This document shows, piece after piece, positions 1 to 32,113 of a stretch of DNA of 32,113 nt. The DNA lies in NCBI GenBank assembly GCA_019639215.1, contig JAHBSH010000027.1, positions 1 through 32,113 of the forward strand. The letters are read 5' to 3'. A program made the position numbers and the translations under genes. Each line of letters starts with the position of its first letter. The first letter of the stretch is position 1. Under the pieces are notes generated by a model, which saw only the letters and a program-made list of their open reading frames with translations, did not search any database and had not been told where the DNA came from. The DNA comes from Acidobacteriota bacterium. GTDB lineage: Bacteria; Acidobacteriota; Blastocatellia; Pyrinomonadales; Pyrinomonadaceae.

Positions 1-1621
1 GTTTCAGATATTCTTCGGCAAGAAATTCCGGGTTGCCGCCGAGCAAAATGTCTGTACCGCGGCCTGCCATGTTGGTTGCGATGGTAACGGCTCCTTTGCG
101 TCCGGCCTGTGCAACGATCTCGGCTTCACGTTCGTGATATTTCGCGTTGAGGACGTTGTGCTTGATGCCGACGGCCTTTAGCCTGTTCGCAATAAGCTCA
201 GAATTTTCGACCGACACCGTACCGACGAGTACAGGCTGGCCGCGATCGTGAAATTCCTTTATCTCATCAACGACCGCATCCCATTTTTCTTCGAGTGTAC
301 GGTAGATCATGTCGGGATGATCTTTTCTGACCATTGAGCGGTTGGTCGGAATCATCACAACGTCGATGTTGTATGTCGTTCCAAATTCTTCCGCTTCTGT
401 CTCGGCCGTACCGGTCATACCGGAAAGCTTTTCGTACATGCGGAAGTAATTTTGGAGAGTGATTGTCGCAAGCGTCTGGTTCTCGCGTTCGATCTTGACG
501 CCCTCTTTGGCTTCGACTGCCTGATGAAGCCCGTCAGACCAGCGACGTCCCTGCATAAGGCGGCCGGTGAAGTCGTCAACGATGATGACCTCGTTGTCCT
601 GAACTACGTAATGGTGATCGAGCTTATAAAGCGTGTGAGCTTTTAGAGCCTGCTCTACACAATGAAGCAGATCCATATTGCCCGGATCGTAAAGATTGGC
701 AACACCCAGCAGTTTTTCCGCCTTGGAAACGCCTTGTTCTGTCAGAACAGCGGAATGATTTTTTTCATCGACAAGATAGTCGCCTGTCGTTACCTTGGTC
801 TCTTCGTTCTTCTCACCTTTTTCCAGGCGGGGAATTACATCATTGGCGACATAATATTTATCGGTCGCTTCGTCGGTTGCCCCTGAAATGATAAGAGGTG
901 TTCTGGCTTCGTCGATAAGAATAGAGTCAACCTCGTCAACGATACAGAAATAATGATCACGCTGGACAAGCGATTCGACATCAAACTTCATGTTGTCGCG
1001 AAGATAATCGAATCCGAACTCGTTATTGGTTCCGTATGTTATGTCGGCGGCGTAAGCCTCTTTTCGGGCCATGTCATCCATATCGTTCTGGATGCAGCCG
1101 ACGGTCAGGCCGAGGAATTTATGAATACGTCCCATCCATTCGGCGTCACGAGAAGCAAGGTAATCGTTGACCGTGACAACGTGGACACCGCGTCCTGTAA
1201 GAGCGTTCAGATATGACGGAAGCGTTGCGACGAGTGTTTTACCTTCACCCGTGCGCATCTCGGCAATGCGGCCCTGGTGCAGGGCGACGCCGCCCATGAC
1301 CTGCACGTCGAAATGCCGCATTCCGGTAACGCGGACCGACGCCTCGCGGACGGTGGCAAAGACCTCGGGCAAAAGTTCGTGCAGAACTTCCTGTTCCTCG
1401 CGTCGGCGTTCGTCTTTATCCGATATGTTCTCTATCCGTTTGGCAATTATCTCTTTGAACTTCGGCGTCTGAGCCTTAAGCTCATCATCAGAAAGAGACT
1501 TTATCTTTGATTCAAGATCGTTAACCTGCGCAACGATCGGTTTTACCTTTTTAAGAAAGACATCGCTCGAAGAGCCGAAGATCTTCTTTACCCATTTATC
1601 TGCAAAACTATTGACTGCCAT
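1..1621 (-). CDS. secA: SecA preprotein translocase ATPase (5' part, runs off the window)
   Basis: This is the motor ATPase that drives Sec-dependent protein export through SecYEG. I translated 540 codons from the ATG at 1621-1619; the gene continues past the window start, so the C-terminal domains are not visible. Seen: Walker A in MRTGEGKT with the lysine at residue 128, the VNDYLA motif, [15 protein letters not shown] (Walker B region), [13 protein letters not shown], and [10 protein letters not shown] of the second nucleotide-binding fold. The Walker lysine lies about 20 residues later than in E. coli SecA (K108). The extra length appears to be a charged stretch around residues 66-80 ([14 protein letters not shown]). 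AAGGA lies five bases before the ATG. The gene downstream of which it lies on the same strand (1802-2578) is separated by 180 bases, so it may have its own promoter, although I found no clear one. Confidence 0.98.
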
Positions 1622-1801
1622 TTTGATCCTTTTTTATATTTTTCCTGTTTGCCGCAAGCTTTCTGTATGTTCAGTGTTCTCTCCGTGTAATTCCGTGTTT
1701 AATTTCTGGCCACAGAACACACAAGAATACGGAAAGACATACAAACAAAAAGCTGCTGTTCCGGCGAGGGTGAAATTATTTGAATAGATATTCGCTCGCC
1801 G

Positions 1802-2578
1802 CTACTTTGCTTCTTTGGCAAGAAGCTCGTCTAAAGCGGCACGAGGAAGGCGGGTGATGATAAAAACCTGATTTCCTAAGAAATTTAGAGATGTGTTTTC
1901 ACGGAGAGTTTCATTAAGACGAGAGTCAGTATTCTCCGGTTTCGACCAAAATCTGGCGAATGCTGAATCTAGATGAGCAAAAACGATCCCGGCTTGGATG
2001 GATTCATCCATAGGGATGCTCAGCCTATTCACAAACTCTATTCCATCAAAAGAAATTTGTGTTTTGGAATTTTTAACTCGATTATATCCGATTCTACCTG
2101 TGCTGAATGCAGGGCCTTTGTGAGGCAAGCAATCTCCAAGACCAGCAAACTTGTCGGTGACTAAAGACGCCTTCCTAATTATAGGCTCTAATTTTTGGTC
2201 AACCTTATGTTTCCTGAAACTCGAACTCGAAAGTCCGCTGTTAGGATGCGGGCATGAAAAATTTGAGATGACTGATGCTTGAAATGTATCGTATGCGAGA
2301 TCAAAGTCTCCGGCGGATTGCAGATCGCTAATATCCTGAAAAAAGGCTTCTAAATAATCCGAATACTGTCGAACCATTTGATCGAGATTTTCACTGGAAT
2401 GATCCGGTTTGTTATCCAGATCGTCCTTTTTCTCGATCTCGTCGCTCAGTTCAAAATTGCGGGTCATCGCGGCGGCCTGCTGTGCAACGACAGCCGATGC
2501 CGAACCGGCCATCAAAAGGCCGATATACACCCCGAGCGTGGCGATGAAGAGAACTGAGTTTGTCTGCTTTTTGCTCAA
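1802..2578 (-). CDS. Exported protein of unknown function, TTG start
   Basis: I do not recognise this 258-residue protein. The N-terminus is basic (SKKQ) followed by a hydrophobic run ending in GSASAVVA, which fits a cleavable signal peptide or a single anchor. The rest is polar with several cysteines (FSCPHP near residue 108, GDCLP near 149). The only in-frame initiator before the signal-like segment is TTG at 2578; an in-frame TAG lies five codons upstream. The ribosome site (AAAGAAAG) is weak. It starts 19 bases after the stop of the gene at 2598-3944, so the two are probably co-transcribed and perhaps translationally linked. Function unknown; an envelope location is inferred from the signal-like N-terminus. 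Confidence 0.7.
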   Translation of the reverse strand: MSKKQTNSVLFIATLGVYIGLLMAGSASAVVAQQAAAMTRNFELSDEIEKKDDLDNKPDHSSENLDQMVRQYSDYLEAFFQDISDLQSAGDFDLAYDTFQASVISNFSCPHPNSGLSSSSFRKHKVDQKLEPIIRKASLVTDKFAGLGDCLPHKGPAFSTGRIGYNRVKNSKTQISFDGIEFVNRLSIPMDESIQAGIVFAHLDSAFARFWSKPENTDSRLNETLRENTSLNFLGNQVFIITRLPRAALDELLAKEAK

Positions 2579-2597
2579 AACTTTCTTTAGCTAAATA

Positions 2598-3944
2598 CTA
2601 TCTGGCGGCGCGGTTGTCAGATTGACGGAACGCCGCGTTTCCATTAGGTTTTTTCGCGTCATTAGCTGTTTCTGCCAACTTACGCTGGATCATCGGATGA
2701 ACAAGTTCCTTTTCAACATTGAAGAGGATGATAAGCTTTTTGCCATCAACGACGATCTTTGCTCCTTCCAAAAGCAGCAGGTCATCCTTGTCGTTCTGAT
2801 CTGCTCCTTCGCTGATCTTTTTGCTCTTTGCGGTCGATATGCCGAGGTCGAGCAGCGTTTTCAACGATCTTGCACGGGTTTCCGATTCCATCTCGGACAT
2901 TATCGTGGCTGAGATGCTCTCTTCGTCCTGGACAAAAAGCAGATCAAGGTTGCGACCGCTCAGGTCCTTCAAATACTGAAGATAACCGGCGACATTTATC
3001 GCCTCGATCGATTCTTCGACAAGCCCGACCAGCTTTGCATCGCCTTCTGCCCGCTCAAATTTGAACGACCTGGGATCAAGCCTTCCGGTCTTATCTATTT
3101 TACCGCTTGCCTTTACGATGAATGCACCTTGCAGATCGACGTTCTCTTTTTCACGAAGCTCGTTGACCTGATTTGCCAGATCGACCAAAGGACGTTTGTT
3201 GATATCCAAGCCGGAAACGGTCGGGTTCGTGTTCGGATTTTGACCGTTCGTATTTGTATCAGTGCCCGCAACCGTTTCATCCGTATTATCTTCTTTTTCA
3301 GGGGTCGGTTTGGCATTTGCCGGCGGTTTCCTGCGGCCGTTCCTCAAATTTCCGACGGTTGGTGTATCGTCATCGTCTTCCGTCGCAAACGGTGAATCGG
3401 GTAGATCGCCGACAACAGCGTCGTTATTCGGTTTAGGCAATTTCGGTTTTCTGTCCAGAACGCTGCTTCCTCGTGGTGAGTACGGTGTCGGCGACGTGTA
3501 ATTGAGCGTCGGGTTGTTCATTGCCAGATCATCTGAAACGAACTGTTCAGGATTAGCAAGCTGAAAATAGCCCTCAGGATACTCGAACGGAGCCGAATCG
3601 CCTGTGCGGTCGATCCAAACAACCTCGGAATCGCCCAGGTCAATGCGTTCGTATTCGGCATCGATAAAATCGCGGTCGGTGCCGAACAGCATTGTTCCTA
3701 CATAGACGGTGTCGAGCACCTGACAAACACGACCAACGAACGGGCTGTCACAGCCGCGCATCGTAAGCATATTCGTCTGGCCTATGATCGCCAGTACCAG
3801 CAGGTTTGCTATGGCCGAACCTGCCAAGATCTTGTACAAGCGCGGCGAAAACACCCACGATTTTATCTCGTAGTTCTCAAAAATGCCTTTCGGATCTTCC
3901 GTCAATGATGGAGTTTCCCGTTCTGTTTCGTACTGTTCGAACAT
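2598..3944 (-). CDS. Single-pass membrane protein with Pro/Asn-rich linker, unknown; TonB-like hint
   Basis: I chose the start MFEQYETE at 3944 because AAAGGA lies just upstream; the frame is open to 4055, but that extension has no ribosome site and reads as low-complexity upstream DNA. The 448-residue product has a cytoplasmic-looking N-terminus, one hydrophobic segment (AGSAIANLLVLAIIG, about residues 42-56), a cysteine pair shortly after it (RGCDSP, RVCQVL), a long Pro/Asn/Thr/Asp-rich linker (about residues 130-250) and a folded C-terminal domain. That domain has GAFIVKASGKIDKTGRLD followed by repeated helix-rich segments. One anchor, disordered spacer and compact periplasmic domain is the layout of TonB/TolA-type proteins, but I see no signature that proves it. 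Co-directional with 1802-2578 and secA. Divergent from the helicase at 4103. Confidence 0.75.
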   Translation of the reverse strand: MFEQYETERETPSLTEDPKGIFENYEIKSWVFSPRLYKILAGSAIANLLVLAIIGQTNMLTMRGCDSPFVGRVCQVLDTVYVGTMLFGTDRDFIDAEYERIDLGDSEVVWIDRTGDSAPFEYPEGYFQLANPEQFVSDDLAMNNPTLNYTSPTPYSPRGSSVLDRKPKLPKPNNDAVVGDLPDSPFATEDDDDTPTVGNLRNGRRKPPANAKPTPEKEDNTDETVAGTDTNTNGQNPNTNPTVSGLDINKRPLVDLANQVNELREKENVDLQGAFIVKASGKIDKTGRLDPRSFKFERAEGDAKLVGLVEESIEAINVAGYLQYLKDLSGRNLDLLFVQDEESISATIMSEMESETRARSLKTLLDLGISTAKSKKISEGADQNDKDDLLLLEGAKIVVDGKKLIILFNVEKELVHPMIQRKLAETANDAKKPNGNAAFRQSDNRAAR

Positions 3945-4102
3945 ATATCCTTTAACCTCAAAATCAGCTAACAAACTCAAGCCTTGAGGGTTAGACGCTC
4001 TATTCGGCCTCCGCGTTGTGAGGCAAACAAGAATTTTATCATTTTGAAAGGGCATTTGGGAAGATTAGACTTTGTCTTTTCAAACATTTAAGATTTGCCA
4101 AT

Positions 4103-4975
4103 ATGCCGCGACGCCGTTCAGATAAATATTCCAGAAAAAGGCCGAAAAAAGGCTCTGTCCCACATAGGAGGGAACGGTTAGACGATGCTGTTCTTGCACG
4201 ACGCCATAATGAGACCCGTTCCGAAGCGGGATTGACGCCGGAACAGAATCGCAAGGTCGAGAAATTCCTCGAAGGCATCGGCATACCGGAACCCTCGCCG
4301 CTCGTCCCGGATGATTTTCAGATAGAAGCACTCAAGGCATTGGAGCACGAAGATGTTTTGGTCACCGCACCTACCGGCAGCGGAAAGACGTGGATCGCAC
4401 GCGAAGAGATACGCAGATTGTTGAGCGAAGGGAAGCAGGCATGGTACACGACGCCTCTGAAAGCTCTGACAAATTCAAAATACGCTGAATTCATCGCTGA
4501 ATTTGGAGCGGAAAATGTCGGCATTCTGACCGGAGACCGCAAAGAGAATCACGACGCACCGTTGATAGTCGGGACGACCGAGATATATAGAAATCAGCTC
4601 TTTGACGCCCTTCGCCACGGCGAACAGGTAGCAACCGACCTCGTAATACTCGATGAAGCTCATTATCTTTCTGACGATGAACGCGGACACGTTTGGGAAG
4701 AGGCAATTATCCTAACGCCGCCGCGGGTCAGAATGCTTCTGCTTTCGGCAACGGTTGGCAAAGCTGCAGAATTTGCAAAATGGATAGGTGAGGTAAGGGG
4801 AACGTCTGTTCGCGTGATAAATCGCGCCGGAACGCGGCCGGTACCGCTGCGTGCGGGATATTTATCGGCAGGTCTAAGACTCTATCCGCTCTTTAATGAG
4901 GACGGAAGTCAAAATCCTGATATAGAGCAATTTGCAAAACGGCGTGATCCCGGTTTCAGACGACGCCGTTATTAG
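4103..4975 (+). CDS. Truncated Ski2-like DEAD/DEAH-box helicase (RecA1 lobe only), possible pseudogene
   Basis: The protein carries the first half of a superfamily 2 helicase. Seen: a basic N-terminus (RRRSDKYSRKRPKK), Q-like region (DDFQIEAL), Walker A APTGSGKT with the lysine at residue 95, motif Ia TTPLKALTNSKY, motif Ib GTTEIYRNQL, LDEAH with the aspartate at residue 184, and motif III LSATVG. It stops at residue 290 inside a basic tail (RRDPGFRRRRY). Ski2-type relatives go on to a second RecA lobe (motifs IV-VI) and are several hundred residues longer. None of that is visible in any frame before the next gene. A frame overlapping the end stays open for another 22 codons or so (4968-5072) but shows no helicase motif. 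So this looks like a 3' deletion rather than a simple frameshift. Without RecA2 it should not unwind nucleic acid. Confidence 0.85.
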   Translation: MPRRRSDKYSRKRPKKGSVPHRRERLDDAVLARRHNETRSEAGLTPEQNRKVEKFLEGIGIPEPSPLVPDDFQIEALKALEHEDVLVTAPTGSGKTWIAREEIRRLLSEGKQAWYTTPLKALTNSKYAEFIAEFGAENVGILTGDRKENHDAPLIVGTTEIYRNQLFDALRHGEQVATDLVILDEAHYLSDDERGHVWEEAIILTPPRVRMLLLSATVGKAAEFAKWIGEVRGTSVRVINRAGTRPVPLRAGYLSAGLRLYPLFNEDGSQNPDIEQFAKRRDPGFRRRRY

Positions 4976-5021
4976 GCGAAGAGGATATTTTGATGGAAAT
5001 ACACGGTCAGGGGATTGTTTT

Positions 5022-5060
5022 CTAACGCGGATCAGGCAGATATGGCAGATGGAAGCGGAT
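5022..5060. repeat. Quasi-periodic GCGGAT / GGCAGAT element
   Basis: Right after the truncated helicase the DNA reads as a string of related hexamers to heptamers spaced about ten bases apart: GCGGAT, GGCAGAT, GGCAGAT, GCGGAT. It does not continue any reading frame convincingly. It resembles short dispersed intergenic repeats found in many bacterial genomes; that assignment is by eye. Confidence 0.4.
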
Positions 5061-5151
5061 ATGAAATTCTAAATTTGTGTAAATCGGTCCGATCCTCGTT
5101 CAAAACTGTCATAAGTCGAAATTGCCAACAGAACCAACAAATGAAAAAACG

Positions 5152-5190
5152 CCGCATTTTCCGGCCACTTCGGATAAATGCGGAGTTTTC
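5152..5190. terminator. Bidirectional Rho-independent terminator
   Basis: Stem CCGCATTT (5152-5159) pairs with AAATGCGG (5176-5183). On the minus strand the hairpin is followed by CGTTTTTTC; on the plus strand by AGTTTTC and more T. It sits between the convergent helicase remnant and the exported protein at 5218-6285, and should end transcription from both. Confidence 0.7.
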
Positions 5191-5217
5191 TATTTTATAG
5201 ACACTGTCTCGGGTAGA

Positions 5218-6285
5218 TTATTTGGCCAAGATGGCGACCAGCATATCAATATCTTTTTGCGGAATAATGAGGTCCATTGATATCTCAGCATCCTTCCTTG
5301 AAAACTTTGCCGCCGCGATAAGACGGGCATAAAGCTGCTGATCCTCGCGTTTTGAGCCGCCAAGCAAAGATCCTCCGAGCGTTTGTAAAACATCTAGCGT
5401 GTCGAGAAGCTGAGCCGCCTGCTGGATCTTTGCCGTCTTTCCGGTGATGCTCATTGTGCCGGCACCGCTCCCGACATTCATATTTCCGAAAACATACTCA
5501 AGAGCATCTACGCTGGCACCAAGCTCGTCATTATCCTTTGGCAGATAATCCTTTAAGCCGGCTGGAAGTTTTGCCGCAAAGTTTATCACTCCGAACTCCT
5601 TGCGGTTGAGCAGGCGAACAACATCAGAACCGATCTTGCTTTTTCCTTCGAGCAAAGTTCTGACACGTCCGCTGTCGCCAAACGCAACAGTGTTGACATC
5701 AATGGCAGTGATGGCGACCTCATCGGAAATGCCCGATAAAATTGTGTCGATAACAGCCTCTTTCTTTTCTTCTTTCTCCGCACTATTATCAGGTTTGGCT
5801 TGAGCCATCACCTCTTTCTTAGAAAAGACGAACATCGTCTTTCCATTGACAGATTCTTCTTTGTACTTATTGTCTGCGGCAGATTTGGCGGCTGCGATAG
5901 CAGCGGATGACTGTGATGAACCACGGGCAATGATAACTGGCAAAACGTTATACTTCTTTTCGCCTATCTGCTCTGTTTTAAGCCCAACTGCGACAAAATC
6001 GAAACCTTCAAGATCGATGCCGGTCTTTTCACGCAATTCGCCGACCTTATTAAATAACTCGTCCCGTAAGCCTTTATTCGAAGAAAGAACCGCAGGGATC
6101 GCTTCGCCAAAAAAGCGTTGAATATCCATGGTTATCACGCCGTCTGAGGCCGGAAGCATCGCGACAAGCTGCTGTGCCTTGGTTCGCTTTGCGTTCTTCG
6201 ACGTATTGTTTGCGGCAACAGGCAAGAACGATGTAGCAAGCAGCATGAACACCATCACCACTGCCGTAAGTCTATTCGGGATCAT
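5218..6285 (-). CDS. Exported protein of unknown function
   Basis: A 355-residue protein that I cannot place in a named family. It has a typical signal peptide: MIPNRLTAVVMVFMLLATSF with a likely cut after FLPVAA-N. The mature part has alternating helix and strand character: an opening MLPASDGVITMDIQRFF, an acidic/basic low-complexity insert near residue 165 (KPDNSAEKEEKKEA), a central GDSGRVRTLLEGKSKI and a C-terminal SMDLIIPQKDIDML. It has no cysteine pattern and no recognisable catalytic motif. The ATG at 6285 is supported by AGGAG eight bases upstream. It appears to be a single-gene unit ending at the terminator at 5152-5190. A small dyad (GGTATC-N3-GATACC, 6309-6323) lies just upstream of the ribosome site and could be an operator. 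Confidence 0.85.
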   Translation of the reverse strand: MIPNRLTAVVMVFMLLATSFLPVAANNTSKNAKRTKAQQLVAMLPASDGVITMDIQRFFGEAIPAVLSSNKGLRDELFNKVGELREKTGIDLEGFDFVAVGLKTEQIGEKKYNVLPVIIARGSSQSSAAIAAAKSAADNKYKEESVNGKTMFVFSKKEVMAQAKPDNSAEKEEKKEAVIDTILSGISDEVAITAIDVNTVAFGDSGRVRTLLEGKSKIGSDVVRLLNRKEFGVINFAAKLPAGLKDYLPKDNDELGASVDALEYVFGNMNVGSGAGTMSITGKTAKIQQAAQLLDTLDVLQTLGGSLLGGSKREDQQLYARLIAAAKFSRKDAEISMDLIIPQKDIDMLVAILAK

Positions 6286-6386
6286 AAAAAGGCTCCTATT
6301 AATGTGTCGGTATCACCGATACCTAAAGATAACAGATGCTCAATAGTATCCGCCACGTTTACCGTAAAGATAAAAATAATTGAGAT

Positions 6387-6402
6387 ATGCCGGATACGGC
6401 AT
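6387..6402 (-). terminator. Possible weak terminator after the glycosylase gene
   Basis: Short hairpin ATGCCG-N4-CGGCAT. On the minus strand a T-rich run (ATTATTTTTATC) follows after about ten bases. The distance is long for a classic terminator, so this is tentative. Confidence 0.3.
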
Positions 6403-6413
6403 CAAATCGGCTT

Positions 6414-7067
6414 TTACTGATGGCGTTTATTTCGCTCGCTAAGATAGAAATGCCAGAGAAGTCGTGCCGCGGTCGAGCGAAAAGGTTTCCAGCGTTCAGC
6501 GGTTACTAGGAAACCTTCTGAAGACGGTTTTGGTTGCCCCGAAAGCTGTTGCCAGGAGTTATGTAGAGCGATATCTCCCTTCGGCATTACATCTGGACGC
6601 AGCATAGCCATCACAAGATAGATGTCTGATGTCCACTCACCTACGCCTTTCAGCTTTATCAGCTCTGCCTTGATCTCAGCATCAGGAAGCATCGAAAGAG
6701 AACTTAGATCAATTCGCCCTTCAATTATCGCTTCTGAAAGATGCCGAGCGTATGACGTTTTCTGGCGGCTGAAACCTATTTTTCTCAGCTCAATGTCATC
6801 AAGCGTGAGAAAAACCTCAGGGTTCGGTTCGCCAATGTGAGCCTTCAATTTATCAAAACATGCCTTTGCAGATGCCAGTGAAACCTGTTGCTCGAGGATG
6901 ATATACAAAAGCGTTGCAAAACCTTCGGGCCTGTCCCAAAGCGGCGGAACACCATATTTTTCCAAAACTATCCGCATTTCTTTATGTTCATTCGCAAGAT
7001 GTCTGCACGCTTCGGCCAGAGAAGCTATTGACAGTCGAGGATGATCACTTCGGGACATTTGCATCAT
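6414..7067 (-). CDS. DNA-3-methyladenine glycosylase II (HhH-GPD family)
   Basis: This is a base-excision repair enzyme that would remove alkylated purines such as 3-methyladenine from DNA. The 217-residue protein shows the helix-hairpin-helix region LIKLKGVGEWTSD (about residues 138-150), followed by the GPD-type loop MPKGDIALHNSW with the catalytic aspartate at residue 165. The N-terminal EQQVSLASAKACFDKL is the usual helix of this family. No C-terminal Cys4 iron-sulphur motif is present, as in AlkA/Mag1-type enzymes and unlike endonuclease III. The size fits the compact Mag1-like group rather than E. coli AlkA (282 residues, extra N-terminal domain). Upstream, 114 bases separate it from the S9 peptidase stop, with a likely terminator between them, so it probably has its own promoter. 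Confidence 0.92.
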   Translation of the reverse strand: MMQMSRSDHPRLSIASLAEACRHLANEHKEMRIVLEKYGVPPLWDRPEGFATLLYIILEQQVSLASAKACFDKLKAHIGEPNPEVFLTLDDIELRKIGFSRQKTSYARHLSEAIIEGRIDLSSLSMLPDAEIKAELIKLKGVGEWTSDIYLVMAMLRPDVMPKGDIALHNSWQQLSGQPKPSSEGFLVTAERWKPFRSTAARLLWHFYLSERNKRHQ

Positions 7068-7079
7068 ACCTATTCTGAA

Positions 7080-7125
7080 TAAAAATACGTCCGCCGTCTA
7101 TATTTGATATGAGAGCAGCGGACGT
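7080..7125 (-). terminator. Rho-independent terminator after the S9 peptidase gene
   Basis: Inverted repeat ACGTCCGC (7087-7094) / GCGGACGT (7118-7125). On the minus strand it is followed directly by ATTTTTATTC. The loop is long (23 bases). A second hairpin, GAGGCATT-N9-AATGCCTC (7146-7170), lies between it and the peptidase stop but has no T run. Confidence 0.5.
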
Positions 7126-7181
7126 GTCAGTTTCAATGGTCAAGAGAGGCATTCTATATGCAAATGCCTCATTTATTGGAA

Positions 7182-9314
7182 CTATTTAGATATGCCTACT
7201 TGCGTAAGGGCATAGGCATAATCGAATGCGACCTCTTTGAGCCGGTCATAGCGTCCTGATGATCCGCCGTGGCCTGCGCCCATATTGGTCTTGAGCATTA
7301 TTACGCTGTCATTGGTCATATATTCCCTGATCTTGGCAGCATATTTTGCACCTTCCCAATACGGAACCTGGCTGTCGTTGAGCGATACTTCGATCAGCAT
7401 ATTCGGATACGGCTGAGCCTTTATCTGGTCATACGGCGAATAGGAGTACATATAGTCCCAAGCCTCTTTTTCATTAGGATTGCCCCATTCTATCCATTCA
7501 CCGGTAGTGAGCGGCAGGGTTTCGTCAAGCATGGTGTTCATTATGTCAACGAAAGGAACCTGAACGATAGCGGCCTTAAATGTTTCCGGAGACTGATTTG
7601 CCACAGCACCCATCAAAAGTCCGCCCGCCGATCCGCCCTGAATGACAAGACGGTCGCTATTGGTATATTTATTGGCGATCAGCCATTTGGCAGAATCGAC
7701 AAAATCATTGAACGTGTTCTTTTTCTTGAACATACGTCCGTCCTGACGCCATTTTTCGCCAAGTTCACTACCGCCGCGGATGTGGGCTATCGCATAGATC
7801 ATGCCGCGGTCAACCAGGCTGAGACGTGCGGTCGAGAATCCCGGCGTCATCGAAGCGCCGTAAGATCCGTAAGCATAAAGAAGCATCGGAGATTTGCCGT
7901 CCAACTTCGTGCCTTTTTTCATCAGTATCGAAACCGGCACCTTAACGCCGTCTCGTGCAACCGCCCAGACGCGAGTCGTCTCATACTTCGATCTGTCATG
8001 CCCGCTTGGTATTTCCTGCTGTTTGATCAGCTTGCTCTTTCGAGTCTTCATGTCATATTCAAACGTCGAAGAAGGCGTGACCATTGAGGAGTATCCATAG
8101 CGAATGACATCGGTGTCGTATTCAGGATTGTACGCAAGCCCCATCGTATAAACGCTTTCAGGGGTTTCAATGCGGGCGGATGCTCGGCGCGTTTTCTGAT
8201 CTATTACGCGGACATACTCCAAACCATTCTCAAGTTCCGAAACAACAGCAAAATCCTTGAAAAAGCTGATACCTTCGATCTTAATTGCAGGATTATGCGG
8301 AATGAAATCCTTCCAGTTCTTCTCGCTCGGATCGTTCGCCGTAGCCTTTACGATCTTAAAGTTCTCAGCATCTTTGTTCGTGTAGATGAAAAACTCACCT
8401 TTATCAAAGGTAGCAGAATACTCGTGGCCATCGCGGCGGGGTGTTATAACTTTCCATTCACCCGTCGGATCATCAGAGGGGAGATAGCGAACCTCGTTCA
8501 TCGTCGCTGCGCCGGAAACCATAAAGAACATCTTCTTATCGGCCGAGCGGCCAATGCCGACCGTGAAAAGCACATCCTTTTCCTCATAAACAAGTACGTC
8601 CGGTTTGCTGCTGCCCAGTTCGTGACGAAATATCTTGTCGCTTCGTTTTGTCTCGGCATCTTCCTGGCCGTAGAAAAGATATTTCCCGTCAGGCGACCAT
8701 TCGGTCGATGTTGCTCTTTCGATCTTTACAGGCAACAGCTTTCCTGTACGGAGGTCTTTTACCTGAAGTGTGTATTGCCTGTAACCGGTGGTGTCGGTTG
8801 AGAAAGCTAGGAGGTTGCCGTCATCGCTTAGCTCAAATCCACGAATGGCAAAGTATTCATAGCCTTTTGCCATTTCGTTCTGATCGAGCAGAACTTCTGC
8901 ATCCTTTCCATCCTGGGTCTTGCTTCGCAGGTATGTAGGATACTGTTTACCTTCTTCTGTTTTAGTGAAATACCAGTAATCACCAAGCCGATAAGGTACT
9001 GATGTATCATCCTGCTTGATGCGGCCCATCATCTCTTTGTAGAGCGTATCGACGAGCGGCTGGTGCTTGTTCATGTGAGCATCAGTATAGGCATTTTCAG
9101 CCTCAAGATATTTGATTATCTCGGGATCTTTTTTTTGATTGCGGTCACGCATCCATGCGTAATTGTCCGTTATCTCATAGCCGTGTATCTTAAGTATCTT
9201 TGGTACTTTTTTAGCGACAGGTGGTTTCATATCGGTCTGAGCCAAAGCTGCTCCGCTGGAGATGCCAATGGCGAGTGCGGTCATGGCACATAACAAAGCC
9301 TTTATTTTTCTCAT
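7182..9314 (-). CDS. Secreted S9A serine peptidase, oligopeptidase B-like
   Basis: This enzyme would cleave peptides, not folded proteins, in the periplasm or outside the cell. I start it at the ATG at 9314 because GAGGAG lies four bases upstream; a TTG at 9326 overlaps that site and is unlikely. The 710 residues begin with a signal peptide (ALLCAMTALAIGISSGAALAQ). They continue into a beta-propeller that opens with KILKIHGYEITDNYAWMRD, and end in an alpha/beta-hydrolase domain. The catalytic triad is complete: S562 in GGSAGG, D647 in LNDSQVPYWEG and H682 in GAGHGG. The segments IRGGSELGEKWRQDG and EWGNPNEKEAWDYM-SYSPYD are characteristic of the prolyl oligopeptidase/oligopeptidase B branch. 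E. coli oligopeptidase B is cytoplasmic, so the signal peptide is a real difference. Substrate preference (basic residue versus proline) cannot be read safely from the sequence. Confidence 0.95.
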   Translation of the reverse strand: MRKIKALLCAMTALAIGISSGAALAQTDMKPPVAKKVPKILKIHGYEITDNYAWMRDRNQKKDPEIIKYLEAENAYTDAHMNKHQPLVDTLYKEMMGRIKQDDTSVPYRLGDYWYFTKTEEGKQYPTYLRSKTQDGKDAEVLLDQNEMAKGYEYFAIRGFELSDDGNLLAFSTDTTGYRQYTLQVKDLRTGKLLPVKIERATSTEWSPDGKYLFYGQEDAETKRSDKIFRHELGSSKPDVLVYEEKDVLFTVGIGRSADKKMFFMVSGAATMNEVRYLPSDDPTGEWKVITPRRDGHEYSATFDKGEFFIYTNKDAENFKIVKATANDPSEKNWKDFIPHNPAIKIEGISFFKDFAVVSELENGLEYVRVIDQKTRRASARIETPESVYTMGLAYNPEYDTDVIRYGYSSMVTPSSTFEYDMKTRKSKLIKQQEIPSGHDRSKYETTRVWAVARDGVKVPVSILMKKGTKLDGKSPMLLYAYGSYGASMTPGFSTARLSLVDRGMIYAIAHIRGGSELGEKWRQDGRMFKKKNTFNDFVDSAKWLIANKYTNSDRLVIQGGSAGGLLMGAVANQSPETFKAAIVQVPFVDIMNTMLDETLPLTTGEWIEWGNPNEKEAWDYMYSYSPYDQIKAQPYPNMLIEVSLNDSQVPYWEGAKYAAKIREYMTNDSVIMLKTNMGAGHGGSSGRYDRLKEVAFDYAYALTQVGISK

Positions 9315-9492
9315 TTTTCTCCTCAACGATGTGATCGTTTATCATTGTCTATTGGAAGATAGCAAAATCCTAGACTGATTGAAATTTTATACGATCAGAA
9401 AGAGGGAATGTTTCTCAAATTGCTTTATCTCACAGCCTTTGCGGGCAAGATCTATTGGCTATAAAATATTTGGGTTTATGAGAAAAAATATC
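9315..9492. other. Upstream region of the S9 peptidase gene
   Basis: This is the first part of a 532-base stretch without a long gene. It must contain the minus-strand promoter for the peptidase. A TATAAA box is visible on that strand (about 9385-9390), but no convincing -35 lies at the right distance. I see no other structure here. Confidence 0.5.
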
Positions 9493-9521
9493 TTGACCCA
9501 ACCACAACAAATGGGTATAAT
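9493..9521 (+). promoter_or_regulatory. Near-consensus sigma-70 promoter
   Basis: TTGACC (9493-9498), a spacer of exactly 17 bases, then a perfect TATAAT (9516-9521). Transcription should start close to 9528. No long plus-strand ORF follows, so it drives the small unit that ends at 9740. Confidence 0.75.
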
Positions 9522-9527
9522 GCATTT

Positions 9528-9543
9528 ACATAGTGCACTATGT
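9528..9543. promoter_or_regulatory. Perfect 16-bp palindrome at the predicted transcription start
   Basis: ACATAGTGCACTATGT is a perfect palindrome that begins seven bases after TATAAT. In this position it could be an operator for a dimeric repressor, or a 5' hairpin protecting the RNA. It is followed by an 8-bp hairpin (GAATGCTTA / TAAGTATTC, 9551-9570). Confidence 0.55.
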
Positions 9544-9590
9544 GGTAAACGAATGCTTATGTAAGTATTCGGTCGGTGAAGTACCCAATA

Positions 9591-9692
9591 ATGAAATCCG
9601 GCTCGGAAAGTAATATTAGGGATCAGGCTTCATCGGAAACTCTTGGAGGTTTTGTCGGCGCAATGCTCTTAACCATGAAGGGAGTCGCTTAG
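9591..9692 (+). CDS. Possible 33-residue small protein
   Basis: An ATG-to-TAG ORF of 34 codons lies inside the small transcription unit, about 63 bases after the predicted start. The first half is polar (SGSESNIRDQASSE) and the second half is Gly-rich and hydrophobic (GGFVGAMLLTMKGVA). The ribosome site is poor: GGTGAAG lies a little far upstream. A double glycine before the hydrophobic half recalls leader peptides, but the leader consensus is not met. It may be a small membrane or regulatory peptide, or chance. Confidence 0.35.
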   Translation: MKSGSESNIRDQASSETLGGFVGAMLLTMKGVA

Positions 9693-9703
9693 AGAAAGGA
9701 TAT

Positions 9704-9740
9704 AAGGCCTGTGCCCTCGCCGGTACGGGCCTTCCTTTTT
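9704..9740 (+). terminator. Strong Rho-independent terminator of the small unit
   Basis: A 12-bp stem with two G-U pairs opens with AAGGCC (9704-9709) and closes with GGGCCTT (9727-9733). The loop is six bases, and CCTTTTTATAT follows on the plus strand. Confidence 0.8.
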
Positions 9741-9792
9741 ATATGAACGTATATTCGGCTAGTTTTTGCATATTAGGCCGCGAAGACCAAAT

Positions 9793-9826
9793 AAAAAATG
9801 CCCTGATCTGATTCAGGGCATTTTTT
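9793..9826. terminator. Bidirectional terminator after citrate synthase
   Basis: Perfect 14-bp stem: AAAAAATGCCCTGA, a 6-base loop, TCAGGGCATTTTTT. It is symmetrical, so it works on both strands. It ends the citrate synthase mRNA (minus) and backs up the small-unit terminator (plus). Confidence 0.85.
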
Positions 9827-9846
9827 ATTGAAAATATTGCGGTTGG

Positions 9847-10980
9847 TCAACGTTCCGCAATCGGTACGTATTTTAATCCGCGTTCACCAATATATTCCGC
9901 TCGAGGCCGGATCAATTTATTGTTGTTATATTGTTCAAGAATATGACCCGTCCAGCCTGAGATGCGGCTGACAGCGAAAATAGGTGTGTATAGATCAAGC
10001 GGAATGCCCATCAAGTAGTATGTCGATGCAGAGTAAAAATCTACATTCGGGAACATTCCTTTCTTCTCATGCATCAGCTGTTCGATACGCTGCGACATTT
10101 CGTACCATTTCTGCTCGCCAGTTTTGTCAGACATTGTCTTTGAAAATTTGCGAAGCCAGGTGGCTCTAGGGTCTTCTGTCTTGTAAACGGCGTGACCAAT
10201 GCCCATGATCTTTTTCTTTTCAGTAAGGGCGTTCTCGACAAATTCATCTACCTTCTCGATCGAACCGATCTCGATAAGCATTTTCATCACGTTGGTGTTC
10301 GCTCCGCCGTGCAGCGGTCCTGCAAGGGCAGCAATACCTGCTGTGACGGCACCGTACATATCGGCAAGCGTGCCTGCAACGACGCGAGTCGTGAAGGTTG
10401 ATGCGTTCAGTTCGTGATCAGCGTGAAGGATAAGCGCAATGTCGAACATCCGAGCCTCTTCGGCATCCGGACGTTCACCGCGAAGCATGTATAGAAAATT
10501 TTCAGCGATCGAAAGACTTGGATCGGGAGCAACTATCTCTTTTCCATTACGGATACGATCCCAAGCGGCAGCGATCGTTCCGATCTGGGCAGTAAGTTTG
10601 ATAGCGGCTTGTGTCGCGTTCTCACGGTCAGTTCCATGCCCAGCCTTGTCGTAAAAATCAAGTGATGATACAGACGTTCTGAGGACGTCCATCGGTTCGG
10701 CATCCTTCGGAAACTGTTTCATCAGTTCGATGACCTCAGTCGGAGCCGCGTAGTTTGCCCTGATCTGTGACGTTAGGTTGGCAAGTTCATCCTGCTTGGG
10801 CAATCTGCCGTTCCAAAGTAAGAAAATGACTTCTTCAAATGTTGAATTTTCGGCAAGGTCGTGGATGTCATAACCCTGATATATCAGTATTCCGTTAACG
10901 CCATCCACATCTCCGATGGCGCTCTGTGCCGCGACCACGCCTCTCAATCCCGCGGCGGCAGTTGATTCCGCTGTACTCAT
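9847..10980 (-). CDS. gltA: Citrate synthase
   Basis: The enzyme condenses acetyl-CoA and oxaloacetate to citrate, the entry step of the TCA cycle. The 377-residue length fits the compact citrate synthase group also found in Gram-positives and archaea. The catalytic residues are all in place: H224 in GPLHGGAN, H263 in MGIGHAVYKTEDPRA and D314 in NVDFYSAS. The oxaloacetate-side motif LILHADHELNAST is also present. This group includes 2-methylcitrate synthases, and the sequence alone does not exclude dual use. No prpB/prpD neighbour is present, which favours the TCA role. It is a single-gene unit with a likely promoter at 11040-11068 and a strong terminator at 9793-9826. Confidence 0.95.
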   Translation of the reverse strand: MSTAESTAAAGLRGVVAAQSAIGDVDGVNGILIYQGYDIHDLAENSTFEEVIFLLWNGRLPKQDELANLTSQIRANYAAPTEVIELMKQFPKDAEPMDVLRTSVSSLDFYDKAGHGTDRENATQAAIKLTAQIGTIAAAWDRIRNGKEIVAPDPSLSIAENFLYMLRGERPDAEEARMFDIALILHADHELNASTFTTRVVAGTLADMYGAVTAGIAALAGPLHGGANTNVMKMLIEIGSIEKVDEFVENALTEKKKIMGIGHAVYKTEDPRATWLRKFSKTMSDKTGEQKWYEMSQRIEQLMHEKKGMFPNVDFYSASTYYLMGIPLDLYTPIFAVSRISGWTGHILEQYNNNKLIRPRAEYIGERGLKYVPIAER

Positions 10981-11039
10981 TATTACGTTTACCCCGTGTG
11001 TTACTTATACTAAAATTTTCAAATTTTACCGAACTAACT

Positions 11040-11068
11040 ATTTTAACGAAGTTATATGACAATAACAA
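11040..11068 (-). promoter_or_regulatory. Likely promoter of citrate synthase
   Basis: On the minus strand: TTGTTA, 17-base spacer, TAAAAT. This gives a leader of about 50 bases before the ATG at 10980. The surrounding DNA is AT-rich. Confidence 0.45.
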
Positions 11069-11095
11069 GTTTGCTAAGATTTTATGCGCAGAAAG

Positions 11096-11144
11096 GCCGC
11101 GAGACTTTCTTATCGCTGGAGGAGGCCCGGCGTTGTCTCGCGGC
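11096..11144. repeat. Perfect 10-bp inverted repeat with 29-base loop
   Basis: GCCGCGAGAC (11096-11105) and GTCTCGCGGC (11135-11144) are exact inverted copies. The position, after the stop at 11176 and before the citrate synthase promoter, suggests a terminator for the upstream minus-strand gene. There is no good T run, only CTTTCTG on the minus strand. Confidence 0.5.
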
Positions 11145-11175
11145 ATTAGACATGATACAGGTAATTTAATGGTTC

Positions 11176-12306
11176 CTAGCGGATCTTCGTCTCGTAGGAT
11201 GTCCTGATGCGAAGCTGCTGATTCTTGTTGAGGCGGATATGTTTGCCGCGTTCGATCACGACTGCACCAACACCAAACGCAGCTCCTACCCCGGCACCTA
11301 CCGCAGCTCCGACAGGTCCGCCCGTCAAGGCGCCTATGCCAAGTCCTGCCCCGGTCGAGGCACCTACCTTGATAGCGTCTTCTTTTAGTGTGCGTTTGCC
11401 AATCGCAGAGCCTTCAGGGTCGATCGTCTTGATATTGTCACCTTTGACCGGCATTACTTCAGTCAAGATCGCATCAAAATTGCTCCAACGTTCTTCAGTC
11501 AGGATTATCCGGTCAAAAGAAAGCAGCATTTCTGAGCGTCTTTTGATACGTCCCGGTTTGGTGATGCGTTCTACGCGTCCTTCGATAAGAGCTCCTTCGA
11601 TCTCCACTGGCGAGACAATGCGGGCGGTGAACTTATCACCTTCGCGGTTGTTCTCAGTGCTGAGGTCATCCTGTATTTCAAGAATAAGCTCCGTGTCGCG
11701 AGGAATTATGATGATCGCTTCACTTTCCGGAACAAAAGAGGCTTTTATCGGGGCTACGAGGTCAATTGGTGCTGCCTGGCTGGGTGCAGATTGCTGGACA
11801 GGTTTGTCGATCTGCTTTTGAGCCGCCGGTTGTTGCGGTTCCGGTTGCGGTTCGGCTTGAGCTATCTGTTCTCGACTCACCTCACGTTCCACCACCGGAT
11901 TTGCCTTTTCAATCGGCGCAACCGTTTTGGGTATTTCGCTAAGTCCGCGTGCCGTGAGTCCTGTTGGGACAGTTGACTCAAAAGAGCGTTTTTCGAAACC
12001 GGTGTTGTAACCGCTTTCAAATCCCTGACGATAGCCGTCGCGATAATCTGTCAGTGAGCCATAATCTTTATTGTATGCCCTGTCGGCACTGACAAATTCG
12101 GTATGGTCGGCGATGTTTCTTGCGGCGTTATCAATAGAATCGCGGTATCCGGCCATATAACCGTCGGAATAGCCTGTTCTGTATCCACGCTGAAGAGCGG
12201 CCTTTGTCGTCTGCCCGTAAGTCGTTTGTACTGATAGGGTTACGGAAGAAAGGATCGAAAGTGAAAAGATGATCGCAATAGTGGAAAATTTTCTGGTAAG
12301 CTGCAT
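11176..12306 (-). CDS. Exported GY-repeat / glycine-zipper protein, unknown function
   Basis: The 376-residue protein has four parts. First is a signal peptide (about residues 1-31, ending TTYGQ). Second is a tyrosine-glycine repeat region (GYRTGYSDGYMAGYRDS, then DYRDGYRQGFESGYNTGFE). Third is a Pro/Gln-rich linker (EPQPEPQQPAAQKQ). Fourth is a C-terminal domain with IPRDTELILEIQDDLST followed by EGDKFTARIVSPVEIEGALI, which resembles the beta-rich C-terminal domains of TrbI/VirB10-like envelope proteins. Near the C-terminus a glycine zipper (GAGLGIGALTGGPVGAAVGA) could cross or insert into a membrane. I do not know its function; an envelope-spanning or structural role is inferred. The start is firm: AGGAGG lies four bases upstream of the ATG, and a good promoter (12360-12388) precedes it. 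Confidence 0.85.
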   Translation of the reverse strand: MQLTRKFSTIAIIFSLSILSSVTLSVQTTYGQTTKAALQRGYRTGYSDGYMAGYRDSIDNAARNIADHTEFVSADRAYNKDYGSLTDYRDGYRQGFESGYNTGFEKRSFESTVPTGLTARGLSEIPKTVAPIEKANPVVEREVSREQIAQAEPQPEPQQPAAQKQIDKPVQQSAPSQAAPIDLVAPIKASFVPESEAIIIIPRDTELILEIQDDLSTENNREGDKFTARIVSPVEIEGALIEGRVERITKPGRIKRRSEMLLSFDRIILTEERWSNFDAILTEVMPVKGDNIKTIDPEGSAIGKRTLKEDAIKVGASTGAGLGIGALTGGPVGAAVGAGVGAAFGVGAVVIERGKHIRLNKNQQLRIRTSYETKIR

Positions 12307-12359
12307 ATTGCCTCCTATTTAAGCTGCTTAAGATAAGGGAACTGGTTTGTCCTCAATCG

Positions 12360-12388
12360 TTTATACAGGAAACGTTGAGAATTTACAA
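12360..12388 (-). promoter_or_regulatory. Promoter of the GY-repeat protein gene
   Basis: On the minus strand: TTGTAA, a spacer of exactly 17 bases, then TATAAA. The leader to the ATG at 12306 is about 45 bases and includes AGGAGG. Upstream of the -35 lies a dyad ATAAGCA-N2-TGCTTAT (12428-12443) that could bind a regulator. Confidence 0.6.
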
Positions 12389-12469
12389 GAGCTTTTATTA
12401 GATTTTAAGCAAAAATTAAACAAAATGATAAGCACATGCTTATGCGAGGCTGAGCGTCTTTGAAGTGAT

Positions 12470-12508
12470 AAAAAAGAAAAGGGCAAGGAGGTTGGCGACT
12501 CCTTGCCC
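12470..12508 (-). terminator. Strong Rho-independent terminator of the DUF5916 gene
   Basis: Perfect 10-bp stem GGGCAAGGAG (12481-12490) / CTCCTTGCCC (12499-12508) with an 8-base loop. On the minus strand it is followed by TTTTCTTTTT. Confidence 0.85.
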
Positions 12509-12541
12509 CGACCAAGCGCTCATTCAGGAGGAACATTGCGC

Positions 12542-15019
12542 TCAGAAACTCTTACGAAATAGATACGAGACGCGTATAAAAAAGGTTCTACTATTTCTTG
12601 CAAATCCGGTTTCCGGATCACCGGAAAAAGGATTTCGGCCATTGTAATTAAAGTTGTCGTTGTAACCCGCGTAAAAAGCCGTTCCCGGGCTTGGTGTCCA
12701 ACCAAAAAGAGCCTGTCCCGCAAAATTGTCTCTCATCGAATCGTAATCAAGACGTGATCGGATAAAGACGAATCGTGAGAAAGAATAGGTAGATCGAAAA
12801 CTCAATATATCGGAGTCGAACGACCGTATCCTATTGTCATTGCGCACCAGACGGCTTTTGTTATAACTTGCCGATGCACGCCAAGCATTTATGGGTTTCC
12901 ATTCGATCTCTGCACCGGCACTGAACTGCTTTCCGGGGCCGGGATCAATTTGGCCGTTTCCAACAGGGAAAAAGTAATCAAATCTGTTGTTGCCGTAGTT
13001 AACACTAAGGTAGTAGGCAAAATATTTGTTCAGATTATGATTCATCTCACTGTAGATGAATTGTTGCCATGCATCACGAAACGGATCGCCAAAAAACCGC
13101 CCAGGCCGTGAGGGCATTCTTTTCAGGCCAAATTCTTCCTCATAGATCTTTTCGCGAACGACTCCAGTTTCCATATAGAAAAATATCGACCGCTGAAAAG
13201 AAAGGTTTAGATTAGTTCCTGCCCTAAAGCGTTGCATTCGTCCTGAGAAATCAAAATCGTAACCGGTGAATTTGCCCCAGTTCGCACGGATCAGAGTAGC
13301 GTTGGGCCGCGACTTAGTACTCGTGCGATGGTAAAAGAACAGAAAGTTCGAATCTGTTCGTGAAGTGAATCCTGCATCGGCACGATAGTCCGCCGATCTG
13401 CCTCCTGCCTCTATGAACCAGCCCTGTTGGTCAGTGTAGTAATCGAGGTTACCGTAATATCCGACTGCATTGCCGGTGCGGTATCTGTCGTAGCTTCCGT
13501 TGCCCAGCGGGTTCAGCGATGTGCTGCCGGTGCCGCAGATCTCTCGGTTTCGCGATGTCTGAGCCGGATCATTATCCGGTTCGAACGAAGCGTCAAAAAA
13601 ACACCGGCGAGATGTGGTGCCCGTCACTTGAAGAGTGCCAGTCAGCTTTGGCGTAAACTTGACCCTTGTATCGACACTTGCAACCAGATTCTTCTGTTCC
13701 GGAAATCCGCGATACGTGGCAAAAATGCCTATATGATTCTCCTTGCCAAAGTCGCGTTTTACGCGAAAAATGCCGAAGATCGCGTTCTTGTCCAGAAATT
13801 CATTTATTCTCGGCCTGATGGACGCATCATTTCTTTCGTCTTCTCCGAAATTCCCCGGAGCTTTGTCCGTCGCGAACAGCAGTCCAAAGGAATTTTTCCC
13901 TTGCTTTCCCGTGAGTTTCAGGGCTACATCCGGATCGACTATAGTTCTGGAATGGAAAACTGTGATCGGTGTAGAAAATATGTCGGCTCCTTCAAGAAAA
14001 AATGGACGCTTTTCCTGAAAGAAGATCGGGAAACGCTGATTTGCTGTGACAACGGGTGCGTCGGCTTCGATCTCGGCGAAATCAGGATTGAAAGCTGCGT
14101 CAAGAGTTATATTGGGCGAAATGGTGTATTTTAGCGTCAGGCCGATGTCGGCTTTTACGGGCTGATTTACAAAACGCCCATTCACCACTTCAAGGGCCGG
14201 AACGCGACGTCCTGTTTCAGACACCGTTATACTGGGTGTTATCTCTAGCGTTCTTTCGTACTTTATCTCGTCCAGGCCAGTGATCTTTCCGTGTTGAATA
14301 AGAAATCCGGAAATGTTCCTGTCGTCCGGCAGCCATTGATTGAATTCATCATTAAAGCGATCAATATTGCGGGCGGCATTAAAACCCCACATTTTGTCCT
14401 TTCCGGCAGAATAACGAAGCGATTTGAAAGGTATTTTTACCTCGACAGCCCAGCCCCAATCTTCAATGACGCCTTTTGATTCCATGACGATGTCAACCGA
14501 AAAATCAGCTCCGTTGTCTTCGGTGTAGATGCCGTCCTGCTGTATCCCAAGCGGATTAAAACCAAGTACATAAGCCCTTCGCTGGTCATTGAAAGTGTCG
14601 AGCCAGACGCGAACATTATCCTCACCAAAGACCTCGTCACGCTTTGCTACCGTTGCCCTTATCTTGTCGCGTTCATCCCAGCATTTGAAGCCTATGTATA
14701 GATGCAGTTCGTCATAGAACATATAGACCTCAGTTGGTCTGGAAGGGGCTGTATTGTTGCCGGGACTTGTCTGGTAAAAATCCTTAAAGACAGCTGCCGT
14801 TTGCCAGACCGGCTCATCCAATTTCCCGTCAATGACTATGGCGGTCTCTGTTTTAGGCACTCTTACGGGTGATGCTTTTTCAGGCGGGATCGCTATTTTT
14901 GTAGTGGGCGAAGGTTTACCGGAGCTTTCAACACTCGGCCCTTTTCCCGGAGCCTGAGCGAAAATCTTAGGCGAAGCAAAGACGATGATTATGGTAAGCA
15001 GAGTCAATATCGATCTCAT
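12542..15019 (-). CDS. CBM9-like / DUF5916 outer-membrane protein
   Basis: The 825-residue protein starts with a signal peptide (MRSILTLLTIIIVFASPKIFAQ) and a Pro/Ser-rich spacer. A carbohydrate-binding family 9-like beta-sandwich follows, beginning AIVIDGKLDEPVWQTAA and including WGWAVEVKIPFKSLRY. From about residue 250 it continues as a long DUF5916-type region (FFQEKRPFFLEGADIF is a hallmark). That region is rich in alternating aromatic strands and ends in phenylalanine (SYLFRKSF), as outer-membrane barrels do. The family is common in Bacteroidota and Acidobacteriota. Its substrate is not established; binding or uptake of a glycan or other polymer is plausible. It is co-directional with the DUF4097 protein 167 bases upstream. 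A hairpin (GAACGCCA-N6-TGGCGTTC, 15070-15091) lies in that gap. Confidence 0.9.
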   Translation of the reverse strand: MRSILTLLTIIIVFASPKIFAQAPGKGPSVESSGKPSPTTKIAIPPEKASPVRVPKTETAIVIDGKLDEPVWQTAAVFKDFYQTSPGNNTAPSRPTEVYMFYDELHLYIGFKCWDERDKIRATVAKRDEVFGEDNVRVWLDTFNDQRRAYVLGFNPLGIQQDGIYTEDNGADFSVDIVMESKGVIEDWGWAVEVKIPFKSLRYSAGKDKMWGFNAARNIDRFNDEFNQWLPDDRNISGFLIQHGKITGLDEIKYERTLEITPSITVSETGRRVPALEVVNGRFVNQPVKADIGLTLKYTISPNITLDAAFNPDFAEIEADAPVVTANQRFPIFFQEKRPFFLEGADIFSTPITVFHSRTIVDPDVALKLTGKQGKNSFGLLFATDKAPGNFGEDERNDASIRPRINEFLDKNAIFGIFRVKRDFGKENHIGIFATYRGFPEQKNLVASVDTRVKFTPKLTGTLQVTGTTSRRCFFDASFEPDNDPAQTSRNREICGTGSTSLNPLGNGSYDRYRTGNAVGYYGNLDYYTDQQGWFIEAGGRSADYRADAGFTSRTDSNFLFFYHRTSTKSRPNATLIRANWGKFTGYDFDFSGRMQRFRAGTNLNLSFQRSIFFYMETGVVREKIYEEEFGLKRMPSRPGRFFGDPFRDAWQQFIYSEMNHNLNKYFAYYLSVNYGNNRFDYFFPVGNGQIDPGPGKQFSAGAEIEWKPINAWRASASYNKSRLVRNDNRIRSFDSDILSFRSTYSFSRFVFIRSRLDYDSMRDNFAGQALFGWTPSPGTAFYAGYNDNFNYNGRNPFSGDPETGFARNSRTFFIRVSYLFRKSF

Positions 15020-15186
15020 GTATTTAGATCCTTTGGCATATTACGGCCACACAAGACAATAGTTTCCCGGAACGCCAGATGTATGGCGTTCGGTTCTTTT
15101 GTCCGAAACCCTAATGTCAATGTGAGGTGGTTAGTAGCAGCGGCAAGTCATTTCCGGCAGTTATGTACCGGAACATTTTCCAGCGA

Positions 15187-17061
15187 TCACTTGTTGCGTG
15201 AGAGCGGTTCACGAACAACAAGTCTGCCGTCATTGAATTTGAAATTGTATGTTGGGCCGCCGCTGCCATATAAAAGTTCCGTAACATCTTCTGTATGTGA
15301 GGTTTTGCCTGTGAAGATCGGTGTTGTGGAAATAAGCCTGGCATTGCTATTTTCGGAAAGCATTATGGTGACCGTCGCATCCTCGGCAGTCGAAGAGAGT
15401 GACTTAAAATCGCCCTCGAGAAAGACCTCTCCATCACGCGTAGAAGAGTTCATATCACCGGAAAAGCCAATGACACGAACACGGCCGTCGATCGTTTTGA
15501 CGGACAACTTGCCCGATGCGTCACGGACATCGATAGCTTCGTCGGCACCAGTAATATCCACGTCGCCGGAAACTCCGTCGAGCCTGATCTGGCCGTCAGA
15601 AATCACCCTTACATCCGAAGCTTGTGGAACCATTACGTCGACACGAATTTGCGGCAGTGTATCACTGCCGCCTTTATTACCGGTTACGGTCAATTTTATC
15701 TCGTCGCCATTCTGATCTTCTTTTATCTCGGCTTCAGATTTATCGCCCACGCCGGAAGTCTCTGATACCACATAGCGAACTTCGGCTCGGTTCCATGATC
15801 GGACCGAGACATAAGCGTTCTTGACATTTATAACTACTTTCGGCTTTCCCTTTATCTTGAATGTTCCTGTTTTGCGATGCAGACTTGGTACCGTGTTGGT
15901 CCAGTTGGATCCTGAAAGGCGGGCAAGTGCGGCGGCTCTAACATCGGCAGACTGGGCAGTTCTTGCAGCAGCGAGTTCAGCTCTTCTCATGCTGGCAGCA
16001 GCAGTTCTTTCAGCAATAACACTTGATTCTTGTGCTTTTTTTATGGCTTCTGCGGTCTTTGCGTTTAGAGCTGTCGTCTTTGCCCGGGTTTCCTCCATGG
16101 CCTTGGTCACCTTTGCAAGTGTCTTTTCATCCAGCTCATTCATCTGCGGCAGATTGGCAAGGCCGGACATCAGGTCGTCAGTAAAGTCCTCTTCATCTTT
16201 TGTTGGAGACAGGTCAACAGCTGGCAAAGCATTAGTTCCTCCTCCGGCTCGGTTGATCGTTATCGCACCACTGATGCTGTTAAGTCTGACCTGAGCGGTT
16301 CCACTTCCGATCTTACCGTGCATATCGGTGCCAACCATCCTTTTATGGACGCGAAGGCCAAGAGCGTTCTCTATCTTTCCGCTAAGCGAATTTGCCTTAA
16401 CAGTTGCTTCTGCGTCAGGAGGGAGCGTTATCGAAACACGCCCGTTCACGGTATTGAGAGATACTTTGGAGTTCGGATCTAGCTTGGCAAAACCGACGGC
16501 GATACCACCATTTACAGTCTCAAGCGTGGTAGATCCGCTGAGATTGGTTGCGGTTATGCTTCCATTGACAGCGGATACTCTTACAGCGTTAGCCATGTTC
16601 GATACTCTGATCGCTCCGTTTACGGTCCCGATCTCATCCAGGACCGCATTCCGAGGTACTTTCAGATAAAAGCGAACCTGAGCTGAGCGGACGGTCTGTC
16701 CAAATGCACCACGGTTCGCACCTCCCCGATGATCAGCCTCGATCGTAATCGAATCAGATTTAGCCTTTATATCGATCTCAATATTCTTTAAGGCTTCAGC
16801 ATTTTCGGCGACCTTGATGGCGAGGACATGAACCTCATTCCGATCCCATGCTTCGACCTCGATCGAGCCGTTGATGTTTTGCACCCGAATGTGTCCGTCC
16901 GGTGTCAGAGGATAGGTCTGTTCGAACCTTTCCTCAACTTCCGGCGATTGTTGGTTTGTGTTCTGTGACGTTTGGGCAGTGTCTATTTGATAAGTATGAA
17001 CGTTGCCGCTGTCAGCTGCGATCACAAGGCCTGCGAAGATCAGAGAATAAAGCCAGGTCAT
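15187..17061 (-). CDS. Exported protein with two DUF4097-type beta-solenoid domains around a helical Ala-rich segment
   Basis: The 624-residue protein begins with a short signal peptide (TWLYSLIFAGLVIAADS). Residues of about 45-275 form a DUF4097-like region of short parallel strands. The recurrent turn NG appears in INGSIEVEAW, TVNGAIRVSN, AVNGSITATN, TVNGGIAVGF and TVNGRVSITL. A strongly helical, Ala/Lys/Glu-rich stretch follows (about residues 300-385), and then a second DUF4097-like region with SG/DG turns (GVSGDVDITG, TIDGRVRVIG, TRDGEVFLEG). DUF4097 proteins are often found with anti-sigma or stress systems, but no such partner is here. The two-domain layout with a helical middle suggests an extended surface or periplasmic scaffold. 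That is an inference. GGAG lies nine bases before the ATG. Confidence 0.88.
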   Translation of the reverse strand: MTWLYSLIFAGLVIAADSGNVHTYQIDTAQTSQNTNQQSPEVEERFEQTYPLTPDGHIRVQNINGSIEVEAWDRNEVHVLAIKVAENAEALKNIEIDIKAKSDSITIEADHRGGANRGAFGQTVRSAQVRFYLKVPRNAVLDEIGTVNGAIRVSNMANAVRVSAVNGSITATNLSGSTTLETVNGGIAVGFAKLDPNSKVSLNTVNGRVSITLPPDAEATVKANSLSGKIENALGLRVHKRMVGTDMHGKIGSGTAQVRLNSISGAITINRAGGGTNALPAVDLSPTKDEEDFTDDLMSGLANLPQMNELDEKTLAKVTKAMEETRAKTTALNAKTAEAIKKAQESSVIAERTAAASMRRAELAAARTAQSADVRAAALARLSGSNWTNTVPSLHRKTGTFKIKGKPKVVINVKNAYVSVRSWNRAEVRYVVSETSGVGDKSEAEIKEDQNGDEIKLTVTGNKGGSDTLPQIRVDVMVPQASDVRVISDGQIRLDGVSGDVDITGADEAIDVRDASGKLSVKTIDGRVRVIGFSGDMNSSTRDGEVFLEGDFKSLSSTAEDATVTIMLSENSNARLISTTPIFTGKTSHTEDVTELLYGSGGPTYNFKFNDGRLVVREPLSRNK

Positions 17062-17289
17062 ATAAGTGTCTCCGTTTTATTAATGCTGTTCGTGAATTTA
17101 TCGCGAATCTATGATGAGAACACCACACAAAAAGTTTATGTGTCACTTTTTTATCTTAGGAAAAAAAATATCTTGATGGTGAACAATATGTGCAACATCC
17201 GTGTTAAAGCCGTCATCTGCTTTATTTACATTGTGGCGTCTATTTGTTAACTTAAGGTCTTTGGAGCCGCGTAACGAACAAAAGACATT

Positions 17290-18516
17290 ATGGCACTGAA
17301 AAACACTCGACTGCATATTCTGAAAAACGGGAATGCCCTTGCCGCGAAGGCACGGACAGGTGTTTCTCTCCATTGTCATACCGAGTTTTCCAAGGAGATG
17401 CTCGATTTTGTTCCTCATTATGCAGAGAAGCTTCCGATAATTGCGCAGTTCTGGCGGCGGGAAGACAAAAAATACAAAGAGCGGGAAGGTAAGGCAATAG
17501 ATTTTGGTACTGCTTATTGGTCGCCGCCTTTGCCGCCGGAAGAAGTGTATTCGATAGAAAAGCGCCAGATCAACGATGCGGGCATGGATGCTTTGGTCTC
17601 GCTTACGGATCATGACAGCATCGACGCAAATCTGATCGTCAATGAAAAGGCTGAAGCGGAAAAAGCTCCTATATCAATGGAATGGACGGTGCCGTTCGAG
17701 TTTGGCTTTTTTCATGTTGGCGTTCATAACCTGCCAAAAGACAGAGCTGTTGAACTGACAAAGATCCTTCTGGACTATACATTTCAAAAAGAGAATCACA
17801 ACGACGAAAAATTGGCTGAAATGTTCGCGATGCTCGAAGAACTGCCAGGCGTGTTAGTTGTTTTGAATCATCCTTTGTGGGACATAGAGATGGCGGGAAA
17901 GGAACGTCATCTGGAATTATTGAAGGATTTTATACGCATTCACGGAAAATGGATCCATGCCTTTGAGGTAAATGGATTTCGTTCCTGGTCTGAAAACAAG
18001 GCAGTAATCGAACTGGCGGGTTCGATGGGTATGCCGATAGTCACAGGTGGCGACCGGCATGGTTGCAAGCCAAATACGGTAATAAACCTAACGAATGCAA
18101 GTACGTTTGAGGAATTTGCAGAAGAGGTTCGTGTGGATAAGCGGACAGAGATCGTTATGATGCCTGCCTACGAACAGCCGCTGCAATCCAGACAACTTGA
18201 ATCATTTTCTGAGATCCTACGACACTACCCAGTGTTTCGCGATGGGCGCCGCCGATGGATCGACCGTGTTTATGTGGACATTGGGGACGGACACGGACTA
18301 AGGCAACTCTCCGATCATTGGGATAACGGCGGTCCGCCGTGGCTCCGGGCTGCGATATGGACGCTTGGCGTTCTCGGCAGCTCAAAGGTACGTCCGGTAT
18401 TCCGGGCTTTTAGGAAAAAAGCTGACCGTGTACCTAAAGAGGCAGCTGAAGCTAACTTTGAGATCGTCGAAATTGAAGGATCCGCCCACGGTATATCCTC
18501 GGAATCACCTGCCTGA
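17290..18516 (+). CDS. PHP-domain metal-dependent phosphoesterase-like protein
   Basis: First gene of the plus-strand lipid/glycan run. The 408-residue protein has the PHP metal-binding motifs in order: SLHCHTEFS (about residues 25-33), LTDHDSID (about 109-116), LNHPLWD (about 199-205) and GGDRHG near residue 257. PHP proteins hydrolyse phosphate esters (histidinol phosphate, nucleotides, polyphosphorylated sugars), using two or three metal ions. The substrate here is unknown. The C-terminal 100 residues (from about 300) lie beyond the core and contain an amphipathic, Trp-rich stretch (PPWLRAAIWTLGVLGSS) that may touch the membrane. It lies 106 bases ahead of a glycosyltransferase, so a role in sugar-phosphate or lipid-phosphate turnover is a reasonable guess. 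The ribosome site is weak (AAAGA). Confidence 0.85.
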   Translation: MALKNTRLHILKNGNALAAKARTGVSLHCHTEFSKEMLDFVPHYAEKLPIIAQFWRREDKKYKEREGKAIDFGTAYWSPPLPPEEVYSIEKRQINDAGMDALVSLTDHDSIDANLIVNEKAEAEKAPISMEWTVPFEFGFFHVGVHNLPKDRAVELTKILLDYTFQKENHNDEKLAEMFAMLEELPGVLVVLNHPLWDIEMAGKERHLELLKDFIRIHGKWIHAFEVNGFRSWSENKAVIELAGSMGMPIVTGGDRHGCKPNTVINLTNASTFEEFAEEVRVDKRTEIVMMPAYEQPLQSRQLESFSEILRHYPVFRDGRRRWIDRVYVDIGDGHGLRQLSDHWDNGGPPWLRAAIWTLGVLGSSKVRPVFRAFRKKADRVPKEAAEANFEIVEIEGSAHGISSESPA

Positions 18517-18622
18517 TAACTTCCTCAGTTTACGGTTGGAAAATATTCATTTAAACTTGTAAGGTTAATAGTTTGCTTAGGCGGTCAATGGCCGCCAAAG
18601 TATTTTTATAGGATAAGTTTTT

Positions 18623-19822
18623 GTGAGTGTTCCACCAAGAATAGCTTTTTTTCCCGATTCGTACGAAGAGGTAAATGGAGCCGCAATGACGTGCAAACGC
18701 CTTACGGAATATGCGCGGGGCAACGGTTACCCTTTTCTGGTGATCCACGCAGGTCATAAGAATAGGGAATGGACTGACGGATCGGTGGAATATCTGCAGC
18801 TAAAGCGTTCGCCGGTTTCGTTCTCTCTTGACGAGGAACTTGCCTTCGATCCTTTTTTTCAACGCCACGTCAATAAAGTGTTAAGGAGACTGGTCGAGTT
18901 CAAGCCCGACATCATACACATAACGGGCCTTAATGATGTAAGTATTGTTGGCTCTTATCTGGGCTGGAAGCTGCAGATACCCTTGCTCGGTTCATGGCAT
19001 ACAAATCTTCATGAATTTGCTGCACAGCGCCTTAAGCAAATAATGAGATTCCTGCCGCAAAAATATTCTGAAGGAATATCAAGTTTTGCCGAAAATAAGA
19101 TACGTGACGGTGCAGTGCTCTATTACAAGATGCCTAAAGTGGTACTTGCCCCTAATCAAGAACTGGTCGATCTGCTAGGTAAAGGAACTCATAGGGCTGC
19201 TTTTCTAATGGGCAGAGGCGTCGATTCAGAAAAATTCTCACCGGCAAAGCGAACGGTTGATGATGACATTATACGATTGGGCTTCGTCGGCAGATTGAGG
19301 CCGGAAAAGAACGTCAGAATGCTTATCGAAATAGAAAAGGAACTTTTGAAACGCGGAAAAACCGGATACAAATTTCTTATTGTTGGCGAGGGTAACGAAC
19401 ATTCTTATCTTGAAGAAAAAATGAAGCATGCTGAGTTTACAGGATTTCTTCAAGGCGAAGAATTGTCGGAGGCTTATGCCAACATGGACATTTTCATATT
19501 TCCCTCTGAAACCGACGCTTTCGGCAATGTTGCCCAGGAGGCCGGTGCGTCAGGCGTATCGTCGATAGTTTCTGATAAAGGCGGCCCCAAATATATAATC
19601 AGCGACGGTGAGACCGGATATGTGGCAAAGACAAAAGATGATTACGTGAATTTCACCATCGAACTGATGGAGGATCGCGAGAAAAGATCAGAAATGGGAC
19701 GCAAGGCCCGTGAGTTGACGATAGCTAATTCATGGGATGCTATATTTGCTGGTGTATATGATGGTTATGCCGAAACACTGAGAATAGCCGGAGAACGTAA
19801 GCAGGTAAACGGTGACAAGTGA
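18623..19822 (+). CDS. Glycosyltransferase family 4 (GT-B fold)
   Basis: The 399-residue enzyme starts at GTG 18623, with AGGA nine bases before it. Seen: an N-terminal acceptor half with DIIHITGLNDVSIVG and LLGSWHTNLHEF, and a C-terminal nucleotide-sugar half with LGFVGRLRPEKNV, the FLIVGEGNE loop, and FPSETDAFGNVAQEAGASG. The donor-binding E-x7-E motif reads D-x7-E here (DAFGNVAQE), with the usual Glu-rich context. This is the SQD2/PimB/MgtA-like branch that moves a sugar to a lipid or lipid-linked acceptor. Acceptor and sugar cannot be read from sequence. It is 11 bases from the membrane protein downstream, so it is in the same operon. A lipid acceptor is suggested by BtaA/BtaB further on. 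Confidence 0.92.
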   Translation: MSVPPRIAFFPDSYEEVNGAAMTCKRLTEYARGNGYPFLVIHAGHKNREWTDGSVEYLQLKRSPVSFSLDEELAFDPFFQRHVNKVLRRLVEFKPDIIHITGLNDVSIVGSYLGWKLQIPLLGSWHTNLHEFAAQRLKQIMRFLPQKYSEGISSFAENKIRDGAVLYYKMPKVVLAPNQELVDLLGKGTHRAAFLMGRGVDSEKFSPAKRTVDDDIIRLGFVGRLRPEKNVRMLIEIEKELLKRGKTGYKFLIVGEGNEHSYLEEKMKHAEFTGFLQGEELSEAYANMDIFIFPSETDAFGNVAQEAGASGVSSIVSDKGGPKYIISDGETGYVAKTKDDYVNFTIELMEDREKRSEMGRKARELTIANSWDAIFAGVYDGYAETLRIAGERKQVNGDK

Positions 19823-19833
19823 TCGGGTGAAAA

Positions 19834-20661
19834 ATGCCGTTGCCCGACGGATCGAATATGAAGGAATTAACCGCTGACGAAACACCTGTGGAAGAAGAGC
19901 CTCACACTTTGAGTGGAGTTACGCTTTCTCTATGGAATGAACCCGGGCGATTCGTCAAGTATTGGAATTACAAGGGAGCAGTGCTTAGCGGCGTTATACG
20001 TGCGCCGATCTTTTTTGTTACGTATCTTATCGGCAAGGAAACACTCAGACTGGCAATAGGAGCTGCTGTGGTGCAGTTTCTGTTTCGGTTTCTTTTTGCG
20101 GGTGTGGGTGGCACTCTCATTCAAGCCTTTCGCCATGTCGAACCGGCATGGAAGGCTCTCATTGCCATACTTCTTCTGGTGCCTTTGATCAGCCATATTT
20201 TGGAGTTCTTCGTTCAAGCCGGTTTTGCTTACGTTACGGATACTCAGAATCTGACCGACGCAGCAATATTGCGTTCTGTTTCAGTTTCGATCATTTCCGC
20301 ATTGTTCACACTTTTTGCGATGCGTCGCGGAATAATGATCGTTGGTGAATCCGAAAGCAAGAGCCTGGTCAGCGATATATCTAAACTTCCGGCGGTGATC
20401 TTCCATTTTGTGGCTTTCATACCAAATGAGATCGCGGGAATGATCCGTCGCGGAGCATTTCTTGCTATTCCGCTCGCGTTTCTTGCCTTCGGCGTCTTTG
20501 CTCAGGTCATCGTCTGGGCGGTCATGAATAAACCTTCCTGGACATACAATAATGGAAAGGAGATCGCCGTATTAAAGTATTGGGGGGTTGATGGGATGAT
20601 CCTGCTTGCGATCGCAGTGGCGATGTCGCTGGCGACACATGCCCGGAGGAACAGGAACTGA
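19834..20661 (+). CDS. Polytopic membrane protein of unknown function
   Basis: The 275-residue protein has a soluble N-terminus (about 45 residues, acidic: ADETPVEEEPH) and then roughly five hydrophobic segments. These include GAAVVQFLFRFLFAGVGG, WKALIAILLLVPLISHILEF, SVSIISALFTLFAMR, FLAIPLAFLAFGVFAQVIVW and a last one at the C-terminus (MILLAIAVAMSLA), followed by a basic tail (HARRNRN). I do not recognise a family. An alternative start is the ATG at 19858, which has GGA nearby; the first eight residues would then be lost. It is tightly packed between two GT4 genes (gaps of 11 and 13 bases), which suggests it works with them, for example as a membrane partner for lipid handling. Confidence 0.8.
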   Translation: MPLPDGSNMKELTADETPVEEEPHTLSGVTLSLWNEPGRFVKYWNYKGAVLSGVIRAPIFFVTYLIGKETLRLAIGAAVVQFLFRFLFAGVGGTLIQAFRHVEPAWKALIAILLLVPLISHILEFFVQAGFAYVTDTQNLTDAAILRSVSVSIISALFTLFAMRRGIMIVGESESKSLVSDISKLPAVIFHFVAFIPNEIAGMIRRGAFLAIPLAFLAFGVFAQVIVWAVMNKPSWTYNNGKEIAVLKYWGVDGMILLAIAVAMSLATHARRNRN

Positions 20662-20674
20662 CCTGCCTACGACG

Positions 20675-22036
20675 ATGAAGACTTCTTTCAAGACGCTGCA
20701 TCTGACGAACTATTACCATAAGAATTCGGGCGGCATCAGTACGTCATTCAACAACCTGCTCGCAGCTGCCGAGCGTCACCGCAGAGAAGTTAGACTGATC
20801 GTTCCGGGTGAAGAAGAGGCAGTTGAGGACGTGAACGAATATGCCCGCATATATTATGTGCCTGCCAAGTATTCGCCCATCTTTGACAAACGCTATCGGC
20901 TGATCCTGCCGTGGCAGTATATGCCTCACGATTCGCTGATCAAAAAGATAATGGCCGATGAGATGCCTGACCTTGTAGAGGTAACTGACAAATATACCTT
21001 GAGCATGATGGGCAAAATGATCCGCTCAGGTTACTTCGAAGAACTCGGCAGGCCAATACTTGTTCATTTTTCCTGCGAGAGAATGGACGACAACGTGGCT
21101 TCATTCCTTTCGAGCGGAGGATTTGGCAAATGGCTTTCTAGCCGAATTGTCGGTAATTATCTGCTGCCGAGTTTTGATTATCACATCGCAAACTCTTCCT
21201 ATACAGCTAATGAATTTTATGAAGCGGCAAAGGCCGCATCCAAGAACGGCAAGGGCAGTTTGCTATTTCGCAGGGCGTGGCGTTTCTTTGACGCTCCTCG
21301 CATTCCTCTATCACAACGTATCTTTGTGTGTCCGCGTGGTGTTGATGCCGTAAGGTTTACTCCCGACAGAAGATCCGAGGATGTGCGAAGAGAGATGAGG
21401 GAGCGAGCAGGCATTCCGCAAGATTCGACCGTTTTGCTTTATGCGGGTCGCATCTCGCCGGAGAAGAACATCGAGCTTCTGATCGATGTTATGAATGAGC
21501 TTGTAGAAGAAGATCGTTATGATCACCGGATACTTATTGCCGGAGCAGGCCCAAAGAGTGAATGGTTGAAGGAAGAGGCTGACAGAAGATTTCCCGGCCG
21601 AATAGTTCAGCTTGGACATCTGGATAAGGATCTTTTGGCTGATTACTATGCAAATGCCGATGTCTTCATTCATCCCAATCCGCGAGAACCGTTTGGCATA
21701 GCTCCATTGGAGGCAATGGCGTCGGGGGTGCCTACCGTGGCTCCGCGTTCAGGCGGTATATTGTCTTATGCAACGGATGACAATGCGTGGCTTGTTGAGA
21801 CGAACGGAAAGGCGTTTGCGGAAGCTATAAGATCGATCTTTGATGACGAGAATGAGCGGCTGAGAAGAACGCAGAATGCAGTTGAAACTGCACGCTTAAA
21901 TACCAGAGAGGCATCTACCGACAATCTTTTTGAAACGTATGATCGTATCTTTGAAGATTTTCACAACAGGCAGGAACTCTTTACCGACATCGAGAAGATG
22001 CGTGATTTTGATTATACTAGTGTGATAAATGTTTGA
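20675..22036 (+). CDS. Glycosyltransferase family 4 (GT-B fold)
   Basis: I start this gene at the ATG at 20675 (KTSFKTLHLTNYYH), 13 bases after the previous stop. The frame is open to 20606, but that part overlaps the upstream gene and is not protein-like. The 453-residue enzyme opens with the typical strand plus HKNSGGISTSFNNLL (sugar-acceptor side). It carries LLYAGRISPEKNIELLIDVM, HRILIAGAGPKSEWL and a complete E-x7-E motif in REPFGIAPLEAMASG. It is not a close copy of the other GT4 at 18623, so the two are likely to make successive or different linkages. The gene overlaps the permease start by 8 bases, which indicates translational coupling. Confidence 0.92.
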   Translation: MKTSFKTLHLTNYYHKNSGGISTSFNNLLAAAERHRREVRLIVPGEEEAVEDVNEYARIYYVPAKYSPIFDKRYRLILPWQYMPHDSLIKKIMADEMPDLVEVTDKYTLSMMGKMIRSGYFEELGRPILVHFSCERMDDNVASFLSSGGFGKWLSSRIVGNYLLPSFDYHIANSSYTANEFYEAAKAASKNGKGSLLFRRAWRFFDAPRIPLSQRIFVCPRGVDAVRFTPDRRSEDVRREMRERAGIPQDSTVLLYAGRISPEKNIELLIDVMNELVEEDRYDHRILIAGAGPKSEWLKEEADRRFPGRIVQLGHLDKDLLADYYANADVFIHPNPREPFGIAPLEAMASGVPTVAPRSGGILSYATDDNAWLVETNGKAFAEAIRSIFDDENERLRRTQNAVETARLNTREASTDNLFETYDRIFEDFHNRQELFTDIEKMRDFDYTSVINV

Positions 22037-23129
22037 ACTGATCCTCGCAAATCTCAGGGTAAGGCCGCTACGCACACTCATCAGCGTGGCCGGAGTTGCC
22101 ATTGGCGTCATCCTCATTGTCCTTTTTACGGGTCTTGCCAACGGCATGGCAAATGACATGGCAAAACGGGCGGCAAACTGGAAAGCGGAGATCGTTTTTA
22201 CACGTGCCGGAGCGATGTCGCTTGACAGCTCTAATTCACCGGTGCCGACAGCCTATGCAGATCGCCTTTTGCAAATCGAAGGGGTTGAAGCAGCTCTTCC
22301 GGTTATTAGATATGTCACCTCAAGCCCTAAAGGGAGTTGGGGCATCAGGCAGATAGACGGAGTTGATTGGGAACCGTTCTCGGCGATGAATGAGATCAGT
22401 TTGATAGAAGGCCGTGCACCGACAGCTTCCAACGAGGTCGTTTTTGACGAACGGCAAATGCTGGACGATAAGGTAAAGGTCGGCGACACCGTCGAGATAT
22501 TTGGAGGAAAAGAATACAAGGTCGTCGGGGTATTTTCGCCTCCTTCAGGAGCGAGAATAAAAATGTCGCTTTCGGCCCTGCAGGATCTGTTGGAAGCAAA
22601 GGACCGATGCACCTATATTCTGGTCAAAATAGCCGACGGAGCGGATGCCGAGACGGTTGCTGCTCGTATCAATGAAGAACTGCCCGGAAACAAAGTGAAT
22701 CTGACCAGCGATCTGATAATAAATGCACAGGATCGTGTGCCAGGCCTAAAAACCTTTTTGCGTGTGCTGGTAGGATTGGGAGCTTTTGTAAGTACGATCT
22801 TCGTTCTGCTGTCGATGTACACGACTATCACAGAACGCAGAAAAGAGATCGGTATCCTTAAATCTCTTGGAGCCTCTAAACCATTCATCATCGGTTCTAT
22901 CGAAGGCGAGGCGGCGCTGATCGGCATACTTGGAGTTCTGGCGGGACTTTTATCGGCTTTCGCTGCAGCGTTGGTCATCGGGCGAGTATTCGAGCTTGAG
23001 TTTGAGTTCACATCCGGTTGGGTCATCATTTCCGTTGTGATCGCTCTTGCAGGAAGTATTGCCGGAGCATTCTATCCGGCTTGGCGTGCCTCGACGATAG
23101 ATCCTGTCGAAGTAATGGTCAATGAATAA
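22029..23129 (+). CDS. ABC transporter permease, MacB/FtsX type
   Basis: The 366-residue protein has the MacB/LolC layout: an N-terminal transmembrane helix (TLISVAGVAIGVILIVLFTGL), a large extracytoplasmic domain (about residues 40-230, MacB_PCD type) and a C-terminal FtsX domain with three helices. The motif ITERRKEIGILKSLGASKPFI is diagnostic, and the end is PAWRASTIDPVEVMVNE. Such permeases do not transport through a classic channel but couple ATP use to movement of lipoproteins, lipids or drugs in the periplasm. No ATP-binding subunit lies in this window, so it must use one encoded elsewhere or outside the frame. It starts inside the end of the GT4 gene (8-base overlap). Confidence 0.93.
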   Translation: MFELILANLRVRPLRTLISVAGVAIGVILIVLFTGLANGMANDMAKRAANWKAEIVFTRAGAMSLDSSNSPVPTAYADRLLQIEGVEAALPVIRYVTSSPKGSWGIRQIDGVDWEPFSAMNEISLIEGRAPTASNEVVFDERQMLDDKVKVGDTVEIFGGKEYKVVGVFSPPSGARIKMSLSALQDLLEAKDRCTYILVKIADGADAETVAARINEELPGNKVNLTSDLIINAQDRVPGLKTFLRVLVGLGAFVSTIFVLLSMYTTITERRKEIGILKSLGASKPFIIGSIEGEAALIGILGVLAGLLSAFAAALVIGRVFELEFEFTSGWVIISVVIALAGSIAGAFYPAWRASTIDPVEVMVNE

Positions 23130-23209
23130 ACCATCTAGCAGGTAAATTCTTCGTAAAATCTTCTTTGAATTCGATTGAAGTCTGGCGGTTTTCGCGCTCA
23201 ACTTGAGAT

Positions 23210-24442
23210 ATGGCGGAACAACTCGTATTAGAAGCCGTGCGTAACGAACAGGCGGCCTCAAAACAAGGATTGCTCCAGCGGATGTTCGCGATCTGGTTTG
23301 ACGCTTTTGTTTATAATCAGATCTGGGAAGATCCGCGTGTCGATATCGAGGCTCTTCAGATAGACGGCGATTCAAGCATACTCACCATTTCATCTGGCGG
23401 CTGCAATGCGATGAACTACCTGCTTGAAGGGCCGAAAAGTGTGACCGCCGTTGACCTGAACAAACACCACATTTATCTGCTTGAGCTAAAGGCAGCGGCA
23501 GCAAAACACCTTCCTTCACACAGAGCATTCTTTGACTTTTTTGGTGACGGAAAGGGAAGCAATACAGGTCCTAACTATCTTCGTTATATCTCAAAAAACC
23601 TCAGCCGCGAGGCGAGGGATTTTTGGGGATCGAATACAGCCCTTGGCAAATTGTTGTATGGTGACCGCATTGCTTTCTTTTCCGGAGCAGGACTATACGA
23701 CCATTCGCGAAACGGATACTTTCTAAGATTCTTTCACCGTTTTGCAGGGCTGCTGGGTTGTGACCCCGCAGCGATACTCGAAGCAAAAGGCCAGGAAGAA
23801 CAAGAAAGAATATACAAAGAGAAGATAAAGCCATTTTTTGACAGCAGGTTGATACAGACCATCGGAAAGCTGCCTGTTACGCTCTTTGGGCTTGGTATTC
23901 CGCCGCAGCAATATGACGAACTAAAACGCGATCTTGAGGAAGGCGGGACGGTCATCGACATCTACGAAGAGCGAACACGGCGGCTGGCGTGCTCTTTTCC
24001 TATAGATGACAACTATTTCGCGTGGCAGGCTTTTGGCCGCCGCTATGACACGCTTGGCCGAGTGGCGATACCTGAGTATCTGAAAGAGGAAAATTTTGAG
24101 GAGCTGAGCGGAGCCGTCGACCGGCTCGAGACGCGCGTAGCCTCGGCGACCGATGTTGTACGCGAATCGCCATTCGGGACGTTCAACAGGTTCGTATTTC
24201 TTGATGCACAGGATTGGATGAATGCTGACGCAATGACAGAGCTTTGGACGGCAATAGCAGACCGGGCTGAGAGCGGTTCACGCATCATCTTTCGCACTGC
24301 CGGAGCCGCTTCGCCAATAGAAACCGCACTTCCGCCTGAGCTTAGGGAAAAGTTCACATACGAGCATGAATTATCGCTGGAACTTTTTAAAAAGGACAGA
24401 GCTTCTATTTACGGCGGTTTTCACCTGTACACGATCAGATAA
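23210..24442 (+). CDS. btaA: BtaA-like SAM:diacylglycerol 3-amino-3-carboxypropyltransferase (DUF3419)
   Basis: The family enzyme transfers the homoserine part of S-adenosylmethionine to the free hydroxyl of diacylglycerol, giving diacylglyceryl-homoserine, the first step of betaine lipid synthesis. The 410-residue protein shows the usual opening FVYNQIWEDPRVDIEAL. It has a SAM-type Rossmann region LTISSGGCNAMNYLLEG-PKSVTAVDLNKHHIYLLELK and a C-terminal FDAQDWMN-like segment (FLDAQDWMNADAMTELW). The length is close to that of Rhodobacter BtaA. The gene directly after it is a methyltransferase, matching the btaA-btaB pair known from Rhodobacter sphaeroides. The gap to the permease is 80 bases with no terminator, so it may be in the same operon. 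In known bacteria the pathway rises under phosphate starvation, but I see no Pho box here. Confidence 0.88.
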   Translation: MAEQLVLEAVRNEQAASKQGLLQRMFAIWFDAFVYNQIWEDPRVDIEALQIDGDSSILTISSGGCNAMNYLLEGPKSVTAVDLNKHHIYLLELKAAAAKHLPSHRAFFDFFGDGKGSNTGPNYLRYISKNLSREARDFWGSNTALGKLLYGDRIAFFSGAGLYDHSRNGYFLRFFHRFAGLLGCDPAAILEAKGQEEQERIYKEKIKPFFDSRLIQTIGKLPVTLFGLGIPPQQYDELKRDLEEGGTVIDIYEERTRRLACSFPIDDNYFAWQAFGRRYDTLGRVAIPEYLKEENFEELSGAVDRLETRVASATDVVRESPFGTFNRFVFLDAQDWMNADAMTELWTAIADRAESGSRIIFRTAGAASPIETALPPELREKFTYEHELSLELFKKDRASIYGGFHLYTIR

Positions 24443-24451
24443 GGCTAAATT

Positions 24452-25123
24452 ATGGACAGGCAGGGCATTAGCCAAGATCCGGCATCAGCATTCGGGGCAA
24501 TGGATCGGATGTACCGGTTTCAGCGCTATTTTTATGATGCGACGCGAAAATTCTATCTGCTCGGGCGTGACAGACTGCTTGAGGAGATACAGGTGTTTCC
24601 GGGACAGAATGTGTTAGAAGCAGGGTGCGGAACAGGCAGAAATTTGATGATACTCGCCGGAAGGCACAGCGATGCACAATTTTTTGGGCTCGATGCATCG
24701 TCCGTAATGCTTGAGACGGCTGAGACAAAGGCGGCTGCTAAAAAGCTGGGGAATATATCATTCAAAGTTGCTCTTGCCGATGATTTTTCTTACCGCGAAA
24801 CCTTTGGGCTGGCTGAACCGTTCGACATCATTTATTTTTCTTACTCGATCTCTATGATACCGCCGTGGCGTGAATCCATAGAGAATGCCCTGAAAAACCT
24901 AAGGCCAGGCGGATTGCTCTACATAGTTGATTTTTACGATCAAAAAGGTTTGCCGATATGGTTCCGATGGCTGCTCAAGCGATGGCTCCATCTTTTCAAG
25001 GTTGAATATCCTGAAATGCTTCTCCCTTATTTAGAGCAATTAGGTTCACAGTGTGCCGGTCATATTGAGATCACTCCTCTCTATGGACGCTATTGCCTAA
25101 TGGTTAAGCTCGTCAAGAATTAG
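24452..25123 (+). CDS. btaB: BtaB-like SAM-dependent N-methyltransferase
   Basis: This gene starts nine bases after btaA. The 223-residue class I methyltransferase has motif I VLEAGCGTGRNL (about residues 54-65), an acidic post-motif FFGLDASSVML, motif IV around DIIYFSYSISMIPPW, and LRPGGLLYIVDFYD. BtaB methylates the amino group of diacylglyceryl-homoserine three times to yield the betaine lipid DGTS. The size matches Rhodobacter BtaB (about 210 residues). Specific assignment rests on the pairing with btaA; on sequence alone it is a ubiE/COQ5-like methyltransferase. No terminator is obvious behind it. Confidence 0.82.
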   Translation: MDRQGISQDPASAFGAMDRMYRFQRYFYDATRKFYLLGRDRLLEEIQVFPGQNVLEAGCGTGRNLMILAGRHSDAQFFGLDASSVMLETAETKAAAKKLGNISFKVALADDFSYRETFGLAEPFDIIYFSYSISMIPPWRESIENALKNLRPGGLLYIVDFYDQKGLPIWFRWLLKRWLHLFKVEYPEMLLPYLEQLGSQCAGHIEITPLYGRYCLMVKLVKN

Positions 25124-25203
25124 TTATTTATCCCTCCTAGTAGTTCCTCTCTTCGTTCAATCTGACCGAATACTTTGCTCAAACTGATGTAATTGGAAAG
25201 GTG

Positions 25204-25219
25204 TGCCAACGCGTTGGCA
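25204..25219. promoter_or_regulatory. Perfect 16-bp palindrome, candidate operator
   Basis: TGCCAACGCGTTGGCA is a perfect palindrome in the 242-base gap between btaB and the subtilase. A related dyad with the same half-site, TGGCA-N7-TGCCA, lies at 25301-25317, about 50 bases before the start codon. Two sites sharing TGGCA upstream of one gene suggest a dimeric regulator. The promoter itself is not clear. Confidence 0.45.
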
Positions 25220-25365
25220 TTGAGTGAGCCTATTACAAAACATCAATTTCGGCCTGTAAATACGGTCTTCTATGCTTTTCATCGTCTGTTACGACAGTAG
25301 TGGCATTTCATTTGCCATAAGTTGTGCCGGAGATGTCGAACATTTTTATTCAAGGAATGAGATCA

Positions 25366-27960
25366 ATGAAGAAATCAGCTTTAAGAAATAACCCTCTCAC
25401 TACATATTTCTTGACGGCATTTTTGCTCTTTACGCTAGTTTTACCGCTTACAGCGTTGGGACAATTGCCCGTTCAACGGAGCAGTGCTTTACCTGAGCAC
25501 GCTTCGATGGCGGATGAAACCACTTTGCCGCGTTTTTTGGTTAAGGTAACACCTGATCTAAATGAAGAATATTCTGATCTGGCTGTCGCTCACGCTGAGA
25601 AAGTCTCAAAGATGTTGACTGAGCGCAGCGGTAAAAGCCCAGTGCTTGTAGGAGCTGAATCAGGACAGATAGCCCCGATCATCGAACAGGTATCAGGCCA
25701 ACTTGCTCTCTCACGTTCTGGCAGAAGTATTTACACCATAGACTGGCGTGCCTTAGCCGAAGCGAACGCAAAAGGTCTCGACCTAGCAGCGACACTGGAC
25801 GAGATACTGAGTTTTATCAGTGATCCACAGGGAAGGAGAATACTTTTTGTTGACGATATCAGGAGCTTTTACTCTCGAGAACCACGTTTTGGCTCGATGG
25901 TGTCTGACAAGATGCGGACGGCTATCGCTGCGAACAATACCAGGATCATCAGTTATGCCACAAAAGAGCAGTTTGTTGCACAGGTCAATTTTGACCGCGT
26001 AATAGGTGCAAAACTTGCTCGCTTTGATCTGGTCGAGACTGATGCTGATCCATTTGTCGGCGAAAAGATCTCTCCGGACCTTAAAGCTATCATCGACGGA
26101 AAAGATCCTGATGAGATGGTTACCGTGATACTCCAGGCAGATGATGTTAAGGACGCTCAACTTCGCAGCATTCTAGCCCAACATGGAGTTGAGGTGAAAA
26201 GCACATCGGAAGAACTGAAGATGCTTACGCTACGTCTTCCTGCACGTACAGCAGCTTTGATCGCCGATGCTAGAGGTTCACGACATATCTCGCTTGATCG
26301 CGATGTTAAATTTCTCGGACATATAGATACTACTACAGGAGCCTCGCTGGTTCGCGGAAACGAAGGCCTAAAAGTCGGGCTTTTGGGACTTAGAGTGGGC
26401 GGTTCCTCAACACTTCTTGACGGCAGCGGTATTGGTATCGCCGTTCTAGATTCAGGCATTCGTGAAGATCACAGAACTTTTGTGGGTACGAACGGCTCTA
26501 GCAGGGTTGTCCGTAGAATGAATTTTACAGGAAACGGAAGCCCAACAGCTGATAAACATGGGCATGGGACACACGTTGCATCATTGGCGGCGGGCGGTAC
26601 AGGACAGACCTTGAATGTTCTGGACGGGCTGTATGTCTCAAATTATTCCGGTGTTGCACCTAATGCGAACGTAATAAATATTCGCGTTCTGGATGACAAC
26701 GGCGTAGGAACGGTCTCAGGGCTGATCAATGCTCTTAACTGGATCTACACGAACCGTGCAGCAAATAATATTCGCGTCGTAAACCTGAGTCTCGGAGCTC
26801 CGGCGGTTGAGACGTGGCGTAATGATCCGTTATGCCGAGCTGTCAGAAGACTGACGGCAGCCGGAATAGTTGTGGTTGCAGCAGCGGGTAATAACGGCAA
26901 GACCGCATCAGGGCAGAAGATATACGGAGCGATCCATTCCCCCGGAAACGATCCGTCGGTAATAACCGTAGGAGCCTCAAATACATTCGGCACCGATCGC
27001 AGGGACGATGACGGCGTCACGACTTTCAGTTCACGCGGCCCGACGCGCTCATTCTGGACGGATAACTCCGGTGTGAAGCGATACGATCATCTTATAAAGC
27101 CGGACATCGTTGCTCCGGGCAATTGGCTGATCGGAGCTCAGGCGGAAGGCAATCAGTTAATTCTGAATGCAAATCTCCTGTTAGTACAGGCAACTCTGCA
27201 GGCCGACAACAAACGCAAGATGATGTATCTGAGCGGTACGTCAATGTCCACACCTATCGTAAGCGGTACGGTTGCCCTGCTGCTCCAGGCAAATCCGAAA
27301 CTGACGCCGAACATGGTGAAGATGATCCTTCAATACACGGCACAGCCACTTGCGGGATTTAACATGCTGGAACAGGGAGCCGGCCAGTTAAATGTGGAAG
27401 GAGCTGTCCGTCTTGCGAAGTCGTTCAAGCAGAATTTGCCAACACCGACGCCACACGGCACATCACTGCAAACCGGCAATTCGCTCCCCACACATTTTTC
27501 GACCATTGGCGGCACTCGCTTTCAATGGGCAGGCGGAATGATGCTTGGCCACGGAGTAGTGACAGGAACCGAATGGATAACCCGTTATCAGGGGATCTAT
27601 AATAACGGCCTTCTTGTCAGTGACGGTCTGCTCGTCAGCGACGGTCTTCTTGTCAGTGACGGTCTTCTTGTCAGCGACGGACTTATTGTCAGCGATGGTC
27701 TGATCGTCAGCGACGGGACCGTGTTGCAGGGAAATTCTAGTCCATCCGGCTATCAACGCCTTACAAACGGTGCTCAATTCGCACCGCCGGGTTGGCTGTT
27801 GTCGAATAACTTTGCCATGCCGGACAACACTCTAATGGCAGACGGTTTGCTTGTCAGCGATGGTTTGCTGGTGAGTGACGGCCTTCTTGTCAGCGATAGT
27901 ACAGGCCTGAGAAATCTTGAGGTCTTGGTAAACGGTGATCCAACCTCAAGGATGTATTAG
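25366..27960 (+). CDS. Secreted S8 subtilase with ClpA/B-like pseudo-AAA+ domain and GLLVSD repeats
   Basis: I prefer the ATG at 25366: AAGGA lies nine bases upstream, and a clean signal peptide follows (TTYFLTAFLLFTLVLPLTALGQ). The frame is also open from GTG 25324. Of 864 residues, about 54-226 align by eye with the first AAA+ module of ClpA/ClpB: SPVLVG-AESGQIA at 96-103 where GEPGVGKT is expected, and ILFVDDIRSF (D163, D164) in the Walker B place. RIISYATKEQF matches the sensor-1 strand, and the run before FDLVE matches the arginine-finger helix. The Walker lysine is replaced by isoleucine, so ATP use is unlikely. An I9-like propeptide stretch follows (about 235-330). The subtilase domain is complete: D362 (VLDSGI), H400 (GHGTHVAS), N509 (AAGNNG) and S626 (SGTSMSTP). 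The C-terminus carries nine GLLVSD-type hexapeptides in two blocks. Confidence 0.93.
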   Translation: MKKSALRNNPLTTYFLTAFLLFTLVLPLTALGQLPVQRSSALPEHASMADETTLPRFLVKVTPDLNEEYSDLAVAHAEKVSKMLTERSGKSPVLVGAESGQIAPIIEQVSGQLALSRSGRSIYTIDWRALAEANAKGLDLAATLDEILSFISDPQGRRILFVDDIRSFYSREPRFGSMVSDKMRTAIAANNTRIISYATKEQFVAQVNFDRVIGAKLARFDLVETDADPFVGEKISPDLKAIIDGKDPDEMVTVILQADDVKDAQLRSILAQHGVEVKSTSEELKMLTLRLPARTAALIADARGSRHISLDRDVKFLGHIDTTTGASLVRGNEGLKVGLLGLRVGGSSTLLDGSGIGIAVLDSGIREDHRTFVGTNGSSRVVRRMNFTGNGSPTADKHGHGTHVASLAAGGTGQTLNVLDGLYVSNYSGVAPNANVINIRVLDDNGVGTVSGLINALNWIYTNRAANNIRVVNLSLGAPAVETWRNDPLCRAVRRLTAAGIVVVAAAGNNGKTASGQKIYGAIHSPGNDPSVITVGASNTFGTDRRDDDGVTTFSSRGPTRSFWTDNSGVKRYDHLIKPDIVAPGNWLIGAQAEGNQLILNANLLLVQATLQADNKRKMMYLSGTSMSTPIVSGTVALLLQANPKLTPNMVKMILQYTAQPLAGFNMLEQGAGQLNVEGAVRLAKSFKQNLPTPTPHGTSLQTGNSLPTHFSTIGGTRFQWAGGMMLGHGVVTGTEWITRYQGIYNNGLLVSDGLLVSDGLLVSDGLLVSDGLIVSDGLIVSDGTVLQGNSSPSGYQRLTNGAQFAPPGWLLSNNFAMPDNTLMADGLLVSDGLLVSDGLLVSDSTGLRNLEVLVNGDPTSRMY
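27607..27714 (+). repeat. Six tandem 18-bp units encoding GLLVSD / GLIVSD
   Basis: Block 1 of the subtilase C-terminal repeats. Four units read GLLVSD and two GLIVSD. Third codon positions differ between units (for example GGC/GGT/GGA, CTT/CTG, AGT/AGC), so the peptide is kept while the DNA drifts. Confidence 0.95.
27844..27897 (+). repeat. Three tandem 18-bp units encoding GLLVSD
   Basis: Block 2, separated from block 1 by about 43 residues. A degenerate unit (TLMAD) stands just before it. Codons differ from block 1 (TTG and GTG used), so it is not a fresh duplication. Confidence 0.95.
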
Positions 27961-27995
27961 AAGATAAGTTGACCCCGGTTTTCCCCCAAAGCCGG

Positions 27996-28036
27996 AAAAG
28001 GCAAGGTGGTCAATGACACACCATCTTGCCTTTTTT
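27996..28036 (+). terminator. Strong Rho-independent terminator of the subtilase gene
   Basis: A 14-bp stem with one G-U pair: AAAAGGCAAGGTGG (27996-28009), 11-base loop, CCATCTTGCCTTTT (28021-28034), then more T. It starts 36 bases after the stop codon. Confidence 0.85.
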
Positions 28037-28092
28037 GACCACATATCGTGAGGCAATTACTAAAATAATATCTCTGTTGGTAAAAAAAAAGT

Positions 28093-28122
28093 TTGGCTGG
28101 AAGACACAGGTTGAATTATAAT
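28093..28122 (+). promoter_or_regulatory. Likely promoter of the GGDEF-EAL gene
   Basis: TTGGCT, 18-base spacer, perfect TATAAT (28117-28122). The leader would be about 85 bases. I looked for a c-di-GMP riboswitch in it and did not find the conserved core. Confidence 0.5.
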
Positions 28123-28213
28123 TTATGTCAGCGATCTTTTTAGGTCGTCCCCAGTCTAAATAAACCTCACCTAAGCAAGTCTGGCCCACACCTGACAGTC
28201 ACTCTACAGACAG

Positions 28214-30451
28214 ATGGAGCCATCCAAGAACAACAACTCAAGAGAACCGTATATAAATCTCTTTTTTGCGATATTGATACCGCTTGGGCTTTTTGCCGTT
28301 TATTCTGCGATCAAAGGTCTGAGGCTGGAAACCCCGCAGCCGGGTTTGGTCATTCTTTTTATCGTAACTGTATTTTTTGGTTCTATACTCAGGTTCCAAC
28401 TGCCGCGAACAAAGATCCACCTGACAATTTCTGATGCCCTGATCTTTCTTTCACTTCTCCTCTACGGCGGATCTGTAGCCATAATCCTGGGAACTCTTGA
28501 AGCAGCCTTTACTGCAATGATGCTTCGCCGACAGGGTGTTAGGATGTCATGGAAGACAGTTTCGATAAATGTCCTTATTGCTACGATCTCAGTTTTTGCG
28601 TCATCCTCTGCCGTTGTTGCGGTGTTTGGCCCTCCGGAGCTTCTAATGGCGGAAGCATCAACCTCGCAGCTGATAATGATCCTGTCGGTGATGGCTTTCT
28701 CTCAGTTCGCGGTTAATTCCGTACTTGTGTCGGGTTGGGTCTCAATAAAGAGTTCTGAGACACTATGGCGTGTCTGGAATGAATACTGCTTCAACGCCCT
28801 TGTGATGTTCCTTTGTGGAGCTCTGATGGCCGGATTGGCCACAAAGGCCTTGTATCAAATGGACTATTATATGTTCATTGCGGTCGCGGTCTTTTTCGGT
28901 CTGGTCTATCTGACATACAACCGTTATGTTGAGGATGTCAAAAGCACTGCAGCCGAGGCGCAGGAAGCTGAGAGGAAAAGAGCGGAAGACGCGGAGCAAC
29001 ATGTTCGTGAACTTGAGCATTATGTTCACGAACTTCAGAAATCGACCGAAGCACTTCGTGAGAGCCGCGAAAAGTTTCGCCACGCGGCATATCATGACCA
29101 CCTGACTGATCTGCCGAACAGGGCTCATTTCATAGAGAGAATAACTGAGCTTATCGAGAAGCGCTCAAAGGAAGACCTTCATCGTTTTGCGGTGATGTTC
29201 CTCGACCTTGACCGTTTCAAAACACTCAACGAAAGCTTGGGACATTCGGTTGGCGACCGTTTGATAACACACGTAGCTGCTCGTTTGTCCAACATAATCA
29301 CCCACAAGGGTTTGGTCGGACGTTTTGGCGGCGATGAGTTTGCCATTCTCCTTAACGGTGTTGATGGAGAGATCGAAACGCTCAAGCTGGCGGAAAGGGT
29401 TCGCCGACAAATAGCTGAACCGTTTTCAGTGGACGGCAGACAGCTGTTCACAAACGCAAGTATCGGCATAGCTTTTGGCGATAAAAGATACGTAACGGCC
29501 GAAGAGCTTCTGCGTGATGCTGATATAGCGATGTACAATGCAAAAACATCCCTTTCAGGCATCACTGTTTTTGACCCCAACATGCACACCAGAGCAGTGC
29601 AGCTGCTTGAATTGGAAACAGACCTGCGTGTTGCTGTAAAGCGTAAGCAATTTGAGTTATTTTATCAGCCGATCGTCACGCTTAGCGATGGAAGTATAAA
29701 AGGTTTTGAAGCTCTTGCCCGCTGGCCGCATCCTTCTCGAGGACTTATCTCTCCAGCCGATTTCATACCTTTGGCTGAAACAACCGGACTTATCGTGCCG
29801 ATAACCCGCCAACTGCTGCGCGATGCCTGTATGCAGGTCAAGAAATGGCAGGAAATGACGAATGAGCCTTTCGAGGTAAGCGTGAATCTATCCGGAAAAC
29901 ATTTTGAACATCCAAACCTGGTAGAGCAGGTGAAAGAGGTGGTTGAGCAGACAAAGATAAAACCCAGTTCGCTAAAGCTGGAGATAACCGAAAGCGCCGT
30001 CATGGACAATGCTGAAAATGCAATATCAACGCTAAAACAGATCCGCGAGACCGGCATTCGCGTCAGCATAGATGATTTTGGCACAGGATATTCAAGCCTC
30101 AGTTACCTGCACAGATTTCCGATAGATACTCTAAAGATCGACCGCTCTTTCGTGAACACGATGGAAGAGGGAAGTGAGAACGGCGAGATCGTCCGCATTA
30201 TACTTGCTCTCGCCCGTGCGTTGAAACTGGATGTGATCGCCGAAGGAATTGAATCCATCCACGAGTTTCATCAGCTTCGCATTCTCGGCTGTGAATACGG
30301 CCAGGGATATATGTTCTCGCGTCCGCTGCAGGCAAAGGACATCGAACGGATGATACTCGGTGACCTGCCGTGGCGAAACGCCCTTGCAGAGGCCGATTTT
30401 GGTATGGTGTCACACGGTACCGCTCTTACACAGGTAAAGTGGACGCAGTAG
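28214..30451 (+). CDS. Membrane GGDEF-EAL c-di-GMP enzyme
   Basis: The 745-residue protein would make and/or break cyclic di-GMP. Residues of about 15-235 form six to seven hydrophobic helices (for example LFFAILIPLGLFAVYSA and MFIAVAVFFGLVYLTYN), likely a membrane sensor. A coiled coil follows (about 240-285, rich in Glu/Ala/Arg with a repeated HVRELEHYVHELQ). The GGDEF domain has an intact GGDEF at 372-376, preceded by DLDRFKTLNESLGH. No RxxD inhibitory site stands before it. The EAL domain has E499 in FEALARW, the ITESAVM motif, and DDFGTGYSSLSYL with D620/D621, so it is probably active. The membrane part does not match MHYT or MASE1 motifs that I know. The stop lies only two bases from the stop of gatA, which converges on it. 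Confidence 0.94.
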   Translation: MEPSKNNNSREPYINLFFAILIPLGLFAVYSAIKGLRLETPQPGLVILFIVTVFFGSILRFQLPRTKIHLTISDALIFLSLLLYGGSVAIILGTLEAAFTAMMLRRQGVRMSWKTVSINVLIATISVFASSSAVVAVFGPPELLMAEASTSQLIMILSVMAFSQFAVNSVLVSGWVSIKSSETLWRVWNEYCFNALVMFLCGALMAGLATKALYQMDYYMFIAVAVFFGLVYLTYNRYVEDVKSTAAEAQEAERKRAEDAEQHVRELEHYVHELQKSTEALRESREKFRHAAYHDHLTDLPNRAHFIERITELIEKRSKEDLHRFAVMFLDLDRFKTLNESLGHSVGDRLITHVAARLSNIITHKGLVGRFGGDEFAILLNGVDGEIETLKLAERVRRQIAEPFSVDGRQLFTNASIGIAFGDKRYVTAEELLRDADIAMYNAKTSLSGITVFDPNMHTRAVQLLELETDLRVAVKRKQFELFYQPIVTLSDGSIKGFEALARWPHPSRGLISPADFIPLAETTGLIVPITRQLLRDACMQVKKWQEMTNEPFEVSVNLSGKHFEHPNLVEQVKEVVEQTKIKPSSLKLEITESAVMDNAENAISTLKQIRETGIRVSIDDFGTGYSSLSYLHRFPIDTLKIDRSFVNTMEEGSENGEIVRIILALARALKLDVIAEGIESIHEFHQLRILGCEYGQGYMFSRPLQAKDIERMILGDLPWRNALAEADFGMVSHGTALTQVKWTQ

Positions 30452-30453
30452 TA

Positions 30454-31848
30454 TCATTCCGCAAAGATCGCCGGTTTTTCCTCGAGAGGAACAACCTTTT
30501 CGACAGTATCCGCCAAATTCAAAAGAGTTCCTTCTGACCAAAAATCCCCGATGAATTGCAGGCCGATCGGTAGGCGATCAGATGAAAGCCCGCACGGAAC
30601 GCTGATCGCAGGGACGCCTGCCAGATTCGCCGAAACCGTGTAGATGTCGCTCAGGTACATTGCCAAAGGATCGTCAGATCTTTCGCCGATGCGGAACGCC
30701 GTTGTCGGAGAAGTAGGGGTAACGATGGCGTCGCACGTTGCCAGAGCCTTCTGATAATCTTGTTTCACGAGCGATCGTACCTTCTGTGCTTTTGAATAAT
30801 AGGCATCGTAATATCCGCTTGATAAAACATAGGTTCCCAGCATGATGCGGCGCTTTACCTCCGCCCCAAAACCTTCTTCACGTGTCTTAAAATACATCTG
30901 CCGAAGGCCCTCAGCCTCCTCTGCACGAAAGCCGTAACGCACGCCGTCATATCTTGCAAGATTCGAAGATGCTTCGGCTGTAGCGATGATGTAATAGACC
31001 GCAATGCCGTAACGGGCATTCGGGAGTTCGACATCAACTATTTCGGCTCCCAGTTCTTTAAGGCGGTCGATGGTTCCCTCGACGGCATGACGGACATCAT
31101 CGTCAAGGCCGTCTGCAAAAAGAGAACGTGGAACACCGAGGGTCTTGCCCTTGATATCGTTATTTAGAGCGGCTTCATAATCCGGCACGGGAACGTCCGC
31201 GGATGTCGCGTCGTGTTCGTCACGGCCCGCGACTACGGAAAGAACTTTGGCTGCGTCCTCAGATGTCTGTCCAAAGATGCCGATATTGTCTAAAGACGAT
31301 GCGAAAGCGACCAGCCCGTAACGCGAAATGCGTCCGTAGGTAGGTTTCAGGCCAACGATGCCGCAGAGAGATGCTGGCTGCCGTACCGATCCGCCTGTCT
31401 CCGAGCCGAGGGCCGCACGAACCACGCCTGAGGCGACCGCTACTGCCGAACCGCCCGAACTGCCGCCGGGAACACGCTCAATATCCCACGGATTTTTTAC
31501 GGTACCGAACGCAGAATTTTCATTAGACGAACCCATAGCGAATTCGTCCATGTTGGTCTTTCCGATGACAACTGCTCCTGCGGCATTGAGGCGTTCTATT
31601 GCAGTAGCATCATACTGCGCCCGGTAATTTTCCAGGATCCGCGAGGCGCAAGAGGTTCGCATTCCTTTTGTGCAGATATTGTCTTTTACGGCGATAGGGT
31701 AACCGTGAAGCGGTAATTGGCCCGGCGTTTTGGAAAGCACATCAAGACGCCCGGCCGCATGTTCACGTTCGACCGAGAGAAATGAATTAAGTGTTGGGTT
31801 CAGCCTTTCGGCATCGTCAAGCGATCTGTTTATTATTGAACTAACCAT
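30454..31848 (-). CDS. gatA: Glutamyl/aspartyl-tRNA amidotransferase subunit A
   Basis: GatA releases ammonia from glutamine for the GatCAB complex, which converts Glu-tRNA(Gln) or Asp-tRNA(Asn) to the correct amide. The amidase-signature triad is complete: K55 in VKDNI, S130 in GGSSGGSA (cis serine) and S154 in [11 protein letters not shown] (nucleophile). The spacing of 75 and 24 residues equals that of Staphylococcus aureus GatA (K79, S154, S178). The protein is therefore 24 residues shorter at the N-terminus. An in-frame TAA lies about nine codons before the ATG at 31848, with no usable start between, so the short form seems real unless there is a sequencing error. The 464 residues otherwise match the family. 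It starts 14 bases after the stop of the gene upstream. No gatC or gatB is visible here. Confidence 0.95.
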
Positions 31849-31862
31849 TTGTAAAAGAATCT

Positions 31863-32113
31863 TTAGTAAATAACCTTATCAACCAGCCATTCGTTGCCAA
31901 CTTTCTGCATTTCGACCGTTATTTGCTTCTGCGTGTCGCTTTCGTCAGTTCGCCAAAGCATAAGCACCTCGATAGCGACGCGGTCGGGCGAAAGGGTCTG
32001 GCAGCTTCCGGCTCGGAACGCCTTCGGGACGTTATCGTCACCGGTCGTAAAATAATCGCCCGTGCCGCCGCGCGACTGAAGCTCCGTTTTGAGTCTTTCG
32101 GTCAAATAACGCG
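31863..32113 (-). CDS. 3' end of an unknown gene upstream of gatA (partial)
   Basis: The frame is open to the window edge, so the true start is outside. About 83 codons are visible. The end, [38 protein letters not shown], has the look of a small NTF2-like or DUF3828-like fold in which a final strand reads 'W-x-V-D-x-V'. That is only a resemblance. It is in line with gatA (14-base gap), so it is probably in the same operon. Confidence 0.6.

Follow-up and report, generated by a model that had tools for sequence, protein, structure and literature searches.

Betaine lipids of the DGTS type are built in two steps, in which BtaA transfers the 3-amino-3-carboxypropyl group of SAM to diacylglycerol and BtaB adds three methylations to give DGTS. 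In Alphaproteobacteria, the diacylglycerol that feeds BtaA and lipid glycosyltransferases comes from PlcP, a calcineurin-type phospholipase C. Deletion of plcP in Phaeobacter abolishes DGTS, and the gene orders plcP-btaAB and plcP-agt, the latter pairing plcP with a glycosyltransferase gene, have already been described in the lipid-remodeling clusters of marine Alphaproteobacteria (PMC4796936). In a soil lipidome paper, fungi and Proteobacteria were the only taxa to which betaine lipids were tied (PMC9969633), and none of the papers we searched linked betaine lipids, acidobacteria and btaA.

Here we analyze a window of 32,113 nucleotides from a soil-type Acidobacteriota bacterium of the family Pyrinomonadaceae, in which seven plus-strand ORFs unite a btaA-btaB pair with genes for a PHP-fold protein, two GT4 glycosyltransferases, a membrane protein and a permease (Table 1). 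Our preferred reading, to which we give a probability of roughly 0.4, is that the PHP enzyme works like PlcP, without being PlcP, and releases diacylglycerol for BtaA and the GT4 enzymes.

Table 1. Features of the seven-gene locus, in window coordinates.
Feature	Position	Strand	Details
PHP-fold metal-dependent phosphoesterase	17290..18516	+	408 aa; undescribed family
GC-rich hairpin then T-rich stretch, PHP-GT4a gap	18580..18596	+	terminator/attenuator-like
GT4a glycosyltransferase	18623..19822	+	399 aa, GTG start; PF00534 E 9.7e-31
Integral membrane protein	19834..20661	+	275 aa; no family
GT4b glycosyltransferase	20675..22036	+	453 aa; PF00534 E 1.1e-35
MacB/FtsX-type ABC permease subunit	22029..23129	+	366 aa; MacB_PCD E 3.5e-23, FtsX E 2.9e-18
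BtaA-like SAM:diacylglycerol 3-amino-3-carboxypropyltransferase	23210..24442	+	410 aa; DUF3419 E 2.6e-98
BtaB-like N-methyltransferase	24452..25123	+	223 aa; Methyltransf_31 E 5.1e-17

Betaine-lipid enzymes, glycosyltransferases and permease

An ORF check returned the seven genes in exactly the order, direction and spacing claimed in the first-pass annotation, with intervals, 5' to 3', of 106, 11, 13, -8, 80 and 9 bases. The longest ORF for GT4b starts at TTG 20606; the ATG at 20675 was used instead because alignments with homologues in relatives begin at residues 1-5 of that form. Profile matches confirmed the families proposed for the two GT4 enzymes, the permease, BtaA and the methyltransferase, and the lipid context of the locus was likewise supported. 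Upstream of the seven genes, flanks encoding DUF4097 and CBM9/DUF5916 proteins are also syntenic in relatives, with no evident link to them.

The identification of BtaA and BtaB is borne out by a full-length DUF3419 (PF11899) match of 330 bits against a family cut-off of 28.2, spanning positions 5-384 of 385, and by the adjacent gene, 9 bases after btaA, whose product is a class I methyltransferase by profile search. In Acidobacteriota and beyond, across phyla, the two genes are neighbors at most loci, and homology predicts ordinary DGTS-type enzymes, BtaA and then BtaB turning diacylglycerol into DGTS. As in Rhodobacter sphaeroides and Sinorhizobium meliloti, a separate DUF3419 enzyme (~410 aa) precedes a SAM methyltransferase (~220 aa), and the window BtaA shares 39% identity over 96% with an S. 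meliloti homologue, itself followed by a SAM methyltransferase. The window btaAB is joined, however, to the PHP-GT4-membrane-GT4-permease cluster, which is absent from the corresponding loci of S. meliloti and R. leguminosarum. Because btaAB is complete in many Pyrinomonadaceae, which are common soil Acidobacteriota, these bacteria are candidate producers of the betaine lipids found in soil.

For GT4a the best NCBIfam match is a lipid glycosyltransferase, GlcN-PG synthase, with a score of 81 bits that falls far short of the model's cut-off of 480, and the nearest solved relatives of GT4b are generic GT-B/GT4 enzymes that include a phosphatidylinositol mannoside mannosyltransferase. These PDB and NCBIfam relatives are low-bit, generic GT4 matches that do not fix the acceptor; GT4a and GT4b would most likely glycosylate a lipid, probably also diacylglycerol-based. 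The membrane protein matched nothing in Pfam or NCBIfam, nor did its model in a fold search. That model is helical and of moderate quality (pLDDT 71), and the corresponding slot in relatives is occupied by two diverged subtypes with 31-37% and 53-66% identity to the protein in the window.

The permease has MacB_PCD and FtsX domains in common with LolCDE/MacAB-type ABC permeases, but it scores far under the LolCE and MacB models (60 bits against a LolCE equivalog cut-off of 362) and has no ABC ATPase gene in the cluster or nearby. Its homologues occur in 146 of 147 Blastocatellia genomes, a near-universal distribution in the class from which we conclude that it is not specific to betaine lipids. 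A role as betaine-lipid exporter was rejected, as most of these genomes lack bta. Under our reading, the permease and membrane protein would be accessory components older than the link to bta.

A PHP fold at the head of the cluster

The product of the first gene found no match in Pfam, NCBIfam or PDB sequences; 18 homologues had no relevant Pfam match, and a profile search likewise found nothing relevant among PDB sequences. The PHP identity given in the first-pass annotation was confirmed by fold and by an invariant metal site, not by sequence. The AF2 model (pLDDT 82) matches the RNase AM PHP domain in Foldseek (E 1.2e-6) and superimposes on the PHP protein BVU_3505 (3e38; VIA Z 16.9, 209 residues, 3.0 A) and on PsfC (7rty; Z 16.2). 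The metal-ligand motifs HxH, DHD, E, H and D-x-H are all present, with H28, H30, D107-H108-D109, E131, H194, D255 and H257 invariant across the 18 homologues. The model thus confirms a PHP phosphoesterase fold that sequence searches cannot detect; the absent profile match weakens membership in a sequence family and leaves the fold assignment unaffected.

In fold and metal-ligand pattern the protein resembles the known PHP structures (BVU_3505 3e38, PsfC 7rty, TM0559 2anu and RNase AM), from which it differs in sharing only 16-20% identity, with no sequence-level match, and in an added C-terminal region that includes a basic amphipathic stretch. The substrates of characterized relatives in the PHP family are nucleic acids, small phosphate esters or phosphotyrosine. 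As precedent for a PHP phospholipase, the papers searched yielded nothing closer than a PHP phosphoesterase encoded in a polyisoprenoid-type neighborhood (PMC12419801). No homologues were found on plasmids. We propose that the enzyme may cleave a phosphate ester at the membrane and so release diacylglycerol from phospholipid, and that this diacylglycerol would supply BtaA and the glycosyltransferases as PlcP does in Alphaproteobacteria.

Conservation and separability among relatives

The first-pass annotation had staked its account on a conserved neighborhood, and within Pyrinomonadaceae conservation holds: in 29 of the 34 other bta loci btaA is preceded by the permease gene in the same orientation, the distance, where it could be measured, being within 400 bp in 24 of 28 loci, and the PHP gene is present in 33 of 35 genomes having bta and linked in most where contigs permit. 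Outside the family, btaAB has no PHP or permease neighbors. The stronger proposal, that all seven genes form one phosphate-response operon in which betaine and sugar lipids take the place of phospholipids while the permease and membrane protein transport what is made, fits the single strand, the short gaps and the order kept in most bta-bearing relatives, but fared poorly when relatives were compared. In a survey of the genus, btaA is missing from 22 of 40 genomes, 15 of which retain the PHP gene, and the order from PHP to permease was seen on a single contig in about ten of the bta-less members. Several bta-less relatives share the identical 8-base GT4b/permease overlap, and the permease tree contains a no-bta clade with support 100/97. 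Five relatives show a split, inverted block in a convergent arrangement, with permease, btaA and btaB persisting next to the rest; in four, btaAB is located elsewhere, apart from the cluster; and in three, unrelated genes lie between permease and btaA.

Transcription signals were also considered. The 106-base gap between PHP and GT4a holds a hairpin with a stem of 7 pairs, 6 of them GC, and hairpins of varied sequence occupy the same gap in relatives, where each of 10 gaps folds more stably than its shuffled versions (z -0.95 to -3.9). Terminator-like sites over the whole region show no enrichment (8 against 8.8 expected), and sigma-70 promoter matches were rejected as being at chance level (13 against 10.3). 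Lying 3' of the PHP gene, the GC-rich hairpin argues against a single uniform transcript. Together with the insertions, the frequent retention of the cluster without btaA and the near-universal permease, it makes one operon with one function improbable.

Given that the five genes are kept without bta, that blocks are split and inverted, and that btaAB lies elsewhere in four relatives, the locus is a composite in which an older five-gene cluster, sugar-lipid-like and ordered PHP-GT4a-membrane-GT4b-permease, carries btaAB as an optional cassette at its 3' end. Horizontal transfer of a seven-gene unit was rejected, since the five-gene part occurs without bta in the same genus. The linkage might instead be functionally meaningless, an ancestral synteny of one family with each gene in its own pathway, as its restriction to that family and the syntenic upstream flanks would allow. 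We regard this as more improbable still, because permease, btaA and btaB stay by the rest through inversion in five genomes and PHP has re-paired with detached btaAB.

PHP as a proposed counterpart of PlcP in diacylglycerol supply

The re-pairing is seen in G051, G095 and G040, where bta is detached, no GT4 lies alongside and PHP is the next gene downstream of btaB, and in G141, where detached btaAB, again with no GT4 alongside, is followed by a GNAT acyltransferase gene (PF13444) and then PHP. PHP is therefore tied to bta in two layouts, at the cluster head and downstream of btaB, which we counted in favor of a PlcP-like role. These four loci also bear on the idea that PHP serves the glycosyltransferases only, dephosphorylating the GT4a product or a phosphorylated acceptor, with btaAB merely co-located. 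Known pathways do transfer a glycosyl group onto a phosphorylated acceptor before a phosphatase acts, PHP adjoins GT4a in 36 of 36 measurable loci, the two genes overlapping in distant families, and PHP-GT4a without bta is found in many genomes. Pairing with btaAB away from any GT4, and PHP genes elsewhere in Acidobacteriota that lack GT4a, nevertheless make a glycosyltransferase-only role unlikely. PHP cannot be bta-specific either, as it occurs without bta in 25 of the 58 PHP-bearing Pyrinomonadaceae genomes and is present in Acidobacteriota outside the class Blastocatellia, there sometimes without GT4a.

The PlcP-like reading can be set against the distribution of PlcP itself. The window genome has no PlcP-like match at E 1e-12, and among 45 Blastocatellia bta genomes PlcP-like genes occur in three of the five without PHP versus two of the 40 with it (Fisher p 0.0065, uncorrected for kinship and reflecting few independent lineages). 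In Blastocatellia G003, G008 and G132, another calcineurin-type phosphoesterase (PF00149/PF12850) lies directly before btaA; like the window, these loci, from the same class, place a phosphoesterase gene by btaAB, but the enzyme is calcineurin-type and no PHP gene was detected in those genomes. A calcineurin-type phosphoesterase gene also follows btaB in Thiothrix, where it is PlcP-like, and in another gammaproteobacterium; PHP holds this position downstream of btaAB in the four loci with detached bta. G090 (assembly 88% complete) has btaAB and neither a PHP nor a PlcP-like gene, which indicates that diacylglycerol is obtainable another way, for example through a phosphatidate phosphatase.

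We tentatively suggest, with less than even odds, that this undescribed PHP-fold family is a phospholipase C-like, non-homologous replacement for PlcP that feeds BtaA and two glycosyltransferases from one Acidobacteriota locus. If PHP does release diacylglycerol, it would represent a second, unrelated solution to the key step of phosphorus-saving lipid remodeling, and genome surveys could recognize such remodeling in bacteria without plcP.

The union of genes had been put forward as novel in the first-pass annotation; the grouping of a phosphoesterase with btaAB or lipid glycosyltransferases is already known (PMC4796936), and the PHP type is what is new. Like plcP-btaAB and plcP-agt, the window groups a phosphoesterase gene with betaine-lipid genes or lipid glycosyltransferases, and it retains the conserved phosphoesterase gene in the bta neighborhood that marks the plcP-btaAB type. 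It differs in uniting the two groups that those clusters show separately, and in its candidate phosphoesterase, whose fold is not that of PlcP, whose sequence does not place it among calcineurin-type metallophosphoesterases, and which is instead a PHP-fold enzyme.

Gene content of the window and identity of the bta pair

An ORF check returned seven plus-strand genes separated by 106, 11, 13, -8, 80 and 9 bases, and these boundaries and gaps all agree with the first-pass annotation; the third gap (13 bases) depends on the ATG at 20675 as the start of the second glycosyltransferase gene (GT4b), and homologues align from the beginning of the protein that this ATG opens. The contig (C56) is the window in its entirety and belongs to a 2.9 Mb assembly, 92% complete, with one DUF3419 gene. 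Pfam matches identified two GT4 glycosyltransferases (GT4a and GT4b), a MacB_PCD plus FtsX permease, a DUF3419 protein, matched full-length at 330 bits (cut-off 28.2), and a class I methyltransferase, while the same search gave no match for the first and third proteins of the cluster, namely the PHP protein and a membrane protein. Synteny of the DUF4097 and CBM9/DUF5916 genes with the PHP cluster is kept in many relatives.

Features of the window accompanying the seven genes
Feature	Position	Strand	Remarks
DUF4097 and CBM9/DUF5916 proteins	12542-17061	minus	divergent from the seven genes
GC-rich hairpin GGCGGTCAATGGCCGCC, then T-rich stretch	18580-18596		between PHP and GT4a
Subtilisin-family (S8) protease	25324-27960		C-terminal region with short GLLVSDG-type repeats

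The assignment of the last two genes as btaA and btaB is settled by homology, with the betaine lipid DGTS itself a predicted product. The window BtaA is 39% identical over 96% of the length to its Sinorhizobium meliloti homologue, whose gene has a methyltransferase gene next to it, downstream, and the S. meliloti BtaA/BtaB system has been established by experiment (review, PMC3972451). DUF3419 is present in 48 of the 147 genomes of the class; in 45 of these the protein is closely related to BtaA, and in the other three (G012, G025 and G050; loci L075, L073 and L074) it is a distant homologue of 23-26% identity with no BtaB neighbour. Outside the family, btaA and btaB are almost always paired (Planctomycetota, Verrucomicrobiota, Thiothrix, Alphaproteobacteria and others), and none of these loci has PHP, membrane-protein or permease genes beside bta. 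The order is reversed to btaB-btaA in Chloracidobacterium-like genomes (L060, L061, L062, L066, L071, L077), where PHP lies elsewhere in the genome, away from bta (beside GT4a in L097); some of these assemblies consist of two contigs, which would fit a pair of chromosomes.

Separability of btaAB from the cluster

The lipid genes and conserved neighbourhood claimed at first pass hold within the family, where 34 bta genomes besides the window's were compared. In 29 of the 34, btaA is preceded by a permease gene of the same orientation; the distance is 400 bp or less in 24 of the 28 loci where it can be measured, and most contigs of sufficient length carry the full order PHP-GT4a-membrane protein-GT4b-permease-btaA-btaB. 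Variants include a membrane-protein gene present both before and after GT4b (G022, G068, G095; L079, L084, L089), a duplicated GT4b (L040, L044, L086) and, in G065 (L031, just upstream of 6685), a membrane protein whose N terminus bears a zinc-ribbon-like motif (CxxC...CxxC).

Within the window's genus, bta is found in 18 of 40 genomes and the PHP gene is retained in 15 of the 22 that lack it; about ten of these bta-less genomes have the PHP-to-permease order on a single contig, and the 8-base GT4b/permease overlap recurs in several. Permeases of bta-less clusters fall into one clade (11 rows, support 100/97), which also takes in two genomes with bta elsewhere. The block is split in five genomes of genus g11, where permease-btaA-btaB faces an inverted GT4b-membrane protein-GT4a-PHP, and in three other genomes the permease and btaA are kept apart by unrelated genes, identified by eye as a metal transporter plus regulator and as TonB-type receptors plus a peptidase. 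Further families of the class also have members of the cluster (L094, L096, L212-L215), and the PHP-GT4a pair is found in other parts of the phylum. As the cluster is kept without bta, can be split or interrupted, and has members in other families, it is older than its link with btaAB, which is an optional extra; the bta-less clusters, the g11 split and the intervening genes contradict the earlier view of all seven genes as one module.

Permease homologues are present in 146 of the 147 genomes, which rules out the permease as a betaine-lipid part. In a bta-less subclade (L078, L080-L083, L085), a 537-aa protein replaces the DUF4097 protein upstream of the PHP cluster, so that either the five genes move as a block or their flank is replaced.

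The PHP-GT4a gap is the sole cluster gap above 100 bases. Hairpins of differing sequence occupy it in nine relatives too, and in each of the ten the folding is stronger than in shuffled sequence (z -0.95 to -3.9); the 80-base permease-btaA gap folds no better than shuffles (z +1.25). The hairpin speaks, suggestively, against one uniform transcript, a grading set by terminator-like sites showing no enrichment over the whole region.

The PHP protein as a putative source of diacylglycerol

Pfam gave no relevant match for any of 18 homologues of the first gene product, and their profile found no match among PDB sequences. An AlphaFold model (pLDDT 82) matched the PHP domain of RNase AM in Foldseek (E 1.2e-6) and aligned by VIA-align to 3e38 (Z 16.9), PsfC (16.2) and TM0559 (15.1), and a metal-ligand pattern of HxH (28, 30), DHD (107-109), E131, H194 and D-x-H (255, 257) is invariant in the 18 homologues. 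Predicted fold and ligand pattern support the label PHP given at first pass, and by its modelled fold the protein is a PHP phosphoesterase without sequence-level signal. In its C-terminal segment, residues from about 366 to 385 form a stretch that is basic and amphipathic; its helical moment exceeds that of any other part of the protein, and it would suit membrane contact.

In three genomes (G051, G095, G040), btaAB lies outside the cluster, with a PHP gene of the same orientation directly after btaB and no GT4; these PHP genes are 45-49% identical to the window's, and the BtaA sequences form one clade (98/99). In G141, btaB is followed by a GNAT acyltransferase gene (L105:3746-4600) with PF13444, the Pfam domain of OlsB-type aminolipid enzymes, and then by PHP. 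An LpxH/PlcP-like calcineurin-type phosphoesterase gene follows btaB in Thiothrix and another gammaproteobacterium and precedes btaA at a Rhodospirillales locus; judged by its family, the Thiothrix enzyme would be PlcP itself, the phospholipase C that supplies diacylglycerol in Alphaproteobacteria. Three bta genomes of the class without PHP (G003, G008, G132) have a calcineurin-type phosphoesterase gene directly before btaA, and among the 45 bta genomes a PlcP-like gene is present in 2 of the 40 that have PHP and in 3 of the 5 that lack it (Fisher p 0.0065, kinship ignored). As for the two remaining PHP-less genomes, the contig of G049 is too short for the upstream side and G090 has no PHP before GT4a.

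The simplest reading of this context, to which we assign a probability of about 0.4, is that the role of PlcP falls here to the PHP enzyme, which would free diacylglycerol, directly or via dephosphorylation of a lipid phosphate, and so feed BtaA and the GT4 enzymes. Such a role would account for PHP occurring with GT4a class-wide, with btaAB in bta lineages, and with either alone. The main alternative, a PHP enzyme working for GT4a alone with bta at the locus by history, appears rather unlikely, as the detached bta-PHP pairs count against it.

The phosphoesterase, passed over in the first-pass interpretation, is the most interesting element of the cluster and, in the PlcP role, offers one testable, potentially new enzyme function. 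The combination of a phosphoesterase with betaine and glycolipid genes is already known. In Phaeobacter, plcP is needed for DGTS, and plcP genes are found beside btaAB or beside lipid glycosyltransferases (PMC4796936), as both BtaA and these glycosyltransferases use up diacylglycerol. The known plcP-btaAB and plcP-glycosyltransferase clusters (PMC4796936) resemble the window in grouping a phosphoesterase with genes for betaine lipids or glycolipids.
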